From assembly GCF_900103505.1 (NCBI RefSeq), contig NZ_FNIA01000007.1, forward strand, positions 1 through 64,000: a stretch of 64,000 bases of DNA. Direction: 5' to 3'. This document shows, in pieces, positions 1-64,000 of the stretch (position 1 is the stretch's first letter; every line of letters starts with the position of its first letter). The translations under genes and the position numbers were made by a program. The notes beneath the pieces are model-generated. The model was given only the letters and a program-made list of their open reading frames with translations, did no database searches and was not told the origin of the DNA. Source of the DNA: Haloarchaeobius iranensis. GTDB taxonomy: Archaea; Halobacteriota; Halobacteria; Halobacteriales; Natrialbaceae.

Positions 1-259
1 AGACAAGGCCGTTCTGAAGTTCTCGTGTAACCGGACGCGTGCCGTAGACATCCTCGTAGTAGCAGTGGAGGAAGCCACGAAAGAGGTCTGCTGGCTCGTG
101 AACTCGTGTTCGCCCCCGGCAAGCGGGGGCGAACACGTCGTACTCCAGCAGAAAATCGAACTCAAGATACTCGAACAACGGTACTGTCTCGGTAGCCGCC
201 GCATTCAAGAAGTCGTCTACCGAAGCTACGTCTTGCAGGGCGTTGGTACTGCTGGACAC
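1..259 (-). CDS. IS transposase, N-terminal part (runs off left edge)
   Basis: An open reading frame on the minus strand starts at a GTG at 257-259 and stays open to the window edge, giving about 86 residues. It contains FLNAAATETVPLFEYLEF, EYDVFAPACRGRTRVHEP and DLFRGFLHCYYEDVYGTRP, which I recognise as the N-terminal region of a large group of haloarchaeal DDE transposases (IS4/IS5-like ISH elements). Catalytic residues lie in the missing part. The start is uncertain because no ATG is in frame near the beginning. The GC content is visibly lower than in the neighbouring genes, as expected of a mobile element. Whether the element is intact cannot be judged from here. Confidence 0.75.
   Translation of the reverse strand, partial: MSSSTNALQDVASVDDFLNAAATETVPLFEYLEFDFLLEYDVFAPACRGRTRVHEPADLFRGFLHCYYEDVYGTRPVTRELQNGLV
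105..137. repeat. Perfect 14-bp inverted repeat inside the transposase gene
   Basis: CGTGTTCGCCCCCG (105-118) is followed by the 5-nt loop GCAAG and its exact reverse complement (124-137). It lies inside the transposase coding frame, where it encodes part of the VFAPACRGRTR stretch. A GC-rich hairpin this strong in the early coding region could reduce transposase translation or transcription; this role is inferred. Confidence 0.7.
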
Positions 260-297
260 AGTTTCCAAACCCTGCGGCCTCCCTTGGGAGGCTTTCT

Positions 298-420
298 ATG
301 ACACGCTCCGTCGTCATGCTGGGCACCGCGCTCGGCTTCCTCGTGCTCGCCGGCACGCAGTGGGAGTACAGCGTCGCGACGGGCGAACTCGCGGCGGCAC
401 TCCTCGCGCCGATGGCGTAA
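298..420 (+). CDS. Possible 40-residue hydrophobic protein beside the IS end
   Basis: ATG at 298-300 to TAA at 418-420 encodes 40 residues with one hydrophobic stretch (SVVMLGTALGFLVLAG). The codon third positions are GC-rich, as in the neighbouring host genes and unlike the IS. It may be a genuine small membrane protein or the last part of a larger gene cut by the insertion sequence. No family is recognised. Confidence 0.35.
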   Translation: MTRSVVMLGTALGFLVLAGTQWEYSVATGELAAALLAPMA

Positions 421-440
421 CCGACACCACGTTCTCCCCG

Positions 441-872
441 TCAGAGACCGCGTTCGTCCGCGAGCAGTATCGACTCGATCTTCGAGAGCGCACGCCGGCA
501 GACCGGAACGTAGCCCGCAGCGAGCGGCGGAATCTCGAAGACGACGCGGCACCGGTCCTCGCCGACCTGCTCGACGCGATGGCCGGTCGCCGGCAGCTTC
601 GCCACGTCCCACGTCCACCGGCCGTCGCCGCACGTCGTCACCTCGTAGGGGACCCAGAACGCTCCGAGGACGCTGACGCTGCCGTGACTTCCCTCGGAGA
701 TGAACCGGGTGGGGGCCGTCACGTCCTCGACGGTCGGTCCCCACTCCGGCCAGCGCCACGTGTCGGTCAGCAGCTCCCACGCGCGGCGGTGGTCGACGGC
801 CACCTCGCGAGCGACCTCGATGCGGCGACCGTCGGGGGTCGAGCCGAGCCGGACCGACGTTCCTGCAGACAC
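441..872 (-). CDS. SRPBCC (START-like/polyketide cyclase) family protein
   Basis: A 143-residue protein with the layout of the SRPBCC ligand-binding fold: an N-terminal strand (RRIEVAREVAVD), helix HRRAWELLTDTWRWPEWGP, later strands, and a long C-terminal helix. Members bind hydrophobic ligands; the substrate here cannot be told. A TATA-like GCTTATCC (minus strand, near 897-904) lies about 27 nt before the ATG, which supports this start and a leaderless transcript. The short inverted repeat CACAC-TGCG-GTGTG at 877-890 lies between them. It is divergent from the ABC operon. Confidence 0.8.
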   Translation of the reverse strand: MSAGTSVRLGSTPDGRRIEVAREVAVDHRRAWELLTDTWRWPEWGPTVEDVTAPTRFISEGSHGSVSVLGAFWVPYEVTTCGDGRWTWDVAKLPATGHRVEQVGEDRCRVVFEIPPLAAGYVPVCRRALSKIESILLADERGL

Positions 873-1001
873 GGCTCACACTGCGGTGTGGGACCGGATA
901 AGCGTACCGTCGGGGGCAGCGACGCCACCCGTTCGTGTCAGCGAAACCGATAGCGGGGCCGGTATCTTCAAATCTCGGGGGTCCTTCGCAGGTGACAACG
1001 G

Positions 1002-1922
1002 ATGATAACGGTCGAGGACCTCCGCAAAGAGTACGGCGGGTTCGTCGCGGTCGACGGCAGCACGTTCTCGGTGGACAGTGGCGAGGTCTTCGGCGTCGTC
1101 GGGCCGAACGGTGCCGGCAAGACGACGACGCTCAAGACGCTCGCGGGGCTCGTCGAGCCGACGAGCGGGACGGTCTCGGTCGCCGGCCGGGCGGCCGACG
1201 ACCCCGAGATGCGTCGCAACCTCGGCTTCCTCCCCGAGGAGTCCCCGCTGTACGAGGAGATGACGGCCAACTCCTACCTCGAGTTCTTCGCCGACCTGTA
1301 CGACGTTCCCGACGACGTGGCCGCCGAGCGCATCACCGAGGCGCTCGACCGGCTCGACCTCGAACACCGCGAGCGCCGTATCGGCGACATGTCCAAGGGG
1401 ATGAAGCGGAAGGTCGCCATCGCCCGGTCGTTGGTCAACGACCCGGACGTGCTCATCTACGACGAGCCGGCGTCGGGGCTGGACCCGCTCACGACCAACT
1501 ACATCATCGAGTTCACCGAACAGCTCGCCGAGCAGGGCAAGACCATCGTCTTCTCCGCGCACAACCTCTACCACGTCGAGAGCATCTGCGACCGGGTCAT
1601 CGTCATGAACCACGGCGAGATAATCGCGCGCGGCACGCTCGACGAGATCCGGCGCGAGCACGGTTCGACCGAGTACCACGTGTACACCGACGTGGAGCTG
1701 GACGCCGCCGAACCGGCCGGGGACGAGCGCTACGAGTCTGTCGTCGGCGACATGGACGCCGTCGAGGCGCTCCGGTCGCAGGCCGCCGCGCTCGGCGGGT
1801 CCGTCGTGGACATCCAGACCCGGGACCCGAGCCTGGAGGACATCTTCCTCGACATCGCGGGCGAGACGCCCGAGCAGGCGAGCGAGGGCGAACGCGACCG
1901 GACCGTGGAGGCGGAGACGTGA
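1002..1922 (+). CDS. ABC transporter ATP-binding protein (ABC-2 exporter type)
   Basis: A 306-residue nucleotide-binding subunit. Walker A is GPNGAGKTT at residues 34-42, the signature region is MSKGMKRK at 130-137 (the usual LSGGQ is replaced by MSKGM, common in ABC-2 type exporters), Walker B is LIYDEP at 151-156, and the switch histidine is near 187. It powers the two permeases downstream, the first of which overlaps its stop codon (GTGA). The cargo is unknown; this class exports drugs, lipids, peptides, or Na+ in the Nat family. Confidence 0.95.
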   Translation: MITVEDLRKEYGGFVAVDGSTFSVDSGEVFGVVGPNGAGKTTTLKTLAGLVEPTSGTVSVAGRAADDPEMRRNLGFLPEESPLYEEMTANSYLEFFADLYDVPDDVAAERITEALDRLDLEHRERRIGDMSKGMKRKVAIARSLVNDPDVLIYDEPASGLDPLTTNYIIEFTEQLAEQGKTIVFSAHNLYHVESICDRVIVMNHGEIIARGTLDEIRREHGSTEYHVYTDVELDAAEPAGDERYESVVGDMDAVEALRSQAAALGGSVVDIQTRDPSLEDIFLDIAGETPEQASEGERDRTVEAET

Positions 1923-3820
1923 CGCGGGGCTCGCGCCTCACCGCAGTCACCACCCGACTTCGCTCGGTGCCGTCCCGACTCCGCGACCGCTGGCCGCCAC
2001 TGTCCCCCCGGAAGACCCTCCGCATCGCTCGCTGGGAGGTCGAGAAGAGCGCCGGGACCATCGACAGGCGGACCGCGGCCGTCGCGCTCCTCATGCTCGT
2101 CGTCGGCGGGCTCGCGGCGCCGGTCGTCATCGCGCAGGGTCCTGGGCTCGACGACGGCATCTACCGCGTCGGGGTCGAGCCCGGCGACCCGTACTACGAG
2201 GTCGTCCAGGCGAGCGACAAGTTCGACGCCCGCCCGGGGAAGGCCTCCGCCGCCGCGCTGAACGGGGGCGAGATCGACCTGCTCGTCACCGACCGTGGCC
2301 CCATCATCCCGCGTTCGACGCGGAAGGGGCAGGCGGCCTACGCCGAGTTCCGCTCGGCGGTGGTCGAGTACAACGACGGGCAGATGCATCTGGAGGACAA
2401 CCAGAGCGCCGCGTTCCCCGTCGCAGTGGACGTGTTCTACGAGTCACGCGGCGGCTCTAGCTTCGCGCCCGACGGCGGAACCGACGACGGAGCCGGGAGC
2501 ACCGATGGGACCGACGACGACGGGAGCGGCACCAGCACCGGCGGCGACGGGTCCGACACGGGCGAGGACGGAGCGGCTGGCGGGGGCGGCACCGACGCTG
2601 ACGGCGACGACGGTGTCCCGGCCGCGAACCTCGGCGGCACCGGCGGCTTCGGCGGCGGCACCAGCTCGGGCGACCCGAGCAGCATCAGCCCGCCGTTCCC
2701 GTTCAGCTCGCTCGTGCTCGCGTTCCTGTTCATCGTCCCGATGAACTTCGTCATCCAGGCCTACGGGAGCACCATCATCAACGAGCGCATCAACCGTCGT
2801 GGCGAGCTGTTGCTCGTCGCGCCCGTCTCCCGGCGGGACATCATCGCGGGGAAGACGCTCCCGTACCTCCTCGGGCTGGTCGCGGTCACCGTCGGCATCG
2901 CGTGGGCCATCGGCGGCGGCCCGGCCTCGGTCGGCGCGGTCATCCCCATCGCCTTGCTCTTTCTCGCCTCGACGTTCGTCGGCGGGATGTTCGCGCGGTC
3001 GTTCAAGGAGCTCACGTTCGTCACCATCGCGGTGTCGGTGTTCCTCACGTCGTACGTGTTCGTGCCGGCCATCTTCACCGACGTGACGCCCATCGCGCTC
3101 ATCTCGCCGTTGACCGTCGTCGTGATGGACCTGCAGGGACAGTCGGTGGGACTCGGCGAGTTCACGTTCGCCACCGCGCCGTTCCTGCTCACCTCGCTCG
3201 TCCTGTTCACGCTCGGTGCGGGCACCTACCGCGAGGAGGACATGTTCAGCCAGCGCCCGGTCCACCGGAAGGCGCTCGACGCCATCGCGACGCGTGTCCG
3301 GAGCGTCGGGTCGGTCGCTCTCGTGACGATGCTGCTGCTTCCGTTCGTTTTCCTCGCGGAGCTGCTCGCCATCGCGCTCGTGTTCATCCTCCCACGCTCG
3401 GTCTCGGTCCCCGCGCTGTTCCTCACCGTCGCGGTCATCGAGGAAATCGCGAAGAGCATCCACGTCTACGCCGGCTTCGAGTACGCGCGGTTCGAGCGGT
3501 CGAAGCGAGCGGCGGTCGTGCTGGGTATCGCGAGCGGCGTCGGGTTCTTCCTCGCGGAGAAGCTGACGCTGCTCGTCCAGCTGGTCCAGCTCCAGACGCT
3601 CCCGGAGGGCCAGAGCGCGTTCCCCGACGCGGCCGTCGGGGGTGTCGACCCGCTGGTCGCGCTCGGCCTGCTGGCGCTTCCGCTGCTGTTGCACACGGTC
3701 ACGGCCACCCTCTCCGCGCTCGGCGCACAGCGGTCGCGGCGTGCGTACCTCGGCGCGTTCTGCGTCGCCGTCGCCGTCCACCTGCTCTACAACCTGGGGG
3801 TGTCCGGCCTTGTCGCGTGA
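1919..3820 (+). CDS. ABC-2 permease fused to a PrsW-type intramembrane protease domain
   Basis: A 633-residue membrane protein starting at a GTG that overlaps the stop of the ATPase gene. Residues about 30-430 form an ABC-2 permease: a first membrane segment near 55-72, an extracellular loop with an Asp/Gly/Thr-rich low-complexity stretch at about 180-250, then five or more further segments. The C-terminal part, about 450-633, matches the PrsW glutamic intramembrane protease pattern: EEIAK at 508-512, FFLAEK with Glu near 547, LLLHTVTATLSALG with His592, and VHLLYNLG with His621. In bacteria PrsW cuts anti-sigma factors. Here it is fused to the exporter, so processing of cargo or of a partner is plausible but inferred. 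Confidence 0.85.
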   Translation: MTRGSRLTAVTTRLRSVPSRLRDRWPPLSPRKTLRIARWEVEKSAGTIDRRTAAVALLMLVVGGLAAPVVIAQGPGLDDGIYRVGVEPGDPYYEVVQASDKFDARPGKASAAALNGGEIDLLVTDRGPIIPRSTRKGQAAYAEFRSAVVEYNDGQMHLEDNQSAAFPVAVDVFYESRGGSSFAPDGGTDDGAGSTDGTDDDGSGTSTGGDGSDTGEDGAAGGGGTDADGDDGVPAANLGGTGGFGGGTSSGDPSSISPPFPFSSLVLAFLFIVPMNFVIQAYGSTIINERINRRGELLLVAPVSRRDIIAGKTLPYLLGLVAVTVGIAWAIGGGPASVGAVIPIALLFLASTFVGGMFARSFKELTFVTIAVSVFLTSYVFVPAIFTDVTPIALISPLTVVVMDLQGQSVGLGEFTFATAPFLLTSLVLFTLGAGTYREEDMFSQRPVHRKALDAIATRVRSVGSVALVTMLLLPFVFLAELLAIALVFILPRSVSVPALFLTVAVIEEIAKSIHVYAGFEYARFERSKRAAVVLGIASGVGFFLAEKLTLLVQLVQLQTLPEGQSAFPDAAVGGVDPLVALGLLALPLLLHTVTATLSALGAQRSRRAYLGAFCVAVAVHLLYNLGVSGLVA

Positions 3821-4937
3821 CGGCCCGCCGGTCCACCACGGCGGCGACGACGACGGCCCGACGGGAACGCGGAACCGACGCGCGTCGGTCCGTGCCCGCC
3901 TCGCCATCGCCAAGCGCGAGGTCGCGTCGCTGCGCTCCGAGAAGACCATCGTCCTCGCGCTGCTCATCCAGCTGTTCGTGGCGTCGTTCTCCTCGTTCCT
4001 CGTCGTCGGGCTGGTCTCGCTGTACGACCCGGGGAGCGTCGAGGGCTACACGCTCCAGATGGCCGTCAGCGGCAACGCATCCGACGAGGTCGTCGAGGTC
4101 GTCGACGGCGACCCCAGCATCGAGGTCGTCCAGTACCAGACGCCGGCCGACGCCCGCGAAGGGTTCCGGAACCGCCGCGTCGACGCCGTGATGGTCGCGA
4201 CACACGCCGACAACGGCACGGTGGCGGTCCAGGCCACGGTGCCGGACGAGAACCTGCGGACGACGGTCATCATCGTCCAGGTGCGGGAGACGCTGGGGGC
4301 GATGGAGGAGAACCTGCGGCAGGAGTACCGGACCAGTCTCGACCGGGCGGTGCTCGACGTCCCACCCAAGCAGGGGTCGAGTCCGTACTTCGGCTTCACC
4401 TACACCGTGCTGGTGCCGCTGTTGATGTTCCTGCCGGTGTTCATCTCCGGCTCCATCGCGGTGGACTCGCTCACCGAGGAGAGCCAGCGGGGGACCCTCG
4501 AACTGCTCCGGGTCGCACCCGTCACGCTGGGTGATATCGTCGACGCGAAGCTGCTCGCGACGGCGACGCTCGCGCCCGTGCAGGCGGCGCTCTGGCTCGG
4601 CCTGCTCTGGTTCAACGGGACGGCGATCTCCAACGCGCTGGTCCTCGTCGGGCTGGTCGGCGCGCTCGCCGTGCTCGTCGTCTCCGTGGGCATCGGCATC
4701 GCGCTCGCGGCCGCGGACCGACGGCAGGCGCAGTTCCTCTACTCGACGGGCGTGCTCGGCGCCGTCACGGTCGCCGGCCTGCTGCCCGAACACCCCGCGA
4801 ACACCGTCGCTCGGCTGGCAATCGGCAGCCCCGGCGAGTGGACCTGGGCGTTCGTCGTCGTCTACGCCTGTCTGGGCGTCATCGCGTACCTCGGCACCAG
4901 GCTGGCCGTCGGGTTCATTGACCCGGAAGGCCTCTAG
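3810..4937 (+). CDS. ABC-2 type permease, second subunit
   Basis: A 375-residue membrane protein. No ATG or GTG lies before the conserved N-terminal part, so TTG at 3810-3812 is taken as the start; it overlaps the previous gene by 11 nt. The order is a basic N-terminal segment (LAIAKREVASLRSEK), a first membrane helix, an extracellular domain of about 160 residues, then membrane helices including LEF-type motif TLELLRVAPVTLGDIVDAKL, as in ABC-2/NatB permeases. It pairs with the permease-PrsW protein. Its stop overlaps the convergent next gene's stop in the shared palindrome CTAG. Confidence 0.88.
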   Translation: MSRDGPPVHHGGDDDGPTGTRNRRASVRARLAIAKREVASLRSEKTIVLALLIQLFVASFSSFLVVGLVSLYDPGSVEGYTLQMAVSGNASDEVVEVVDGDPSIEVVQYQTPADAREGFRNRRVDAVMVATHADNGTVAVQATVPDENLRTTVIIVQVRETLGAMEENLRQEYRTSLDRAVLDVPPKQGSSPYFGFTYTVLVPLLMFLPVFISGSIAVDSLTEESQRGTLELLRVAPVTLGDIVDAKLLATATLAPVQAALWLGLLWFNGTAISNALVLVGLVGALAVLVVSVGIGIALAAADRRQAQFLYSTGVLGAVTVAGLLPEHPANTVARLAIGSPGEWTWAFVVVYACLGVIAYLGTRLAVGFIDPEGL

Positions 4938-5404
4938 ATGTTCTGGTAGAACCAGGGGAGGACCTTGAAGTAGAGCGCGACGACGAAGCCCATGAACCCG
5001 ACGGCGACCCCGAGCATCCCGAGCACCGGCAGCACCTGCGAGTCGCCCCGGCCGGACGTGTACCGGTACACCTCGTAGTCGAGCGTGCGCGTCGTCGTCC
5101 CGGTGTCGTCGGTGATAGCGACGGTCACGGTGACGTTGCCCGTCTGCTGGAACCGGTAGCTGGCCTGTCTGGTGGTCGCGGTCGAGCCATCGGGGAACGT
5201 CCACTCCACGGAGACGTTCCCGGTCGCGTTCGTCACAGACACGTCGAAGGTCGACGTCGCGTTGTAGACGGCCCGTTCCGGCGCCGAGACGGTGACGTTG
5301 GGGCCGTCGTCGGCCGCCTGGGCAGGCGTGCCCGCAACCGCGACACCCACAGCACAGCCCAGTAGACAGCACAGTGCGAGGAGGGTATTCAGATACGTCG
5401 ACAT
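4934..5404 (-). CDS. Secreted PKD-domain protein with C-terminal membrane anchor
   Basis: A 156-residue protein with a Sec-type signal peptide (MSTYLNTLLALCCLLGCAVG, cut probably after the Ala-rich TPAQA near residue 30). It has one beta-sandwich PKD-like domain at about 35-115, with the motif VEWTFPDGSTATTRQASYRF followed by GNVTVTVAITDDTG, and a C-terminal transmembrane helix at about 127-150. The topology places the PKD domain outside the cell. It is convergent with the ABC operon, overlapping stop codons by 4 nt. The role is unknown; PKD domains usually mediate protein or sugar binding. Confidence 0.8.
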   Translation of the reverse strand: MSTYLNTLLALCCLLGCAVGVAVAGTPAQAADDGPNVTVSAPERAVYNATSTFDVSVTNATGNVSVEWTFPDGSTATTRQASYRFQQTGNVTVTVAITDDTGTTTRTLDYEVYRYTSGRGDSQVLPVLGMLGVAVGFMGFVVALYFKVLPWFYQNI

Positions 5405-5477
5405 GTATCGGCCTGCTCCCAGCCCGGAAATAAGCGTTCCGCTCACGTTTTTGCCTCCGCGGTTCGTGGTGCTCGCC

Positions 5478-6452
5478 ATGGAGTACACGACTCTCGGTGA
5501 CACCGGGCTGGAGGTCAGTCGCATCTGCCTCGGCTGTATGAGCTTCGGCGACCCGGACTGGCGCGGCTGGGTCCTCGACGAGGACGAGGGGACGGAGCTC
5601 GTCGACCGTGCGCTCGACCTCGGCATCAACTTCTTCGACACCGCGAACATGTACTCGGACGGCGAGTCCGAACGCATCCTCGGCGAGGCCCTCGATGGGC
5701 AGCGGGACGAGGCCGTGGTGGCGACGAAGTGCTACTTCCAGATGGACGAGGACGACCCGAACTCCGGTGGCCTCTCGCGGAAGGCCATCGAGCAGGCGCT
5801 CCAGAACAGTCTCGACCGGCTGGGGATGGACACCGTCGACCTCTACCAGATCCACCGCTGGGACGACGACACGCCCATCGAGACGACGCTCCGGGCCCTC
5901 GACGACGCCGTCCGACGTGGCCAGGTCCGCTACGTCGGCGGCTCCTCGATGTGGGCCCACCAGTTCGCCGAATCGCTCTCCACCGCCGACAGCCTCGGCA
6001 CGGAGCGATTCCTCACCATGCAGAACCACTACAACCTGCTCTACCGCGAGGAGGAGCGCGAGATGCTCCCGCTCTGTGCGAAGGAGGACGTCGGCGTCAT
6101 CCCGTGGTCACCGCTCGCCAGGGGCTACCTCGCCCGCCCCCACGAGGAGTTCGACGCGACGGAACGCGGCGCGCAGGACGAGCACGCCCGCGGTCACCCC
6201 TACTTCGAGGGCGGCGGCCGCGAGATCAACGAGCGCGTCCAGGAACTCGCCGCCGAACACGGCGTGACGATGGCCCAGATCGCCCTCGCGTGGCTGTTCT
6301 CGAAGGACGTGGTCGACGCGCCCATCGTCGGCACGACCAGCATCGAGCACCTTGAGCAGGCCGTCGAGGCGCTCGACGTCGACCTCAGCCACTCCGACGT
6401 CGCGTGGCTAGAGGAGCCGTACGAGCCGGTCCGGGTCTCCGGGCACGAGTGA
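5478..6452 (+). CDS. Aldo/keto reductase
   Basis: A 324-residue NADPH-dependent oxidoreductase of the AKR superfamily, cytoplasmic. The N-terminal MEYTTLGDTGLEVSRICLG and GINFFDTANMYSDGESE (Asp54, Tyr59), the catalytic Lys84 in ATKCYF and His126 in YQIHRWD give the full tetrad. The C-terminal cofactor site includes MAQIALAWL and PIVGTTS. The length is typical of the YajO/general stress protein 69 group. The start is the ATG immediately before the conserved N-terminus. The substrate is not predictable. Confidence 0.92.
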   Translation: MEYTTLGDTGLEVSRICLGCMSFGDPDWRGWVLDEDEGTELVDRALDLGINFFDTANMYSDGESERILGEALDGQRDEAVVATKCYFQMDEDDPNSGGLSRKAIEQALQNSLDRLGMDTVDLYQIHRWDDDTPIETTLRALDDAVRRGQVRYVGGSSMWAHQFAESLSTADSLGTERFLTMQNHYNLLYREEEREMLPLCAKEDVGVIPWSPLARGYLARPHEEFDATERGAQDEHARGHPYFEGGGREINERVQELAAEHGVTMAQIALAWLFSKDVVDAPIVGTTSIEHLEQAVEALDVDLSHSDVAWLEEPYEPVRVSGHE

Positions 6453-6461
6453 ACGGGCGGC

Positions 6462-6638
6462 TCAGCCGAACGTCTCGGCCACGTCCCGGAGCGTGTCGGG
6501 CTCCCACGCCGCCAGCTCCACACAGATGATGCGTGCGCCCTTGCTGAGGTCGAACCCGGCGACCCCGCAGCCGAGCGCTGGAAGCACGAGCGACTCGCAG
6601 CCGCACTCAGCCCCGGTCGGATTCGTGTCGGCGGGAAC
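6462..6638 (-). pseudogene. Remnant of a macro-domain (ADP-ribose-binding) protein, C-terminal end only
   Basis: The minus-strand frame between the S9 peptidase stop (6639-6641) and a TGA at 6462-6464 reads CGCESLVLPALGCGVAGFDL and SKGARIICVELAAW, ending EPDTLRDVAETFG. LPALGCGVAGFD is the C-terminal phosphate-loop signature of macro-domain (Appr-1''-p processing/O-acetyl-ADP-ribose deacetylase) proteins. The N-terminal two thirds of the fold (about 110 residues, with the NAA catalytic motif) is missing and no ATG is available. It lies in the same frame as the peptidase, directly after its stop, so it looks like a truncated gene left by a deletion. Confidence 0.7.
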
Positions 6639-8831
6639 TCAGCCGTCATCTTCCTCGTCCTCCGCCCGTCCGTGCGGGTCGTACGCCTCGCGGGAAACGT
6701 CGTCCGTCGCCGGGTCGAAGCGGTCGAACCAGCCGAGCAGCTCCTCGAAGCGGTGGATGGCACGGTCCGGGGTGCTGATGTCGTGGCCGTCGTCGTAGAC
6801 GACGAGCCGGGCATCGAGGCCCTGCTTGCGGAGGGAGACGTAGAACTGCTCGGCCTGCTCGGGCGGGCAGCGGCGGTCGTTCGCACCGGCGGTGAGCAGG
6901 GTCGGCGTGTCGACCTGCCCGGCGTCGGGCAGACTGGAGATGGCGTCGTAGGTGTCGCCGTCCTCCCAGGGGAGGCCGAACTCCTGGCCCCACCAGACGT
7001 GGGAGTCGTCGGTGCCGAAGGCCGAGCGCGCGTCGTAGATGCCGTGCTCGGCGGCCGCGGCGGCGAACCGGTCGGTGTTGGTGACGAGGTAGGCGGTGTT
7101 GATGCCGCCCTGGGAGAAGCCGGTGGCGAACAACCGGTCGGGGTCGGCCCAGCCCCGCGCGACGAGCGCGTCGGTGACGGCGAGCAGGTCGTCGACCTCG
7201 ACGGAGTTCCACTGCGCCCGGAGTGCGCCGGAGAAGTCGGTGCCGTAGGAGGTCGAGCCGCGGTAGTTCACGCGGCAGACGACGTAGCCGCGGGTGGTGA
7301 GGGCGGCGTCGAGGAACCGGAACCGCGGCTGGTCGTACACCGCCGGACCGCCGTGGATGGCGAGCACGGTCGGGTGGGGCTCCGGGTCGTCCGGGTCGAA
7401 GCTCGGCGGAGAGAAGGTCCACGCGTCGACGGACACGTCGCCGGACTCCACGGTGAGCTTCCGACAGTCTGGCTGCTCGTACCGGTCGAGCAGGTCGTCG
7501 TTGAGCGCGGTGAGGCGGGTCCGGTCCACGTTCGCCCCGGCCGTCAGCGCCTCCGCGTCGAGACCGTACACGTCCACGCCGTCGTCGGGCGCGGAGAACA
7601 CCCCTGCGGCGGTACCACCGTCGGCGTCGAAGGTCAGGAGCGACTCGGCGTCCCGCTGCCCCTCGTACAGCCGGGACGCGCCGCCGCCGTCGGCGTCGAA
7701 CCGCACGAACCGGGTGCGGCCCTCGTCGCCGACGGGCGCGAGGATGTCGCCGTCGACCCAGCGCGGCCCCCCGAAGTACCAGAGCGTGCGGTCGAGGCCC
7801 GCAGCGACTGATTCGACCGCGCCCGATTCGCGGTCGAACACGTGCGGTTCGGTCGGCTCGTACACGTCGTCGGCCGGGTTCGCGGCGAAGGCGAGTCGGT
7901 CGCCGGACTCGTTCCACGCTCCCCGGCCGGCGCTCAGGCTGCCGTCGGTGTGGACCGCGTGCTCGGAGCCGTCCGGGGCGACGCTGTGGAGGTCCCGCGC
8001 GTAGCTGTCGTCGGCGTCGTCGCGCTGGTTCGCGAAGAAGACGATGCGGTCGCCGTCTGGACTCCACGCCGGACCGAGCCCGTCCTGCGCCGCCGCCGTG
8101 GCGTCGGCAGTGTCGTCGAGTCGGCGCTGGTCCCCGGTCTCCACGTCGACGACGAACAGGTACGTGCTGGCGTCGTCGAGGAACCCCTGCCCTTCGTGGA
8201 CGTGCTGGAGGCGCTCCGTCTCCGTCTCGACCGGGCCGTCCTCGCGGACAGCGGCGTCGGCCTCCTCTCGCGCCGTCGGATCGCGGGCCGAGACCACGAG
8301 GCGCTCGCCGTCCGGAGCCCAGTCGAAGTCGGCGACGCCCTCGTCGAACGTCGTGACCTGTCGGGCGTCCCCGCCGCGTGCGAGGTCGAACAGCCAGACC
8401 TGTGGCTCCGGTTCGTCGCCGCTCGCAGCTTCACCGTCCGTCGCCGACTCCTCGTCGTCGTCAGATGCTTCCGCGTCGTCGTCCGGCGCTTCCGCAGCGT
8501 CGTCCGGTTCGTCCGCACCGTCGTCCTCCGACTCCGCGCCTGCCTCGTCCCCGGCGACGCTCAGTTCGAGGTCCTCGTCGCGCGCGGCCACGAACGCGAG
8601 TCGCTCGCCGTCCGGACTCCACTTCGCCGGCCCGGCGTCGGAGGCGCGGTTCAGGCGGTGGGGGTCACGGCTGCCGTCCGTCGGAACGACGAACAGCGAG
8701 CTGTGGGCGTCGTCCTCGTCGGCGTCGAACTCCGTGACGGTGTAGGCGACGCGCTCGCCGGTCGGCGAGACGGCGAGCTGGGACCCCGGTCGCCTGTGGT
8801 CGTAGTAGGAATCGAGTGGCAGACCGTCCAT
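6639..8831 (-). CDS. S9 family prolyl oligopeptidase-type peptidase
   Basis: A 730-residue cytoplasmic serine peptidase. The N-terminal half is a WD40-like beta-propeller with repeated SPDGERLAF and WAPDGERLVV strands. The C-terminal alpha/beta-hydrolase has Ser573 in GFSQGG, Asp652 in GANDRRCPP and His683 in DDGHD. An insert at about residues 80-130 is almost only Asp, Glu, Ala and Ser and interrupts the propeller. The start MDGLPLDSYYDH was chosen over an upstream ATG because the conserved S9 N-terminus begins here. The family includes acylaminoacyl-peptidases and dipeptidyl peptidase IV; specificity is unknown. Confidence 0.92.
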   Translation of the reverse strand: MDGLPLDSYYDHRRPGSQLAVSPTGERVAYTVTEFDADEDDAHSSLFVVPTDGSRDPHRLNRASDAGPAKWSPDGERLAFVAARDEDLELSVAGDEAGAESEDDGADEPDDAAEAPDDDAEASDDDEESATDGEAASGDEPEPQVWLFDLARGGDARQVTTFDEGVADFDWAPDGERLVVSARDPTAREEADAAVREDGPVETETERLQHVHEGQGFLDDASTYLFVVDVETGDQRRLDDTADATAAAQDGLGPAWSPDGDRIVFFANQRDDADDSYARDLHSVAPDGSEHAVHTDGSLSAGRGAWNESGDRLAFAANPADDVYEPTEPHVFDRESGAVESVAAGLDRTLWYFGGPRWVDGDILAPVGDEGRTRFVRFDADGGGASRLYEGQRDAESLLTFDADGGTAAGVFSAPDDGVDVYGLDAEALTAGANVDRTRLTALNDDLLDRYEQPDCRKLTVESGDVSVDAWTFSPPSFDPDDPEPHPTVLAIHGGPAVYDQPRFRFLDAALTTRGYVVCRVNYRGSTSYGTDFSGALRAQWNSVEVDDLLAVTDALVARGWADPDRLFATGFSQGGINTAYLVTNTDRFAAAAAEHGIYDARSAFGTDDSHVWWGQEFGLPWEDGDTYDAISSLPDAGQVDTPTLLTAGANDRRCPPEQAEQFYVSLRKQGLDARLVVYDDGHDISTPDRAIHRFEELLGWFDRFDPATDDVSREAYDPHGRAEDEEDDG

Positions 8832-8887
8832 GCCGGCTCCTCTCGCGGCGGGCACATCAATCCACCTTCGTCGGCCCACCCGCCTCG

Positions 8888-8928
8888 TTTAGGCGAACCA
8901 AAACCATTATAGCTTTAGGCCCGCCTAA
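8888..8928. promoter_or_regulatory. Twin palindromic operators flanking a TATA box, DtxR/Idr-like
   Basis: Two related sites precede the small gene at 8938. Site 1, TTTAGGCGAACCAAAA (8888-8903), is an imperfect palindrome. Site 2, TTAGGC-CC-GCCTAA (8915-8928), is perfect. Between them lies a TATA-like TTATAG (8907-8912), 26-31 nt before the ATG. One site overlaps the BRE side and the other the transcription start, the classic place for a repressor. TTAGG-CCTAA half-sites resemble operators of archaeal DtxR-family metal regulators; the identification is inferred from the motif only. Confidence 0.55.
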
Positions 8929-8937
8929 TCACTCGTA

Positions 8938-9081
8938 ATGAGCCAGACGCCGCGTCAGGAGTCCACCGAGGGAACTGTCGTCAGGGCCAACGAGACCGCA
9001 CCAGGCAAGGTCGTCTTCTCCGAAGACGACAACAACGACGCGTGGATCGCGACCGACCTGACGGTCGACGTCCAGCGATAA
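8938..9081 (+). CDS. Small acidic haloarchaeal protein of unknown function
   Basis: ATG at 8938 to TAA at 9079-9081 encodes 47 residues. The C-terminal part, VVFSEDDNNDAWIATDLTVDV, looks like a conserved short haloarchaeal family I have seen beside other genes, but I cannot name a function. There is no Cys and no membrane segment. The strong TATA box and two operators upstream show that it is a real regulated gene and not a chance ORF. It is convergent with dpsA. Confidence 0.7.
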   Translation: MSQTPRQESTEGTVVRANETAPGKVVFSEDDNNDAWIATDLTVDVQR

Positions 9082-9119
9082 TCGAAAGGAGAGCTGTTCT
9101 GCGGGCGGAGCGTGCCGGT

Positions 9120-9650
9120 CTACTGCTTCAGCGAGTCGTCTTCCAGGTAGTGCTCGAGGTGGTGGACGTTCTCCTCGAGCTCCGTGAGCTCCTCGCGGAG
9201 GATGTGCGCCGTCGCGTGGTCGCCGAGATTCTGGGCGACCTCGACGTGTTCGCGCATCGTCTCGATGATGTCGCCGCCCATCTCCAGGTCGTTCTCCAGC
9301 GAGGTACGGATGTCGTAGACGTCCTCGTCCTCGGGCTCGACGGGCGAGCGCTTCGCGAGGGCCTCCATCCCGGCGACCGGGACGCCACCGAGGGCCTGGA
9401 GCCGCTCGGCCTGCTCGTCGGCGGCCGCTTCGAGGTCCTCGGCGAACTCACCGAGGAAGATGTGGAGGTCGCGGAACTCCGCGCCCTCGACGTTCCAGTG
9501 GTGCTTTCGGACCTGGTGGTAGAACGTGTACGTGGCGGCGAGGTCCGTGTTCAGTGCGTCGATGATCTGTTCGGCCTTCTCGACGTCGAGCCGTAGCGAA
9601 CTCTCGTCGACTGTCCCTGCTTCCTGGAGGACCGTCTTCTGTGTGCTCAT
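9120..9650 (-). CDS. dpsA: DpsA, ferritin-like DNA-protecting protein
   Basis: A 176-residue Dps protein. It assembles as a 12-subunit shell that oxidises Fe2+ with peroxide and stores iron, protecting DNA. Seen here: the ferroxidase signature HHWNVEGAEFRDLHIFLGEF followed by DLEAAADEQAERLQALGG, and the C-terminal helices REHVEVAQNLGDHATAHILR. The start MSTQKTVLQEAG was preferred over an upstream ATG because it fits the DpsA N-terminus and the promoter distance. A palindrome at 9706-9721 lies just upstream and may make expression iron- or redox-responsive. It faces the small regulated gene at 8938. Confidence 0.93.
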   Translation of the reverse strand: MSTQKTVLQEAGTVDESSLRLDVEKAEQIIDALNTDLAATYTFYHQVRKHHWNVEGAEFRDLHIFLGEFAEDLEAAADEQAERLQALGGVPVAGMEALAKRSPVEPEDEDVYDIRTSLENDLEMGGDIIETMREHVEVAQNLGDHATAHILREELTELEENVHHLEHYLEDDSLKQ

Positions 9651-9705
9651 TGCATCCGTTACTTCGCCCCCCACCCACTTAAAACTTCATACGAATAAAA
9701 CAATT

Positions 9706-9721
9706 TTTTGGCTATCCAAAA
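9706..9721. promoter_or_regulatory. Palindromic operator upstream of dpsA
   Basis: TTTTGG-CTAT-CCAAAA is a perfect 6-bp inverted repeat with a 4-bp spacer. It lies 56-71 nt before the dpsA ATG, just upstream of AT-rich TATA candidates at about 9679-9700. Its CCAAAA half-site is shared with operator site 1 at 8888-8903, suggesting the same regulator acts on dpsA and the small gene. This shared control is inferred. Confidence 0.5.
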
Positions 9722-9844
9722 CTCTGTTTCCCATTCTTAGTCCATTAAATCCCAATTTGCAAACACCGGGTTCTTTACTCCCGCTTTTAAGCTCTTTATT
9801 CGCCCATGAGTAAATTTTTGTGCTGCGGGTCCCATGGTTTGTGT

Positions 9845-11272
9845 ATGGCTACCAGAACCGCACAGCGAAAGGAACGCTTGCTCGTCGACGGCGAGTGGGT
9901 CGACGGCGCAGACGTCATCCTGGTGACGGACCTCGCCGACGGCGGCCACTTCGCGGAGGTCGTCGCAGCCACGCCCGAGCAGGCCGAGGACGCCCTTGCC
10001 GCCGCCCAGCGAGCGGAGGCGACGATGCGCGAGACGACCATCGTCCAGCGCGGCGAGTGGTGCGAGGAGATCGCGGACCGACTCGAGGCCCGCACGGAGG
10101 AGATCGCGGAGGTCATCGTCCGCGAGGCCGGCAAGCCCATCTCCAGCGCCCGCGGCGAGGTGGGAAGCGCCGCCGAGCGCTTCCGGCGCGCCGCCGAGGA
10201 GATCCGCCACATCAAAGGCGAGTTCCGCGAGGGCACCACCAGCGGGCACGAGGGCTGGGAGGCGGTCGTGAAGCACGAGCCGGTCGGCACCGTGCTCTGC
10301 ATCACGCCGTACAACTACCCCCTCGCGACGACCGCGCTCCAGGTCGCGCCGGCCCTCGCGGCCGGCAACAGCATCGTACTCAAGCCCGCGACGAAGACCC
10401 CCGTCGCCGGAGCCATCCTCGCCGACGTGATGCGGGACGTGGTGCCAGAGGGTGCCATCAACCTCGTCACCGGCCGCGGCTCCGAGATCGGCGACGTCCT
10501 CGCCGGCGACGACCGCGTCAACGCCATCGCGATGACCGCCTCCTCGGGCGCCGGCAAGCACGTCGCCTACGAGTCCGGGATGGTCAACCTGCACATGGAG
10601 CTCGGCGGGAACGCGCCCGAGCTCGTCTTCCCGGACGCGGACCTCGACGAGGCCGCCGCGGCCGCCGCGAAGGGCTCCCTGAAGTACGCCGGACAGCGCT
10701 GCTCCGCGGTCTCGCGGGTCCTCGCTCACGAGGAGGTACACGACGACCTCGTCGCCCGCATCGACGACGCGATGGACGACTGGACGCAGGGCGACCTCTT
10801 CGACGAGGAGACCGACCTCGGGCCGCTCATCTCCGAGGACCAGGCGGACTGGGTCGAGGAGCTCGTCGAGGACGCCCTCGAGAAGGGTGCGACGCTCGTC
10901 AGCGGCGGCGGCCGCGACGGCGTCGTCTACGAGCCGACGCTGCTCGCGGACATCCCGCACGACGCCCGCATCCTGCAGGAGGAGCAGTTCGGCCCGGTCT
11001 GTGCGGTCACGGCCGTCGCCGACGAGGACGAGGCCGTCGACATCGCCAACGGCGGCGACCTCGCGCTCGACGCCTGTGTCTTCACCGGTGACTACGACCG
11101 TGCGATGCGCCTCGCGGACGTCATCGACGCCGGCGCGGTCCGCATCAACGGCGCACCGAGCCACGGGCTCGGCGACATCCCGTTCGGCGGGAACCGCGAC
11201 TCCGGCATCGGCCGCGAGGGCATCGACGCCTCCATCCACGCGTTCATGCGGAAGAAGAGCATCGTGCTCTGA
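9845..11272 (+). CDS. NAD(P)-dependent aldehyde dehydrogenase, GAPN/lactaldehyde dehydrogenase-like
   Basis: A 475-residue cytoplasmic aldehyde dehydrogenase. The general base Glu252 lies in MELGGNAPE, the catalytic Cys286 in GQRCSAVSRV, and the cofactor loop in TPYNYPLATT and KPATKTPVAG. The FPDADLDEAAAAAAKGSLKYAGQRC context is like archaeal lactaldehyde dehydrogenases and non-phosphorylating glyceraldehyde-3-phosphate dehydrogenases; the two cannot be separated here. A TATA-like TAAATTTTTG at about 9813-9822 lies about 27 nt before the chosen ATG, which favours this start over an upstream ATG at 9806. Confidence 0.9.
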   Translation: MATRTAQRKERLLVDGEWVDGADVILVTDLADGGHFAEVVAATPEQAEDALAAAQRAEATMRETTIVQRGEWCEEIADRLEARTEEIAEVIVREAGKPISSARGEVGSAAERFRRAAEEIRHIKGEFREGTTSGHEGWEAVVKHEPVGTVLCITPYNYPLATTALQVAPALAAGNSIVLKPATKTPVAGAILADVMRDVVPEGAINLVTGRGSEIGDVLAGDDRVNAIAMTASSGAGKHVAYESGMVNLHMELGGNAPELVFPDADLDEAAAAAAKGSLKYAGQRCSAVSRVLAHEEVHDDLVARIDDAMDDWTQGDLFDEETDLGPLISEDQADWVEELVEDALEKGATLVSGGGRDGVVYEPTLLADIPHDARILQEEQFGPVCAVTAVADEDEAVDIANGGDLALDACVFTGDYDRAMRLADVIDAGAVRINGAPSHGLGDIPFGGNRDSGIGREGIDASIHAFMRKKSIVL

Positions 11273-11297
11273 GGTACGGACCGTTCTCGAACCGGGC

Positions 11298-12674
11298 TCA
11301 GGGGAGCGTGAACCGGCCGAGTATCTCGACATCGCCGTCGGCCGGTCCGTCCCAGATGACCGCCACCGTGGTCCTGCTCGACAGGTCGCTCACGTCGACC
11401 GTCACCGACGAGCCCGTGGAGACGGTGTCGTCGCTGAACTGGGTCCCTATCGCCACGCGGTCCGCCGTGATGTACACCCGGTCCGCGTCGACACTGTCGC
11501 CACCTTCGTGGCGCACGGTCAGCGTCTCGGCCGACGGCTCGTACTCGAACGCGAACTCGACGGACGGTGCCGCCTGTTCGGTCGTGTCCTCGCTCTCCGT
11601 CTCCTGTTCGGTCGTCTCCCTGTCGCCAGTCTCCTCGTCGCCCGACCCGTCCCCGTCGGAATCGCTCGCGAAGGCGGCCCTGAGGAACAGCCGAAAGGAC
11701 TCGGTGTCGAGCACCCCGGTCGTCGTGACCAGCCTCGCCTCCGTCGCCGTCGAGAGCTCCCGGTAGCTGTCGTTGGTCACGTCGGTGCGTACGAACTCGG
11801 TGAACGCACCCGGCCCTGGTCGGTCCGCCTCGGGGTACGTCGCCGCCAGTTCGAACGTGGACTCGGACGGCGCCAGCGTCCAGGCGTACGTCACCGCGGT
11901 GGCGTCCGATAGCGGGTCGTCCGGCGCCGGGACGGCGGACTGCGGGTCGGTCCCGAGGATGCGGTAGTTCGCGTCACTGGTCTCGGACACCACGGTCGCC
12001 ACGTCGGGCTGCTCGTCCACCAGTCTCGGGGCGGCACCCGCCGCGGCGTCCAGCACGGTCTCGACGAGTCGCCGGCCGTCCGGGTCGAAGCTGCGGACCA
12101 GCACACCGTCGAGGATCCCGACCGTCTCCGTCCCGTCTCGGACGGTCCCCGACTGCAATAGCGTGGCCTCACGGTCCGTGTCCAACCGGTCGTAGCCGGC
12201 GAACATGAACCGACCCTCGACCTGCGCGTCGTCGACGGCGAGCCTGGAGAGGACGGTCCCCGACAGGCTCGACTCGCCGTCGCCCCCTGTGATTCGCAGG
12301 GTGGTCGTCAGGTTCTCCGGGGGGACGATGGCCGGCCTGTCACGGGTCACCAGCAGGTCGACGGCCCCGGTGTAGGACGGCCCAGGGAGCTCGTCCTCCC
12401 GGTTCAGCGACTGTATGGCATCGAGGGCTCCCCAGTCGACCACGAACGGCTCGTCGTCGACGGCAGACGGGGCAGGGAGCCAGTGGAAGAGCCCGTCGGG
12501 CGTCCCGGCCGTCCGTCGGCGGTCCGTACCGCCAGCTGTCGGCGAACCACCGTCCGTCCCGGCAGCGCCGTCCTCCTCGTCGGGAGCGGACCCACCGAGA
12601 CAGCCACTCGTCGCCGTACCGACGGCCGTCGTCGCGAGCGCCGCCAGCAGCCCACGTCTCGAAGGTTCGTTCAC
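11298..12674 (-). CDS. Tat lipoprotein, tandem paralogue 1 of 4
   Basis: A 458-residue secreted protein beginning at GTG with NEPSRRGLLAALATTA and lipobox SGCLGG. SRRGLL is the twin-arginine motif and the Cys is the lipid anchor. A Gly/Asp/Thr-rich linker follows, then a conserved middle region (FHWLPAPSAVDDEP to RLVTTTGVLDTESF), an acidic linker, and a C-terminal beta domain (TLTVRHEGGDSVDADRV to VIWDGPADGDVEI) like that at the end of haloarchaeal type IV pilins. The start is supported by a TATA-like element 27 nt upstream. It is the most diverged copy. Function unknown; it acts outside the membrane. Confidence 0.85.
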   Translation of the reverse strand: MNEPSRRGLLAALATTAVGTATSGCLGGSAPDEEDGAAGTDGGSPTAGGTDRRRTAGTPDGLFHWLPAPSAVDDEPFVVDWGALDAIQSLNREDELPGPSYTGAVDLLVTRDRPAIVPPENLTTTLRITGGDGESSLSGTVLSRLAVDDAQVEGRFMFAGYDRLDTDREATLLQSGTVRDGTETVGILDGVLVRSFDPDGRRLVETVLDAAAGAAPRLVDEQPDVATVVSETSDANYRILGTDPQSAVPAPDDPLSDATAVTYAWTLAPSESTFELAATYPEADRPGPGAFTEFVRTDVTNDSYRELSTATEARLVTTTGVLDTESFRLFLRAAFASDSDGDGSGDEETGDRETTEQETESEDTTEQAAPSVEFAFEYEPSAETLTVRHEGGDSVDADRVYITADRVAIGTQFSDDTVSTGSSVTVDVSDLSSRTTVAVIWDGPADGDVEILGRFTLP

Positions 12675-12697
12675 GTTCTGTACGGGCGCCACTTCGT

Positions 12698-12706
12698 GTA
12701 AAAAAT
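12698..12706 (-). promoter_or_regulatory. Promoter of lipoprotein paralogue 1
   Basis: On the minus strand ATTTTTTACACG reads as a TATA-like element centred about 27 nt before the GTG start. The same spacing and T-run are found before all four paralogues. Confidence 0.55.
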
Positions 12707-12726
12707 CCACCCTTTCGCGACGGACG

Positions 12727-13998
12727 TTACGGAAGCATGAACATCGCGATGACCTGTGTCCTGTCGTCGGGACCCGACCAGACGAGTCGGATCTCCGCCT
12801 CGTCCGGCGCGCCGCTCACGTCGACCGTCACCGACGAGCCCGCGGTGATCGTCTCCCCGTCCTCGGCGAACGACTTCGACCCCTCGATACCCTCGATATC
12901 GATGGTGAGCCGACTCGCCTCGATCGACCCACCGCCCTCGTGGACGATGGTCACCGTCTCTGCCTCCTCGTCGTACTCGAAGCCGAACGTGGCCTGTGGC
13001 GCCTCTGTGTCGCCGGAACCGGTGTTGCTCCCGCCCCCGCCGAACAGCGAGAACTCCTCGGTCGGGAGGGAACCGGTCGTCGTCACGAGACGCCCATCGG
13101 CTGCCCCCTCGAAGTCGCTGTAGGAGACCGGGGTCGCGTCCTCCTCGATGTACGTCGTGAAGTCGGCGGTGGGTGGGGTGTCACCCTCGGGGTAGACCGC
13201 GGTGGCGGTGAACGTCGTCTCGTCCGACCCGAGCTCCCAGGCGTAGACGAGCGTCTCCGCACCGGAGAGGAGGTTCTCCCCGCCGCCGACCGCCGCAGCG
13301 GGCTCCGTGCCGAGGACGCGGATCTGGGCGTCCGGGGTCCGCTCGTACAGCGTGGCGACATCGTCGTTCTCGTCTGCGAGTCGGGCTGCGTCACCGGCTG
13401 CGGCGTCGACGACGGTCCGGACGCTGCTGCCAAGTCCCCGGACCATGACGCCGTCGTGGACCGCCAGTGTCGTCGGAGACCTTCCGTCGCCTGCTCCCAC
13501 GTACAGCGTCGCCTCACCCTGGGTTCCGTTCTGTTCGAAGCCGGCGTCGACGATGGCACTGCCCAGCTCGTCGTCGCTCATGTCCGTCTCGACGACCACC
13601 GTACGGACGTTCTGTATCGTGATGGCGCTCTGGAGCCGGTCGTCTGGAACGATGGGGTCCCGACCACCGGTGACCATCCCGCGGACCGCGCTGTCGTAGA
13701 GGTCGGCGGTGAGCGAGTCCTGCATGCCGCGGAGCGCCGCGAGGTCGGTGTGGTAGTAGGCGACGGACTCGGTCTCCAGCGCCTCGGCGGTCGGGACCCA
13801 GTCGACGAGCGCGGGCACCGGTCCGGCGTCCTCGCTCGCGGTCGTCTGCCGTGCGGTCGGCGTGGCGGTCGGTGTATCGGTCGCGTCGTCGTCGGCACCG
13901 GGGTCGCCACCGTCGTCGGTGAGACAGCCCGCGAGCGTCAGCGCGGCGGTCGTCGAACCGAGGCCAGCGAGAAGTCGTCGTCTGGAGGGAGTTCGCAT
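12727..13998 (-). CDS. Tat lipoprotein, tandem paralogue 2 of 4
   Basis: A 423-residue paralogue of its neighbours. The N-terminus is MRTPSRRRLLAGLGSTTA with lipobox LAGCLTDD: Tat export then lipid anchoring. After a linker of about 40 residues the conserved region starts at LVDWVPTAEALETESVAYYH, continues through VVVETDMSDDELGSAIVDAG, LAVHDGVMVRGLG and VATLYERTPDAQIRVLG, and ends with the pilin-like beta domain (TVTIVHEGGGSIEASRL to IRLVWSGPDDRTQVIAMF). It is separated from paralogue 1 by 52 bp and has its own promoter. Function unknown. Confidence 0.87.
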   Translation of the reverse strand: MRTPSRRRLLAGLGSTTAALTLAGCLTDDGGDPGADDDATDTPTATPTARQTTASEDAGPVPALVDWVPTAEALETESVAYYHTDLAALRGMQDSLTADLYDSAVRGMVTGGRDPIVPDDRLQSAITIQNVRTVVVETDMSDDELGSAIVDAGFEQNGTQGEATLYVGAGDGRSPTTLAVHDGVMVRGLGSSVRTVVDAAAGDAARLADENDDVATLYERTPDAQIRVLGTEPAAAVGGGENLLSGAETLVYAWELGSDETTFTATAVYPEGDTPPTADFTTYIEEDATPVSYSDFEGAADGRLVTTTGSLPTEEFSLFGGGGSNTGSGDTEAPQATFGFEYDEEAETVTIVHEGGGSIEASRLTIDIEGIEGSKSFAEDGETITAGSSVTVDVSGAPDEAEIRLVWSGPDDRTQVIAMFMLP

Positions 13999-14020
13999 TC
14001 ATAATTCTCTATCGAACGCG

Positions 14021-14029
14021 TGTAAAAAA
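14021..14029 (-). promoter_or_regulatory. Promoter of lipoprotein paralogue 2
   Basis: The minus strand reads GTTTTTTACACG, almost identical to the element of paralogue 1, centred 27 nt before the ATG at 13996-13998. This implies a leaderless transcript. Confidence 0.55.
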
Positions 14030-14056
14030 CCTGCTATCCGACGCCGTCGCTCCCGG

Positions 14057-15385
14057 TCAGTCGTCGTCGACCGTCGACCGCGGGACGGACGACTCCGCGA
14101 CGATCTGGGCGGCATCGCCATCGGCGCTCGTCCACACCACCTGCACCTCCGAGCCGCTCTCGACACCGGAGATGTCGACCGTGATGGCGTCGCCGGCGGC
14201 GAACGTCTCGTGCTCGTCCGCGAACTGGGTCTCGGCGCGGGACCCGGCGACGTTCACGTGCAGCCGTGCCGCGGCGACGGAGTCACCGCCCCCGTTGGCG
14301 ATGGTCACGGTCCCGGCCTCCACGTCGTAGTCGAACTCGAACTCGATGACGGGAGCAGTCTTCGAGTCCTCCGGAGCGCCGCTCGAGAAGGGGGCGAACC
14401 GGTCGGTGGGGACCGTCGCGGTGACCGTCCGGACGTGCCCGTCTGCGGTCGGTTCGAACGCCTCGTACCGGTCGGCCGGGAGCTTCGACTGGACGAACGA
14501 TTCGAACCCCTCGGCCGGCGGGGCCTCGCCCTCTCGGAAGGTGGAGACCGCGGCGAACTCGGTCGTCGACGGCCCGACCGCCCAGGTGAAGGCGAGGCCG
14601 GTGATGCCGGGGAGGAAGTTCCGTTCCGCACCCACCACCGGCGGGCCAACCGCGCGGACGTTGCTCCCGTCCGTCCGGTCGTACAGCGTCGCGTGGGCCT
14701 CACTCGTCTCGAGCAGCCTGTCAGCCTCGCCCCTTCGGGCGTCGAGGACGGTCTCGACGGTGTCTCGACCGGGCTCGCCGGCTCCCTGGACGAGGACGCC
14801 GTCGACCACAGCGACGGTCTCCGGCCACTCCTCACTCGACGTGCCCGTCGCCGGGGATGTGTCGTCGGTGCTCCTCGTCGCCGTCGAAGAGTCCGGGTCG
14901 TCCGTCTCGGGCGAGTCCATCCGCGTCGTCATCGCCGGCTCGTCGCGCCGTGAGTACAGCGGCACGTCGCCGTACGTGGCGACCTCGGACAGCCCGGCGT
15001 CGGTGAGGGCCTCGGCGAGCGCTGCGTCGGAACGGTCGGTCCGGACCAGCACGACCCGCTCCTGGACCAGCTGGACGACCTCCTGGAGGTGCTGCGTCCC
15101 GAGGTACTGCGCGAAGGGACCGGTGAGGACTGTCTCGACGAGGTTGCCGAACGTGCTCGGCACCATCGCGTCCCGGTGCTCGCCGACGGCGGCGACGTCG
15201 GCATCGTACAGGGTGACGGCGTCGTTTCGGAGTGCGGACGGCGCGGGGAGCCAGCGCCGGAACTCGTTGGCCGGTGGCGCATCCGCGGTGCCGCCGAAAC
15301 TGACGTCGAGACAACCCGCGAGCGCGGCTGTCGCACCGACCGCCCCGACGCTCGAGAGTATCTCTCGTCTGGAGGGCTCTCGCAT
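14057..15385 (-). CDS. Tat lipoprotein, tandem paralogue 3 of 4
   Basis: A 442-residue paralogue. The N-terminus is MREPSRREILSSVGAVGA with lipobox LAGCLDVS. The conserved middle region runs from FRRWLPAPSALRNDAVTLYD through VVLVRTDRSDAALAEALTDA; an Asp/Ser/Thr-rich insert of about 40 residues follows YSRRDEPAMT, before VAVVDGVLVQGAG. The C-terminal pilin-like beta domain (TVTIANGGGDSVAAARLHV to VVWTSADGD) is present. The ATG used here matches the other paralogues and lies 27 nt after the TATA-like element; an upstream ATG at 15394 is less likely. Function unknown. Confidence 0.87.
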   Translation of the reverse strand: MREPSRREILSSVGAVGATAALAGCLDVSFGGTADAPPANEFRRWLPAPSALRNDAVTLYDADVAAVGEHRDAMVPSTFGNLVETVLTGPFAQYLGTQHLQEVVQLVQERVVLVRTDRSDAALAEALTDAGLSEVATYGDVPLYSRRDEPAMTTRMDSPETDDPDSSTATRSTDDTSPATGTSSEEWPETVAVVDGVLVQGAGEPGRDTVETVLDARRGEADRLLETSEAHATLYDRTDGSNVRAVGPPVVGAERNFLPGITGLAFTWAVGPSTTEFAAVSTFREGEAPPAEGFESFVQSKLPADRYEAFEPTADGHVRTVTATVPTDRFAPFSSGAPEDSKTAPVIEFEFDYDVEAGTVTIANGGGDSVAAARLHVNVAGSRAETQFADEHETFAAGDAITVDISGVESGSEVQVVWTSADGDAAQIVAESSVPRSTVDDD

Positions 15386-15407
15386 CGAAAACATGTCCGA
15401 TCACGGA

Positions 15408-15416
15408 CCTAAAAAG
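15408..15416 (-). promoter_or_regulatory. Promoter of lipoprotein paralogue 3
   Basis: The minus strand reads CGCTTTTTAGGTCC; the T-run is centred about 27 nt before the ATG at 15383-15385, as in the other three copies. Confidence 0.5.
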
Positions 15417-15458
15417 CGTGTCGGAACCTCGTCCTGCGTCGACAGGAGCGACCGGGGG

Positions 15459-16739
15459 TCAGGGAACCTGCGTTCGGCCGAGCGTGACGGTGCTCCCGTC
15501 CGCCGACCAGAGGAGCCGCACCGTCGTCCCGCTCTCGACATCCGAGACGGCAACGTCGATGCTGTCGCCGGCGGTGACCTCGTCGTACTGGTCGGCGAAC
15601 TGGGTGTCCGCCGGACTGTCACCGACAGCGAGCGTGAGCGCGGCCGCCGAGACCGAGTCACCGGCCTCGTGGGTGACGGTCATCGTCCCGCTCTCGAACT
15701 CGAAGGCCCACTGGACCTGCGGCTGGCGGGTGCTCTCGCCTCCCGAATCGCTGGACTGGAGGAGGTCGAACTCGCTGGTCGCGGCGGAACCGGTGACGAG
15801 CAGGGTTCGGCCGGTTACCGTGTTCTCGAAGTTGCCGTAGTCCGAGACACCCGGTCGTTCGGTGAAGTAATCGGCGATGTTCGAGGGGTCGCGCATCTCG
15901 CCCTCGGCGTACGTGACCCCGAGCGTGAGCTCCGTCGTGTCCGCGCCGAACTGCCAGCCGTAGCCGGCCGCGGTGGAGCCCTCCAGCGCCGGTTCGTCGT
16001 TGGAGTCGCCCGACCGCCGTTCGAAGACGATGAGCAGCTCCGAGTCGCCGATGGACTCGACGACGGTCCGGAGCTCGCTGTTGTTCGGCAGGAGCCGGTC
16101 GGTGGTCCCGGCCCGCGCCCCGAGCACCGGCTCGAAGTTGTCGGCGTTACCGAAGCTCTGGACGACGACGCCGTCGACGACCGCGGCCGTCGTCCCGACG
16201 CCGTTCGTCTCCCCTTCGAGCAGTGTCGCCTCCCCCTGGCTCCCGGTCTCCGAGAACCCGGCGTCCGTGAGTGCCGTAACGAGCTCGTCGTCGCTCATCG
16301 CCGTCTCGAGGACGACGGTCCGGGCGGGAGGAATCTGGACGACCTGCCCGCGTCGCTCGAGCGGGACGACGTCGACGAGGCTCGGGCCGACGAGCGTCCG
16401 GCCGATCTGCTCGAGCGTCCCCGCCGAGAAGGAGTCACGCTGTTCCACGATGGCCGCCATGTCCGCCGCGTAGAAGTTCGCGGCGGGAATCTCGGCCGCG
16501 AAGGCGTCCATGGTGGGAATCCAGTCGCGCAGCTGCCCGGACCCTGCGACCGCGCCGGCGTCGGTCGCTTCAGTGGTGGTCGCCTGCTGGTCGGTCGCGG
16601 TCTCGTCGGTCGCCGGCCCGGCCGTTCCCGTCGGCGTGCCGTCACCGTCCCCAGAATCGGTGGAACAGCCCGCGAGGAGGGCCGAGGTGGCGGCGGTACC
16701 GGTCGCTGCGAGGAGCCGTCGTCTGGAGGTCTCGTTCAT
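15459..16739 (-). CDS. Tat lipoprotein, tandem paralogue 4 of 4
   Basis: A 426-residue paralogue at the upstream end of the array. The N-terminus is MNETSRRRLLAATGTAAT with lipobox LAGCSTDS. The conserved region runs from LRDWIPTMDAFAAEIPAANF through VVLETAMSDDELVTALTDAG, VVDGVVVQSFG and LLVTGSAATSEFDLL to the C-terminal beta domain (TMTVTHEAGDSVSAAALTL to VRLLWSADGSTVTLGR). It is closest to paralogue 2 in the SDDEL block. The start was placed at the Tat motif, 27 nt after its TATA-like element. Function unknown; the protein is expected to be tethered outside the cytoplasmic membrane. Confidence 0.87.
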   Translation of the reverse strand: MNETSRRRLLAATGTAATSALLAGCSTDSGDGDGTPTGTAGPATDETATDQQATTTEATDAGAVAGSGQLRDWIPTMDAFAAEIPAANFYAADMAAIVEQRDSFSAGTLEQIGRTLVGPSLVDVVPLERRGQVVQIPPARTVVLETAMSDDELVTALTDAGFSETGSQGEATLLEGETNGVGTTAAVVDGVVVQSFGNADNFEPVLGARAGTTDRLLPNNSELRTVVESIGDSELLIVFERRSGDSNDEPALEGSTAAGYGWQFGADTTELTLGVTYAEGEMRDPSNIADYFTERPGVSDYGNFENTVTGRTLLVTGSAATSEFDLLQSSDSGGESTRQPQVQWAFEFESGTMTVTHEAGDSVSAAALTLAVGDSPADTQFADQYDEVTAGDSIDVAVSDVESGTTVRLLWSADGSTVTLGRTQVP

Positions 16740-16760
16740 ACGAACGAGTTCCCGACCAAA

Positions 16761-16770
16761 CGTAAAATCC
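16761..16770 (-). promoter_or_regulatory. Promoter of lipoprotein paralogue 4
   Basis: The minus strand reads AGGATTTTACGTTTGG, a TATA-like element centred 27 nt before the ATG at 16737-16739. Confidence 0.5.
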
Positions 16771-16798
16771 TTCTGACCTATCGGTGCTGTGGTATCCC

Positions 16799-17300
16799 TC
16801 ACCACTCCGTGACGCTGCCGTCTGCGCGTCGCCAGACGGGGTTGTGCCAGTCGGGCTCCCGGCTCGCTGCGGCGAGGGCGTCCTCGTCGACTGTCACTCC
16901 CAGCCCCGGCCCGTCGGGCACCTGGACGTACCCGTCCTCGTAGTCGAAGACGGACGGGTCGGTCACGTAGTCGAGTACGTCGGCGGTGTCGTTGTAGTGG
17001 ATGTCCAGGCTCTGCTCCTGGATGAGCGCGTTCGGTGCGACGGCGTCGACCTGGAGGCAGGACGCGAGGGCGACCGGGCCGAGCGGACAGTGCGGCGCGA
17101 GCGAGGCGTCGTACGTTTCGGCGAGGTCAGCGATGCGCGTACACTCGGTGATGCCGCCGGCGTGGGAGAGGTCGGGCTGGACGATATCGACCGCGCCGGC
17201 CTCCAGCAGCGGCTTGAACTCCGTCCGGTGGTAGCAGCGCTCGCCCGCCGCGATGGGCGTCGCGGTCCGTCGGCGATGCGCGGGAGCGCGGACGAGAGCA
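16799..17300 (-). pseudogene. Decayed galactonate-dehydratase-like gene (enolase superfamily), 3' part with frameshift
   Basis: Reading leftward from about 17264 to a TGA at 16799-16801 gives IAAGERCYHRTEFKPLLEAG, VDIVQPDLSHAGGITECTRI, LAPHCPLGPVALASCLQVDA and NALIQEQSLDIHYN. This is the C-terminal half of the barrel of mandelate-racemase-type enzymes, closest in feel to D-galactonate dehydratase (DgoD/GnaD). The GER Glu and the APHCPLGP His region are present. Upstream, LPRIAD continues in another frame and TATP follows only after restoring one base near 17268, so there is a 1-nt loss. The N-terminal capping domain and the first metal ligands are absent. It is a dead remnant of sugar-acid catabolism. 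Confidence 0.75.
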
Positions 17301-17381
17301 CCCGTTGCCGGTGTCGCTGCCAGGGTACAGCGGTCGCGACGGTCCGCTGCGCTCTTGTCGGGGGCGGGTGAAGCACCGGCA

Positions 17382-17822
17382 GTGCCACCCGAGGACCAGC
17401 GCTCTCAGGCCACAGCCCGTGCCCGCTCACACGTCGTCGCGGACCACGCCGACCTCGTCGAGGCGGTCGCGGCGTGCGCCGACCAGGTCGCCGGGGCGTG
17501 GGAGACGCCGCCGACCGACCGTGCGGGCGTCGTCGAGCCGCTCCGGGAGGTACTCGCGGAGACCGGCGCGCTCGAAGGGCTCCCCGGGCTGCTCGCCGGT
17601 GCAGTCGAGGCGGCTGGCTACGAACTCCGGGCCGCGCCCGTCGCCGCGCCGCCCTACGTCGCGGTCACGAGCGTCGGCCCGGTCTGTCGGGCGACGGTCG
17701 CGGACGGCCGGCTCGTCGTCACCTTCGAGCTGTTCGTGGTGGACCGCTCGGGGGACGAGCCGACGTATCGCCGGCGGGACTGCAGTCCGACCGAGAGCGT
17801 CGTGGTCGCACTGCGGGACTGA
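17382..17822 (+). CDS. Conserved haloarchaeal protein of unknown function
   Basis: A 146-residue acidic soluble protein. An alpha-helical N-terminal half (VVADHADLVEAVAACADQVA) is followed by a beta-rich half with YVAVTSVGPVCRATVADGRL, VVTFELFVVD and TYRRRD. There is no signal peptide or membrane helix. The ORF is open further upstream but that part overlaps the decayed dehydratase and has no conserved look, so the GTG at 17382 is preferred. I recognise it as a haloarchaea-specific family but cannot name a role. It is convergent with the enoyl-CoA hydratase gene. Confidence 0.65.
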   Translation: MPPEDQRSQATARARSHVVADHADLVEAVAACADQVAGAWETPPTDRAGVVEPLREVLAETGALEGLPGLLAGAVEAAGYELRAAPVAAPPYVAVTSVGPVCRATVADGRLVVTFELFVVDRSGDEPTYRRRDCSPTESVVVALRD

Positions 17823-17847
17823 GACGCCACCACCCGGCTGTCGCGCG

Positions 17848-18660
17848 CTACTCGCCCTCGAACTCGGGCTCCTCGTCGCCGAAGAACGCCTCGTAGCCCG
17901 TCGCGTAGTCCCGGGTGCCCGAGAGTCGCGTGATGGTATCCTTCTCCGCCGCGAGCTGTGCCGGCAGGTCGCGGTCCTCGCCGCGGGCGAGCAGTCCCTT
18001 GATGCTCGCGTAGGCCTTCGTCGGGCCGGACGCGAACTCCCGTGCGACCTCGTCGACGCGGTCGTCGAACTCGTCGGCGGCGACGACCTCCGTCGCGAGC
18101 CCCTCGGCGGCGGCGTCCGCCGCGGAGATCGGCTCGTCGAGCAGCGCGAACTCCCGGGCACGCCGGTAGCCGAGGAGGCGCGGGAGGAACCAGGTCGAGC
18201 CGCCGTCCCCGGAGAGCCCGATGCGGGTGTAGGTGAACTCGAACCGCGCGTCCTCGTGAGCGAGCACCACGTCGGCGGCGAGTGCGAGTCCGAGGCCGCC
18301 GCCGGCCGCGACGCCGCTCACCGCCGTCACGGTCGGCTTCTTCGCCGTCGCGAGCGTCTCGACGGCCTTGTGCAGCGGCGTCGCCACGGCGTCGAGTCGT
18401 TTGCGGTCCGTCTCGTCGCCGGCGAACGAGCCGAGGTCGGCCCCCGAGCAGAAGGCGGGGCCGTTGCCACCGAGGACGAGACAGCGCACGTCGTCGTCCT
18501 CGGCGAGTTCGACGACCGCGGTGCGGAGGTCCCGCGCGGTCGCCGCGTCGAGGGAGTTGTACACATCGGGGCGGTCCAGGGTGACGCGTCCCACGCCGTC
18601 GGTTCGCTCGAGCGTCACGTTGTCGGACGCGCCGTCTGTGTCGTCGGCTCCGTCGGTCAT
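17848..18660 (-). CDS. Enoyl-CoA hydratase/isomerase family protein
   Basis: A 270-residue crotonase-fold enzyme, cytoplasmic. N-terminal LERTDGVGRVTLDRPDVYNS, the oxyanion-hole segments GNGPAFCSGADLGSF and SGVAAGGGLGLALAADVVLA, and ARFEFTYTRIGLSGDGGSTW follow the family pattern. The position of the first catalytic Glu of true hydratases is not clearly filled, so a hydratase, isomerase or related acyl-CoA reaction is possible. The start is the ATG giving MTDGADDTD; an ATG 21 nt upstream is possible. Likely in fatty-acid or aromatic acyl-CoA breakdown. Confidence 0.9.
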   Translation of the reverse strand: MTDGADDTDGASDNVTLERTDGVGRVTLDRPDVYNSLDAATARDLRTAVVELAEDDDVRCLVLGGNGPAFCSGADLGSFAGDETDRKRLDAVATPLHKAVETLATAKKPTVTAVSGVAAGGGLGLALAADVVLAHEDARFEFTYTRIGLSGDGGSTWFLPRLLGYRRAREFALLDEPISAADAAAEGLATEVVAADEFDDRVDEVAREFASGPTKAYASIKGLLARGEDRDLPAQLAAEKDTITRLSGTRDYATGYEAFFGDEEPEFEGE

Positions 18661-18743
18661 GTCCCGACCTGCGGCTGGCACCGTGAAAAATCCGCCGAGG
18701 CGGTTCAGGGGGTTTAATACGCCGCCATGAAACCAGTCTGGGT

Positions 18744-20114
18744 ATGGAACACGTGGACGTAGCTATCGTCGGCGGCGGTCCAGCGGGGACCAGTGCCGCC
18801 ATCGAGGCGGCATACCACGGTGCCGACACCGTGGTGCTGGAGAAGGGCGTCCCGCGAGCCGACCGCGAGGGGCTCGGCCCCGACTCGACCGACGCGGCGG
18901 GGATGCTCGACTACTGGATCGACCTCATGGACCTCGACGTCTCCGAGCTGCCGGACGACGTGGTCCTGCAGGAGCTAGACGGCGTGGATTTCGTCGGCCC
19001 CGCGACGACGACCCGGATGAACAGCACGGGCATCGACTCGTCGTACGACCGGTTCGGCTTCACCTTCCAGCGCGCCCGGATGGACGACTGGCTCCGCGAG
19101 CGCGCCGAGGACGAGGGCGCACAGTACCGCGTCGGCGTCTCCGTCAGCGGCGTTGACTCGGACCTCGACGAGGAGCACCGCCACACCGTCCACCTCGCGG
19201 ACGGCGAAGACGTCGCCGCGCGGTACCTCGTGCTCGCCGACGGCCCGCAGCGGACCGTCACCATCCCGACGCTCGACCAGTTCCTCCCCGGTGACCGCAG
19301 CGTCGCCGACGTGATGGCGTCGACGCAGGCCAACCACATCGCCTACCAGGAGCACCGACGGGTCCCCGAGGAGGTGTTCGAGGAGAACATGCTGAAGTTC
19401 TGGTGGGGCTGGATGCCCGGCGAGACGGCCTACCCGTGGATCTTCCCGAACGACGAGAACATCGCACGCATCGGCCTGACGATGCCCATCGGGATGACCC
19501 TCGACGACGTCGGGCACCCCGAGGCGTACCGGCTGCTCGACCCGGAGGACGACAGCCTCCCCCGTGCCGGCGAGTACATCCGCAGGCTGCTCGAGATCGA
19601 GTACGGGGACGAGTACGACATCGAGGAGGACTTCCCGCTCGTCGAGGACCGCGGCAAGTCCGGCGGGACCGAGACGTACCCCATCTCCTCGACGAACCCA
19701 ATCGACTCGCCCGTCGGGGCCGGCGTCGCCGTCGCCGGCGGTGCGATGGGTACCACCTCTGCGTTCCACGAGGGCGGCTACCACGTGGCCGCGCGCTCGG
19801 GCAAGCTCGCCGGCCGCCTCGCCGCGGTCGACTCGCTCCACCGGTACAACGACGTCTGGAAGAACATCATCGGCGAGGAGCTCGTCCGGAACCTCTCCTT
19901 CGCGGACATCGTGAAGGACTACGAGCCGGACGACTGGGACCGGACGTTCGGCATCGCGAACGACCTCATGGCCGACGCGGCGAGCGAGCTCATCGAGACG
20001 AACTTCTCCGGCGGCATCGGCGGCCTGAAGCTCGTCTACAAGTACAAGAAGCGCAAGCGGAACTTCCTGAATAACGGCTTCGTCCAGATCCGCGAGGACG
20101 AGTACACCGTCTGA
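18744..20114 (+). CDS. Geranylgeranyl-reductase-family FAD oxidoreductase
   Basis: A 456-residue flavoprotein. The dinucleotide-binding motif is IVGGGPAGTSAA at residues 9-20, and the second FAD motif is in GAGVAVAGGAMGTTSAFHEG. The IARIGLTMPIGM and WWGWMPGETAYPWIFP region fits the geranylgeranyl reductase/FixC branch. In archaea such enzymes saturate isoprenoid chains of membrane lipids or quinones, but this copy is a divergent member, so the substrate is unsure. A Lys/Arg-rich C-terminal helix (LKLVYKYKKRKRN) could sit on the membrane. It is divergent from the enoyl-CoA hydratase gene. Confidence 0.85.
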   Translation: MEHVDVAIVGGGPAGTSAAIEAAYHGADTVVLEKGVPRADREGLGPDSTDAAGMLDYWIDLMDLDVSELPDDVVLQELDGVDFVGPATTTRMNSTGIDSSYDRFGFTFQRARMDDWLRERAEDEGAQYRVGVSVSGVDSDLDEEHRHTVHLADGEDVAARYLVLADGPQRTVTIPTLDQFLPGDRSVADVMASTQANHIAYQEHRRVPEEVFEENMLKFWWGWMPGETAYPWIFPNDENIARIGLTMPIGMTLDDVGHPEAYRLLDPEDDSLPRAGEYIRRLLEIEYGDEYDIEEDFPLVEDRGKSGGTETYPISSTNPIDSPVGAGVAVAGGAMGTTSAFHEGGYHVAARSGKLAGRLAAVDSLHRYNDVWKNIIGEELVRNLSFADIVKDYEPDDWDRTFGIANDLMADAASELIETNFSGGIGGLKLVYKYKKRKRNFLNNGFVQIREDEYTV

Positions 20115-20537
20115 GCGTCCGACCCGCAAGACCTTACCCCGTCCGCCGGCTATCCTCGGCTGCGTGCCATTAGTCCCCGCCCGAGCCAATCCATTTCGGG
20201 AGCGATGAACCGGCGGAGAACCCAGGCACGCGACATCGCGCCGGCCGCTCTGCGGCCCGCCGACCAGGTTCACGCCGGTCGGCATCCGGCGGTGCTGGCA
20301 CACTGCCCGCCCGGCACGAGGGTTTCCCGGTCGACTTGGCACGCCGCCTCGGGATGAGACCGGCCGTTAGTGTTCCGGGCGTACATTCTGCGACCGTCAG
20401 TCGTCAGTCCGTGCTGTCGAGTCCGCCGTGCTGCCCTCTCGAACCGACAGCTGGACGTGCCCCCCAGGCGAGCCGGCTGGTGGTGTTCCGCGGCAAGTCG
20501 CTGTGGGCTTTATTGTGCTGCCAGTCGAACTACCGGT
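20115..20537. other. 423-bp intergenic region with consecutive hairpins
   Basis: No convincing gene is seen. Two perfect hairpins follow each other: GGCCGC-TCT-GCGGCC (20243-20257) and GCCGACC(11-nt loop)GGTCGGC (20259-20283). The SRP RNA core and the RNase P RNA signature GAGGAAAGTCC were looked for on both strands and not found. The right end carries the promoter of the next gene. A structured RNA is possible but unproven. Confidence 0.4.
20506..20515 (+). promoter_or_regulatory. Promoter of the gene at 20538
   Basis: CTTTATTG inside GGGCTTTATTGTG is a clear TATA-like element centred about 27 nt before the ATG, implying a leaderless transcript and supporting that start. Confidence 0.55.
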
Positions 20538-21011
20538 ATGGCTCCCGACATCGAGGTCCCCGACTCGCCGGACCTCTCGAACCGAGGAATGCCGCGCGGC
20601 TTCGAGTGGCAGGAAGAGACGCTCGGCTCGGAGGACTTCTACCGGGAGGACATCGAGGACCTGCTCCAGGAGGGGGCGTGGAAGGAGGGGTTCAACGAGT
20701 GGACCGAGTACACGACCCTCGACGACGAGCAGGTCCGAACCGTCGACGACCTCGGCCTGTTCCAGGCGTTCGACTTCTACTGGGACCCGACCGATGACCG
20801 CCTGCGCTTCGACGCCCCGACGGTCCCGGACGACTGGCGGGAGCGAGAAGCCACCGAGTCCCTCTCATCGAGCACGGTGTCGACGATCGACGGCGCGCTG
20901 GACGACCTCGGACGGGCGGTCCAGGAGGTGCTCGAGGACTACCTCGAACGGAACGACGCGACGTCCGACTTCGGGTGGGGCGAGGAGTCCTACGGCAGCC
21001 GCGACGAGTGA
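20538..21011 (+). CDS. Conserved haloarchaeal acidic protein of unknown function
   Basis: A 157-residue, strongly acidic soluble protein. Recognisable blocks are RGMPRGFEWQEETLGSEDFY, EWTEYTTLDDEQVRTVDDLG and FDFYWDPTDDRLRFDAPTVP; the C-terminal part is helical (LDDLGRAVQEVLEDYLERN). There is no signal peptide, Cys cluster or known domain. The start is fixed by the TATA element 27 nt upstream; the frame is open far upstream without conserved features. I do not recognise a function. Confidence 0.75.
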   Translation: MAPDIEVPDSPDLSNRGMPRGFEWQEETLGSEDFYREDIEDLLQEGAWKEGFNEWTEYTTLDDEQVRTVDDLGLFQAFDFYWDPTDDRLRFDAPTVPDDWREREATESLSSSTVSTIDGALDDLGRAVQEVLEDYLERNDATSDFGWGEESYGSRDE

Positions 21012-21107
21012 TTCTGCTGGCCGTCGGCCGACCCGGCGCTGGGTCGCTGGACCTCGCATCGGTCGCCGGTGCACGCGTCGTGGCTCGGAAGGCCCAGCCC
21101 CCGGCAG

Positions 21108-22661
21108 TCACCTGCCCCGGAAGCGACCGTCGCCGAGGCTCACGACGATGGCCTCGCGGTACCGACTGGCCAGGGTGGCCACCACGAGCCGGTCGCGGTC
21201 GTTGACGCCGAGGAGCACGAGCGTGCCGACGTACGTCACGGCCCCCAGCGAGAGACCGAGGACGAGGCCGGCACCCCCGGCCAGGCTCTCGCGGACGAGG
21301 AACATGACGCCCGCCGTCGCCGTGCCGGCACCGAGGGGTTTGAGGAACGTCGCGTCGAACGGCCACAGTCCCTCGAAGCGACGCAGGAGGACGACCTGGA
21401 TGCCGTTCTGGACGGCGATGGCGACGGCCGTGCCGAGCGCCGCGCCGGCCAGCCCGAACGCGCGGACGAACGCGAACGTCAGCAGCGTGTTCAGCACGGC
21501 GAGCAGCCAGTCCAGCGCCATCCGGGCGTACTGGTGGTCGGTCATCATCAGCAGCCAGCCCGTCGCACCGACCGCGCTGCCGACGAGCACTCCACCGAGG
21601 TACACCACGAGCGGGACGTAGCCGGCGGTGAAGCTCGGCCCGAACACCGAGAGAATCGCCTCCCCGTAGACGAGCAGCACGACGAGGATGGGGACGACGG
21701 AGGTGACGATGAGCCGCGTCACCGCCGAGTACACCGCGTTCAGCGTCGTCATCTCGTCGTCGGCGTACAGGCCCGACGCCACCGGCGGCAGGAGCATGTT
21801 GAACGAGAGCAGGGGTATCCACGCGAGCGACACCAGCACGAGCACGACGTTGTAGACCCCCGCCGCGCTCGCGGTCAGCAGGAACCCCACGAGCATCACG
21901 TCGACGCGGTTCTGGAACACCTTGCCGAGGCTGCTCAGCGCGATGGGGCCGGAGTGGTTGTAGAAGCGTCGGGCCTCGGACCGAATCCCCGACAGGACGG
22001 GCCGGATACCGGTCGCCGAGACGACCACCGGGAACCCGACGAGTGCGAGGCCGGCCATCCCCAGGACGAACGCGCCGGCGACGCCGACGACCGAGTAACC
22101 GAGCAGCAGCGCGCCGACGGCTCCGACCAGCCTGACGGCCGGTCGGAGCACCCGGTTGAACAGCACCTCGCCGCGGGCCGACTGCATCGCCCGGAGGATG
22201 CCGGCGTGGATGTTGACCAGCCCGACGAGGACGAGCAGGGCCGCGAACAGCCGAACGGTCGGCGGGAACTCCGGGTGCGAGACGGTCGCGCTGTTGAGCC
22301 AGTCACCGCCGAGGAACAGCCCGCCTGCGAGGACGAGGCCGACGACGACCGTCGTGAGGTAGGCCAGCGCCACCACGCGCCCCTGCCGGTCGGGGTCGTC
22401 ACTGTAAGCGGCGAGGTAGCGCTGGAGCGTGCCGACCGACCCGAAGTTCACGAGCCGGAACAGCAGCTGTGTGATGCGCCAGGCGAAGGCGTAGACGCCG
22501 TAGACGACCGGGCCGAGCCCCTGTGCGAGGGCGTACTCGGTCGCCGTCGTCAGCGCCCGCTGGAGGGACTGGCCGCCGGAGGTGACGACCGCACCGTGCC
22601 CGATGGTCAGCAGCGCCTCGCGCTCGTCGTCGGGGATGTCGTCGGGGGTCTCGGTATCCAC
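21108..22661 (-). CDS. Polysaccharide/lipid-linked oligosaccharide flippase (MATE/Wzx fold)
   Basis: A 517-residue membrane protein with about 12-14 hydrophobic segments, for example VVALAYLTTVVVGLVLAGG, LIVTSVVPILVVLLVYGEAI and AVTYVGTLVLLGV. It belongs to the polysaccharide biosynthesis/flippase branch of the MOP superfamily, whose haloarchaeal members (AglR-like) help move dolichol-linked sugars across the membrane for glycosylation. Here no glycosyltransferase is adjacent, so the exact sugar is unknown. The N-terminal 25 residues are cytoplasmic and acidic (DTETPDDIPDDEREALL). Confidence 0.9.
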   Translation of the reverse strand: MDTETPDDIPDDEREALLTIGHGAVVTSGGQSLQRALTTATEYALAQGLGPVVYGVYAFAWRITQLLFRLVNFGSVGTLQRYLAAYSDDPDRQGRVVALAYLTTVVVGLVLAGGLFLGGDWLNSATVSHPEFPPTVRLFAALLVLVGLVNIHAGILRAMQSARGEVLFNRVLRPAVRLVGAVGALLLGYSVVGVAGAFVLGMAGLALVGFPVVVSATGIRPVLSGIRSEARRFYNHSGPIALSSLGKVFQNRVDVMLVGFLLTASAAGVYNVVLVLVSLAWIPLLSFNMLLPPVASGLYADDEMTTLNAVYSAVTRLIVTSVVPILVVLLVYGEAILSVFGPSFTAGYVPLVVYLGGVLVGSAVGATGWLLMMTDHQYARMALDWLLAVLNTLLTFAFVRAFGLAGAALGTAVAIAVQNGIQVVLLRRFEGLWPFDATFLKPLGAGTATAGVMFLVRESLAGGAGLVLGLSLGAVTYVGTLVLLGVNDRDRLVVATLASRYREAIVVSLGDGRFRGR

Positions 22662-22726
22662 GTTGACGTCCGTCTCTCTCGATTCCGTCGGTCATAAGTC
22701 GCCTGATTCCCCGGTCCGAGCGAGGG

Positions 22727-24016
22727 TCAGATCCGGGCCGTGTCCAGCAGCCAGCCGGCCAGGTCCGCGACGACCGCGCCCGCGACGTTCCCGCCGAAGT
22801 AGAGGCTCAGGAAGCCCGTCGGCGTGCTCACGGGCTGGAAGTAGTGGTCGACGTCCTCGTAGCGCTCGACACGACTGCCCGCCGGGAGCGGGGCGTCCCG
22901 CCAGGCCTCGAACCCCCGGTGGAAGAAATCGGCGAGTTCCGGCTGGGAGTCGTGGTCGGCACCGCAGGTCTTCAGCACGAATGTGGGCACGTCGAGGTCG
23001 CTCGCGGTGCCGGAGGGGTCGTACTCCCCGACGCTCCGGTGCCAGACACCGGGCTTGCCCATGATCGTCTCGTCGTCGTCGAACTCGCCGTCGGCGAGCC
23101 GACGGTACGTCGCCTCGGCCTCCGCTATCTCGGCCCGCGCCTCGTCGTCGATGTCGCCCTCGACGTCGAACTCGTACCGCATGAAATCGAGGCCGTCGGG
23201 GTCGAGGGCGGAGTCGGCGCGGCCGTCGAGGACCACGCCGCCGGCGAGGTCACCGTGGCGCTCGACGATGCGCGGCGCGGCCATCCCGCCCTGGCTGTGC
23301 CCCGCGACGAACACCGAGTCGCCGTCGACCTCCGCCGCCGCGAGGCGCTCGGCAGCGGCGACCGCGTCGTCGACGACCACCCTGTCCAGTGTGAACTCCT
23401 CGTCGGGGACCTCGTGGTCGGCGAGACGTTTCTCGTATCGGAGCGTGGCGACACCCTCGCTGGCGAGCCCCCACGCGAGGTCCCTGAGTATCTTCGAGTT
23501 CTCGGCGGTCCCGTCGGAGTCGTGGATACCGGCCCCGTGGACGAGGACGACGCCGGGGAACGGCCCCTCGCCCGTCGGCACGGTGAGGATGCCGTCGAGG
23601 TCGACATCGCCGGCGTCGACGGTCACCGTGCGTTCCGCGAACGCGGAGTCGTCGGCGTACGCCGGCGGCTCGTACTCGGGGTCGAACCGGAGGTCGGCGA
23701 CACCCTCCTCGGCGATGGCGAGGTGAGCCGTCTCCGTGCCGTTCTCGAACGCGAGGGTAACCCGAGCGTCGCCGTCTTCGACGGTCAGGTCCGCGATAGC
23801 TTCGGGTTCGCCGTACTGGCCGTGGAGTCCCCACCAGTACTCCTCGAACGCGTCTGCGGCGGTCATCGAGTCGTCGCGGAACTCCTCGGGGAACGCCTCG
23901 ACGACCGCATCCCGGCCCTCGTCGGTCAGCAGGGCTTCGGCGTCCGAGAACGCGCGGTCGAGGAACCGGTCCGCGAACTCGCGTGCCGCCCCGGTGGCGT
24001 CGCTGGTGTCGGTCAT
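22727..24016 (-). CDS. Alpha/beta hydrolase with N-terminal DUF3887-like domain
   Basis: A 429-residue cytoplasmic protein. Residues 1-120 (AAREFADRFLDRAFSDAEAL to TAHLAIAEEGVADLRF) resemble the DUF3887/NTF2-like domain that precedes hydrolases in many prokaryotes. The hydrolase domain has the oxyanion segment PGVVLVHGAGIHDSDG, the nucleophile Ser in VAGHSQGGMAAPR, an Asp in LKTCGADHDSQPE and a C-terminal His in YEDVDHYFQP. It is likely an esterase or acyl hydrolase (BAAT/dienelactone hydrolase type); substrate unknown. Confidence 0.88.
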   Translation of the reverse strand: MTDTSDATGAAREFADRFLDRAFSDAEALLTDEGRDAVVEAFPEEFRDDSMTAADAFEEYWWGLHGQYGEPEAIADLTVEDGDARVTLAFENGTETAHLAIAEEGVADLRFDPEYEPPAYADDSAFAERTVTVDAGDVDLDGILTVPTGEGPFPGVVLVHGAGIHDSDGTAENSKILRDLAWGLASEGVATLRYEKRLADHEVPDEEFTLDRVVVDDAVAAAERLAAAEVDGDSVFVAGHSQGGMAAPRIVERHGDLAGGVVLDGRADSALDPDGLDFMRYEFDVEGDIDDEARAEIAEAEATYRRLADGEFDDDETIMGKPGVWHRSVGEYDPSGTASDLDVPTFVLKTCGADHDSQPELADFFHRGFEAWRDAPLPAGSRVERYEDVDHYFQPVSTPTGFLSLYFGGNVAGAVVADLAGWLLDTARI

Positions 24017-24080
24017 CGTCCGGCACTCGTCGGACCGGGGACAAATAGCTTGACGTCCCTGCAGCCGCGAGGTGCGGGAC

Positions 24081-25190
24081 CTACAGCCCCGCCACGTCCT
24101 CGATGGCGTCGGTCAGCGCCCGAATGGAGTCGAGGTCGTGCTCGCCCATGTGGCCGATGCGGAACGTCCGCTCGCCGAGCTGGGAGCCGTAGCCGTTCGA
24201 GAAGACGAAGTCGTACTCCTCGCTCACCTGCTCGATGGTCGCCGCGACGTCGATGCCCTGCGTGTTCTCGATGCAGGAGACGGTCCGGGACTCGTAGCCC
24301 TCCTCGGGGAAGGTGTCGAAGTGCTCGTGGGCCCACTCTCGGGTGTACTCGGCCATCTCGCGGTGGCGTTCGCTCCGTTCCCGGTGGCCCTCGTCCAGCA
24401 TGTGCTTCATCTGCTCGCGGTAGGCGAGCATGACCGGGATGGCCGGGGTGGAGTGGGTCTGGCCCTTCCGGTCGTAGTAGTCGATGGTCCGCCGGAAGCC
24501 GCCGTACCAGGACGAGGTCTCCTTCTCGGCCTCGCGCTCGTAGGCGTCGTCGCTGACCACACAGACGGCGAGCCCCGGCGGCATCGCGAACGCCTTCTGC
24601 GAGGACGCGAAGATGACGTCGATGTCGTGTTCGTCGATGTCGACGTGGTCGCCGCCGAGCGCGGAGACGGCGTCGACGACGAAGTACGTGTCAGGGTAGT
24701 CCGCGACCACGTCGCCGATCTCCTCGATGGGGTTGCGCACGCCGGTCGAGGACTCGTTCATCACGGTCGCGACCACGTCGTAGTGCTTCTCGCTGGATTC
24801 GAGCTCGGCGCGGATGTCCTCGGGCTTGATCGCCTGGCCCCACTCGTACTCGAGTCGGTCGACGTCCTTGCCGAGTCGCTCGGCGACGTTGGCGTGGCGC
24901 TCGCTGAAGCTGCCACACGTCGGCACGAGGATGTTCTCGTCGACGAGGTTGAGCGTCGAGGCCTCCCAGAACTCGGTTCCGGACGCCGTGAGGATGACGA
25001 CGTCGTTGTCGGTGCCGAGGAACGCCTTCGTGTCCTCGACGATGGTCGTGTACAGGTCCGTCATCCGGTCCATCCGGTGGCCGAACATCGGCTGCGCCAT
25101 CGCCTCGATGACGTCGTCGCGGACCTCGGTCGGGCCGGGGATGTACAGGGTCTTGTCTCGGTAGTCGTCGCTGTATTCGCGTTTCTCCAT
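24081..25190 (-). CDS. Class V aminotransferase (serine/alanine-glyoxylate type)
   Basis: A 369-residue PLP enzyme. The PLP lysine is Lys199 in ASSQKAFAMPPG, the cofactor Asp lies in FVVDAVSALGGD, and LYIPGPTEVRDDVIEAMAQP is the usual N-terminal signature. The C-terminal GERTFRIGHMGE block binds the substrate carboxylate. The start MEKREYSDDY was preferred over an upstream ATG. A second, diverged class V enzyme lies at 43619. Reactions in this group include serine-pyruvate and alanine-glyoxylate transamination and, in some archaea, phosphoserine aminotransferase function. It is divergent from the GNAT gene. Confidence 0.88.
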   Translation of the reverse strand: MEKREYSDDYRDKTLYIPGPTEVRDDVIEAMAQPMFGHRMDRMTDLYTTIVEDTKAFLGTDNDVVILTASGTEFWEASTLNLVDENILVPTCGSFSERHANVAERLGKDVDRLEYEWGQAIKPEDIRAELESSEKHYDVVATVMNESSTGVRNPIEEIGDVVADYPDTYFVVDAVSALGGDHVDIDEHDIDVIFASSQKAFAMPPGLAVCVVSDDAYEREAEKETSSWYGGFRRTIDYYDRKGQTHSTPAIPVMLAYREQMKHMLDEGHRERSERHREMAEYTREWAHEHFDTFPEEGYESRTVSCIENTQGIDVAATIEQVSEEYDFVFSNGYGSQLGERTFRIGHMGEHDLDSIRALTDAIEDVAGL

Positions 25191-25379
25191 GCCGGTGTCC
25201 ACCTGAGTACGGCCCACTGCGCGGCGAGGCGGCATGGAACTTGTGATACCGGCTCCTGTGGTCTGGTCGCCACCGTGATGATGGCGGCAGGTTCCGGGCG
25301 GTGCCTCGGCCCCTGACGCAGGCCCTGGCGGGACGCTGCCGGGCGAACAGCTATCCGGCAGAGCGTGCTACAGTGACCC

Positions 25380-26201
25380 ATGGGTCGCTTCGAGCAGTTC
25401 GAGCACGACAGACGGCGACGCATCTACGAGTACGTGGAGTCACAGGGCGCGGTGGAGCCCGAGACGGTCCGCCGTAACGTGCTGGTGACACCCGAGACGA
25501 GTTCGAAACCCGCTCGCTCCGGGCCGAACCTCCCGCCGTCGACGCCGATGTCGTTCCAGGAGTTCAGACACCACGTCTCCGCCCTGGAGCGCGACGGCTA
25601 CCTGACCGAACGCGACGGCAGACTCAGGGTCGCGCTCCCGATGGACGAGGACGAGTCGACCGTCGACCTCGACGACGGGGTCGAGGCGACCATCCGGCCG
25701 GCGCGACAGGAGGACATGGGCGGCATCGTGGGCGTCGTCGAGACGATCGCGGCCGAGGACGCCTACGCCGTCGCGCGCCGGCTCGCCGACAAGGTCGCCC
25801 GCGAGGACGTGCTCCTCCGGCACAACGAGGCTGGGAACCGGGTGTTCTTCGTCGCGACGGTCGACGCCGAGGCCGTCGGCTGGCTCCACGTCGAAGCCAT
25901 CAGTTCGCCGATGATGGACCACACCGCCGAGCTGACCGTCGGCGTGCTGGAGGAGTACCGTGGCCACGGGCTGGGCTCGGTCCTCATGGAGCGCGGTCTC
26001 CACTGGGCGCGCGAACGGGGCCTGCTGAAGGTGTGCCAGCGCCTGCCGGCGACGAACGAGCGCGCCGTCGGGTTCCTCGAGGATGCCGGCTGGTCCGTCG
26101 AGTCGACGCGCGAGGGCCACTACCGCGTCGACGACGAGCTCGTCGACGAGGTCCAGCTCGCGGTCTGGTTGGACACGTCGAATCGTGACGGCGGCTCGTG
26201 A
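25380..26201 (+). CDS. GNAT N-acetyltransferase with N-terminal winged-helix-like region
   Basis: A 273-residue two-domain protein. Residues 1-85 (RFEQFEHDRRRRIYEYVESQ to SALERDGYLTERDGRLRV) look like a winged-helix domain, with a Pro/Ser-rich break in the middle. Residues 100-265 form a GNAT domain, with acetyl-CoA loop VLEEYRGHGLGSVLMERGL and the conserved ATNERAVGFLEDAGW. Fusion of a DNA-binding-like module with an acetyltransferase is not rare in haloarchaea; the acceptor is unknown. The start is the ATG preceding the helical region. Confidence 0.83.
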   Translation: MGRFEQFEHDRRRRIYEYVESQGAVEPETVRRNVLVTPETSSKPARSGPNLPPSTPMSFQEFRHHVSALERDGYLTERDGRLRVALPMDEDESTVDLDDGVEATIRPARQEDMGGIVGVVETIAAEDAYAVARRLADKVAREDVLLRHNEAGNRVFFVATVDAEAVGWLHVEAISSPMMDHTAELTVGVLEEYRGHGLGSVLMERGLHWARERGLLKVCQRLPATNERAVGFLEDAGWSVESTREGHYRVDDELVDEVQLAVWLDTSNRDGGS

Positions 26202-26509
26202 CGGCGGACGTGCTGCTCGGGCCGTTCGACGCGGCCGGTCTCTACGCGAATCGCCGGCGGGTGCGGGCGGGCGACTTCGACGGACCGGTCGACTCCTGCT
26301 TCGAGGCGGCCATCGTGCGCCGGGCGTCCGTCAGGTGCGGTGACCCCAATCGAGTCACGGGGCGTGCGACGATACCCTCCGTGAACTGCCGGTTTCTGCC
26401 CCCTCCCGCGACTATGTGTATCAGAACCATGGTAACTGTTTTACTGTCACGGACTATCATTTCACACGGCACAGCCTGAAACGGTCTGACACGAGGTGAC
26501 CACACATAC
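26202..26509. other. 308-bp region without a convincing gene
   Basis: A 93-codon frame starting with GTG at 26198 overlaps the stop of the GNAT gene, but its second half has a non-haloarchaeal composition (Arg, Ile, Thr, Cys rich) and no family look. The right part is AT-richer, with GTTTTACTG at about 26436-26444 as a promoter candidate for the coxG-like gene. Nothing else is seen. Confidence 0.4.
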
Positions 26510-27154
26510 ATGGAATTCAGCGGGACATTCGAACTCGAAGACACCACGGTAGACGAGGTATGGCTCGCGCTCTCGGACCCGGTGCTCGTCCAGGAGTCGT
26601 TGCCGGGCTGTACCTTCCTGTTGCACGTCGAGGCGGAGGAGGCCGACTTCGACGAACTGGGCGAGCAGGCGGAGGGGATGGACCGGGAGCTCACGAACGA
26701 CCCCGAGGTCATCGCGGGGCGTGCGTTCCGTGAGGGGGAGCGGTACGCCGCGCTGATGCAGGTGAGCGTCGGCCCGGTCAACCCGACGTTCGAGACGGTC
26801 GTGACCATCGACGAACGCGACCGTCCGCGGATGCACGCCTCCGGCGAGGGCAGTTCCGGCGACAGCTCGTTCGAGATGTCGTCGTCGATGGCGCTCTCGG
26901 AGACCGAGGACGGCGACGGGGTCGCCGTCGAGTGGGAGACGGAGGCCGACGTGTTCGGGAAGGTGGCCGGGATGGGACAGCGGGTCATCAACCCCGTCGC
27001 CAACCGAATCGTCAAGCGCTTCTTCTCCTCGGTGCAGGAGGAGCTCCACGACCTCGGCGTGGAGGCGGTATCGTCGTCCGACGGGGACGAGAGCGACGAC
27101 CGGAGCCTGGTCGACCGCGTGCTGGGCCGGTCGAAATCGACTGATTCTGAATGA
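26510..27154 (+). CDS. coxG: CoxG-like SRPBCC protein (CO dehydrogenase subunit G family)
   Basis: A 214-residue protein. Residues 1-150 form the CoxG SRPBCC domain: MEFSGTFELEDTTVDEVWLA, the family hallmark LPGCTF, and RVINPVANRIVKRFFSSV near the end. The C-terminus is a short acidic tail. In carboxydotrophs CoxG recruits CO dehydrogenase to the membrane and quinone pool. It is the first gene of the cluster; its stop overlaps the start of coxS (ATGA), so the genes are translated together. An additional acidic insert after LHVEAEEADFDELGEQAEGM is haloarchaeal. Confidence 0.87.
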   Translation: MEFSGTFELEDTTVDEVWLALSDPVLVQESLPGCTFLLHVEAEEADFDELGEQAEGMDRELTNDPEVIAGRAFREGERYAALMQVSVGPVNPTFETVVTIDERDRPRMHASGEGSSGDSSFEMSSSMALSETEDGDGVAVEWETEADVFGKVAGMGQRVINPVANRIVKRFFSSVQEELHDLGVEAVSSSDGDESDDRSLVDRVLGRSKSTDSE

Positions 27155-27693
27155 CTGAACACGACATCACACTCACGGTCAACGGGGCAGAGCACGACCT
27201 GACGGTCGAAGCACGGACGCTGCTGGTCCACGCGCTGCGGGACGAACTCGGCTACACCGGGACGAACGTCGGCTGCGAGAGCAGTCTCTGCGGGGCCTGT
27301 ACGGTCCGGATGGACGGCGAAGCGGTCAAGTCCTGCACCGCGCTGGCGGTGCAGGCCGACGGCGCGGAGATACGCACCGTCGAGGACCTCGGCACGCGCC
27401 ACGACTTCCACCCCATCCAGGAGGGGTTCCAGGAGGAGCACGGCCTCCAGTGCGGCTACTGCACGCCCGGCATGATGATGACGGCGCTCGACATCCTCGA
27501 GGAGAACCCGGACCCGACGCGCGAGGAGATCCGCGAGGGGCTGGAGGGCAACCTCTGTCGCTGCACGGGCTACCAGAACATCGTCAACGCGGTCCAGAAC
27601 GCCGCCAAGGAGATGCAGCCGGCGGCGGTGGCCGACGGGGGCGAGTCGGACGACGACCCGACGCCGGCGACCGACGGGGGTGAGGAGCTGTGA
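27151..27693 (+). CDS. coxS: Molybdenum hydroxylase small subunit, 2x[2Fe-2S] (CoxS-like)
   Basis: A 180-residue iron-sulfur subunit. The plant-ferredoxin cluster ligands are Cys42, Cys47, Cys50 and Cys62 ([12 protein letters not shown]); the second cluster uses Cys101, Cys104, Cys136 and Cys138 (QCGYCTPGM and NLCRCTG). It passes electrons from the Mo site to FAD in CoxM. The length is typical apart from a C-terminal tail of about 25 acidic residues. It overlaps coxG at its start and coxL at its stop. Confidence 0.95.
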
Positions 27694-30140
27694 CTATCGA
27701 CTCGCTCGACCCGGAGGACGTCGACGCGGCGGACATCCTCGGCTCGGCCATCGAGCGCCGGGAGGACCCCGCACTGTTGACGGGCAACGCCGAGTACACC
27801 GACGACATCCAGCTCGACGGGATGCTCCACATGGCCGTCGTGCGCAGCCAGTACGGCCACGCGCGACTGGAGGACATCGACACCAGCGAGGCGGAGGCGA
27901 TGGAGGGCGTCCACGGCGTCTACACCTACGAGGACCTGACGAGCGACGAGACGCCGGGCGGCGGCTCGTTCGCCCTGCCGACGGCGTGGCTCCTCGACAG
28001 CCTGGAGCAGGTGCCACACCCGGTCCTGGCGAGCGAGAAGGTTCGCCACCAGGGCGACGGCATCGCCGTCGTCGTCGCCGAGGACCGCTACACCGCCCGC
28101 GACGCGGCCGGCGCGGTCGACGTGGCGTACGAGCGCCTCGACGCGGTCGTCCACCCGAGCGAGGCGTTCGCGGACGACGCCGAACGGCTCCACGATGACG
28201 CCGAGGGCAACGTCGCGTTCGACTGGGAGATCGGCGACGCCGAGAAGACCGCCGACGCGTTCGCCGACGCGAGCCACACCGCGAGCATCGACCTGGAGAA
28301 CCAGCTGCTCATCGCGAACGCGATGGAGCCACGCGCCGCGGTCGCGGAGTACAACCCCGGCACGGACGAGCTGGAGGTGGCGATGACGACGCAGAACCCG
28401 CACGTCCACCGGCTGCTGATGGCCGGTGTCATCGGCCACCCGGAGCACAAGCTCAGCGTGCGGGCACCCGACGTCGGCGGCGGCTTCGGGAGCAAGATAC
28501 ACCACTACGCCGACGAGGCGCTCGTCGCCTGGTGCTCGATGATGCACGAGGCACCCGTCAAGTGGACCGCGACGCGCTCGGAGACGTACCTCACCGACGC
28601 ACCGGGCCGCGGTCACGAGACGAAGGCCGAGATCGCGATGGACGACGACGGCAACATCGTCGGCCTGCGCGTCGACACGATGGCGAACATGGGCGCGTAC
28701 CTCTCGACGTTCGCGCCCGCCGTCCCGACGTACCTGTACGGCACCCTGCTCTCGGGACAGTACGACATCCCGGCCATCTACGGCCACGTCAAAGGCGCGT
28801 TCACGAACGTCCCGCCGGTCGACGCCTACCGGGGTGCGGGCCGGCCCGAGGCGTCGTTCCTCGTGGAGCGGCTCGTCCACCTCGGTGCGAAGGAGGTGGG
28901 GATGGACCCCGTCGAGTTCCGCAAGCGGAACTTCGTCCCCGACGACGCGTTCCCGTACGAGACGCAGGTCGCCGTCGTCTACGACAGCGGCGAGTACGGG
29001 AAGCCGATGGACGAGGCGCTGGAGCTGCTCGACTACGAGAACTTCCGCGAGGAGCAGGAACGGGCCCGCGACGAGGGGACGTACCTCGGCGTCGGCTTCT
29101 CCTGCTACATCGAGGCCTGCGGGCTCGCACCCTCGGAGCTGGCGGGGCAGCTCGGCGCACAGGCCGGGCTCTGGGAGTCCAGCCTCGTCCGGATGCACCC
29201 CTCTGGCACGGTGACGGCCTACTGCGGGACCTCCGGCCACGGGCAGGGCCACGGCACGACGTACGCCCAGATCGTCGCGAACGAACTCGGCGTCCCCTAC
29301 GACAGCGTTGAGGTCGTCGAGGGCGACACCGACGAGATTCCCCAGGGGATGGGAACCTACGGCTCGCGAAGCGCGGCCGTCGGCGGCAGTTCGCTCGTCA
29401 AGAGCGCCCAGAAGGTCGTCGAGAAGGGCAAGGAGATCGCGGCCCACCAGCTCGAAGCGGACCCGGACGACATCGAGTTCGAGAACGGCGAGTACAGCGT
29501 CGCAGGCGCGCCCGCCCGGAGCATGTCGATGGCCGACGTGGCGGGGGCGGCCTACCTCGCCCACGACATCCCGGCCGAGATGGAGCCCGGGCTCGAGGCC
29601 ACCAGCTTCTACGACCCGGAGAACTTCGTGTTCCCGTTCGGCACCCACGCCGCCATCGTCGAGGTCGACCCCGACTCCGGCGAGATAGAGATCGAACGGT
29701 ACGTCGCTGTCGACGACGTCGGCAACCAGATCAACCCGAAGATCGTCGAGGGCCAGATCCACGGCGGCATCGCCCAGGGCGTCGGCCAGGCGCTCTACGA
29801 GGGGGCGGAGTACGACGACAACGCCACCCTGCTGACGGGCTCGATGCAGGACTACGCGGTGCCGAAGGCCGAGCACATCCCCGAGATGGAGACCGAGTCA
29901 ACGGTGACGCCGAGCCCGCACAACCCGCTGGGGGTGAAAGGCGTCGGCGAGGCCGGCACCATCGCCGCCCCACAGGCCATCGTCAACGCGGTCGCCGACG
30001 CGCTGGAGCCGTTCGGCGTGGACCACATCGACATGCCGATGGACGCGGAGTCCGTGTGGAGCGCCGTACAGGCCAACGCGACGGCCGACGGCGGGGCGGA
30101 GCCCGCTGGCGACGACGCGGACCCCGGAGGTGAGCGCTGA
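27690..30140 (+). CDS. coxL: Molybdopterin-binding large subunit, form II CoxL-like
   Basis: An 816-residue catalytic subunit of the xanthine oxidase family, beginning with GTG that overlaps the coxS stop. Residues 379-385 read AYRGAGR, the form II signature; form I CO dehydrogenases have AYRCSFR with the Cys that binds Cu. The C-terminal half has the cofactor segments GTSGHGQGHGTTYAQ and MGTYGSRSAAVGG and the catalytic-Glu region GVKGVGEAGTIAAPQA. So it is a molybdenum hydroxylase of unproven substrate: CO oxidation is possible but aldehydes or heterocycles are as likely. Confidence 0.92.
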   Translation: MTIDSLDPEDVDAADILGSAIERREDPALLTGNAEYTDDIQLDGMLHMAVVRSQYGHARLEDIDTSEAEAMEGVHGVYTYEDLTSDETPGGGSFALPTAWLLDSLEQVPHPVLASEKVRHQGDGIAVVVAEDRYTARDAAGAVDVAYERLDAVVHPSEAFADDAERLHDDAEGNVAFDWEIGDAEKTADAFADASHTASIDLENQLLIANAMEPRAAVAEYNPGTDELEVAMTTQNPHVHRLLMAGVIGHPEHKLSVRAPDVGGGFGSKIHHYADEALVAWCSMMHEAPVKWTATRSETYLTDAPGRGHETKAEIAMDDDGNIVGLRVDTMANMGAYLSTFAPAVPTYLYGTLLSGQYDIPAIYGHVKGAFTNVPPVDAYRGAGRPEASFLVERLVHLGAKEVGMDPVEFRKRNFVPDDAFPYETQVAVVYDSGEYGKPMDEALELLDYENFREEQERARDEGTYLGVGFSCYIEACGLAPSELAGQLGAQAGLWESSLVRMHPSGTVTAYCGTSGHGQGHGTTYAQIVANELGVPYDSVEVVEGDTDEIPQGMGTYGSRSAAVGGSSLVKSAQKVVEKGKEIAAHQLEADPDDIEFENGEYSVAGAPARSMSMADVAGAAYLAHDIPAEMEPGLEATSFYDPENFVFPFGTHAAIVEVDPDSGEIEIERYVAVDDVGNQINPKIVEGQIHGGIAQGVGQALYEGAEYDDNATLLTGSMQDYAVPKAEHIPEMETESTVTPSPHNPLGVKGVGEAGTIAAPQAIVNAVADALEPFGVDHIDMPMDAESVWSAVQANATADGGAEPAGDDADPGGER

Positions 30141-31030
30141 TGTTCCCCGACGGGTTCGACTACTACGAGGCGTCGAGCGTCTCCGAAGCCATCGACCTCA
30201 TGGCGGAGCACGCCGGCGCGGAGACGGAGCTGCTCGCCGGCGGCCACAGCCTGTTGCCGGCGATGAAGTCCGGCCTCTCCAGCCCGGACGTTCTCATCGA
30301 CATCGGCGACGTGGAGGCGCTCCACGGCGTCACGGCCGATGGCGACACGCTCGGCATCGGCGCGATGACGACGTACAGCGACTTCATCGGCGAGGACGCC
30401 TCCGAGGAGCACGCGCCGGCGCTCTACCACGCCGTCCGGCAGGTCGGCGACACGCAGGTCCGCAACCGCGGGACGGTCGGCGGCAACATCGCCCACGCCG
30501 ACCCCGCCTCCGACCTGCCCGGCGCGGCGCTGGCGTCGGACGCGACCATCGTCGTGACCGGGCCCGACGGCGAACGTCGGGTGTCGGCCGACGACTTCTT
30601 CTTCGGGATGTACGCGACCGACATCGGCCCCGACGAGCTCGTCACGAGGGTCGAGGTGCCGTCGGCGGCCGACGCCGTCGGCGCGTACGCGAAGAAACCG
30701 TCGCCGTCCTCGGGCTACGCGATGGTCGGGGTCTGCGTGCAGGCCACCGTCGACGGCGGCACCGTCCAGTCCGCCCGCGTCGGCGCGAACGGCGTCATGG
30801 ACCGCGGCGTCCGGCTCGAGGGCGTCGAGGACGCGCTCGCGGGCGCGTCGCTCGACGAGGCCACCATCGATGCGGCCGCCGACCGCGCCACCGAGGGGCT
30901 CGACACCGCGATGATGATGTCCGACCTGCAGGCGTCGGCGGAGTTCCGCGAACAGCTCGTCGGCACGTACACGAGGCGGGCGCTGGAACGGGTGCTCGAC
31001 CGCACCCCGACGCCCGCCGCCGCCGACTGA
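30140..31030 (+). CDS. coxM: FAD-binding subunit of molybdenum hydroxylase (CoxM-like)
   Basis: A 296-residue flavoprotein subunit. The FAD motifs AGGHSLLPAMK (from residue 33) and TVGGNIAHADPASDLPGA are both present. The C-terminal CO_deh_flav_C domain is represented by YAMVGVCVQATVDGGTVQSA. Electrons from the CoxS clusters reach FAD here and then the respiratory chain. The start ATG overlaps the coxL stop (TGATG). The length is typical. Confidence 0.95.
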   Translation: MFPDGFDYYEASSVSEAIDLMAEHAGAETELLAGGHSLLPAMKSGLSSPDVLIDIGDVEALHGVTADGDTLGIGAMTTYSDFIGEDASEEHAPALYHAVRQVGDTQVRNRGTVGGNIAHADPASDLPGAALASDATIVVTGPDGERRVSADDFFFGMYATDIGPDELVTRVEVPSAADAVGAYAKKPSPSSGYAMVGVCVQATVDGGTVQSARVGANGVMDRGVRLEGVEDALAGASLDEATIDAAADRATEGLDTAMMMSDLQASAEFREQLVGTYTRRALERVLDRTPTPAAAD

Positions 31031-31094
31031 CCCGCACGTCCCGCCGGGGACGTTTTGCTGCTGGGACCCCCCTATGCCACCAAAGGACGACGAC

Positions 31095-32036
31095 ATGAGC
31101 GAGACAGACGGATTCGACGACGTGACCGAGGCCGACATCCGGGCGGTCTTCGACGAGCAGTCGTACGTCGCGGACGACGACATCGTGACGACGGTGCTGC
31201 TCGCGCTCCGGCTCGGCCGCCCGCTGCTCATCGAGGGCGAGCCCGGCGCGGGCAAGACCGAGCTGGCGAAGGTGCTCGCCGGCGGCTTCGACGCCGACCT
31301 CGTGCGGCTCCAGTGCTACGAGGGGCTGGCCGCCGAGAACGCGCTGTACGAGTGGAACTACACGAAGCAGCTGCTCGCGGTGCAGGCGGGCGAGAGCGGC
31401 GTCGCGACGGGGTCGACCAGCGACAGTCACGACGAGTCCGTCTTCTCGGAGCCGTTCCTGCTCGAACGGCCGCTGCTGCAGGCGCTCCGGGGCGAGGGCC
31501 GCCGGGTCCTCCTCGTCGACGAGGTCGACCGCGCCGACGAGGCGTTCGAGGCGCTGCTGCTCGAGGTGCTGAGCGACTTCCAGGTCTCGGTGCCGGAGCT
31601 CGGCACCATCGCCGCGAGCACACCGCCGGTCGTCGTCGTCACCTCGAACCGCACACGGCCGCTGAGTGACGCGCTCAAGCGGCGCTGCCTCTACCTGCAC
31701 GTCTCGCCGCCGAGCTTCGAGAAGGAGCGCGAGATACTCGCCCGGAAGGTGCCCGAACTCTACGACGCCGTCGCCGCCGAGCTCTGTGGCATCGTCGGTC
31801 GTCTCCGGGAGGAACCCCTCAGGAAACCGCCGGGCGCGGCCGAGACAATCGACTGGGCCCGCGCCGTCGCCACGCTCAGGGAGAACGGCGGCCCGGACTC
31901 GCTCTCCCGCGCGGAGATTCGCCGGACCCTCGGGGCCGTCCTGAAGGAGGTCGAGGACGTCGAGCGCGTGGACGACGAACTGCTCGACTCCCTGGTCGAG
32001 GCGGCACGGGCAGCGCGGGAGGCCGCCGAGTCGTGA
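31095..32036 (+). CDS. coxD: CoxD-like AAA+ MoxR-family ATPase
   Basis: A 313-residue AAA+ ATPase. Walker A is GEPGAGKTE at about 48-56, Walker B is RRVLLVDEVDRADEAFE, and sensor 1 is in VVVVTSNRTRPLSDALKRRC. CoxD helps mature the Mo active site of CO dehydrogenase (sulfur and Cu insertion). A second ATG 21 nt upstream (31074) is possible; the one used has AAAGGA 8 nt before it. It is 64 nt after coxM and its stop overlaps the start of the VWA gene. Confidence 0.88.
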   Translation: MSETDGFDDVTEADIRAVFDEQSYVADDDIVTTVLLALRLGRPLLIEGEPGAGKTELAKVLAGGFDADLVRLQCYEGLAAENALYEWNYTKQLLAVQAGESGVATGSTSDSHDESVFSEPFLLERPLLQALRGEGRRVLLVDEVDRADEAFEALLLEVLSDFQVSVPELGTIAASTPPVVVVTSNRTRPLSDALKRRCLYLHVSPPSFEKEREILARKVPELYDAVAAELCGIVGRLREEPLRKPPGAAETIDWARAVATLRENGGPDSLSRAEIRRTLGAVLKEVEDVERVDDELLDSLVEAARAAREAAES

Positions 32037-33364
32037 CGGACGACGCGCCGGCTCGCGGACCGGACCCGGGTGACATCGACGGCGAGGCCGTCGCCCGCGC
32101 TACCGAGCACGTCCGCGACGAGCTGGTCCGCTTCGCCCGTTCCCTCCGCCGGGCCGGCGCGTCCGTGCCCGCGAACGCCGCGACAACGGCCGCCCGCTCG
32201 CTCGTCGTGGTCGGGTTCTCGGACGCGGACCGCGCCAGGGCGGCCACCCGGGCGACGCTCGTCACCGACCCGCGGGACGCCGACGAGTTCGAGCGCATGT
32301 TCCCCGAGTTCTGGCGGCGGCTCACGGCGGGACTCCGCGAGACGGGCCCGGCGGAGCGGTGGGACGACCCGCCGGAGGGCGCGCTGGCACCGCTCGGAGG
32401 TGACCCGACCGACGGCGAGGAGCCCGAAGCGACGAACGAGGGCGAGACCACGGCGGAACCTGACGACGACACGGAGAGCAACGTTGCCTGGCGCTCCTCG
32501 TCGCTGGCGGCCCACCTCGACGACCGCGACGACGAGCCACTGGCTCTCTCGCGGTACAGCCCGACCGGTTCACGGGCACCCGTCGAGGCACTCCCGGGAT
32601 TCGTCGAGCACGACGAACTGGGAGCCGCCGTCGACGAGCTGACGGTCGCGCTCGCGACGCTCCGGGGGCGGGCCTGGGACACCGCCGGCGCTCGCCACAC
32701 GGACGCCCGGCGCGCGCTCCGGGCCAGCGTCGGCACCGGCGGCACCGTCATCTCGCTGCCCACCAGGGACCGCAAGGAGCGCGGGGTGCGCGCGACCTGG
32801 CTGGTGGACGTGAGTCGCTCCGTGCTGGACACGCTGGACCGTGGGTTCCTGCTCGAGGTCCTCGGCCGGAGCCGGACGGCGTGGCGCGACTGCCGCGTCT
32901 TCTTCTTCGACGAGGACCTGCGCGAGGTCACGCGGGCGTTCGACGACGGCGCCGCAAGCGGGGCGGCCGGAGCGCTCGCCGACGCGGAGGCGGCCTGGGG
33001 CGGGGGCACCCGTATCGGTGGCTCGCTCGCGGAACTGCGCGGACGGACGCCGGACGCGGTCGACAACCGCACGGTCGTGTTCGTGGTCAGCGACGGGCTG
33101 GAGATGGGCGCCGTCGCGGCGCTGGAGCGCGAACTCGCCTGGCTCTCGGCGCGCGCCGCCGCCGTCGTCTGGTGCAACCCGCTGGCCGCCGCCCCGGGCT
33201 TCGAGCCGACCGCGCGGGGGATGGCGGCCGCACTCCCGTTCGTCGCAGGGCCGTTCGCGTTCGCCGGGCCCGAGGACGTGGCCGAACTCGCCCGGCAGCT
33301 GCGGGCGCAGGGCGCGGGCGGCCGCGTCGGCTACGAGTACGACCCGCGGCGGGAGGACGCCTGA
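32033..33364 (+). CDS. coxE: VWA-domain protein, CoxE-like
   Basis: A 443-residue protein starting at GTG that overlaps the coxD stop. The N-terminal half is helical (VARATEHVRDELVRFARSLR) with an acidic middle insert (about 120-155). The C-terminal half is a VWA domain with TWLVDVSRSVLDTLDRGFLL (the usual DxSxS metal site reads DVSRS), TRIGGSLAELRG and VFVVSDGLEMG. MoxR ATPases and VWA proteins form a chaperone pair; here they should act on the upstream molybdenum hydroxylase. Confidence 0.87.
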   Translation: MTDDAPARGPDPGDIDGEAVARATEHVRDELVRFARSLRRAGASVPANAATTAARSLVVVGFSDADRARAATRATLVTDPRDADEFERMFPEFWRRLTAGLRETGPAERWDDPPEGALAPLGGDPTDGEEPEATNEGETTAEPDDDTESNVAWRSSSLAAHLDDRDDEPLALSRYSPTGSRAPVEALPGFVEHDELGAAVDELTVALATLRGRAWDTAGARHTDARRALRASVGTGGTVISLPTRDRKERGVRATWLVDVSRSVLDTLDRGFLLEVLGRSRTAWRDCRVFFFDEDLREVTRAFDDGAASGAAGALADAEAAWGGGTRIGGSLAELRGRTPDAVDNRTVVFVVSDGLEMGAVAALERELAWLSARAAAVVWCNPLAAAPGFEPTARGMAAALPFVAGPFAFAGPEDVAELARQLRAQGAGGRVGYEYDPRREDA

Positions 33365-33440
33365 GCGTCGACCCCGGAAACGCGGCATCACCCGGTCGCC
33401 GTTCCAAAACGGGTTAGACCACGCGGTGCCGATGGCTGGT

Positions 33441-33650
33441 ATGGACCGGGACCGGTACGTCACGCTCGCGCTCCTCGCCTTCGGGCTCGTGCTCGTGGGG
33501 TTCGTGCTGCTTGGCTTCGGCCGCATCTTCCTCGGCTACCACACCGCACAGCTGCTCTCGGCCCCGTTCGGGCTCACGGGGTTCGCCATCGTGGTGGTGC
33601 TGTTCCTCGAGGGAGTTCGGACCGCCGTGCGCGGCCGGACCGGCGAGTGA
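33441..33650 (+). CDS. Small two-helix membrane protein
   Basis: A 69-residue protein with two hydrophobic helices (YVTLALLAFGLVLVGFVLLG and GFAIVVVLFLEGVRTA) joined by a short loop. The ATG giving MDRDRYV is about 28 nt after the AT-rich GGGTTAGAC, which favours it over an ATG 9 nt upstream. It is a haloarchaeal conserved small protein; function unknown. It lies just before hisD, 42 nt away, but hisD has its own TATA-like TTTTTCG. Confidence 0.65.
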   Translation: MDRDRYVTLALLAFGLVLVGFVLLGFGRIFLGYHTAQLLSAPFGLTGFAIVVVLFLEGVRTAVRGRTGE

Positions 33651-33692
33651 CCGAACGCAACCGTTTTTCGCGGCCCGGCCGAAGCTGCTCCC

Positions 33693-34964
33693 ATGAACGT
33701 ACGAGCAGTCGCCGACCTGGGTCCCGACGAGCGGCGCGCCATCTTCGAGCGCGACGCGGGCGTCGACGCGGTCCGGAGCGACGTGGCCGACATCGTCGAC
33801 CGGGTGCGCGAGGAGGGCGACGTGGCGGTTCGAGAGTTCTGTGCCGAGTTCGACGACGTGCAGGTGGCGAACCTGGACGTCGCCGGCCAGTGTGAACGGG
33901 CGTACGAGGCCATCGACGACGACGTGCGCGAGGCCGTCGAGACGGCCGCCGCGAACGTCCGCGAGTTCCACGAGGCGCAGGTGCCCGACGACTGGCGCGA
34001 CGACTTCGACGGCCGCGAGCTGGGCCGTCGCTTCCGCCCGCTGCAGCGTGTCGGCGTCTACGCGCCCGGCGGGACCGCCGCGTACCCGTCGTCGGTCATC
34101 ATGGGCGTCGTCCCGGCCGTCGTTGCGGGCGTCGAGGACGTGGTCGTCTGTACGCCGCCGGCCGACGAGCTGAACCCGGTGACGCTGGCGGCTATCCACG
34201 TCGCGGGGGCCGACGAGGTGTACTCCGTGGGCGGTGCACAGGCCGTCGCAGCGATGGCCTACGGCACCGAGTCCATTCCGGCGGTCCAGAAGATCGTCGG
34301 GCCGGGCAACCGGTGGGTGACCGCCGCGAAGGCCGAGGTGCAGGGCGACGTCGACATCGACTTCCTCGCCGGCCCCTCGGAGGTGCTCGTCCTCGCCGAC
34401 GAGACCGCCGAACCCGCCTTCGTCGCTGCCGACCTCGTCGCACAGGCCGAGCACGACGAACACGCCTCGGTGGTCTGTGTCACAGACGACGAGGCGCTCG
34501 CCGAGCGCATCGCCGCCGAGGTCGAGGCACAGGTCGCCGACGCCGAGCGCGAGACCGTGGCCCGAGAAGCCCTCGAGAACGACGCCTCGGGGGTCCTCTT
34601 CGCGCGGTCGATGAGCGAGGCCATCCTGTTCGCCGAGGAGTACGCCGCCGAGCACCTCTCCATCCAGACCGACGACGAGGAGGCCGTCCTCGACCGCATC
34701 GACAGCGCCGGCAGCGTGTTCCTCGGGCCGTACACGCCCGTCGCGGCCGGCGACTACGCCTCGGGGACGAACCACGTGCTGCCGACCGGCGGCGGCGCGA
34801 AGCGCCACGGCGGGCTCTCCGTCGACCACTTCCTCCGCTCGACGACCGTCCAGCGGCTCGACCGCGACGCACTGGAGGACCTCTCCACGACCGTCACGAC
34901 GCTCGCCGACGCGGAGGGGCTGGCCGCACACGCCGACAGCGTGCGTCGCCGGTTCGAGGACTGA
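33693..34964 (+). CDS. hisD: Histidinol dehydrogenase
   Basis: A 423-residue enzyme that oxidises L-histidinol twice with NAD+ to L-histidine, the last step of histidine synthesis. Visible signatures are VGVYAPGGTAAYPSSVIMG, KIVGPGNRWVTAAKAEVQGD, DFLAGPSEVLVLADE, LVAQAEHDEHASVV, AAEHLSIQ and SGTNHVLPTGGGAKRHGGLS, which supply the Zn ligands and catalytic His and Glu residues. The length is typical. TTTTTCG at about 33663-33669 is a TATA candidate 27 nt before the ATG. No other his gene is nearby. Confidence 0.97.
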   Translation: MNVRAVADLGPDERRAIFERDAGVDAVRSDVADIVDRVREEGDVAVREFCAEFDDVQVANLDVAGQCERAYEAIDDDVREAVETAAANVREFHEAQVPDDWRDDFDGRELGRRFRPLQRVGVYAPGGTAAYPSSVIMGVVPAVVAGVEDVVVCTPPADELNPVTLAAIHVAGADEVYSVGGAQAVAAMAYGTESIPAVQKIVGPGNRWVTAAKAEVQGDVDIDFLAGPSEVLVLADETAEPAFVAADLVAQAEHDEHASVVCVTDDEALAERIAAEVEAQVADAERETVAREALENDASGVLFARSMSEAILFAEEYAAEHLSIQTDDEEAVLDRIDSAGSVFLGPYTPVAAGDYASGTNHVLPTGGGAKRHGGLSVDHFLRSTTVQRLDRDALEDLSTTVTTLADAEGLAAHADSVRRRFED

Positions 34965-34965
34965 G

Positions 34966-36111
34966 CTACTCGTCGTCCTCGTCGAGACTGACGCCGATAC
35001 CACAGATCCCGATGGGCCCGCCGTCGTCGTCGGTGAGCAGTGAGGCGCTGATGCGCCGCCGCTCGAACTCGCCCGACTTCTTTTTTATCCGCGCCTCGTA
35101 GGTCGCCGTCTCTCCGTCGCGGACCCGGTCGATGACCGACTCTATCTTCGGGATGTCCTCCGCCGCGAAGATGTCCTCGATATCGATGTCGCGCAGCTCA
35201 GCGTTCGAGTAGCCGCTGACCTCCTCCAGCCTGCTGTTCCAGCGCCACCCGGACCCGTCGAGTTTCGCGACGTAGAACACGTGTGGCAGGGCGTCCAGCG
35301 CGGCGTCGAACAGCTCCTGCTCCTCGCTGAGCTGTTGCTCGGCCTCGACCCGGTCGGTCACGTCGCGCGTGTTGATGACGTACCCTTCGATTGCCGGGTC
35401 GTCGAGGCGGTTCGCCCCCCTGGACTCGATGTGACGCCACTCGCCGTTTGCGTGCCGGAGCCGGTAGCTGATCGAGGGTGTGGCCGATGGGTCCTCCCGC
35501 ATCCGCGAGAACGCGTCCATCACGGCCGCCAGGTCGTCGGGGTGGACCATCTCGAACGAGGGCTCGCCGATGAGGGTCTCGGGTTCGTATCCGAGGACCT
35601 GCTCCGTCGCCGGGCTCGTGTACTGGAACACGCCGTCGTCGTCGAGGATCGTGATGAGGTCGGATGAATGCTCGATGAGCGCCTGGTACCGGTTGCGGGC
35701 CTGCTCGCGCTCGCGCTCGGCCCGGCGCTTCGCCACGGCGTTCCCGATGCGGTTCGCGAGCACCGTGTACTGGTCCGACCCGCCCCCCTTCTGGAGGTAC
35801 TCCGTCGCACCCGCCGAGAGCGCCCGGCTCGCGATCTCCTCGCTCCCCCTGCCGGTGAACAGGATGAACGGGAGATCGGGCCTGCGCTGGCGGACCGACT
35901 CCAGCAGGTCGAGTCCGTCCATGCCGGGCATCTCGTAGTCACAGACGATACAGTCGACCCGGCCGTTCTCCCGGAGACACCGCAGTCCGTCCCTGCCCGA
36001 ACTGGCGCTCTCGACCGTGATATCCTCCCCCTCCCGTTCCAACATCGTCTTCGTCAGGCCGAGCAACGAGTCGTCGTCGTCCACGTGGAGGACACGGATG
36101 GTCCTCGACAT
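34966..36111 (-). CDS. Response regulator with two PAS domains, no kinase domain
   Basis: A 381-residue REC-PAS-PAS protein. The receiver (1-120) has the acidic pocket VDDDD, phospho-acceptor Asp58 in IVCDYEMPGMDG, the Thr switch in ILFTGRG and Lys in EYLQKGG. A helical linker (RRAEREREQARNRYQALIE) leads to PAS1 (about 142-255, ITILDDDGVFQYTSPATEQV) and PAS2 (about 265-380, FYVAKLDGSGWRWNS). It ends without a histidine kinase or output domain, so it probably signals to a partner, as many haloarchaeal PAS regulators do. It is convergent with hisD, stop to stop with 1 nt between. Confidence 0.9.
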   Translation of the reverse strand: MSRTIRVLHVDDDDSLLGLTKTMLEREGEDITVESASSGRDGLRCLRENGRVDCIVCDYEMPGMDGLDLLESVRQRRPDLPFILFTGRGSEEIASRALSAGATEYLQKGGGSDQYTVLANRIGNAVAKRRAEREREQARNRYQALIEHSSDLITILDDDGVFQYTSPATEQVLGYEPETLIGEPSFEMVHPDDLAAVMDAFSRMREDPSATPSISYRLRHANGEWRHIESRGANRLDDPAIEGYVINTRDVTDRVEAEQQLSEEQELFDAALDALPHVFYVAKLDGSGWRWNSRLEEVSGYSNAELRDIDIEDIFAAEDIPKIESVIDRVRDGETATYEARIKKKSGEFERRRISASLLTDDDGGPIGICGIGVSLDEDDE

Positions 36112-36205
36112 CTACCGACGAGACACGTGGCGATAGCTTCAAACTACCGGCGGCCCCCCGACTCGTGCAACAGCATTAACATCCCGCGGCGACGTACGGT
36201 GATGT

Positions 36206-36571
36206 ATGAGCACGGGCACCGCGGATGGGGAGATGTCCCCGCGAATCGAAGTCACCGAGACGGCAGCCGACGAGGCCCTCTCGCTGCTGGAGGGGGAGGG
36301 ACTGGACACCGACGAGGCCGGCCTGCGACTGTTCGTCCAGCAGGGCGGCTGTGCCGGCCTCTCCTACGGCATGCGGTTCGACGACGAGCCGGAGCCTGAC
36401 GACACCATCTACGAACACCACGACCTGCGCGTGTTCGTCGACCCGTCGAGCCTGAACTACGTGGAGGGGAGCGTCCTCGACTTCGAAGGTGGCCTGCAGG
36501 GCGCCGGCTTCCACGTCGAGAACCCGAACGTCGTCTCGGAGTGCGGCTGCGGCGAGTCGTTCCGGACGTGA
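36206..36571 (+). CDS. IscA/ErpA-type iron-sulfur cluster assembly protein
   Basis: A 121-residue A-type carrier protein. Conserved cysteines are Cys49 in QQGGCAGLSYGM and Cys113 and Cys115 in SECGCGESF. SLNYVEGSVLDFEGGLQGAG is the family core. It passes or stores Fe-S clusters. The N-terminal ten residues are extra. A TATA-like CATTAACA at about 36172-36179 lies 27-34 nt before the ATG. It is divergent from the REC-PAS-PAS gene. Confidence 0.93.
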   Translation: MSTGTADGEMSPRIEVTETAADEALSLLEGEGLDTDEAGLRLFVQQGGCAGLSYGMRFDDEPEPDDTIYEHHDLRVFVDPSSLNYVEGSVLDFEGGLQGAGFHVENPNVVSECGCGESFRT

Positions 36572-36622
36572 CTGCGGTCCCGGTGACCCCTCCCGTCGAG
36601 TGGACGTTCTCTCCGTCGTAGC

Positions 36623-36647
36623 CGTGAGACAGCCTCCGCGTCTCACG
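36623..36647. terminator. Hairpin downstream of the IscA-like gene
   Basis: CGTGAGAC (36623-36630) and its exact complement GTCTCACG (36640-36647) enclose a 9-nt loop, about 50 nt after the stop codon. There is no strong T-run after it, so a terminator role is only suggestive. Confidence 0.35.
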
Positions 36648-36791
36648 CCGCTCGGACTGGGTCCTACGTCGGTCGCCTAATCTCGCACCGTGGCGCATGA
36701 CCGCTTCTCGGCTCGTTCCAGAGAAGACACTCTGTTGACACCTGCTCAGTCGAACACTATCTTCGGTGAAACAGCCGGTACGTAGGACTGC

Positions 36792-36977
36792 CTATCGCTC
36801 GGACGTGACGAACAGGACGACGAGTGCCAGTCCGATAGAGGTCGCCGACAGCGGTTCCCAGTTCCCTGTCTGCGCAGCGTTGTAGGTGGCCGCACAGACT
36901 GCTAAAATCCCCACCAGAGACACGGCTATCTCCACGTTCTGGTCAACGGCGAGCTTCGGGACTGAACCGTCACTCAT
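36792..36977 (-). CDS. Small membrane protein, two helices
   Basis: A 61-residue protein with two hydrophobic segments (EIAVSLVGILAVCAATYNAA and TSIGLALVVLFVTS). The N-terminus is short and polar. A TATA-like AATTAAAC on the minus strand near 37003-37010 lies about 28 nt before the ATG. Its GC content is lower than that of its neighbours. Function unknown; small membrane proteins of this shape are common near stress genes in haloarchaea. Confidence 0.65.
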   Translation of the reverse strand: MSDGSVPKLAVDQNVEIAVSLVGILAVCAATYNAAQTGNWEPLSATSIGLALVVLFVTSER

Positions 36978-37195
36978 GTGGATAATGGTTGACGAATTGA
37001 AGTTTAATTGTTTCGATTTTCTCGGCGGCGTATGCCAAATTCCTCATCTGTATCTGCCGATTACACCGATACGTCCTGTTCGCGACTGGGGATTTCACCA
37101 GCGCCGGAAAAATATCGACATGGGCTGTCGGTGAGTCTCCGTCGCAGCCATCCGGACTGTCACGGGGTGATGCCGGCCCGGCGAGCCGTCGGCGG

Positions 37196-37396
37196 TCAGC
37201 CGTCCAGTTCGAACGCCACCGTCACCTCCGCCTGGTACTCTCGGTCCGCAACCGACGCGATTTCGACGCCCAGCTCCTCGACCTCGACCCAGTGCACGTT
37301 GTCTATCGTGTCCTGCGCGCGGTCGATGGCGTTGTCTGCGGCGTCCTCGAAGCTCTCCGAACTCGTGCCGATGAGCGTGATCTTCTTGAAGACCAT
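37196..37396 (-). CDS. Dodecin, flavin-binding protein
   Basis: A 66-residue dodecin, matching the usual 65-70. It forms a hollow dodecamer that stores riboflavin or lumichrome. Seen here: [19 protein letters not shown], the flavin-stacking Trp in [18 protein letters not shown] and the final strand [13 protein letters not shown]. Its TATA-like CTTTAAGTTTG (minus strand, about 37420-37430) is 27 nt before the ATG, giving a leaderless transcript. It is a stand-alone gene. Confidence 0.93.
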
Positions 37397-37431
37397 ATCC
37401 GTGTGGTAGCACGAGGCATACAAACTTAAAG

Positions 37432-38109
37432 CTACGTCGCGCCGCCGGCCGATTCGTCGTCGCCCTCCAGCCGGTTCCTGACCGCACCGACCACGTCGCT
37501 CAGGTAGGCCTGCCCCCAGACGGCGACGACGAGCCCACCGGCGGTGTTGAACACGAGGTCGCGCATGGTGTCGTCGACGCCGAACTGGATGAGGAACCCC
37601 CCACTGCCAAGCGCCGCCGTGGCGATGCCGATGCCGAACTCCACCAGCTCCCAGACCACGCCGAACGCCATGACGAACGAGAGGATGAAGACGAACGTCA
37701 CCCGCGATGGCAGGTGTATCTCGTCGCTGTGCTCGTCGAGGGCCCGGACGGTCGTGTAGCCGGCGGCGGCGACGAGCGATGAGGAAAGCGCGTGGGTCAT
37801 GTGGTCCCACCACTGGGTGCTCCGGTAGAACGTGCCCTCGGTACCGGGGATGCCGACGGTCCCCAGCGCGTGCAGGAACGCGGCGGTGGTGATCCAGAGC
37901 GACAGCCCGGCGTCGAGCGGGATGTCGAAGTCGCGTTCGATGACCGCCGGGAGCTGGGTCACGGCGAGCCCCAGCAGCGTGTTGACCACGATGCCCAGGT
38001 TCCGTCGCTCGATGCCGACGAACAGCAGCCCGACGAGCGTGAGCTGCATCAGCCGCGTGACCCGCCGCTGGAACGCCTCGTCGATGCCCAGTCTGTCCCG
38101 GAACTTCAC
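37432..38109 (-). CDS. Multi-span membrane protein (DUF2238/YjdF-like)
   Basis: A 225-residue membrane protein with about six helices. The block [20 protein letters not shown] and later [13 protein letters not shown] and [15 protein letters not shown] match the YjdF/DUF2238 family, which has conserved His, Asp and Glu in the membrane region. Function unknown. Its start overlaps the stop of the upstream gene (ATGA), so the two are co-translated and probably act together. Confidence 0.8.
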
Positions 38110-38810
38110 TTCTCGTTCACCTCGAAGTCGAACTGGTCACTCAACTCCTCCGAGACCTCCTCGACCATCGCGAGCGAGCGCCGTGCGGTGTGGTTGCGCC
38201 GCCGGAAGTACGCCTCGAAGGTCAGCCCGGCGAGCAGCCCGGCGGCGGCGGAGTAGACGAACTCTATCATCAGCGGGTCGAGCTCCGTGTAGAACCCCGT
38301 GCCGATGTAGATGTGTGCGAGCCACCGGACGACCGCCCAGACGCCCGCCGCGGCGAGTGTGAGCACGACGACCGTGAGCACGGCGAAGCCGGGCGTGAGC
38401 TTGACCGGCGTGAACACGTGTAGCTCGACGACGACGATGAGCGCGAAGGCAGCCACGGAGACGTAGGCGGCGGTGCTCGACACGGGCGAGGCCGAGAGGA
38501 ACCCCTGCACGGTGGGCAGCGTCGCGAGGACGATGTCGTTCAACAGCCCACGGACCAGCGCGGTCCGGCCCAGCACGGGCAGTGCGGCCAGCAAGAGCAC
38601 CTCCCACGGCAGCATCACGAGCCACCGCCTGTGCGTCAGCGGTGGGAGGACCGCGACGCCGGCCACCGCCAGCGCGAACACGGTCCAGAGCCAGTCGCCG
38701 AGGAGGACCTCCTCGATGGCCGCGAGGACGACGACAGCGACGAGCACCCACGAGAGAGTCGCGTTCAGCCGGTGCTCCTCGAACAGACGACCGAGGTCCC
38801 GTTCAGTCAT
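38106..38810 (-). CDS. Multi-span membrane protein, operon partner of the DUF2238-like gene
   Basis: A 234-residue membrane protein with about six hydrophobic helices (for example [17 protein letters not shown] and [20 protein letters not shown]). The C-terminal cytoplasmic tail is charged ([20 protein letters not shown]). No catalytic motif is obvious. [20 protein letters not shown] has the same layout as the end of the downstream protein, so the two may be distant paralogues. The promoter should be the AT-rich stretch at 38811-38845. Confidence 0.7.
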
Positions 38811-38867
38811 ACGATAGCACGTAGGGCTAGGTGTATAAGAGTGTGTTTCCCCGGATGTCCGTCGCGC

Positions 38868-39833
38868 TCAGACGAGGACGTAGAGGCCGCCGTAGGCGAC
38901 GAGTGCGAACGTGATGGCCGCGAGCCCGGTCGCGACCGACCTGACCCCGTGGTCGGTGACGCCGCGGCGGAGCGCGTCGAATGCGACCTGCGTTCTGGTC
39001 GGGGCCGCCAGCGGCACCGCGAGCACCGTGCCGACGGCGAGGATGGAGAACACGAAGTGGTACGAGACGTCGAGCGTCGGCGGCGGCAGGAGGAAGAAGG
39101 CACCGCCGTAGGCGAGGCCGGCGGTCGCCCGCGACTTCACCTCCGGCCGGCGGCCGGTCACCCAGCAGAAGGCGAGCAGCGCGAACCAGACGACTGCGAG
39201 CTCGACCGCGAACGCCCCCAGCAGGTGGAGGGTGGGGTCGGCCGAGAGGGCGACGTGGCTGGTGAAGACGGTGGTGTCGAGCGGCCAGAGCATCGCGGGC
39301 GGCTCGCCCGTGAACAGGTCGCCGAACGGGTGCGAGGCGAGCCCCGCGAGCGCCACGACGAAGGTCGTCCGGGCGTCGAGGCTGCTGCTCTCGCGGACGA
39401 TGGCCGCGACCGCGACCCCGGCGAGCGAGAACGCGCCGAGGACGACGAGTCCCAGCAGCCCGTGGAGCGCCGCGGCGACGACGGTCAGCGCGCCGAGCAG
39501 GACGAAGCCGACGGCGATCGAAGTGCCCGCGTGACGCCCACGGACGACGACGAGCGCGAACGCGAGCGCCGCGATGGGTGCGACGACGAGCGAGTGCGTC
39601 ACCGACCGGTGGACGACGGTGCTCGCCGACCAGAACGCCGTCGTCACGGAGAACACGCTGTCGAACTCCGCGCCGGCGAAGCCCGTAAGTGCGTACACCA
39701 TGTCCGTGTCGGGGACCGCGGCGAACGCCCCCGCGGCCGCGCCGGCGGCCAGCGCGCGTCCCGGCGAGGCGTCGAGGGCACGCGCTACCGTGGCGACGAG
39801 CGCGAACGCCAGCAGCGAGTGCCCGACCATCAT
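38868..39833 (-). CDS. Membrane-bound metal-dependent hydrolase family (YdjM/DUF457-like)
   Basis: A 321-residue membrane protein. Conserved polar motifs of the YdjM family are in place: MVGHSLLAFA at the N-terminus, AVPDTDMVYAL, VVHRSVTHSLVVAP and LASHPFGDLFTGEPPAMLWP, whose His and Asp residues are thought to bind metal. About eight hydrophobic helices follow. The start is the first of two ATGs (39833 or 39830); a TATA-like GCATAAGT lies 26 nt upstream. Family role is not settled. Confidence 0.85.
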   Translation of the reverse strand: MMVGHSLLAFALVATVARALDASPGRALAAGAAAGAFAAVPDTDMVYALTGFAGAEFDSVFSVTTAFWSASTVVHRSVTHSLVVAPIAALAFALVVVRGRHAGTSIAVGFVLLGALTVVAAALHGLLGLVVLGAFSLAGVAVAAIVRESSSLDARTTFVVALAGLASHPFGDLFTGEPPAMLWPLDTTVFTSHVALSADPTLHLLGAFAVELAVVWFALLAFCWVTGRRPEVKSRATAGLAYGGAFFLLPPPTLDVSYHFVFSILAVGTVLAVPLAAPTRTQVAFDALRRGVTDHGVRSVATGLAAITFALVAYGGLYVLV

Positions 39834-39891
39834 GTCAGCGCCCGTACGAGCCGCCGGGGCATAAGTCACTCGCCGGGCGTGCGAACTGGCC

Positions 39892-40473
39892 TCAGTCGGC
39901 GGTCGCGCCCGTATCGCTCGGCTCCCCGCGCTTGGTCCACTTCTTCTCTATCTCGGCGTTCCCCCGGACGACGGTGTCGCCGTCGACCGCGAAGCGGGTC
40001 TTCCGGAGCTCGATGGTCGTCACCTGGCCGCTGACGTCGCCGACGGTCACCTCGTCGCCGGGGTTGAAGTCGGGGTCACGGAGCAGGTAGACGCCGGCGA
40101 CGGCGTCGGCGATCATCCCGGAGAGGGCGTAGGAGACGCCGAGTGCGACGAAGCCGGCGGATGTCCCGATGGCGGCCGCCAGCTCGGAGAGCCCGACGAC
40201 CGAGAGGAACGAGAGCGCGACCGCGAACCAGAGCACGACGGCGATGATGGTCGAGAGGAACTGGCGATACACCGGTGCCTCGCCCGGCAGCGTCCTGGCG
40301 AGCACTCGCCGAACCGCGAACATGACGAGCTTCACGAGGAGGCCGGCGAGCACGAGGAAGACGATGCCAGCGAGCACCTTCGGGAGTGCCTCGGTGATGT
40401 CGGTCACGAACAGTTCGAGCGAGCGTTCGACGACCTCGACGACGCCGGTCGGCGGGTCGGTCTGGTCCTGCAT
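39892..40473 (-). CDS. Small MscS-like mechanosensitive channel protein
   Basis: A 193-residue protein: an N-terminal amphipathic segment, two membrane helices (LAGIVFLVLAGLLVKLVMFA and TIIAVVLWFAVALSFLSVVG), a pore-like helix (AAAIGTSAGFVALGVSYALS) and the MscS beta domain (FNPGDEVTVGDVSGQVTTIE). It ends after the beta domain and lacks the C-terminal alpha/beta barrel of full MscS, so it is a short form. Likely an osmotic safety valve or small-solute channel. A larger MscS protein lies at 50312. Confidence 0.85.
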   Translation of the reverse strand: MQDQTDPPTGVVEVVERSLELFVTDITEALPKVLAGIVFLVLAGLLVKLVMFAVRRVLARTLPGEAPVYRQFLSTIIAVVLWFAVALSFLSVVGLSELAAAIGTSAGFVALGVSYALSGMIADAVAGVYLLRDPDFNPGDEVTVGDVSGQVTTIELRKTRFAVDGDTVVRGNAEIEKKWTKRGEPSDTGATAD

Positions 40474-40529
40474 GGCCAGTCGCTCGGTCGCCGGGGTGGT
40501 AAAACCACAGCTGGACCGGCGACACCCGG

Positions 40530-43500
40530 TCACGCCCCGTCGAGCGCCGCCGCCACGGCCTCGATGGGGTGCTGTGGGCGGCTCGCGCCGGGTCGGTCGC
40601 CGAGCTGCGTGCGGCAGGACGCGCCGGGCGCCACCGGTCGACCGTCGGCGGCGTCGACCTGGTCGAAGAGGATGCGGCCGATGGCCCGCGAGAGCTCGTG
40701 GTGCTCGGCCTCGTAGCCGAAGCTGCCGGCCATGCCACAGCAGCCGGCGTCGAGCGGGTCGACGGTGTACCCCGCCCGTCGGAGCACGCCGACCGCGTGG
40801 TGGTCAGTCCCGAGCGCCTTCTGGTTGCAGTGGCCGTGATAGACGAGCCGGTCGTCGGGCGCGTCCGTCGGCAGGGACGAGACGAGTCGGTTCCGGTCGA
40901 GGTACTCGCAGACGCCCCCGCTGGCCGCCGCGACGGCCGCACGCGCCGGCGAATCCGGGAGGAGGTCGGCGTACTCGTCGGCCAGCATCGCGGCGTCGCT
41001 CGGCTCGACGAAGGCCACCGCCCAGCCGTCCGCGACCAGCGGTTCGAGCGCGCCGACCGTCGCCCTCGCGCGCTCCCGGGCCACGTCGAGGAAGCCCAGC
41101 GAGTACGCCGGCCGGCCGGTCGCCCCGAGGTCCGTCGGGACCGCGACGTGGACGCCGGCGGCCTCCAGCACCCGGACCGCCGCCCTGCCGACGGCGGGCT
41201 CGGTGTAGTTCGTGTAGGTGTCCGGGTAGAGCACGACCCGTCGGTCGGCGTCGCTGGGGACCTGCGGACCGCGCGTGGCGAACCAGTCCACGAGGCTCTC
41301 GCGCTCGAACGTCGGGAGCTCCCGGTCCGCCGCGACGCCGAGCAACCGTTCGCCGAGGGCACGGGCACCGGGAAGCTGTGTCGCCCAGTTCGACAGCGGG
41401 GCGAGCGTGCTCCCGACGGCTGCAAAGCGGTCGATGTCGCGGAAGAGGCGTTCGCGGAGGGACGCGCCGTCGCGCTCGTGGTGCTGGTGTTTCACCTCCG
41501 CTTTCAGCTTCGCCAGGTCGACGCCGGTCGGGCAGTCACTCGCACAGCCCTTGCAGCCGACACAGAGGTCCAGCACCTCGGACTGGAACCGCTCGGAGTA
41601 GAGTTCCTCCGCGTCGAGTTCCCCGCTGATGGCCGCCCGGAGCAGGTTCGCTCGGCCCCTGGTCGACTGGACCTCCTCGCGGCTCGCGCGGTAGGTCGGA
41701 CACATCGTGTCGCTGCCCGTCTGGCGACAGGTGCCACAGCCGTTGCAGAGCTCGACGAGGTGGGCGAAGCCGCCGTCGTCGTCGAAGTCGAGGGTCGTCT
41801 GCGGTTCGAGCGCGCTGTACTCGGGGCCGTAGCGGAGCCGCTCCCGCATGTCCGCGCCGACACCGCGGTCGCTCGGCGGGCCGTGGTCGGACGCCGAGTC
41901 GCGGTAGACGACGTTTCCGGGGTGGAGCTGCCACGCGGGGTCGAACGCGGTCTTGACACGCTTGAACGCGTCCCAGAGGGTGGGGCCGTACATCTTCGGG
42001 GTGAACGCCGTGCGTGCGAGGCCGTCGCCGTGCTCGCCCGAGAACGCGCCGTCGTACTCCAGCACGAGGTCGGTCACGTCGTCGGCGATGGCGTGCATCG
42101 TCTCGACGCCGTCCTCCGTCTTCAGGTTCAGGATGGGCCGGATGTGGAGCGTGCCGACGCCGGCGTGGGCGAAGTACGCCGCCGAGGTGCCGTGGCGCTC
42201 GAGCACCGCCTCGAACTCCTCGACGTAGCTGGCGAGCCGGTCGGGCGGCACCGTCGCGTCCTCGATGAACGGGTACGGCTTCGGGTCGCCGTCCATCGAC
42301 ATCAGCAGCGGGATGGCCGCCGTCCGGAGCTTCCAGAGGTCCGCCTGGTCGTCCGCGTCGAACGCCTCGAGGTGCCTGGTCGCCGCCCCCTCGCGCTGGA
42401 GCGTGTCCGTGGCGGCGTCCATCGCGGCCACGAAGTCGTCGTGCAGCTCCGAGTCGAACTCGACGAGCAGGAACGCCGCGGCGTCGTCGGGGAACGGCTC
42501 GGCGTACTCGCTGTACTCCGGCGCGTCGCGGGCCATCGCGACCACCTGGTTGTCGACGAGCTCGACCGCGCTCGCGTCGTGTGCGAGGGCGTCCGGGACC
42601 GCCGCGAGCGCGTCGACCAGGTCGTCGTAGGCGTAGACCGCCAGCGCGTGGGACTCGGGGCGGGTCACGAGGTCGAGCTCCGCGGCCGTGACGACGGCGA
42701 GCGTGCCCTCGCTCCCGACGACGAGCTTCGCGAGGTTCATGACGCGCTCGCCGTCCGCCTCGCGGACGACCTTGTGGAGGTTGTAGCCCGAGACACAGCG
42801 CTTGAGTTCGGGGTACCGGGACGCTATCTCCGCCTCGTGCTCCTCGACGAGTGCCCGGACCGTCCGGTGGAGGTCGGCGACGCGGTCGTCGCGGCCCAGG
42901 AGCTCGTCCCACTCGGGTGAGTCGAGGGTCACGTCGCCGAGGGTCGCCTCGGTCCCGTCGGCGAGCACCACGTCGACCGAGCGCACGTACGCGTCGGTGA
43001 TGCCGTATCTGACCGAGTGTGCGCCCGTCGAGTTGTTGCCGATGCCGCCACCGACCGTCGCGCGGGCGGACGACGCGGGGTCCGGCGCGAACTGGAGGCC
43101 GTGGGGTTCGAGGACGGCGTCGAGGTCGTCCTGCACGACGCCGGGCTGGACGCGGGCGGTCCGCGCGTCGGGGTCGACGTCGAGCACCGCGTCCATGTGG
43201 ACCGAGCAGTCGATGACGACACAGCCCTCGCCGACCCCCTGCCCCGCCAGCGAGGTGCCCGCGCCACGCGGGAGCACCGGCACGCCGTGCTCGGCAGCGG
43301 TCCGGACCGCCGCCTGCACGTCCGCGGCGTCGCGTGGTTCGACGACGCCGGCCGGCCGCGCCTGGTAGATGCTCCCGTCGGTGGCGTACAGCACCTGTGC
43401 GTACTCGTCGAAGCGCACGTCCCCGCGCACCGCCCCGCGGAGGTCGGCTGCCAGGTCGGCGTACGCCTCGTCGCCCGGGTGGGCGAACCCGAGCGCGTCG

Positions 43501-43532
43501 TGGCTCGGGCGGGACTCCTCGTCCGTAGCCAT
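40530..43532 (-). CDS. FAD-linked oxidase fused to Fe-S/CCG domains (GlcD-GlcF-like)
   Basis: A 1000-residue 2-hydroxyacid oxidoreductase. The N-terminal half is a VAO-type FAD domain (VLPRGAGTSLAGQGV at 86-100, GGGIGNNSTGAHSVRYG) with the C-terminal oxidase cap (YFAHAGVGTLHIRPILN and GAFSGEHGDG). The C-terminal half has two Fe-S motifs (CNGCGTCRQTGSDTMCP near 594 and CVGCKGCASDCPTGVD near 655) and CCG-type segments (HGHCNQKALG and AGCCGMAGSFGYE). This is the glycolate/D-lactate oxidase fusion (Dld/YdiJ-like); electrons go to the quinone pool. The start MATDEESR was chosen as the start of the conserved part. Confidence 0.92.
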   Translation of the reverse strand: MATDEESRPSHDALGFAHPGDEAYADLAADLRGAVRGDVRFDEYAQVLYATDGSIYQARPAGVVEPRDAADVQAAVRTAAEHGVPVLPRGAGTSLAGQGVGEGCVVIDCSVHMDAVLDVDPDARTARVQPGVVQDDLDAVLEPHGLQFAPDPASSARATVGGGIGNNSTGAHSVRYGITDAYVRSVDVVLADGTEATLGDVTLDSPEWDELLGRDDRVADLHRTVRALVEEHEAEIASRYPELKRCVSGYNLHKVVREADGERVMNLAKLVVGSEGTLAVVTAAELDLVTRPESHALAVYAYDDLVDALAAVPDALAHDASAVELVDNQVVAMARDAPEYSEYAEPFPDDAAAFLLVEFDSELHDDFVAAMDAATDTLQREGAATRHLEAFDADDQADLWKLRTAAIPLLMSMDGDPKPYPFIEDATVPPDRLASYVEEFEAVLERHGTSAAYFAHAGVGTLHIRPILNLKTEDGVETMHAIADDVTDLVLEYDGAFSGEHGDGLARTAFTPKMYGPTLWDAFKRVKTAFDPAWQLHPGNVVYRDSASDHGPPSDRGVGADMRERLRYGPEYSALEPQTTLDFDDDGGFAHLVELCNGCGTCRQTGSDTMCPTYRASREEVQSTRGRANLLRAAISGELDAEELYSERFQSEVLDLCVGCKGCASDCPTGVDLAKLKAEVKHQHHERDGASLRERLFRDIDRFAAVGSTLAPLSNWATQLPGARALGERLLGVAADRELPTFERESLVDWFATRGPQVPSDADRRVVLYPDTYTNYTEPAVGRAAVRVLEAAGVHVAVPTDLGATGRPAYSLGFLDVARERARATVGALEPLVADGWAVAFVEPSDAAMLADEYADLLPDSPARAAVAAASGGVCEYLDRNRLVSSLPTDAPDDRLVYHGHCNQKALGTDHHAVGVLRRAGYTVDPLDAGCCGMAGSFGYEAEHHELSRAIGRILFDQVDAADGRPVAPGASCRTQLGDRPGASRPQHPIEAVAAALDGA

Positions 43533-43618
43533 CGTGTTACGTGACGACGTACCATGGTAAATGCCTTCGCCACGGCCGGCGAGATAGCTTTTTCCCGCGA
43601 CGGGCTGATTCACCCGGT

Positions 43619-44800
43619 ATGCAGGATGCACCGCAGGTCGGCGAACTCACACCGCCGAACCGTACGCTGATGGGGCCCGGACCGAGCGACGTCAACCCGC
43701 GGGTGCTCCGTGCGATGAGCACGCCGCTCGTGGGCCACCTCGACCCCTCCTTCATCGAGATAATGAACGAGGTACAGGACCTGCTCCGGTACACGTTCCG
43801 GACCGACAACAAGTGGACCATCCCCGTCTCCGGGACGGGCTCGGCCGCCATGGAGGCGGCCATCGGAAACGTCGTCGAACCCGGCGACACGATGCTCGTG
43901 CCCACGAACGGCTACTTCGGCGGCCGGATGGCCGAGATGGCCCGCCGTGCCGGCGGCGAGGTCGTCGAGGTCGACGCGCCGTGGGGCGAGCCGCTCTCGC
44001 CGTCGGCCGTCGCCGACGCCTTCGACGAGCACCAGCCCGACGTGTTCGGCTTCGTCCACGCCGAGACCAGCACCGGCGTGCGCCAGCCCAACGTGTCCGA
44101 ACTCACCGGTATCGCCCACGAGCACGACGCCCTCGTCGTCGCCGACAGCGTCACGAGCATCGGTGGCGTGGAGCTGCGCGTCGACGAGTGGGGCATCGAC
44201 GTGGCCTACGCGGGCCCGCAGAAGTGCCTCTCCTGTCCGCCCGGCGCGTCGCCGCTGACGCTCAACGACGACGCGATGGACAAGGTGCTCTCACGCGAGG
44301 AACCCGCCCGCTCGTGGTACCTCGACCTCTCGCTGCTGGAGGGCTACTGGGGCGACGAGCGCGCGTACCACCACACGGCACCCATCACGAACGTCTACGC
44401 GCTCCGCGAGGCGCTCCGGCTCGTCGCCGAGGAGGGCATCGCGAGCCGCTGGAAGCGTCACGAGCGTATGGCCGGCGCGCTGAAAGCCGGCGTGAAGGCG
44501 ATGGGCATGGAGATGAACGCGCCCGACGAGTACTGGCTCCCGAGCCTGAACGCCGTCCGCGTCCCCGCCGGCGTCGACGACGGGACGGTCATCTCGCGAC
44601 TCCTCGACGAGTACGACCTGGAGATCGCCGGCGGGCTCGGGGACCTCTCGGGCGAGATATTCCGCATCGGCTGCATGGGCCACTCCGCGCGGCCGAAGAA
44701 CGTCACCTACCTCGTCAACGCGCTCGGCAGCGTGCTGGCGGACGAGGGTGCCGACATCGACGCGGCCGCCGGGGCCGAAGCGACCGCGGAGAAGCTGTAG
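43619..44800 (+). CDS. Alanine-glyoxylate-type aminotransferase (class V)
   Basis: A 393-residue PLP enzyme. The PLP Lys202 lies in YAGPQKCLSCPPG, with cofactor Asp in ALVVADSVTSIGG, N-terminal LMGPGPSDVNPRVLRAMSTP and C-terminal FRIGCMGHSARPKN. It resembles alanine/serine-glyoxylate aminotransferases, which turn glyoxylate into glycine. Its divergent neighbour may make glyoxylate by oxidising glycolate, so the pair could form one short route. A TATA-like GATAGCTTTTTC at about 43585-43596 lies 26 nt before the ATG chosen; an upstream ATG at 43541 would overlap this promoter. Confidence 0.92.
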   Translation: MQDAPQVGELTPPNRTLMGPGPSDVNPRVLRAMSTPLVGHLDPSFIEIMNEVQDLLRYTFRTDNKWTIPVSGTGSAAMEAAIGNVVEPGDTMLVPTNGYFGGRMAEMARRAGGEVVEVDAPWGEPLSPSAVADAFDEHQPDVFGFVHAETSTGVRQPNVSELTGIAHEHDALVVADSVTSIGGVELRVDEWGIDVAYAGPQKCLSCPPGASPLTLNDDAMDKVLSREEPARSWYLDLSLLEGYWGDERAYHHTAPITNVYALREALRLVAEEGIASRWKRHERMAGALKAGVKAMGMEMNAPDEYWLPSLNAVRVPAGVDDGTVISRLLDEYDLEIAGGLGDLSGEIFRIGCMGHSARPKNVTYLVNALGSVLADEGADIDAAAGAEATAEKL

Positions 44801-44809
44801 CGGGCCGGG

Positions 44810-45133
44810 TCAGATGGCGGGCGGTGCGCGCTCGACCTCGTAGTCGGCCTCGTCGTCGACGCCGATGACGGCCCACTCGTACTCGGGGTCGGCCTTGCGG
44901 ACGCGCCGCCTGACCGCGTCGGCGTGTTCCCGCCGGGTGACGAAACAGCGATACGCACCGGGGGAGGCTGACTCGGGCGGATTGTGTAGTTCCTCTGTGG
45001 CGGTCACGTGGACGACCTTCCAGTCTCGCTCCGCGCGCACTTCGTCGCCGTCGGTCGTGACGGTGTACCCGAGGCGGCTGAAAATCGACTCCGCTTCCTC
45101 CCGCAAGTGCCGATTCGTGTTAACGGGGCACAT
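44810..45133 (-). CDS. Conserved haloarchaeal protein of unknown function
   Basis: A 107-residue soluble protein: MCPVNTNRHLREEAESIFSR, TVTTDGDEVRAERDWKVVHV and YRCFVTRREHADAVRRRVRK. It is a haloarchaea-only family as far as I can tell, with an alpha/beta fold and no catalytic motif visible. The ATG is 27 nt after the TATA-like GTTTATTA (minus strand, about 45155-45162), which fixes the start. It is convergent with the aminotransferase gene. Function unknown. Confidence 0.78.
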   Translation of the reverse strand: MCPVNTNRHLREEAESIFSRLGYTVTTDGDEVRAERDWKVVHVTATEELHNPPESASPGAYRCFVTRREHADAVRRRVRKADPEYEWAVIGVDDEADYEVERAPPAI

Positions 45134-45263
45134 TCGGTATCTACTACCACGGCAACCGTAATAAACGTTCACCCGAGCTACCTCTCGGAGCGTGCCACGA
45201 CGGGTGCGCTGCTGGCCGAATCCGGGGAGTCGTGCCCGGCGCTGACGCCCCGACCGCCGACAC

Positions 45264-45518
45264 TCACTCGTGCGCCGCGTCCCACTCCGTCGCCTTCCGG
45301 AAGTTCTCGCAGACGTTGCACTGGATGCGCCCCATCGAGTCCATCGCGTTGTCGACCGTCTCGCAGTTCGCACAGAACCAGCCGTACTTGCGCTCGCGGT
45401 CCGGCGTCCGGTAGACGACGAAGAAGGGCGCCTTCGAGCCGCGGTCGCCCTCCCGCCGGTCCACGTACACCGTCTCGCCGTCGGCCGTCCGCAGCTCCTC
45501 CAGCGCGTGCTCGCTCAT
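45264..45518 (-). CDS. Small zinc-ribbon protein (DUF5816-like)
   Basis: An 84-residue protein with two CxxC pairs, FCANCETVDNAMDSMGRIQC and NVCENFRKATEWDAAHE, making a likely Zn ribbon. The N-terminus (LEELRTADGETVYVDRREGD) is beta-rich. The sequence fits the haloarchaeal DUF5816 family by memory, at moderate certainty. Function unknown. It is divergent from the first nucleotidase-like gene. Confidence 0.8.
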   Translation of the reverse strand: MSEHALEELRTADGETVYVDRREGDRGSKAPFFVVYRTPDRERKYGWFCANCETVDNAMDSMGRIQCNVCENFRKATEWDAAHE

Positions 45519-45564
45519 GCACCGGGCTTGGGGGTACGGTCGCTTAGGTCTGTTCGTCCGGGCC

Positions 45565-45580
45565 GAACGTTCTTGACCGG
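45565..45580 (+). promoter_or_regulatory. Promoter element shared by nucleotidase paralogues 1 and 2 (copy 1)
   Basis: GAACGTTCTTGACCGG lies 35 nt before the GTG of paralogue 1. It contains the palindrome GAACGTTC. An almost identical copy lies at 46980-46996, at exactly the same distance from the start of paralogue 2. Confidence 0.55.
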
Positions 45581-45599
45581 CGAGGAGAGACGCCCGGAC

Positions 45600-46961
45600 G
45601 TGACCCTCCGACTGCTGCACTACGCCGACCTGGAAGCCGCCTACGACGTGCCCGAACGGGTCGGACGGCTCGCGACGGCCGTCCGCGAGCGTCGCGACGA
45701 CCGGACCGTCGTCACCGGCGGTGGTGACGACACCGGCCCCTGCGTCCTCAGCTTCGAGGCCGACGGCGGGCACGCCGAGACGTTCCTCGACGCCGTCGCG
45801 CCAGACGTCGAGACGTTCGGCAACCACGAGTTCGACGGCACGCTGGACCGGGCCCGTCGGTTCGCCGCCGAGACGCCACCGACCTGGCTCTGTGCGAACC
45901 TGTACGCGGGTGACGGGAACGGTGACGGCCGGTTCGCGGCCGACGCGACCGAGCCATGGACCGTCGTCGACACCGCGGCCGGCCCGGTCGGGCTCTTCGG
46001 CGTGACGACGCCGGCTCTGGGCGACATCAAGCCCGGCATCGGTCTCGACGGCCGTGACCCGGTCGCGGCGGCACGCGAGGCCGTCGACGCCCTTCGCGAC
46101 GCCGGCGTCGAGTACGTCGTCGGCGTCTCCCACTGCGGCGACGACGACCCCATCGCACGCGGCGTCGACGTGGACGTGGTCCTGGGCGGGCACGTCCACG
46201 AACCACGCGACGACGTCGTCGCCGGGACGCGGCTCGTCCGTCCGGGGGCGGCCGGCAGCCACCTCGTCGAGGTCCGCATCGACGACGACGGCGCGACCGA
46301 GACGCGCTTCCACGACGTCGACGACCACGAGCCGGCCCCCGGGCTGACGGCCGACCTGCGGGACCAGCTCGCCGCGGTCGGCCTCGACGACGTCGTGACG
46401 CACGTCGACGGGACGGTGAACCGCCGTGCCCGCGAGCCGTCGCCCGTCGGCACGTTCGTCGCCGAGGCGTTCCGCCGGGCCGGCGACGCGGACGTCGGGC
46501 TGGTGAACAGTCGGACGATGCGGGACTGCGGCGTCCCGCTCTCCGGTGCGGTCCGCCGGGTCGACCTCCACTCGCTGGTACCGTTCCCGGCCGGGCTCGT
46601 CACGCTCGCCCTCGACGGGACCGAGCTCCGGTCGGTCGTGGCCGAGGCCGGCGAAGGGCACCGCGACCAGGACGGTGCGCGGTGGAACGGGCAGTTCGCG
46701 GGCATCGAGGTCGACTGGGACGTCGCTCGCGACCGGCCCGCCGGAGTGACCGTCGCCGGCGCACCGCTCGACCCGGACGCGACGTACCACCTGACCACGA
46801 TTCGGTACCTCGTCGTCGAGGACGTGGAGTTCCCGACGATTACCGAGGCGAACGTCGTCGAGGACGCCGGCGGCCTCCACGAGGCGATGGTCGCCCACGC
46901 CGAGCGGGTGGGCATCCCGACGGAGCCGGTCGAGTGGTTCCGCCGTGTCGGCCCCGAGTGA
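45600..46961 (+). CDS. 5'-nucleotidase/UshA-like metallophosphatase, tandem paralogue 1 of 3
   Basis: A 453-residue protein starting at GTG. The N-terminal calcineurin-like domain has TLRLLHYADLEAAYD (the usual DxH metal motif reads D-L-E), TGGGDDTGPCVLS with Asp43, GNHEFD at 74-79, VSHCGDD and LGGHVHE. The C-terminal 5'-nucleotidase domain is degenerate: the substrate motif NxGGxR reads NSRTMRD. There is no signal peptide, so it is cytoplasmic, unlike typical UshA. It may have lost normal activity or changed substrate. It is followed by two better-conserved copies. Confidence 0.88.
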   Translation: MTLRLLHYADLEAAYDVPERVGRLATAVRERRDDRTVVTGGGDDTGPCVLSFEADGGHAETFLDAVAPDVETFGNHEFDGTLDRARRFAAETPPTWLCANLYAGDGNGDGRFAADATEPWTVVDTAAGPVGLFGVTTPALGDIKPGIGLDGRDPVAAAREAVDALRDAGVEYVVGVSHCGDDDPIARGVDVDVVLGGHVHEPRDDVVAGTRLVRPGAAGSHLVEVRIDDDGATETRFHDVDDHEPAPGLTADLRDQLAAVGLDDVVTHVDGTVNRRAREPSPVGTFVAEAFRRAGDADVGLVNSRTMRDCGVPLSGAVRRVDLHSLVPFPAGLVTLALDGTELRSVVAEAGEGHRDQDGARWNGQFAGIEVDWDVARDRPAGVTVAGAPLDPDATYHLTTIRYLVVEDVEFPTITEANVVEDAGGLHEAMVAHAERVGIPTEPVEWFRRVGPE

Positions 46962-46979
46962 GGCACTCGCACACAAGGA

Positions 46980-46996
46980 GAACGTTCTTGAACCGG
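46980..46996 (+). promoter_or_regulatory. Promoter element shared by nucleotidase paralogues 1 and 2 (copy 2)
   Basis: GAACGTTCTTGAACCGG lies 35 nt before the ATG at 47015, matching the copy at 45565-45580 except for one extra A. This indicates that gene and promoter were duplicated together, or are under common control. Confidence 0.55.
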
Positions 46997-47014
46997 TAGG
47001 CGTAGGGCTCTACC

Positions 47015-48406
47015 ATGCCCCTCCGCATTCTCCACTACGCCGACGTCGAGCGGGCTCCGGACGACCCGGAACTGCTCGCACGACTCGTCGGCCTCGTCCG
47101 CGAGCGTCGCGACGAGGAGACGCTCGTGTTCGGTGCCGGCGACAACCTCGGGCCGGGCGTGCTCTCGCTCGTGACCGACTGCCGCCACGCGCTGGACTTC
47201 TTCGAGGCCGTCCGGCCCGACGGCGACACGTTCGGCAACCACGACTTCGACCACGGGCCCGAGGCCACCCGCGCTGTCGTCGCCGACTCGCCGATGCCCT
47301 GGCTGTGCGCCAACGTCTTCGACGCCGGCGAGCCCTTCGCCGCCGACGAGGGTGCCGTCCCGTGGGCGGTTCTCGAAGCCGGCGAGCATCGCGTCGGCGT
47401 CACCGGCGTCGCCAGCCCGGAGACCCCCGACATCAACCCATCGGCCGAGGGCCTCTCGTTCGGCGACCCGGTCGCGGCAGCGGACGACGCGGTCGCGGCA
47501 CTGCGCGAACGCGACGTCGACCACGTCGTCGTCCTCTCGCACTGCGGCGACGACACGGCCCTCGCCGAGCAGCTCGATGTCGACGTCGTCCTGGGTGGGC
47601 ACGCCCACGAGGAGTTCATCGACAGGGTTGCGGGGACACTGCTCGTCCGCGCCGGCTCGAACGCCTCGGGACTCTCCGAAGTCGTGTTCAACGACCGACC
47701 GACGGCCTACCGGCTGCCAACCGGCGACGCACCGGTCGCCGAGGACCTCCTCGAGGCGCTCGAGGCGCGCCGGCGCGAGGCCGGTCTGACGGACACCATC
47801 GCCACCCTCGACGAGCCCGTGACGGTCACCCGGGCGGATACGAAGCAGGGCGAGAGCCGCGTCGGGAACCTGGTCACGGACGCCTACCGGTGGGTCTCGA
47901 GCGCCGACATCGCGGTCCACTCGTCCGGCGGCCTCCGGACGACCGAGCCGCTCGTCGGCGACGTGACGGCGGCCGACATCATCGGCCTCTGCCCGTTCGA
48001 GAACGAGCTGGTGTCGGTCCGCATCACCGGCGAGCAGGTCAGGCGGACCGTCCACGACGCGGCACTCGCCCAGTACGGCGACGAGGTGCCGACGCACTGG
48101 TTCGGCCATCTGAGTGGCCTCTCCGTCGTCTGGGACGACGAGTTCGACGAGGCTCGGGAGGTACGCGTCCGCGGCGAGCCGCTCGAGCACGACGCGACGT
48201 ACACGCTCGCGACGAGCGGCTACTACGTCGAATCCTCGCACCTGTTCGACGCCTTCGGGCCGACCGACGTGGTCGCAACGCACGGCCAGCAGTACGAGGC
48301 CATCGTCGAGTACGCCCGCGAGCACGGAGTCGACCCCAGCATCGAGGGCCGCATCGAGCGCCCGACGCTGGACGCGGTGTCGGGCGCGCCAGCGGACGAC
48401 GACTGA
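47015..48406 (+). CDS. 5'-nucleotidase/UshA-like metallophosphatase, tandem paralogue 2 of 3
   Basis: A 463-residue cytoplasmic paralogue. Metal motifs are LRILHYADVERAPDD (D-V-E at the DxH site), GAGDNLGPGVLS, GNHDFDHGP, LSHCGDD and LGGHAHEE. The C-terminal domain keeps the substrate loop as HSSGGLRTTE and has FGHLSGLSVVWDDEF. Expected to remove phosphate from nucleotides or related phosphoesters. It is closer to paralogue 3 than to paralogue 1. No signal peptide is present. Confidence 0.9.
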   Translation: MPLRILHYADVERAPDDPELLARLVGLVRERRDEETLVFGAGDNLGPGVLSLVTDCRHALDFFEAVRPDGDTFGNHDFDHGPEATRAVVADSPMPWLCANVFDAGEPFAADEGAVPWAVLEAGEHRVGVTGVASPETPDINPSAEGLSFGDPVAAADDAVAALRERDVDHVVVLSHCGDDTALAEQLDVDVVLGGHAHEEFIDRVAGTLLVRAGSNASGLSEVVFNDRPTAYRLPTGDAPVAEDLLEALEARRREAGLTDTIATLDEPVTVTRADTKQGESRVGNLVTDAYRWVSSADIAVHSSGGLRTTEPLVGDVTAADIIGLCPFENELVSVRITGEQVRRTVHDAALAQYGDEVPTHWFGHLSGLSVVWDDEFDEAREVRVRGEPLEHDATYTLATSGYYVESSHLFDAFGPTDVVATHGQQYEAIVEYAREHGVDPSIEGRIERPTLDAVSGAPADDD

Positions 48407-48508
48407 CCGTAGACGGGAGGCCGACGGGCGGTGTTCCGCGTCTGGTCCGACGCTAGACCGCCAGCCGGACCGACACGTTGATTTGCGACTCCCCGCTACC
48501 GGGAGTGG

Positions 48509-49870
48509 ATGTCTCCTCGTCTGCTCCACTACTCCGACATCGAGAACGCCTACGACGACCCCGACCGTATCGGGCGGCTCGCCGGGACTCTCACCGCCCT
48601 CAGCGACGACGACGCACTCGTCGTCGGCTCCGGCGACAACACCTCTCCCGGCGTACTCTCGCTCGTGAACGAGGGACGACAGGCGCTCGACTTCTTCCGC
48701 GCCGTCGACACCGATGTCGAGACCTTCGGCAACCACGACTTCGACTACGGGCCCGAGGCGACCCACGACCTCGTCGCCGACTCGCCACAGACCTGGGTCT
48801 CGGCGAACGTCCGCGACGGCGACGGCCGCTTCGCGCCCGACGTGACCGAGCCGTGGACCATCCGGGATGTCGACGGCGCTCGCGTCGGCCTCTTCGGCGT
48901 CACCGACCCGAAGACACCGTCGATAAACCCGAATGCGACCGACCTCCACTTCGGTGAGCCCATCGCCGCGGCCGAAGACGCGGTCGCGGCGCTGCGCGAC
49001 GCCGGCGTGGACTACGTCGTCGCCGTCTCGCACCTCGGCCGTGGCGACGAGGAGCTCGCCGTCTCGGTCGACGTCGACGTGGTCCTCGGCGGCCACGTCC
49101 ACAGCGTCGTCGAGGAGTGGATCGACGACACGCTCCTCCTTCGCCCCGGCGTCAACGCCGCCGCCGTCTACGAGGTCGAACTCGGGCCCGACGGCCCGTC
49201 GGCCACCCGCCACGACCCGATGGACGGGCATCGCAACGAGGCGCTCGCGGACACCCTCCGCGACCGGATGGCCGCCGCCGACCTCGACGAGGTCGTCGGC
49301 CGGGTCGACGAGCCCATCGAACGGACGAACTCGGCGGCGTTCCGCGGCGAGAGTCGCATCGGGAACTTCGTCGCCGACGCCTACCGCTGGGCGACCGAGG
49401 CCGACGTCGGCCTCCAGAACTCCGGTGGTATTCGCGAGGGCGACGCGCTCGAGGGCGACGTGACCATCGCGGACCTCGTCAGTGTCGTCCCGTTCCAGGA
49501 GCCCGTCGCTATCGCGGAGGTCTCCGGCGCGGAACTGCGCGACGTGTTCCGCGAGGCCAGCGGCGCGAACCTCGCGTTCGGCGAACTCGACTGGTGGCAC
49601 GCCCACATCAGCGGCGCGTCGGTCACCTGGGACCGGAGCGAGCACGAACTCGTCGACGCGACCGTCGACGGCGAGCAGGTTGACCCCGAGGCGACCTACA
49701 CCGTCGCGACGACGGACTACCTGTTCCACACGGACCACGAGTTCCCGACGCTCGACGAGGGGCACCGGGTCGCGCTCCACGACACGCAGTACGAGGTCCT
49801 GGCGGCGTACGCCCGTTCGGTCGGCGTCGACCCGTCGGTCGACGGACGCGTCGTCTGGCGCCGTGATTGA
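48509..49870 (+). CDS. 5'-nucleotidase/UshA-like metallophosphatase, tandem paralogue 3 of 3
   Basis: A 453-residue cytoplasmic paralogue with the best-preserved motifs: PRLLHYSDIENAYDDPDR (D-I-E at the DxH site), GSGDNTSPGVLS, GNHDFDYGPEA, VSHLGRGDEE, LGGHVHS, and the substrate loop QNSGGIREGDALEG. The aromatic specificity region reads ANLAFGELDWWHAHISG. It is the likely functional ancestor of the array. Its upstream region (48407-48508) lacks the GAACGTTC element of copies 1 and 2. Confidence 0.9.
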   Translation: MSPRLLHYSDIENAYDDPDRIGRLAGTLTALSDDDALVVGSGDNTSPGVLSLVNEGRQALDFFRAVDTDVETFGNHDFDYGPEATHDLVADSPQTWVSANVRDGDGRFAPDVTEPWTIRDVDGARVGLFGVTDPKTPSINPNATDLHFGEPIAAAEDAVAALRDAGVDYVVAVSHLGRGDEELAVSVDVDVVLGGHVHSVVEEWIDDTLLLRPGVNAAAVYEVELGPDGPSATRHDPMDGHRNEALADTLRDRMAAADLDEVVGRVDEPIERTNSAAFRGESRIGNFVADAYRWATEADVGLQNSGGIREGDALEGDVTIADLVSVVPFQEPVAIAEVSGAELRDVFREASGANLAFGELDWWHAHISGASVTWDRSEHELVDATVDGEQVDPEATYTVATTDYLFHTDHEFPTLDEGHRVALHDTQYEVLAAYARSVGVDPSVDGRVVWRRD

Positions 49871-49906
49871 GAAGCTTTACCCGGTTCCGAGGACTCCCTC
49901 ACACCG

Positions 49907-50311
49907 ATGACCCGCGTCGTCGTCCCCGTCCGGTATCCGCTGAGCAAGCACTCCAGAGCCACGCTCGACTCCGCCATCGAGGTCGCGACGGAACGCGACG
50001 CGGCGCTGACGGTCCTCCACGTCGACCTCTACCAGAACGGCAAGCGCGTCTCGCGGGCCGACCTCAAGCGGGCCACCGAGCGCGAGTTCGGGACCGTTCC
50101 CCACACCCGGTACGTCGTCCGCCGTGGCTTCCTCGTCGAGGAGACCATCCTGGACGAAGTCGCCGCTGAGGGGGCTGACGTCGTCGTCATCGGCTCGAAG
50201 CAGGTGGGTCGGTGGCAGCGCATGCTCCGGAAGGTCGTGGACGAACCGGACATCGACGACTACCTTCGACGGAACCTCGACTGCGAGGTCCTCACGGTCG
50301 AGGCCGAGTAA
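49907..50311 (+). CDS. Universal stress protein (UspA family)
   Basis: A 134-residue UspA-fold protein. Core strands and helices are TRVVVPVRYPLSKHSRATLD, LTVLHVDLYQNGKRVSRADL, ILDEVAAEGADVVVIGSKQV and LDCEVLTVEAE. The ATP loop GxxGxxxR(GS) is not canonical (IGSKQVGRWQRMLRKV), so ATP binding is uncertain. GAAGCTTTACCC about 30 nt upstream is the TATA candidate. It is convergent with the MscS gene: its stop abuts that gene's stop. Confidence 0.9.
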   Translation: MTRVVVPVRYPLSKHSRATLDSAIEVATERDAALTVLHVDLYQNGKRVSRADLKRATEREFGTVPHTRYVVRRGFLVEETILDEVAAEGADVVVIGSKQVGRWQRMLRKVVDEPDIDDYLRRNLDCEVLTVEAE

Positions 50312-51352
50312 TCAGTCCTCGCGTTCCTCCGGAGCCTGTCCCGCACGTCCCGACGGCTGCCCGTCGCGCTGCATCTCGACCGGGAGCGAGCCGCTCGTCT
50401 CGTCGAAGACGACGTGGGAGTGCGGGTACGGGATGTGGACGTCGGCGTCGTCGAGCTGGGCCCACACCCGTTCGTTCACCTTCGAGCGAACGGTCAGCAG
50501 CTTGTACGGCTCCTTCGCCCAGTACCGGAGGACGAGCTGTACACCGTGGTCCGCGTACTCCTCGATGTAGCACGTCGGCGCGGCCGGGTAGCGCGCCGAC
50601 CCGATCCGGATGTCCGGCCCCCCCGTGATGACCCCGTCGATGCCCTTCGCTGCGTCCTCCACGAGCTTCCGGGCCTCCTCGAGGTCACCCTCGTATGTGA
50701 CGGTGAGTTCCAGCGACAGCCGCGTCCGTTCGTCCTCGGCAGAGTAGTTCACGATGTCGCGTTCCCGGATCGAGGAGTTCGAGATGACGATGAACGTGTT
50801 GTCGAGCGTGAATATCTTCGTGTACCGGATGGTGATGTCCTCGACGAACCCGCGGGTGTTCGTGTCCGAGATCTCGATCATGTCGCCGATCTCGTAGGGC
50901 TGGTCGGCGAGGACGAACACCCCGTTGATGATGCTCCCGACGATGGGCGCGAGGACGATACCGAGGACCGCAGAGAACACACCGACTGAGAGGAGGATGT
51001 CGCTGCCGCGGAAGCCGACGATTGAGAGCGCGATACCCACGGCCACGAGCATGACCGCGAGGCGAACCGACCGGAGCACGGTCTGGGTGATGCTCGGCCG
51101 CTGGATGCGACGGGCGATCGTGCGGCCGAACAGCCGGATGACGAGTTTGGAGCCGTACCAGCCGAGCACCAGTATCACCACGGCCATCCCGTACTCGACG
51201 GCGACGTGGGGCACGGCGTCGGGGAGAAGCTGGTCGATGAACCTGACGCCATCCTCGGTCGCGCCGCTCGCCGTGGTCGTCTCGGGTGCCGACGTGGTCC
51301 CACTCCCGGCGGTCGTCGTACCGCCATCCTGCGAGACCGACCCCGGTGTCAT
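50312..51352 (-). CDS. MscS family mechanosensitive ion channel
   Basis: A 346-residue membrane protein. After a Thr/Ser/Gly-rich N-terminal stretch come membrane helices (AVEYGMAVVILVLGWYGSKL, SVRLAVMLVAVGIALSIVG), the pore helix (DILLSVGVFSAVLGIVLAPI), the beta domain (YEIGDMIEISDTNTRGFVED, ITIRYTKIFTLDNTFIVISN) and the C-terminal alpha/beta domain with HGVQLVLRYWAKEP. It releases solutes under membrane tension. The ATG giving MTPGSVSQDG is 26 nt after the minus-strand TATA-like CTTATTTC; upstream ATGs are less likely. Confidence 0.92.
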   Translation of the reverse strand: MTPGSVSQDGGTTTAGSGTTSAPETTTASGATEDGVRFIDQLLPDAVPHVAVEYGMAVVILVLGWYGSKLVIRLFGRTIARRIQRPSITQTVLRSVRLAVMLVAVGIALSIVGFRGSDILLSVGVFSAVLGIVLAPIVGSIINGVFVLADQPYEIGDMIEISDTNTRGFVEDITIRYTKIFTLDNTFIVISNSSIRERDIVNYSAEDERTRLSLELTVTYEGDLEEARKLVEDAAKGIDGVITGGPDIRIGSARYPAAPTCYIEEYADHGVQLVLRYWAKEPYKLLTVRSKVNERVWAQLDDADVHIPYPHSHVVFDETSGSLPVEMQRDGQPSGRAGQAPEERED

Positions 51353-51439
51353 ACCCCAGCCCTCTCGCTGCCCCGAAATAAGGGTTGGGACCCCGGTCGA
51401 CGCCGGAACTGGTCCCGGGCTCATCGCTGGCGGGGACGT

Positions 51440-51697
51440 ACCGGTGGTCGCTACCGATGACTACCGGAGCGGTCGCCTCGACGGGAGCGAGCTCCCACCG
51501 ATGGCCACCGGCTTCCTCGACGGCGTGAACGCCGCGCTGAACCTGCTCCACGCCGTCTCGACGGTGTCCGACCTCGACCTCGAAACCGGTCCCCTGGAGG
51601 AGTTCGCGGAGCGCGTCGCCCAGTACTACACCGAACTCCGGAGCGCCTCGAGGCCGTCCCGGACCGCGATACGGCAGACGACCGGATGTACATGTGA
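51440..51697 (+). pseudogene. Remnant of a PAC2 (proteasome assembly chaperone-like) gene
   Basis: The plus strand reads DVPVVATDDYRSGRLDGSEL, PPMATGFLDGVNAALNLLHA and VSTVSDLDLETGPLEEFAER up to YYTELR, then after a 1-nt frameshift near 51640 ERLEAVPDRDTADDRMYM and TGA. The ATGFLDGVNA motif, the DLETGPLEEF block and the RMYM ending are those of haloarchaeal PAC2-family proteins. About 30 residues expected between GVNAAL and LLHAV are missing, and the N-terminal half is gone. Deletion, truncation and frameshift together mean it is dead. Confidence 0.65.
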
Positions 51698-51731
51698 CAG
51701 TCTGACAGGAGCCTGTTTCGGAACTGCGTGC

Positions 51732-51747
51732 TACTCGAATTTCAGTA
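51732..51747. promoter_or_regulatory. TrmB-like box in the trmB promoter
   Basis: TACT-N7-CAGTA (51732-51747) differs by one base from the known haloarchaeal TrmB box TACT-N7/8-GAGTA. It lies just upstream of the TATA-like GGTTTAACG (51751-51759), which is 26 nt before the trmB ATG. This suggests TrmB controls its own gene, as reported for Halobacterium; the assignment here rests on the motif alone. Confidence 0.6.
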
Positions 51748-51780
51748 AACGGTTTAACGCTCCCCCCGAGTTGATACAGT

Positions 51781-52839
51781 ATGCCATCCGACGACCTCCG
51801 TGGGACGATGGAGCGGGTTGGGGAGCGGTTCAATCTCGGGGAGTACGAGATCGACGCCTACCTGACTGTGCTCGAACACGGGCAGCTCACCGCATCGGAG
51901 ATCGCCGACCGGACCGAAATCCCCCAGCCACGGGTGTACGACACGGTCCGCAGCCTCTCGGACCGCGGCCTCGTCGAACTGCGCGAGTCCAGACCGATGA
52001 AGATAATCGCCGTCGACCCCGACGATGCGTTCTCCGACCTCGAATCCTCGCTCTCTGAGCTCGTCGACGAACTGAACGCACGCTACACGGCCCCCGCTCG
52101 CGATACCGAAGCCGTCTCCCTCGTCAAGTCGCGGTCGACCATCCTCCGCTACCTGGAGGAGGTCATCGACGCCGCCGAGTACGAGCTCGCGCTGTCGCTC
52201 ACGCCCGACCTGCTCGAACGCTTCGAGGACCTCCTCGCGAACCGCCACCATCAGGGCATCAGCATCGAACTGCTCGTCACCCCGGCCGCCGGGGCACCGG
52301 ACCCCGACGAGTTCGACTACGACCGCATCGCGACGACTGTCCGGGTCCGCCGTGGCATCACCACCCCGGTCATGGCCGTCGCCGACGGCTCCTACTCCAT
52401 CTACGCCACGCAGGACGCGCTCCGGGACGACCAGGACCGCTACGGCGTCATCTTCAACCGGTCCGCCCTCGGCTTCCTCGTCTCCGGCTTCTTCGGGACG
52501 GTGCTCTGGACGACCGCCGACGAGGTGTTCGCCGACGGCGAGAACCGGCCGTTCCCCCGGCGCTACTCCTCCATCCGCCGCGCGGTGAAGGACCTCATCG
52601 AGGAGGGCGGCGAGTTCTACGCAACCATCGAGGGGCGGGACGTCGAGACCGGCACGCCCAGGCTCGTTCGCGGGCAGGTCACCGACATCGCCTTCGAGAT
52701 GACGGAGGAGGTCGCCGGCCTCACGCTCGAGACCGACGATGGCGAGGTGACTGTCGGTGGCCAGGTCGCGGCCTACGAGGACGTCGAAGCCCACGAGATA
52801 ACCATCGGCCGGGACGAGCCGCCGGCGGTGGACCGCTAG
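51781..52839 (+). CDS. trmB: TrmB-family sugar-sensing transcription regulator
   Basis: A 352-residue regulator. The N-terminal winged helix (residues 10-75) contains [20 protein letters not shown] and [20 protein letters not shown]. The middle PLD-like domain includes [20 protein letters not shown] and [12 protein letters not shown], and the C-terminal part is the TrmB sugar-binding region ([20 protein letters not shown] and [14 protein letters not shown]). The length matches Halobacterium TrmB, a glucose-responsive master regulator of central carbon metabolism. A leaderless promoter with a TrmB-like box precedes it. Confidence 0.9.
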
Positions 52840-52840
52840 C

Positions 52841-53692
52841 TCAGAACTCCATCACGCCTTCGTCGGTTATCGCACGCTCCAGCAGCGATACCGGCGTCGA
52901 ATCGTAGGCGGGGTTACGCACGTCGAACCCCTCCGCCGGCTCCCGCATCACCTCGCTGGGCGACCGGAACTCGTTCTCGAAGACGAAGCCGCTCTCGATG
53001 ACCTTCGAGCTGGAGCCGACGACGCTCACCGGCACGTCGCAGTGGTCGGCCGTCGCCGCGATGGTGAACGTGCCGACGCGGTTGTACAGCGTGTCCCCGA
53101 CGATGCAGTCCATCCCGACGAACACCTCGTCGCACTCCTCGAGGTAGTACCCCGAGGCGGCGTCGGTCAGGAGCTGCGTCTCGACGCGGTCGTTGCCGGC
53201 GAGTGTCCGGGCGGTCTTCCGGCCGAGATACCGGGGACGGGCCTCCGTGACGAACATCTCGACGTGTGCGCCGTCGCGTGTTGCGAGCTCGATGGCCTCG
53301 AGCACGGTCGAGGAGTAGTCGTGGGTGAGGATGGTGCTGCCGTCCTCGATGTGCTCCGCCGCCCGTTCGGCCGCTCCGCGCTTGCCGTGTTCGACGGACT
53401 CGACGACGCGCTCGACGACCTCGCTCGTCGTCGCCTTGGCATCCTCGACGCCCTCACTGTCGGCCGTGCTCACCGCGTCGACGACCTCCCGCATCGCGTT
53501 GTACAGGGAGGCGTGGGACGGGTTCGCCCGCTGGAGCGCCTTCGCGTTGCGGTCGAGCGCTCGCTCGTACTCCTCGACGGTCGCGAACTCGCGGTCGAGC
53601 AGTTCGAGCAGGGCCCGGGTCGCCTTGACGGCGACGACCGAGGAGGAGTGGGTCTGCATCTCCTCGATCTCCTCGACGGTCTCGTCTATCAT
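52841..53692 (-). CDS. eIF2B alpha/beta/delta-like protein (R15P isomerase family)
   Basis: A 283-residue member of the eIF2B/ribose-1,5-bisphosphate isomerase/MtnA superfamily. Isomerases carry a catalytic Cys in THCxS; here this segment is ILTHDYSSTV (121-130), with Asp-Tyr instead, like the THAYS of eukaryotic eIF2B-alpha. The second site Asp195 in FVGMDCIVGD and NRVGTFTIAATADHCDVPV are present. So isomerase activity is doubtful and a regulatory or structural role is possible. Start chosen at MIDETVEEIEEM; an ATG 39 nt upstream exists. It is convergent with trmB, 1 nt apart. Confidence 0.83.
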   Translation of the reverse strand: MIDETVEEIEEMQTHSSSVVAVKATRALLELLDREFATVEEYERALDRNAKALQRANPSHASLYNAMREVVDAVSTADSEGVEDAKATTSEVVERVVESVEHGKRGAAERAAEHIEDGSTILTHDYSSTVLEAIELATRDGAHVEMFVTEARPRYLGRKTARTLAGNDRVETQLLTDAASGYYLEECDEVFVGMDCIVGDTLYNRVGTFTIAATADHCDVPVSVVGSSSKVIESGFVFENEFRSPSEVMREPAEGFDVRNPAYDSTPVSLLERAITDEGVMEF

Positions 53693-53780
53693 GGTCGAAA
53701 CGTCACCGCTCGGTGTCAAAGACCTTTCCACTGGGACGGGACGGCCGCGGAGCTAAGACGGTCCAGTGTCTACTGGACGT

Positions 53781-54083
53781 ATGGTCTCGGTCACCTACTA
53801 CTGCCCCTACTGCGAGGCGCTGACGAGCCTCGAACGCGACGCCTACATGGCCGACAAGTGCGTCACGAAGGAACCGCTCGAGGGCTGGGAGTACGCGTCG
53901 ACCACCGGCGAGTACGAGACGGCCGACGGCGTCGAGTTCGTCTGTCTCGGTGACGCCGACGACGAGGCGGACGCTGGCTGCGGCCGGACGTTCTACCTCA
54001 GTTTCGTGAAGTACGAGGCCGGCGAGCCGGTCGAGCATCGCGTCCCGGATATCGACCGGCCCCGGTTCGACTTCCTTCGCTGA
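53781..54083 (+). CDS. Small zinc-finger-like protein of unknown function
   Basis: A 100-residue protein with CPYC near the N-terminus (VSVTYYCPYCEALTSLERDA), a central Cys (DKCVTKEP), and later VCLG and AGCGRTFYLSFV, enough for one Zn site. The fold seems beta-rich. The start at MVSVTYY was chosen because the preceding codons lie in the promoter. A haloarchaeal protein without known role. Confidence 0.75.
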   Translation: MVSVTYYCPYCEALTSLERDAYMADKCVTKEPLEGWEYASTTGEYETADGVEFVCLGDADDEADAGCGRTFYLSFVKYEAGEPVEHRVPDIDRPRFDFLR

Positions 54084-54142
54084 CCGGGGACGGGTCGCCG
54101 CCAGCCGGATGCTTTTGTGGCGTCACCCCCGATACCGGGGTG

Positions 54143-54370
54143 ATGGACGACGAGATACTCGACGAACAGCGCGAACTCGTCCGCGTGCTCGAAGCGCACG
54201 GCTGGGACGTGACGGAGTCGGAGCTCTCCGTGTACGAGAGCCCGTGGGAGGACGACGACACCCCGGAGGCGACCATCACGCTCACCGCACGCCGGCAGTT
54301 TCCCGACAGCGACGTGCCCGAGGGCGGTGGCGAGGGCGACGACGACGACAACCCCTATCGGCTGAAGTAG
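54143..54370 (+). CDS. Small acidic protein of unknown function
   Basis: A 75-residue protein: an N-terminal helix (DDEILDEQRELVRVLEAHGW), two strands (ESELSVYESPWE and EATITLTARRQF) and an acidic Gly/Asp-rich tail ending NPYRLK. No family function is known. GTG at 54140 directly before the ATG is an alternative start. TGCTTTTGTGG at about 54110-54120 is the promoter candidate, 27 nt upstream. Confidence 0.7.
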   Translation: MDDEILDEQRELVRVLEAHGWDVTESELSVYESPWEDDDTPEATITLTARRQFPDSDVPEGGGEGDDDDNPYRLK

Positions 54371-54459
54371 CGGCCGCTCGCGCTCGGTTGGCGAACAGGC
54401 GGCACGTGTCGGGCCGCATCCGGCGTGCCGCGCGACCGCCCGGACCGGAATGCGGCGTA

Positions 54460-54483
54460 GGTCAGACCACGCCAGGTCTGACC
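54460..54483. terminator. Strong hairpin between convergent genes
   Basis: GGTCAGACC (54460-54468) and GGTCTGACC (54475-54483) are exact complements around a 6-nt loop. It lies between the 3' end of the small acidic gene and the 3' end of rtcB, where it could end or stabilise transcripts from both sides. There is no T-run. Confidence 0.45.
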
Positions 54484-54532
54484 CCGGCTTCGTACTTGAG
54501 GGGCCGGACGGTCGGCGGCGCGTCGCCGCTGG

Positions 54533-56041
54533 TCAGCCCTTGATGTTGCAGACGGGGAACGTGCGCGCGACCCGGTCGCCGATGCCGAGCGCGTCGCTCA
54601 CCCGGACGACCTCGTCGACGTCCTTGTAGACCCCGGGCGCCTCCTCGGCGACGGTCGCGCCGGACTGGGCCTTCACGTAAACCTGGTTCTGCTCCCTGAG
54701 GTCGGTCCGGACGTCGCCGCCCCAGTACTCGTTCTTGGCCTGCGTTCGACTCATCAGCCGGCCAGCGCCGTGGGCAGTCGAGCCGAACGTCTCGTGCAGG
54801 GACCGCTCGCCACCGCTGAGGACGTAGCTCCCGGCTCCCATGCTCCCGGGGATGATGACGGGCTGACCGACCGCACGGTAGGCTGACGGGACCTCCTCGT
54901 GGCCCGCCGGGAACGCCCGCGTCGCCCCCTTCCGGTGGACGTACAGCTCCCGTGTCTCGTACTCGACGGCGTGCTCGTCGTCGGTCACGACCTCGCCGTC
55001 GGCGTCGACGCCGACCTGGTGGTGCTCCTTCTTGGCGATGTTGTGGGCCACGTCGTAGAGGAGGTGCATCTCCATGTCGCGCCAGTCGCGGTCGAACACC
55101 TGCTCGAACACCTGCCGGGTCCGGTGCATGATGAGCTGTCGGTTGACCCAGGCGAAGTTGATCGCCGCGCACATCGCGCCGTAGTACTCCTCGGCGAGCT
55201 GCGAGCCGGCCGGCGCGGCGGCGAGCTCCTTGTCCGGCAACCTGTCGAGCATGCCGGCGTGGGTCTTCTCGATGCGTCGGAGGTAGTCGTTGCAGGTCTG
55301 GTGGCCGAGCCCGCGCGAGCCACAGTGGATGAGGACGACGAGCCGGTCCGGCTCGAGCCCGTACTCGGCCGCGACCCCGTCGTCGTAGATGTCCGTGACG
55401 CGCTGCACCTCCAGGAAGTGGTTGCCGGAGCCGAGCGACCCGACCTGGTTCTTCCCGCGGTCCTTCGCCTTCTGCGAGATGGCCGACGGGTCGGCGTCCG
55501 GCCGCTTGCCCTCGTCTTCGCAGTGTTCGAGGTCCTCCGTGACGGCCCAGTCGTTGCGCAGCGCCCACTCCACACCGTCCGCGAGGATTGCTTCGACATC
55601 CCCGATGGTGCCCTCGAAGATGCCGCCGCCGCCGAGGCCGCTGGGGACGTTCGCGAACAGGGCGTCGACGAGTTCCTGCTCGCGTCCCCGGACGTCGTCG
55701 TAGGTGAGGCTCGTCGTCATCATCCGGACGCCGCAGTTGATGTCGTAGCCGACCGCGCCGGGGGAGAGACAGCCGTTCCGGGCGTCCATCGCGCCGACGC
55801 CGCCGACGGGGAAGCCGTAGCCCTGGTGGCCGTCTGGCATGCAGATGGCGTACTTGGTGATTCCCGGCAGCTGTGTCGCGTTGCGGAGCTGTTCGAGCGT
55901 CTTGTCGTCGCTGATCTCCTCGAGCAGGGCCTCGCTGGCGAACACCCGCGCCGGGACGCGCATGTCGCCCTGCTTCGGGATCTCCCAGACGAAGTCACGG
56001 ACCTTCTCGAGCGTGACGTCGCCTGCGTCGTAGGTTGTCAT
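54533..56041 (-). CDS. rtcB: RtcB, tRNA-splicing RNA ligase
   Basis: A 502-residue GTP-dependent ligase that joins 2',3'-cyclic phosphate and 5'-OH ends, sealing spliced tRNA exons. Metal and active-site motifs: ICMPDGHQGYGFPVGGVGAM, VGYDINCGVRMM (Cys ligand), GSGNHFLEVQ, IHCGSRGLGHQ, DVAHNIAKKEHH and STAHGAGRLMSRTQA with the guanylated His. It is about 20 residues longer than typical, mostly in the middle. It lies downstream of archease (90-nt gap) on the same strand, and archease activates it. Confidence 0.96.
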   Translation of the reverse strand: MTTYDAGDVTLEKVRDFVWEIPKQGDMRVPARVFASEALLEEISDDKTLEQLRNATQLPGITKYAICMPDGHQGYGFPVGGVGAMDARNGCLSPGAVGYDINCGVRMMTTSLTYDDVRGREQELVDALFANVPSGLGGGGIFEGTIGDVEAILADGVEWALRNDWAVTEDLEHCEDEGKRPDADPSAISQKAKDRGKNQVGSLGSGNHFLEVQRVTDIYDDGVAAEYGLEPDRLVVLIHCGSRGLGHQTCNDYLRRIEKTHAGMLDRLPDKELAAAPAGSQLAEEYYGAMCAAINFAWVNRQLIMHRTRQVFEQVFDRDWRDMEMHLLYDVAHNIAKKEHHQVGVDADGEVVTDDEHAVEYETRELYVHRKGATRAFPAGHEEVPSAYRAVGQPVIIPGSMGAGSYVLSGGERSLHETFGSTAHGAGRLMSRTQAKNEYWGGDVRTDLREQNQVYVKAQSGATVAEEAPGVYKDVDEVVRVSDALGIGDRVARTFPVCNIKG

Positions 56042-56131
56042 GGTCGACAGTTGGACGGCACGGCCGGAATAGGTTGTGACTTGTTCACATCGGGTCGCCG
56101 ACTGCGCGGCTATCGGTCGGGCCGCCGGGCC

Positions 56132-56548
56132 CTACACGTCGAAGACGACGTACGCCCGCCAGCCGTCGTCGGTCTCCTCGACGGTCATCTCGGAGTAGGT
56201 GACGGCCTTGACCTCGCGGGCGTCGACGGCGTCGAACGGGACGCCGTGCGCGCTGGCGTCGACCCGCCAGGTACCGTCGGCCGCCGCGGTGACGGTCGCG
56301 TCGTGGTCGGCTGGGAGGACGCCCCGAACGTCGCGCTCGTAGACGAGTTCGTCGAGGTAGTCGAACAACAGGCTCTCGCGGCTCTCGCTCCGGACCGAGA
56401 GCTCGAACCGGTCGCCGACGCCGGCCGGGACGTCGTCACACTGTGCGGCGGTCAGCCCGTCGGCGACAGCCGCGAACAGCTCCCCGAGACGTCCGCCGGT
56501 GGCCTCGACGGCCACGTCGGCGGTGTGCTCGCGGAGTTCGAAGCTCAT
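56132..56548 (-). CDS. Archease, activator of RtcB
   Basis: A 138-residue archease. Hallmarks are SFELREHTADVAVEATG at the N-terminus and REVKAVTYSEMTVEETDDG at the C-terminus; the acidic residues that bind metal near both ends are kept. It speeds guanylation of RtcB. Its start overlaps the stop of the DUF502 gene (ATGA), and rtcB follows, so the three probably form one operon. Confidence 0.94.
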   Translation of the reverse strand: MSFELREHTADVAVEATGGRLGELFAAVADGLTAAQCDDVPAGVGDRFELSVRSESRESLLFDYLDELVYERDVRGVLPADHDATVTAAADGTWRVDASAHGVPFDAVDAREVKAVTYSEMTVEETDDGWRAYVVFDV

Positions 56549-57513
56549 GGCGTGTTCTCGTCGGTCATATCGGCCTCGGTCTGGCGGTCGTCGTCGTCGT
56601 CCGCCTCCTCCGTCGTCGTGGCGTCGCCACCGAGCTCGTGTTCCTCGCGTGCACCGGCCCGTCGCCGACCGCCGCTCTCGATGTCGAGGTCGCCATCGGG
56701 GGCGACCTCGTCCGTCTGCTCGGCTTCGTCCGCCGTCTCCCGGTCGAGCACGTCCGGTTCGACCTCGGGCTCGGCCGCCGTCCCCACGTCGTCCTCGGCC
56801 TGCTCGAACGCGGCCATCTGACTGAGTTCCGCCTCGGTGAGGTTGTCGGGCTCGCTCGGGTCGCCGCCGGTCGCGACGCCGGTCGTCACGATGGTCCGGA
56901 TGCCCTCCTCGACGGACATGTCGACGTCGACGACGCGATGTTCCGGCACGTGGACGAGGTTGCCACCCATCACGGGGTTCGGCGCGAGCGGGAGGAAGAG
57001 CGTGACCATGTCGTTCCGGCCGACGGCCTCCTGGAGCGGCTGCGGGGTCGAGGTGGTCAGGAAGCCGATGGTGTACGTCTCCTCCTGTGGGAACTCGACG
57101 AGTTTGACGTCGCGGAAGTTCCGCTCCTCGCTCTGGACGATGACCTCGGACATCTCGCGGAAGCTCTCGTAGATGGAGCCGAAGCCGGGGACGCGCGCCA
57201 CGAAGCCGTCGACGTACGAGATGGCGAGTTCCCCGTACCGGAACCGGGTGAGAAAGCCGATGGCGAGGACCAGCAGGACGACGAACAGGATGGTCAGGGT
57301 CTGGACGACCAGCACCGAGACGCCCTGGCTCATGCCGGCCTCCTCGAGCGCGAGGACGACGGCGTCGAGGAACGTGAAGAGGTAGCCAGCGAGGACGTTC
57401 AGCACGAACAGGGTGACGATGAGGGGGACCACGACCGCGAGCCCAGCGACGAACGCGTCCTGCAGGACGTTCAGAGGGTCGAACCGGTTTTCGTCCTCCG
57501 CTGGGGAGCTCAT
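56545..57513 (-). CDS. DUF502 family membrane protein
   Basis: A 322-residue protein with two membrane helices (VAGLAVVVPLIVTLFVLNVL and VVQTLTILFVVLLVLAIGFL) and the DUF502 core: RVPGFGSIYESFREM, FRDVKLVEFPQEETYTIGFL and TLFLPLAPNPVMGGNLVHVP. A C-terminal acidic tail of over 100 residues (from LTEAELSQMAAF) is probably disordered. The core probably lies on the inside. The function is unknown; linkage to archease-rtcB is notable. ATG chosen at the start of the conserved part, after GGTTTTG at about 57541-57547. Confidence 0.85.
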   Translation of the reverse strand: MSSPAEDENRFDPLNVLQDAFVAGLAVVVPLIVTLFVLNVLAGYLFTFLDAVVLALEEAGMSQGVSVLVVQTLTILFVVLLVLAIGFLTRFRYGELAISYVDGFVARVPGFGSIYESFREMSEVIVQSEERNFRDVKLVEFPQEETYTIGFLTTSTPQPLQEAVGRNDMVTLFLPLAPNPVMGGNLVHVPEHRVVDVDMSVEEGIRTIVTTGVATGGDPSEPDNLTEAELSQMAAFEQAEDDVGTAAEPEVEPDVLDRETADEAEQTDEVAPDGDLDIESGGRRRAGAREEHELGGDATTTEEADDDDDRQTEADMTDENTP

Positions 57514-57618
57514 CTCCTGTTTGGACGGGCGGCACTCTTCAAAACCTTTCCCCAAACCCGATTGGGGGTGCTCGACTGCCGGTGGAATTATATCGTCGTG
57601 TCCCGGAGTTTCACGACA

Positions 57619-58104
57619 GTGAGCGTCAACGTCGACACGCGCGTCGCCTCCCCCGGAAGCGACGAGTACGTCGAGGATGCGTGGCGCCTGAAAGAGCGCA
57701 TCCGCCGCGATGAGGACGTACTCAAGCAGCGAAAGAGCTTCTTCACCGACGCGTATCGCCGGTCGAAGGTCCACCTCTTCCTCGACGAGGGGGCCGACCA
57801 GCCGGTCATCGGGTTCGCCGCAGTCCGCCGCGACGGCTACATCCTCTTTCTGGCAGTCGACCCGAGCTATCGCGGTGAGGACATCGGGAAACGACTCGTC
57901 GCCCGCGTCGCCGAGGAGCACCGCACCGTGACCTGCCACGCGCGTACCAGCAACGAGAACGCGCTGCGCTTCTACGAGCACCTCGGCTTCGACATCAAGC
58001 GACGCATCGACAACTACTACGAGGACGGCGGCGACGCGTACTACCTGAAACTCGGGGACGACGTGAGCATCACGGGGCGGCTCTCCGAGTTCATGCGTCG
58101 CTGA
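57619..58104 (+). CDS. GNAT N-acetyltransferase
   Basis: A 161-residue GNAT protein. The N-terminal segment is DEYVEDAWRLKERIRRDEDV; the GNAT core has GFAAVRRDGYILFLAVDPSY, acetyl-CoA loop RGEDIGKRLVARVAEEH and NENALRFYEHLGFDIKRRID. It resembles RimI-like protein N-acetyltransferases; the substrate is uncertain. A GTG start is used: TATA-like AATTATATC (about 57587-57595) is 27 nt upstream, and no ATG is available. It is divergent from the DUF502 operon. Confidence 0.85.
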   Translation: MSVNVDTRVASPGSDEYVEDAWRLKERIRRDEDVLKQRKSFFTDAYRRSKVHLFLDEGADQPVIGFAAVRRDGYILFLAVDPSYRGEDIGKRLVARVAEEHRTVTCHARTSNENALRFYEHLGFDIKRRIDNYYEDGGDAYYLKLGDDVSITGRLSEFMRR

Positions 58105-58157
58105 GACGGGGCGACTCCGCAAGGTTTGTACGACCACCTTCCGAACCAACGAGAGCC

Positions 58158-59330
58158 ATGAACGAGCGCACCCGACGATACCTCCGCGGTCGCTTCGGCG
58201 ACCACTACCGGGGGACGGAGCTCTCCCCGCCGCCGCAGCCGAACGAGCGCGAGTGGGGGTACATCACCTGGTCGTCGGGTGGCACGACGATGATCCGCCA
58301 TCACTCCTGGATGGAGGTCGGCGACCTCCGGACGTTCCTCACGGACGAGCGCCCGCGGCACGTCTACTTCTCCGCGGGCCGCTACGACGACCCCGGCGCG
58401 GGCTCGATGTCGAAGAAGGGGTGGCGCGGGTCGGACCTGGTGTTCGACCTGGACGCCGACCACCTGCCGGGGGTCGACCCGGACGAGGACAGCTACGCCG
58501 AGATGCTCGCGGTCTGCAAGGACGCCCTGCTGCGGCTGCTCGACCTGCTCGAGACCGACTTCGACTTCGAGGACCTCACCGTGGTCTTCTCCGGCGGCCG
58601 GGGGTACCACGTGCACGTCCGCGACGACGGTGTCGACGAGCTGGACCGCAGCCACCGCCGCGAGATAGTCGACTACGTGATGGCCAACGACGTGGACTTC
58701 GAGTCGCTGGTCAACCGCGAGTCCGTCGCCGGGCTGGGGCTGAAGAACCCGACCGACAAGCGCAGCCTCGACACGACGGGCGGCTGGGGCCGACGGGTCC
58801 ACGACCGGCTGCTCGCCTTCGTCGACGAGGTGCGCGAGCTGCCCGACGAGGAGGCCCGGGAGCGACTGCAGTCCTTCGAGGGCATCGGTGCCGGCCGCTC
58901 GAAGAAGCTCGTCGAGGTGCTCGACGACCGCTACGACGAGCTCGCGGCCGGCAACCTCGACGTGCATCCGACCGTCGTCCGGCTCGCCGACATCTTCGCC
59001 GAGGAGACGTTCGCGGCCGAGACGGCACCCATCGACGAACCGGTGACGACGGACATCAACCGGCTCATCCGGCTGCCGGGGAGTCTGCACGGCGGGACCG
59101 GCCTGGCCGTGACGCGCATCCCGCGGGACCAGGTCGCCGAGTTCGACCCACTGCACGACGCCGTCCCGGGGACGTTCGTCGGGAACGACATCGAGGTCAC
59201 GGTCGACGAACCGACCGCGGTCGAACTTGGGGGCGGTAGCTTTACGGTGGAGGCAGGCACACAGACTGTACCGGAGTACGTGGGCGTGTTCTTGATGGCC
59301 CGCGACCACGCCGAGAAGGGGAAAGAATGA
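58158..59330 (+). CDS. priS: DNA primase small (catalytic) subunit PriS
   Basis: A 390-residue primase subunit. The catalytic Asp97 and Asp99 are in VFDLDADHL, and SGGRGYHVHV at 145-154 holds the nucleotide-binding loop. RRYLRGRFGDHYRGTELSPP at the N-terminus and TTDINRLIRLPGSLHGGTGL at the C-terminus (third catalytic His/Arg region) are typical. It makes RNA/DNA primers for replication with PriL. Its stop overlaps the start of the GINS gene (ATGA), so the two are translated together, as in other haloarchaea. Confidence 0.97.
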   Translation: MNERTRRYLRGRFGDHYRGTELSPPPQPNEREWGYITWSSGGTTMIRHHSWMEVGDLRTFLTDERPRHVYFSAGRYDDPGAGSMSKKGWRGSDLVFDLDADHLPGVDPDEDSYAEMLAVCKDALLRLLDLLETDFDFEDLTVVFSGGRGYHVHVRDDGVDELDRSHRREIVDYVMANDVDFESLVNRESVAGLGLKNPTDKRSLDTTGGWGRRVHDRLLAFVDEVRELPDEEARERLQSFEGIGAGRSKKLVEVLDDRYDELAAGNLDVHPTVVRLADIFAEETFAAETAPIDEPVTTDINRLIRLPGSLHGGTGLAVTRIPRDQVAEFDPLHDAVPGTFVGNDIEVTVDEPTAVELGGGSFTVEAGTQTVPEYVGVFLMARDHAEKGKE

Positions 59331-60343
59331 ATCTCGACGAACTGCGCTCTGCGCTCGACACGGAACGGCAGAAGGGTGGCCTCCAGGGGTTGCGCGACTC
59401 CTTCTACCAGGAGGTCGCGGAGTTCGTCGAGGAGCTGAAAGCGGAGCGCGACCGGGTGGCCGCGGAGTCAGACGACCCGTTCGGCTCCCCGGAGGTCCAG
59501 CGCCTCACCGACCAGATCGACACCGCGCGCTCGACCGCCGAATCGCTGTACGAACGCCGCCTCGGCAAGCTTGTCAAGCAGGCCAGCCTCGCCGCCGCCG
59601 ACATGGCGAGCATGGACCAGGTCAAGGGCCTCACCGACGAGGAGCGCGCCCTGTACGACGACCTCGTCGACCGGATCGAGGGCAACAAGAACCACATGTT
59701 CGATGTCATCGCCGGCGAGGCGACGACACCGCCCGTCACGGACGACGACTCGCCCGCGCACCACCCCGAGGACGGGATGGCGACGGGGTCGAGCGGGTCG
59801 TCGGCCCCAGCCGAGCCGGGCGGTCGGGAGACATCGGACCCGACGACGGCGTCCGAGACGGACAGTTCGACGGACACAGCAGCGGACGACGAGCCAGCGC
59901 CGGATGACGACCGCGCGCCCGACGTTGCAGCCGCGGAGGCGAGTGCGGTCGCGGGCGCCGACGATACCGAACCGGAATCCGACGGTGTCAGCGCCGCGGA
60001 CGTGATGGGCGAGACGCCGTCGCCCGGCGAGGCACCGTCGCCCGGCGACCCCGCCACGGACGGTTCGGGCGTCGCCGCACAGTCCACCGACCAGCCAGCC
60101 GACCCGATACCGGCCGGCGGTGCAGCCGAGTCGACGAGCAGCGACGACGCGGCGGGACGGGATGCCGGCGGCGACGGCGGACCGACCGTCGAGCGGACGA
60201 CGGTCCGCATCACCGACGAGGTCGGAGAGATATTCGGCGTCGACCAGCGCGAGTACAGCCTCGGCACGGACGACGTGGTGACGCTCCCGACGGCGAACGC
60301 CGAACCCCTGCTCGACCGCGAGGCCGCGGAGCGCCTCGACTGA
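59327..60343 (+). CDS. GINS complex protein (Gins51-type)
   Basis: A 338-residue replication factor. Residues 1-130 form the helical GINS A domain (NLDELRSALDTERQKGGLQG, KAERDRVAAE, KLVKQASLAAADMASMDQV). A very long acidic Ser/Asp/Pro-rich linker (about 135-280) follows, then the small B domain (VRITDEVGEIFGVDQREYSL). GINS links MCM helicase and primase in the CMG complex; here it is co-translated with priS. The linker is much longer than in crenarchaeal homologues. Confidence 0.88.
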   Translation: MNLDELRSALDTERQKGGLQGLRDSFYQEVAEFVEELKAERDRVAAESDDPFGSPEVQRLTDQIDTARSTAESLYERRLGKLVKQASLAAADMASMDQVKGLTDEERALYDDLVDRIEGNKNHMFDVIAGEATTPPVTDDDSPAHHPEDGMATGSSGSSAPAEPGGRETSDPTTASETDSSTDTAADDEPAPDDDRAPDVAAAEASAVAGADDTEPESDGVSAADVMGETPSPGEAPSPGDPATDGSGVAAQSTDQPADPIPAGGAAESTSSDDAAGRDAGGDGGPTVERTTVRITDEVGEIFGVDQREYSLGTDDVVTLPTANAEPLLDREAAERLD

Positions 60344-60412
60344 CCGTCGGCCATTGACACGCCGTCACGTCCCTCCAGTAGCTTCTTGCACCGGTGCTTC
60401 GTAGCCGGTGCC

Positions 60413-60916
60413 ATGACCGAGACGGACGCTGCGGATGCGGTCGCCGGCGACGCCACGGCGACGACTGGAACGGTCGAGGCGATTCACATCGCGCCCGAGT
60501 CGGGTGAGCCGGTCGCGCCCGTCGAACGGGTCGAGGCTATCGCCGAGGCGGGGCTGCGTGGCGACCGCTACTTCGATGACGGCGGGACGTTCTCGGACGG
60601 GACCCCGCGGGGTATCACGCTCATCGAGGCCGAGGCCATCGAAGCCGCCGCGAGCGACTACGGCGTCGACGTGAGCGACGGACGGCACCGCCGGAACGTG
60701 ACCACGCGGGGGGTCGCGCTCAACCACCTCGTCGACGAAGAGTTCCGCGTCGGCGACGCGATCTGTCGCGGCGTCGAACTCTGCGAGCCCTGCTCGTACC
60801 TCGAGGGACTCACGGAGGACGGCGTCGCCCGGTCGCTCGTCCACCGGGGCGGCCTCCGGGCCACCATCGTCGAGTCGGGTGAGCTGGCGGTCGGCGACAC
60901 CGTCGCACCGGAGTGA
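60413..60916 (+). CDS. MOSC-domain protein
   Basis: A 167-residue MOSC protein. The domain begins with GTVEAIHIAPESGEPVAPVE and includes GLRGDRYFDDGGTFSDGT, ITLIEAEAIEAAASDYG, RRNVTTRGVALNHLVDEEF and the conserved Cys in LCEPCSYLE. MOSC domains handle molybdenum cofactor or carry persulfide sulfur; stand-alone versions (YiiM-like) reduce N-hydroxylated compounds or deliver sulfur. A link with the Cox-like enzyme 30 kb away is possible but unproven. Confidence 0.9.
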   Translation: MTETDAADAVAGDATATTGTVEAIHIAPESGEPVAPVERVEAIAEAGLRGDRYFDDGGTFSDGTPRGITLIEAEAIEAAASDYGVDVSDGRHRRNVTTRGVALNHLVDEEFRVGDAICRGVELCEPCSYLEGLTEDGVARSLVHRGGLRATIVESGELAVGDTVAPE

Positions 60917-60967
60917 GCGCTCGCCGGAAGCGAAATCCGTTTTACCGGGCGTTCCCTTCCGAACGCT

Positions 60968-61429
60968 ATGCTCGAAATCGGTTCAGAGGCTCCTGACTTC
61001 GAACTGCCCGACCAGAACGGCGACCTCGTCTCGCTCTCGGACTATCGCGGCCAGACGGTCGTCCTCTGGTTCTACCCCCGGGCGAACACCGAAGGCTGCA
61101 CGACGGAGGCCTGCTCGTTCCGCGACAACTGGGACGCCTTCCAGGAGCGTGATATCGCGGTCCTGGGCGTCAGCGACGACGAGATCGCCGACCTCGAGCA
61201 GTTCGAGGCCGACCACGACCTGCCGGTGACGCTGCTCTCGGACGAGCACGGCGAGGTCGCCACCATCTACGAGTCCTACGGCGAGAAGCAGCTGTTCGGC
61301 AACACGTTCGACGGCGTGTTCCGGAACACGTACGTCATCGACGAGAACGGCGAGGTCGCGCGCGTCTACGAGGGTGTCGACCCCGAGGAGCACGCCGCGG
61401 AGATACTCGCGGACCTCGACGCCGAGTGA
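60968..61429 (+). CDS. bcp: Bcp-type peroxiredoxin
   Basis: A 153-residue thiol peroxidase. The peroxidatic Cys44 and resolving Cys49 lie in TEGCTTEACSFRD, with FELPDQNGDLVSLSDYRGQT before and a TFDGVFRNTYVIDENGEV block after. It reduces peroxides using thioredoxin. The length fits the PrxQ/Bcp group. CGTTTTACCGG at about 60938-60948 is a TATA candidate 25 nt before the ATG. Confidence 0.95.
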   Translation: MLEIGSEAPDFELPDQNGDLVSLSDYRGQTVVLWFYPRANTEGCTTEACSFRDNWDAFQERDIAVLGVSDDEIADLEQFEADHDLPVTLLSDEHGEVATIYESYGEKQLFGNTFDGVFRNTYVIDENGEVARVYEGVDPEEHAAEILADLDAE

Positions 61430-61489
61430 CCGACGGCGGGCGCCTCGGGGCGGGTGGTCGCTGTAGCAGTCGGTAGACGCGGCCCACGT

Positions 61490-61510
61490 CGCCACGGGGA
61501 CGCCGTGGCG
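61490..61510. terminator. Hairpin between convergent bcp and cdc48
   Basis: CGCCACGG (61490-61497) and CCGTGGCG (61503-61510) are exact complements around a 5-nt loop, between the 3' ends of bcp and cdc48. It may act as a two-way terminator; no T-run follows. Confidence 0.4.
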
Positions 61511-61595
61511 CGTGACGAGGCAGGCCCAGCAGGCGACCAGGCCGACGGCCGCCGGGGGCGAGCCATGCGTCGGACAGCGAGAGGGGCCGCGGTCC

Positions 61596-63860
61596 CTACT
61601 GGAACGTCCGACCGATCTGCTGTTCCTCGGCCACGACGTCCTCGCGGCCGAAGCGCTGTTCGATCTCCTCGTAGCGTTCCTTGACCTCCTCGGTGACGCT
61701 CGCGGTCACCTCGTCCAGCGCCTGCTCGAAGTGGTCGGCGGTGATGCGGACGTTGCCGACCGACTCGGCCATCTGCTCCGGTTCGACGGAGTTGATGAAC
61801 TCGCGGGTCGCTGCGAGCGACGCCTCGCGGCAGACCGCCTCGATGTCCGCACCCACGTAGCCATCCGTCCGCGTCGCGTACGTCTCGAGGTCGACGTCGT
61901 CAGCGAGCGGCTTGTCGCGGGTGTGCACCTCGAAGATGCGCTTGCGGCCTTCCTCGTCGGGGACGGGGACGTGGACGTGGCGGTCCAGCCGGCCGGGGCG
62001 CAACAGCGCGTCGTCCATCAGGTCCGGGCGGTTCGTCGTCGCGATGACGACGACGTCCTCCAGGTCCTCGAGGCCGTCCAGCTCGGTCAGGAGCTGGGAG
62101 ACGACGCGTTCGCCGACGCCGGAGTCACCGGTCCGGCTGCCACGTTCCGTGGCGATTGAGTCGATCTCGTCGAAGAAAATGACCGTCGGGGCGTTCGACC
62201 GTGCTTTGTCGAACACCTCGCGGACGCCCTTCTCCGACTCGCCGACGTACTTGTTCAGCAGCTCCGGCCCCTTGATGGAGATGAAGTTGCTGTTGGCCTC
62301 GTTGGCGACGGCCTTCGCGAGCAGCGTCTTGCCGGTCCCGGGCGGCCCGTACATGAGCACGCCACGGGCGGCTTCGAGGTCCATCGCCTGGAACACGTCG
62401 CCGTAGTCGAGCGGCCACTGGATGGTCTCGCGGAGGCGTTCCTTGGTGTCCTCCAGGCCACCGACATCCTTCCAGGTGACGTCGGGGACCTCGACGAACA
62501 CCTCGCGCATCGCCGACGGCTTGACCGACTTCATCGCCTCCTTGAAGTCCTTCTCGGTGACCTGCAGGTTCTCGAGCACCTCGGCGTCGATCTCCTCCTG
62601 CTCGAGGTCGAGCTCGGGCCGGATGCGCCGGAGCGCGTTCATCGCCGATTCCTTGCTCAGGCTGGCGATGTCGGCACCGACGAACCCGTGCGTGTTCTCC
62701 GCGTAGTCCTCGAGCTCGACGCTGTCCGACAGCGGCATCCCGCGCGTGTGGACCTGGAGGATCTCCAGGCGGCCACCAGTGTCGGGGACGCCGATCTCTA
62801 TCTCGCGGTCGAACCGGCCGCCGCGGCGGAGCGCGGGGTCGAGCGCGTCGACGCGGTTCGTCGCCGCGATGACGGTGACCTGGCCGCGCTCCTCGAGGCC
62901 GTCCATTAGCGAGAGCAGCTGGGCCACGACGCGGCGCTCCACGTCGCCGGATGCCTCGCCGCGCTTGCTCGCGATGGAGTCTATCTCGTCGATGAAGACG
63001 ATGGCGGGCGCGTTCTCCTCGGCCTCCTCGAACACCTCGCGGAGCTGCTCCTCGCTCTCGCCGTAGTACTTCGACATGATCTCCGGCCCGGAGATGGTGT
63101 GGAAGTGGGCGTCGATCTCGTTGGCGACGGCCTTGGCGATGAGCGTCTTCCCGGTGCCCGGCGGGCCGTGCAGGAGGACGCCCTTGGGCGGTTCGATGCC
63201 GAGCTGCTGGAACAGCTCGGGGTGGCGCATCGGCAGCTCGATCATCTCGCGCACCTGGTCGAGCTCGTCGTCGAGGCCGCCGATGTCCTCGTACGTCACG
63301 TTCGGGACGCCCTCCGCGTCACCCTCGCCGCTGGGGCCGACCTGCTCGGCGGGCGTCTCGGATATCTGGATGTCGGTCGAGTCCGTGATGATGACCGTCC
63401 CCGACGGGTCGGTCGAGGCGATCTTCAGCGGGACCGACTGGCCGCTGCCGCCCATCGGACCGAACGAGAGCGAGAACGGGACGGTCTGGCCGCTGGTGAC
63501 GGCCTGCCCGCTGAGCTTGTCACGGACGAGCGGCCCGATGTTCCCGCGGATACGGAGGTTCTGCGGGAGGGCGACGGTCACGCTCGTCGCGGGCTTCACG
63601 TCGGCCTTCTCGACCTCGACGCGGTCGTCGATACCGACGTTGGCCTGCTGGCGGAGGCGACCGTCGATACGGACGACGCCCTGGCCCTGGTCCTCGGGGT
63701 AGCCGGGCCAGACGCGGGCGACCGTGGTCGCGTCCTGCTTACCGACGAGGCGGATGTAGTCGCCGTTCTCGAGCCCGAGTTCGGCCATCGAGCCTCTGTC
63801 GATCGCGGCGAGTCCACGACCGGCGTCCTTCTGTTTGAGGGGTTTGACGGTGAGTTTCAT
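61596..63860 (-). CDS. CDC48/p97-type AAA ATPase
   Basis: A 754-residue protein with two AAA domains. The N-domain (1-180) starts [19 protein letters not shown]. Walker A motifs are GPPGTGKTL at 232-240 and GPPGTGKTL at 505-513; Walker B motifs are IVFIDEID (287-294) and VIFFDEID. It forms a hexamer that unfolds proteins, and may feed the proteasome in archaea. It lacks the C-terminal HbYX tail in an obvious form: the end is [10 protein letters not shown]. Its start overlaps the stop of the Hsp20-like gene (ATGA). Confidence 0.96.
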
Positions 63861-64000
63861 GCATCGACCTCCATCTCGATAGTGAGGACGCCGTTTCTGA
63901 TAAACGCTTGCGAGACGCCGGGGACCTCGAGCTCGTACTGCTCGGCCCCGTCGCCGACCACGATGACCGTCTCGCCGATGACGTCGACGGACCCGGTGCC
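63857..64000 (-). CDS. Hsp20-like/conserved protein, C-terminal part (runs off right edge)
   Basis: The last 47 residues of a gene whose TGA overlaps the cdc48 start. It reads [20 protein letters not shown] and [20 protein letters not shown], ending IEMEVDA. The beta-strand pattern and [10 protein letters not shown] ending are those of alpha-crystallin/Hsp20-like domains, and such a small gene often precedes cdc48 in haloarchaea. The N-terminus lies outside the window. Confidence 0.7.

Follow-up and report, generated by a model that had tools for sequence, protein, structure and literature searches.

Results

The window, i.e., the whole 64,000-nucleotide stretch of Haloarchaeobius iranensis DNA that was analysed, carries a cassette of three overlapping genes that encode an ABC ATPase, a permease-protease and a second ABC-2 permease (Table 1). 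The ATPase stop and the permease-protease start overlap by 4 bases, and the start of permease 2 overlaps the end of the protease gene by 11 bases; the TTG start assigned to permease 2 is backed by close relatives, and in homologous locus L004 an in-frame stop lies just upstream of it. A first-pass annotation had read the middle gene as a single permease-protease frame with EEIAK, FFLAEK, H592 and H621 as its motifs, and we found the frame uninterrupted over its 633 aa and each motif at the residues claimed. The same annotation had placed an ATPase before this gene and a second permease after it, and both of these assignments were borne out by Pfam matches in the window and by comparison of 101 homologous loci, in which the ATPase usually adjoins the permease-protease and permease 2 lies directly downstream of it in 100, namely in 80 of the 81 from haloarchaea and in all 20 others. 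In haloarchaeal loci the ATPase is upstream and on the same strand as the permease-protease, while in most of the other Halobacteriota loci (L134-L153) it is upstream but on the opposite strand, in divergent orientation. This switch between the two groups is a rearrangement within a conserved cassette.

Table 1. Features of the cassette and its immediate neighbours, in positions of the window.
Feature	Position	Strand	Evidence
Frame of 89 residues running off the window edge	2-268	-
Polyketide-cyclase/SRPBCC-like protein	441-872	-	PF10604 E=7.4e-5, below cut-off
Three-gene cassette	1002-4937	+
ABC ATPase, 306 aa, DrrA/GldA-like, with DrrA1-3 C-terminal domain	1002-1922	+	PF00005 E=1.8e-31; PF13732 E=1.8e-7
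Permease-protease ORF, 633 aa, GTG start	1919-3820	+	No internal stop
ABC-2-like permease half, residues 1-445 (TM1, ectodomain, TM2-TM6)	1919-3253	+	Six TM helices
Folded part of ectodomain, about residues 74-174	2138-2440	+	AlphaFold2 pLDDT mostly 80-93 for residues 81-160
Asp/Gly/Ser/Thr-rich linker, residues 177-259	2447-2695	+	AlphaFold2 pLDDT < 50
Glutamic intramembrane protease domain of PrsW type with five TM helices (residues 446-633 and stop)	3254-3820	+	PF13367
Motif 1, EEIAK, residues 508-512 (EExxK as in PrsW)	3440-3454	+	E508, E509 and K512 invariant, 61/61
Motif 2, FFLAEK, residues 543-548	3545-3562	+	E547 invariant; K548 98%
Motif 3, H592	3692-3694	+	Invariant, 61/61
Motif 4, HLLYN, residues 621-625 (HxxxN)	3779-3793	+	H621 invariant; N625 95%
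Second ABC-2 permease (permease 2), 375 aa, TTG start	3810-4937	+	PF12698 E=5.5e-17; PF12679 E=7.9e-13
PKD-domain protein	4934-5677	-	PF18911 E=1.7e-10

No conserved cargo or substrate gene was found within the 5-kb flanks of the family loci, in which nothing beyond ordinary neighbours is conserved. In the window, an SRPBCC-like protein is encoded upstream of the cassette; up to 29 of the compared loci have a protein of this kind close to the cassette, and a functional link is not evident. The frame of the PKD-domain protein, which has an apparent membrane segment at its C-terminus, converges with permease 2, and the frame at the window edge resembles, by eye, the N-terminus of a haloarchaeal transposase.

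The PrsW family corresponds to Pfam PF13367 and MEROPS M82. When residues 454-633 were searched alone, PF13367 matched with 31.6 bits (E=1.4e-7) and, in a six-frame genome search, the same C-terminus scored 29.8 bits, the curated cut-off being 23.5 bits. Of the PrsW and CPBP profiles that had been proposed as a check on this region, the former exceeded its cut-off and the latter did not. Membership in the CPBP/Rce1 family (PF02517) was rejected, since the motif is EExxK, not EExxxR, and that profile matched 1 of 61 members at E=0.8. The full-length hmmscan of the 633-aa protein returned sub-threshold ABC-2 matches only, with PrsW not reported, and an NCBIfam scan of the full-length protein yielded zero matches; PrsW was likely lost from the full-length scan because of the low-complexity loop or the speed filters of HMMER. 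Across the family, hmmscan reported PrsW for 4 of 63 full-length members versus 28 of 61 isolated domains, two sets that overlap but differ in membership and to which different E-value limits were applied. Many of the fused relatives found throughout the phylum likewise scored over the cut-off of the PrsW HMM.

Alignment of 61 C-terminal homologues, including 20 loci outside the main haloarchaeal set (identity: median 39%, lowest 20%), left E508, E509, K512, E547, H592 and H621 as the sole invariant columns out of 188. The chance of six random columns coinciding with the PrsW catalytic set is about 2e-11. Next most conserved were Y624, P588, K548, F543 and P475, each at 98%. PrsW is defined by an EExxK motif together with a histidine on helix 5 and HxxxD/N on helix 6 (PMC4602095), and by its profile score and each motif tested the C-terminal domain belongs to this family. 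Since the catalytic six are the only columns held invariant among these sequences, the alignment argues for retained catalysis, and the pattern is the one expected of a working enzyme, not of extra helices. The covalent joining of a PrsW-type (EExxK) module to an ABC-2 permease, as first proposed, is therefore upheld by the profile score and the six invariant residues.

The permease half is described here as ABC-2-like, since its own HMM scores are sub-threshold (PF12698 and PF12679, 16.8 and 17.3 bits in the full-length hmmscan). Among relatives, PF12698 matches 42 of 63 family members at E<=0.01, with a best E of 4e-8. Features of an ABC-2 exporter permease are present, namely six TM helices, an adjacent ATPase and a partner permease, and the half contains a conserved cytoplasmic region, ERxxRRGELLLVxPVS..DI..GK, and shares an ELL.VAPV motif with permease 2. 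When the full model was compared to solved structures with Foldseek, no match was significant, and ABC transporters were among the better weak ones, including NosY (prob 0.98, weak E-value), the fold match falling on the permease half.

Between TM1 and TM2, AlphaFold2 predicts a folded ectodomain part whose residues 81-160 form mixed helix and strand, and four residues, N152, A164, A165 and P167, are invariant among 63 aligned full-length haloarchaeal homologues. The Asp/Gly/Ser/Thr-rich stretch that follows had been suggested to act as a handling platform. Its composition shifts from D/G/S-rich in haloarchaea to P/E/S-rich in other Halobacteriota, and its median length is kept at about 75-81 residues across both groups. 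Considering the low pLDDT, the shifting composition and the kept length together, this loop is a disordered linker of halophile-type composition, conserved in approximate length and not in composition, and we rejected the platform role on the grounds of disorder and compositional change.

For the full protein, AlphaFold2 gave a mean pLDDT of 77.8, and for the isolated protease domain a pLDDT of 90.5 and a pTM of 0.86, with a short helix and membrane helices. Hydropathy and charge fit eleven TM helices for the whole protein, TM1-6 in the permease and TM7-11 in the protease, which places E508/E509 in TM8, E547 in TM9, H592 in TM10 and H621 in TM11. In the model, predicted helix 493-521 carries EExxK, 529-558 carries E547 and 578-605 carries H592. 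Going by the predicted helix limits, E508/E509, E547, H592 and H621 lie in four consecutive helices at about 0.38-0.52 of the membrane depth from the outer side, and this similar mid-membrane depth is consistent with a single site in the modelled domain. Sequence and profile searches of solved structures gave zero matches, and for the protease domain Foldseek gave no statistically significant match; APH-1 of gamma-secretase had the top probability among the matches listed (prob 0.63 and 0.54), a weak resemblance (TM 0.44, E=1.2 at prob 0.63).

A survey of haloarchaeal genomes for the same fusion, which had been recommended from the outset, found it in most of those surveyed: the full-protein query had a match in 219 of 292 genomes of the class at E<=0.001, a count that includes a few weak matches, possibly to other permeases. 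Searching with the protease domain gave a match in 136 of 295 genomes of the phylum, and outside the haloarchaea the matching frames were mostly 500-700 residues, the length of the fusion. Both halves were in one frame in 19 of the 20 non-haloarchaeal loci examined and were split between two frames in L134. The permease-PrsW fusion is thus widespread and old within Halobacteriota, and the view that such a linkage is unusual gives way to a phylum-wide one that takes in most haloarchaeal genomes surveyed and many other Halobacteriota. An origin of the fusion by frameshift or misassembly was ruled out, the frame being unbroken in many independent genomes. Four haloarchaeal homologues (L006, L009, L010 and L011) each contain one TAA in the aligned stretch, probably ahead of the true start and close to the N-terminus, which is not conserved.

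Two stand-alone PrsWs, C50 and C59, coexist in the same genome, and both have E-N as the motif 2 dipeptide versus E-K in the fusion. In a 61-row tree, one branch with support of 100/100 separated the fused domains from the stand-alone ones. On this sampling the fused domains form one clade apart from the stand-alone PrsWs, a topology consistent with a single fusion event.

Discussion

The C-terminal module resembles PrsW of Bacillus subtilis in its EExxK, second glutamate, mid-helix histidine and HxxxN, which are spread across four consecutive helices. It differs in having five helices and being attached to the C-terminal end of an ABC-2 permease, and in forming its own clade relative to the sampled archaeal stand-alone PrsWs. 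The anti-sigma substrate of known PrsW is, moreover, impossible here: to our knowledge, archaea use TBP/TFB and are without a sigma-70/anti-sigma system, so the canonical PrsW job of anti-sigma cleavage cannot apply as such.

The closest known architecture is that of NCBIfam NF041647 (ABC permease/CPBP protease), which is of the same class and size (636 positions) but carries a CPBP-type module where the protein described here has a PrsW-type one. We rejected membership in NF041647, as the protein had no match and 0 of 247 phylum genomes exceeded the 435-bit cut-off; 8 of 63 family members matched weakly, the best at E=3.2e-5. Joining a glutamic protease to an ABC permease is therefore already known from NF041647, and the permease-PrsW fusion has PrsW in place of the CPBP module. 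We found no description of a PrsW-ABC fusion in the open-access literature.

Other systems offer more distant comparisons. The C39 domain is a cysteine peptidase on the cytosolic side of a different type of ABC exporter, one with its own ATPase domain, and it has no homology to PrsW. The C39 class does include exporters to which a peptidase is joined (PMC6959990), and PCAT1 and its kin resemble the present protein, by analogy only, in that a covalently joined peptidase couples processing to export. Polymorphic toxin export dependent on PrsW has been proposed, with PrsW fused to another module as a processing conduit (PMC3482391); in that case PrsW is N-terminal to a toxin domain, whereas in the present protein a transporter is the fusion partner and a toxin is absent. 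APH-1 of gamma-secretase belongs to the same fold superfamily as PrsW and CPBP (PMC6588880), so that its likeness to the protease half rests on the literature and, weakly, on Foldseek; within its aspartyl protease complex this subunit has no catalytic role, and it is not an ABC subunit.

Comparative sequence data thus establish how the domains are arranged and that both the catalytic set and the cassette are conserved. We give an even chance to the reading that the three genes encode one membrane machine, a heteromeric ABC exporter in which an active PrsW-type protease cleaves a membrane-embedded substrate, the product then being moved outward. Permease 2 probably pairs with the permease-protease to complete the export path. 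A peptide, or a TM segment of a membrane protein, would enter the membrane-level active site putatively formed by E508/E509 with E547, H592 and H621, and would be cut in or near the membrane, after which the ATP-driven permease pair may carry the cleaved product either across the membrane or out of it. By analogy, the logic would be that of peptidase-containing exporters, with the peptidase intramembrane instead of cytosolic. We infer that the protease is catalytically active, that the permeases pair, that cleavage is coupled to transport and what kind of substrate is involved, and the protease could act on behalf of a partner that has nothing to do with the transported cargo. The initial suggestion, an exporter that also processes either what it carries or a membrane partner, still gives the best reading, but the searches turned up neither a substrate nor a conserved flanking cargo gene. 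More tentatively, and with our doubts outweighing our confidence, the cassette may represent a phylum-wide archaeal exporter with a built-in glutamic intramembrane protease subunit, in which cleavage is coupled to ATP-driven expulsion in a general envelope function of Halobacteriota.

Several other functions could be imagined for the same proteins. The ABC module might sense membrane stress or a peptide, with the fused protease cutting a separate membrane-anchored regulator or partner, in which case the output would be signalling, not export. B. subtilis PrsW sets a precedent, as it cleaves the anti-sigma factor RsiW and has a crucial part in resistance to antimicrobial peptides (PMC4602095), and in Haloferax volcanii the PrsW-like HVO_0408 (a fused or stand-alone form) rises upon deletion of the rhomboid protease RhoII (PMC9263693). 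The lack of a conserved cargo gene in the flanks also favours such signalling, but a conserved neighbouring regulator was not seen there either, and it is not obvious why a pure sensor would need to retain the ATPase alongside both permease halves. Considering also that archaea are without anti-sigma factors, we regard a sensing role as unlikely. Maturation of surface proteins or lipoproteins, in which the protease would trim C-terminal anchors or signal-peptide-like segments and the ABC module would extract or flip the product, would suit the near-general presence of the cassette in haloarchaea, as for a housekeeping envelope function, and a CPBP relative, the myxosortase MrtX, does cleave C-terminal sorting signals for surface anchoring (PMC11980579). 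However, myxosortases are CPBP-type and the present domain is PrsW-type, and we consider maturation distinctly unlikely.

Broad conservation without linked cargo would also suit a general substrate, as in membrane quality control, where the protease would cut orphan or remnant TM segments and the ABC pair would clear the fragments; we judge this quite improbable. Finally, the C-terminus could be extra helices or a dead protease that merely stabilises the permease, and the full-length Pfam and NCBIfam scans without a protease match, together with the absence of a significant solved-structure match, might be taken to point that way. A purely structural role, however, would not fix exactly the six catalytic residues as the only invariant positions in 61 divergent homologues, nor does it agree with a PrsW HMM score over the cut-off. 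We therefore reject this explanation, which had been the stated alternative to the protease assignment, as highly improbable.

The RefSeq label of one member reads only "ABC transporter permease subunit". Standard annotation of full-length proteins overlooks the protease half; the family is therefore probably under-counted and mis-labelled, and this blind spot for the PrsW half is perhaps caused by the low-complexity acidic linker. If the exporter reading is true, cleavage inside the membrane and ATP-driven transport would be coupled in one polypeptide, a new mechanistic link. Since the cassette is near-general in haloarchaea, with relatives in Halobacteriota, and its catalytic residues are fixed, it presents a good target for knockout in H. 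volcanii.
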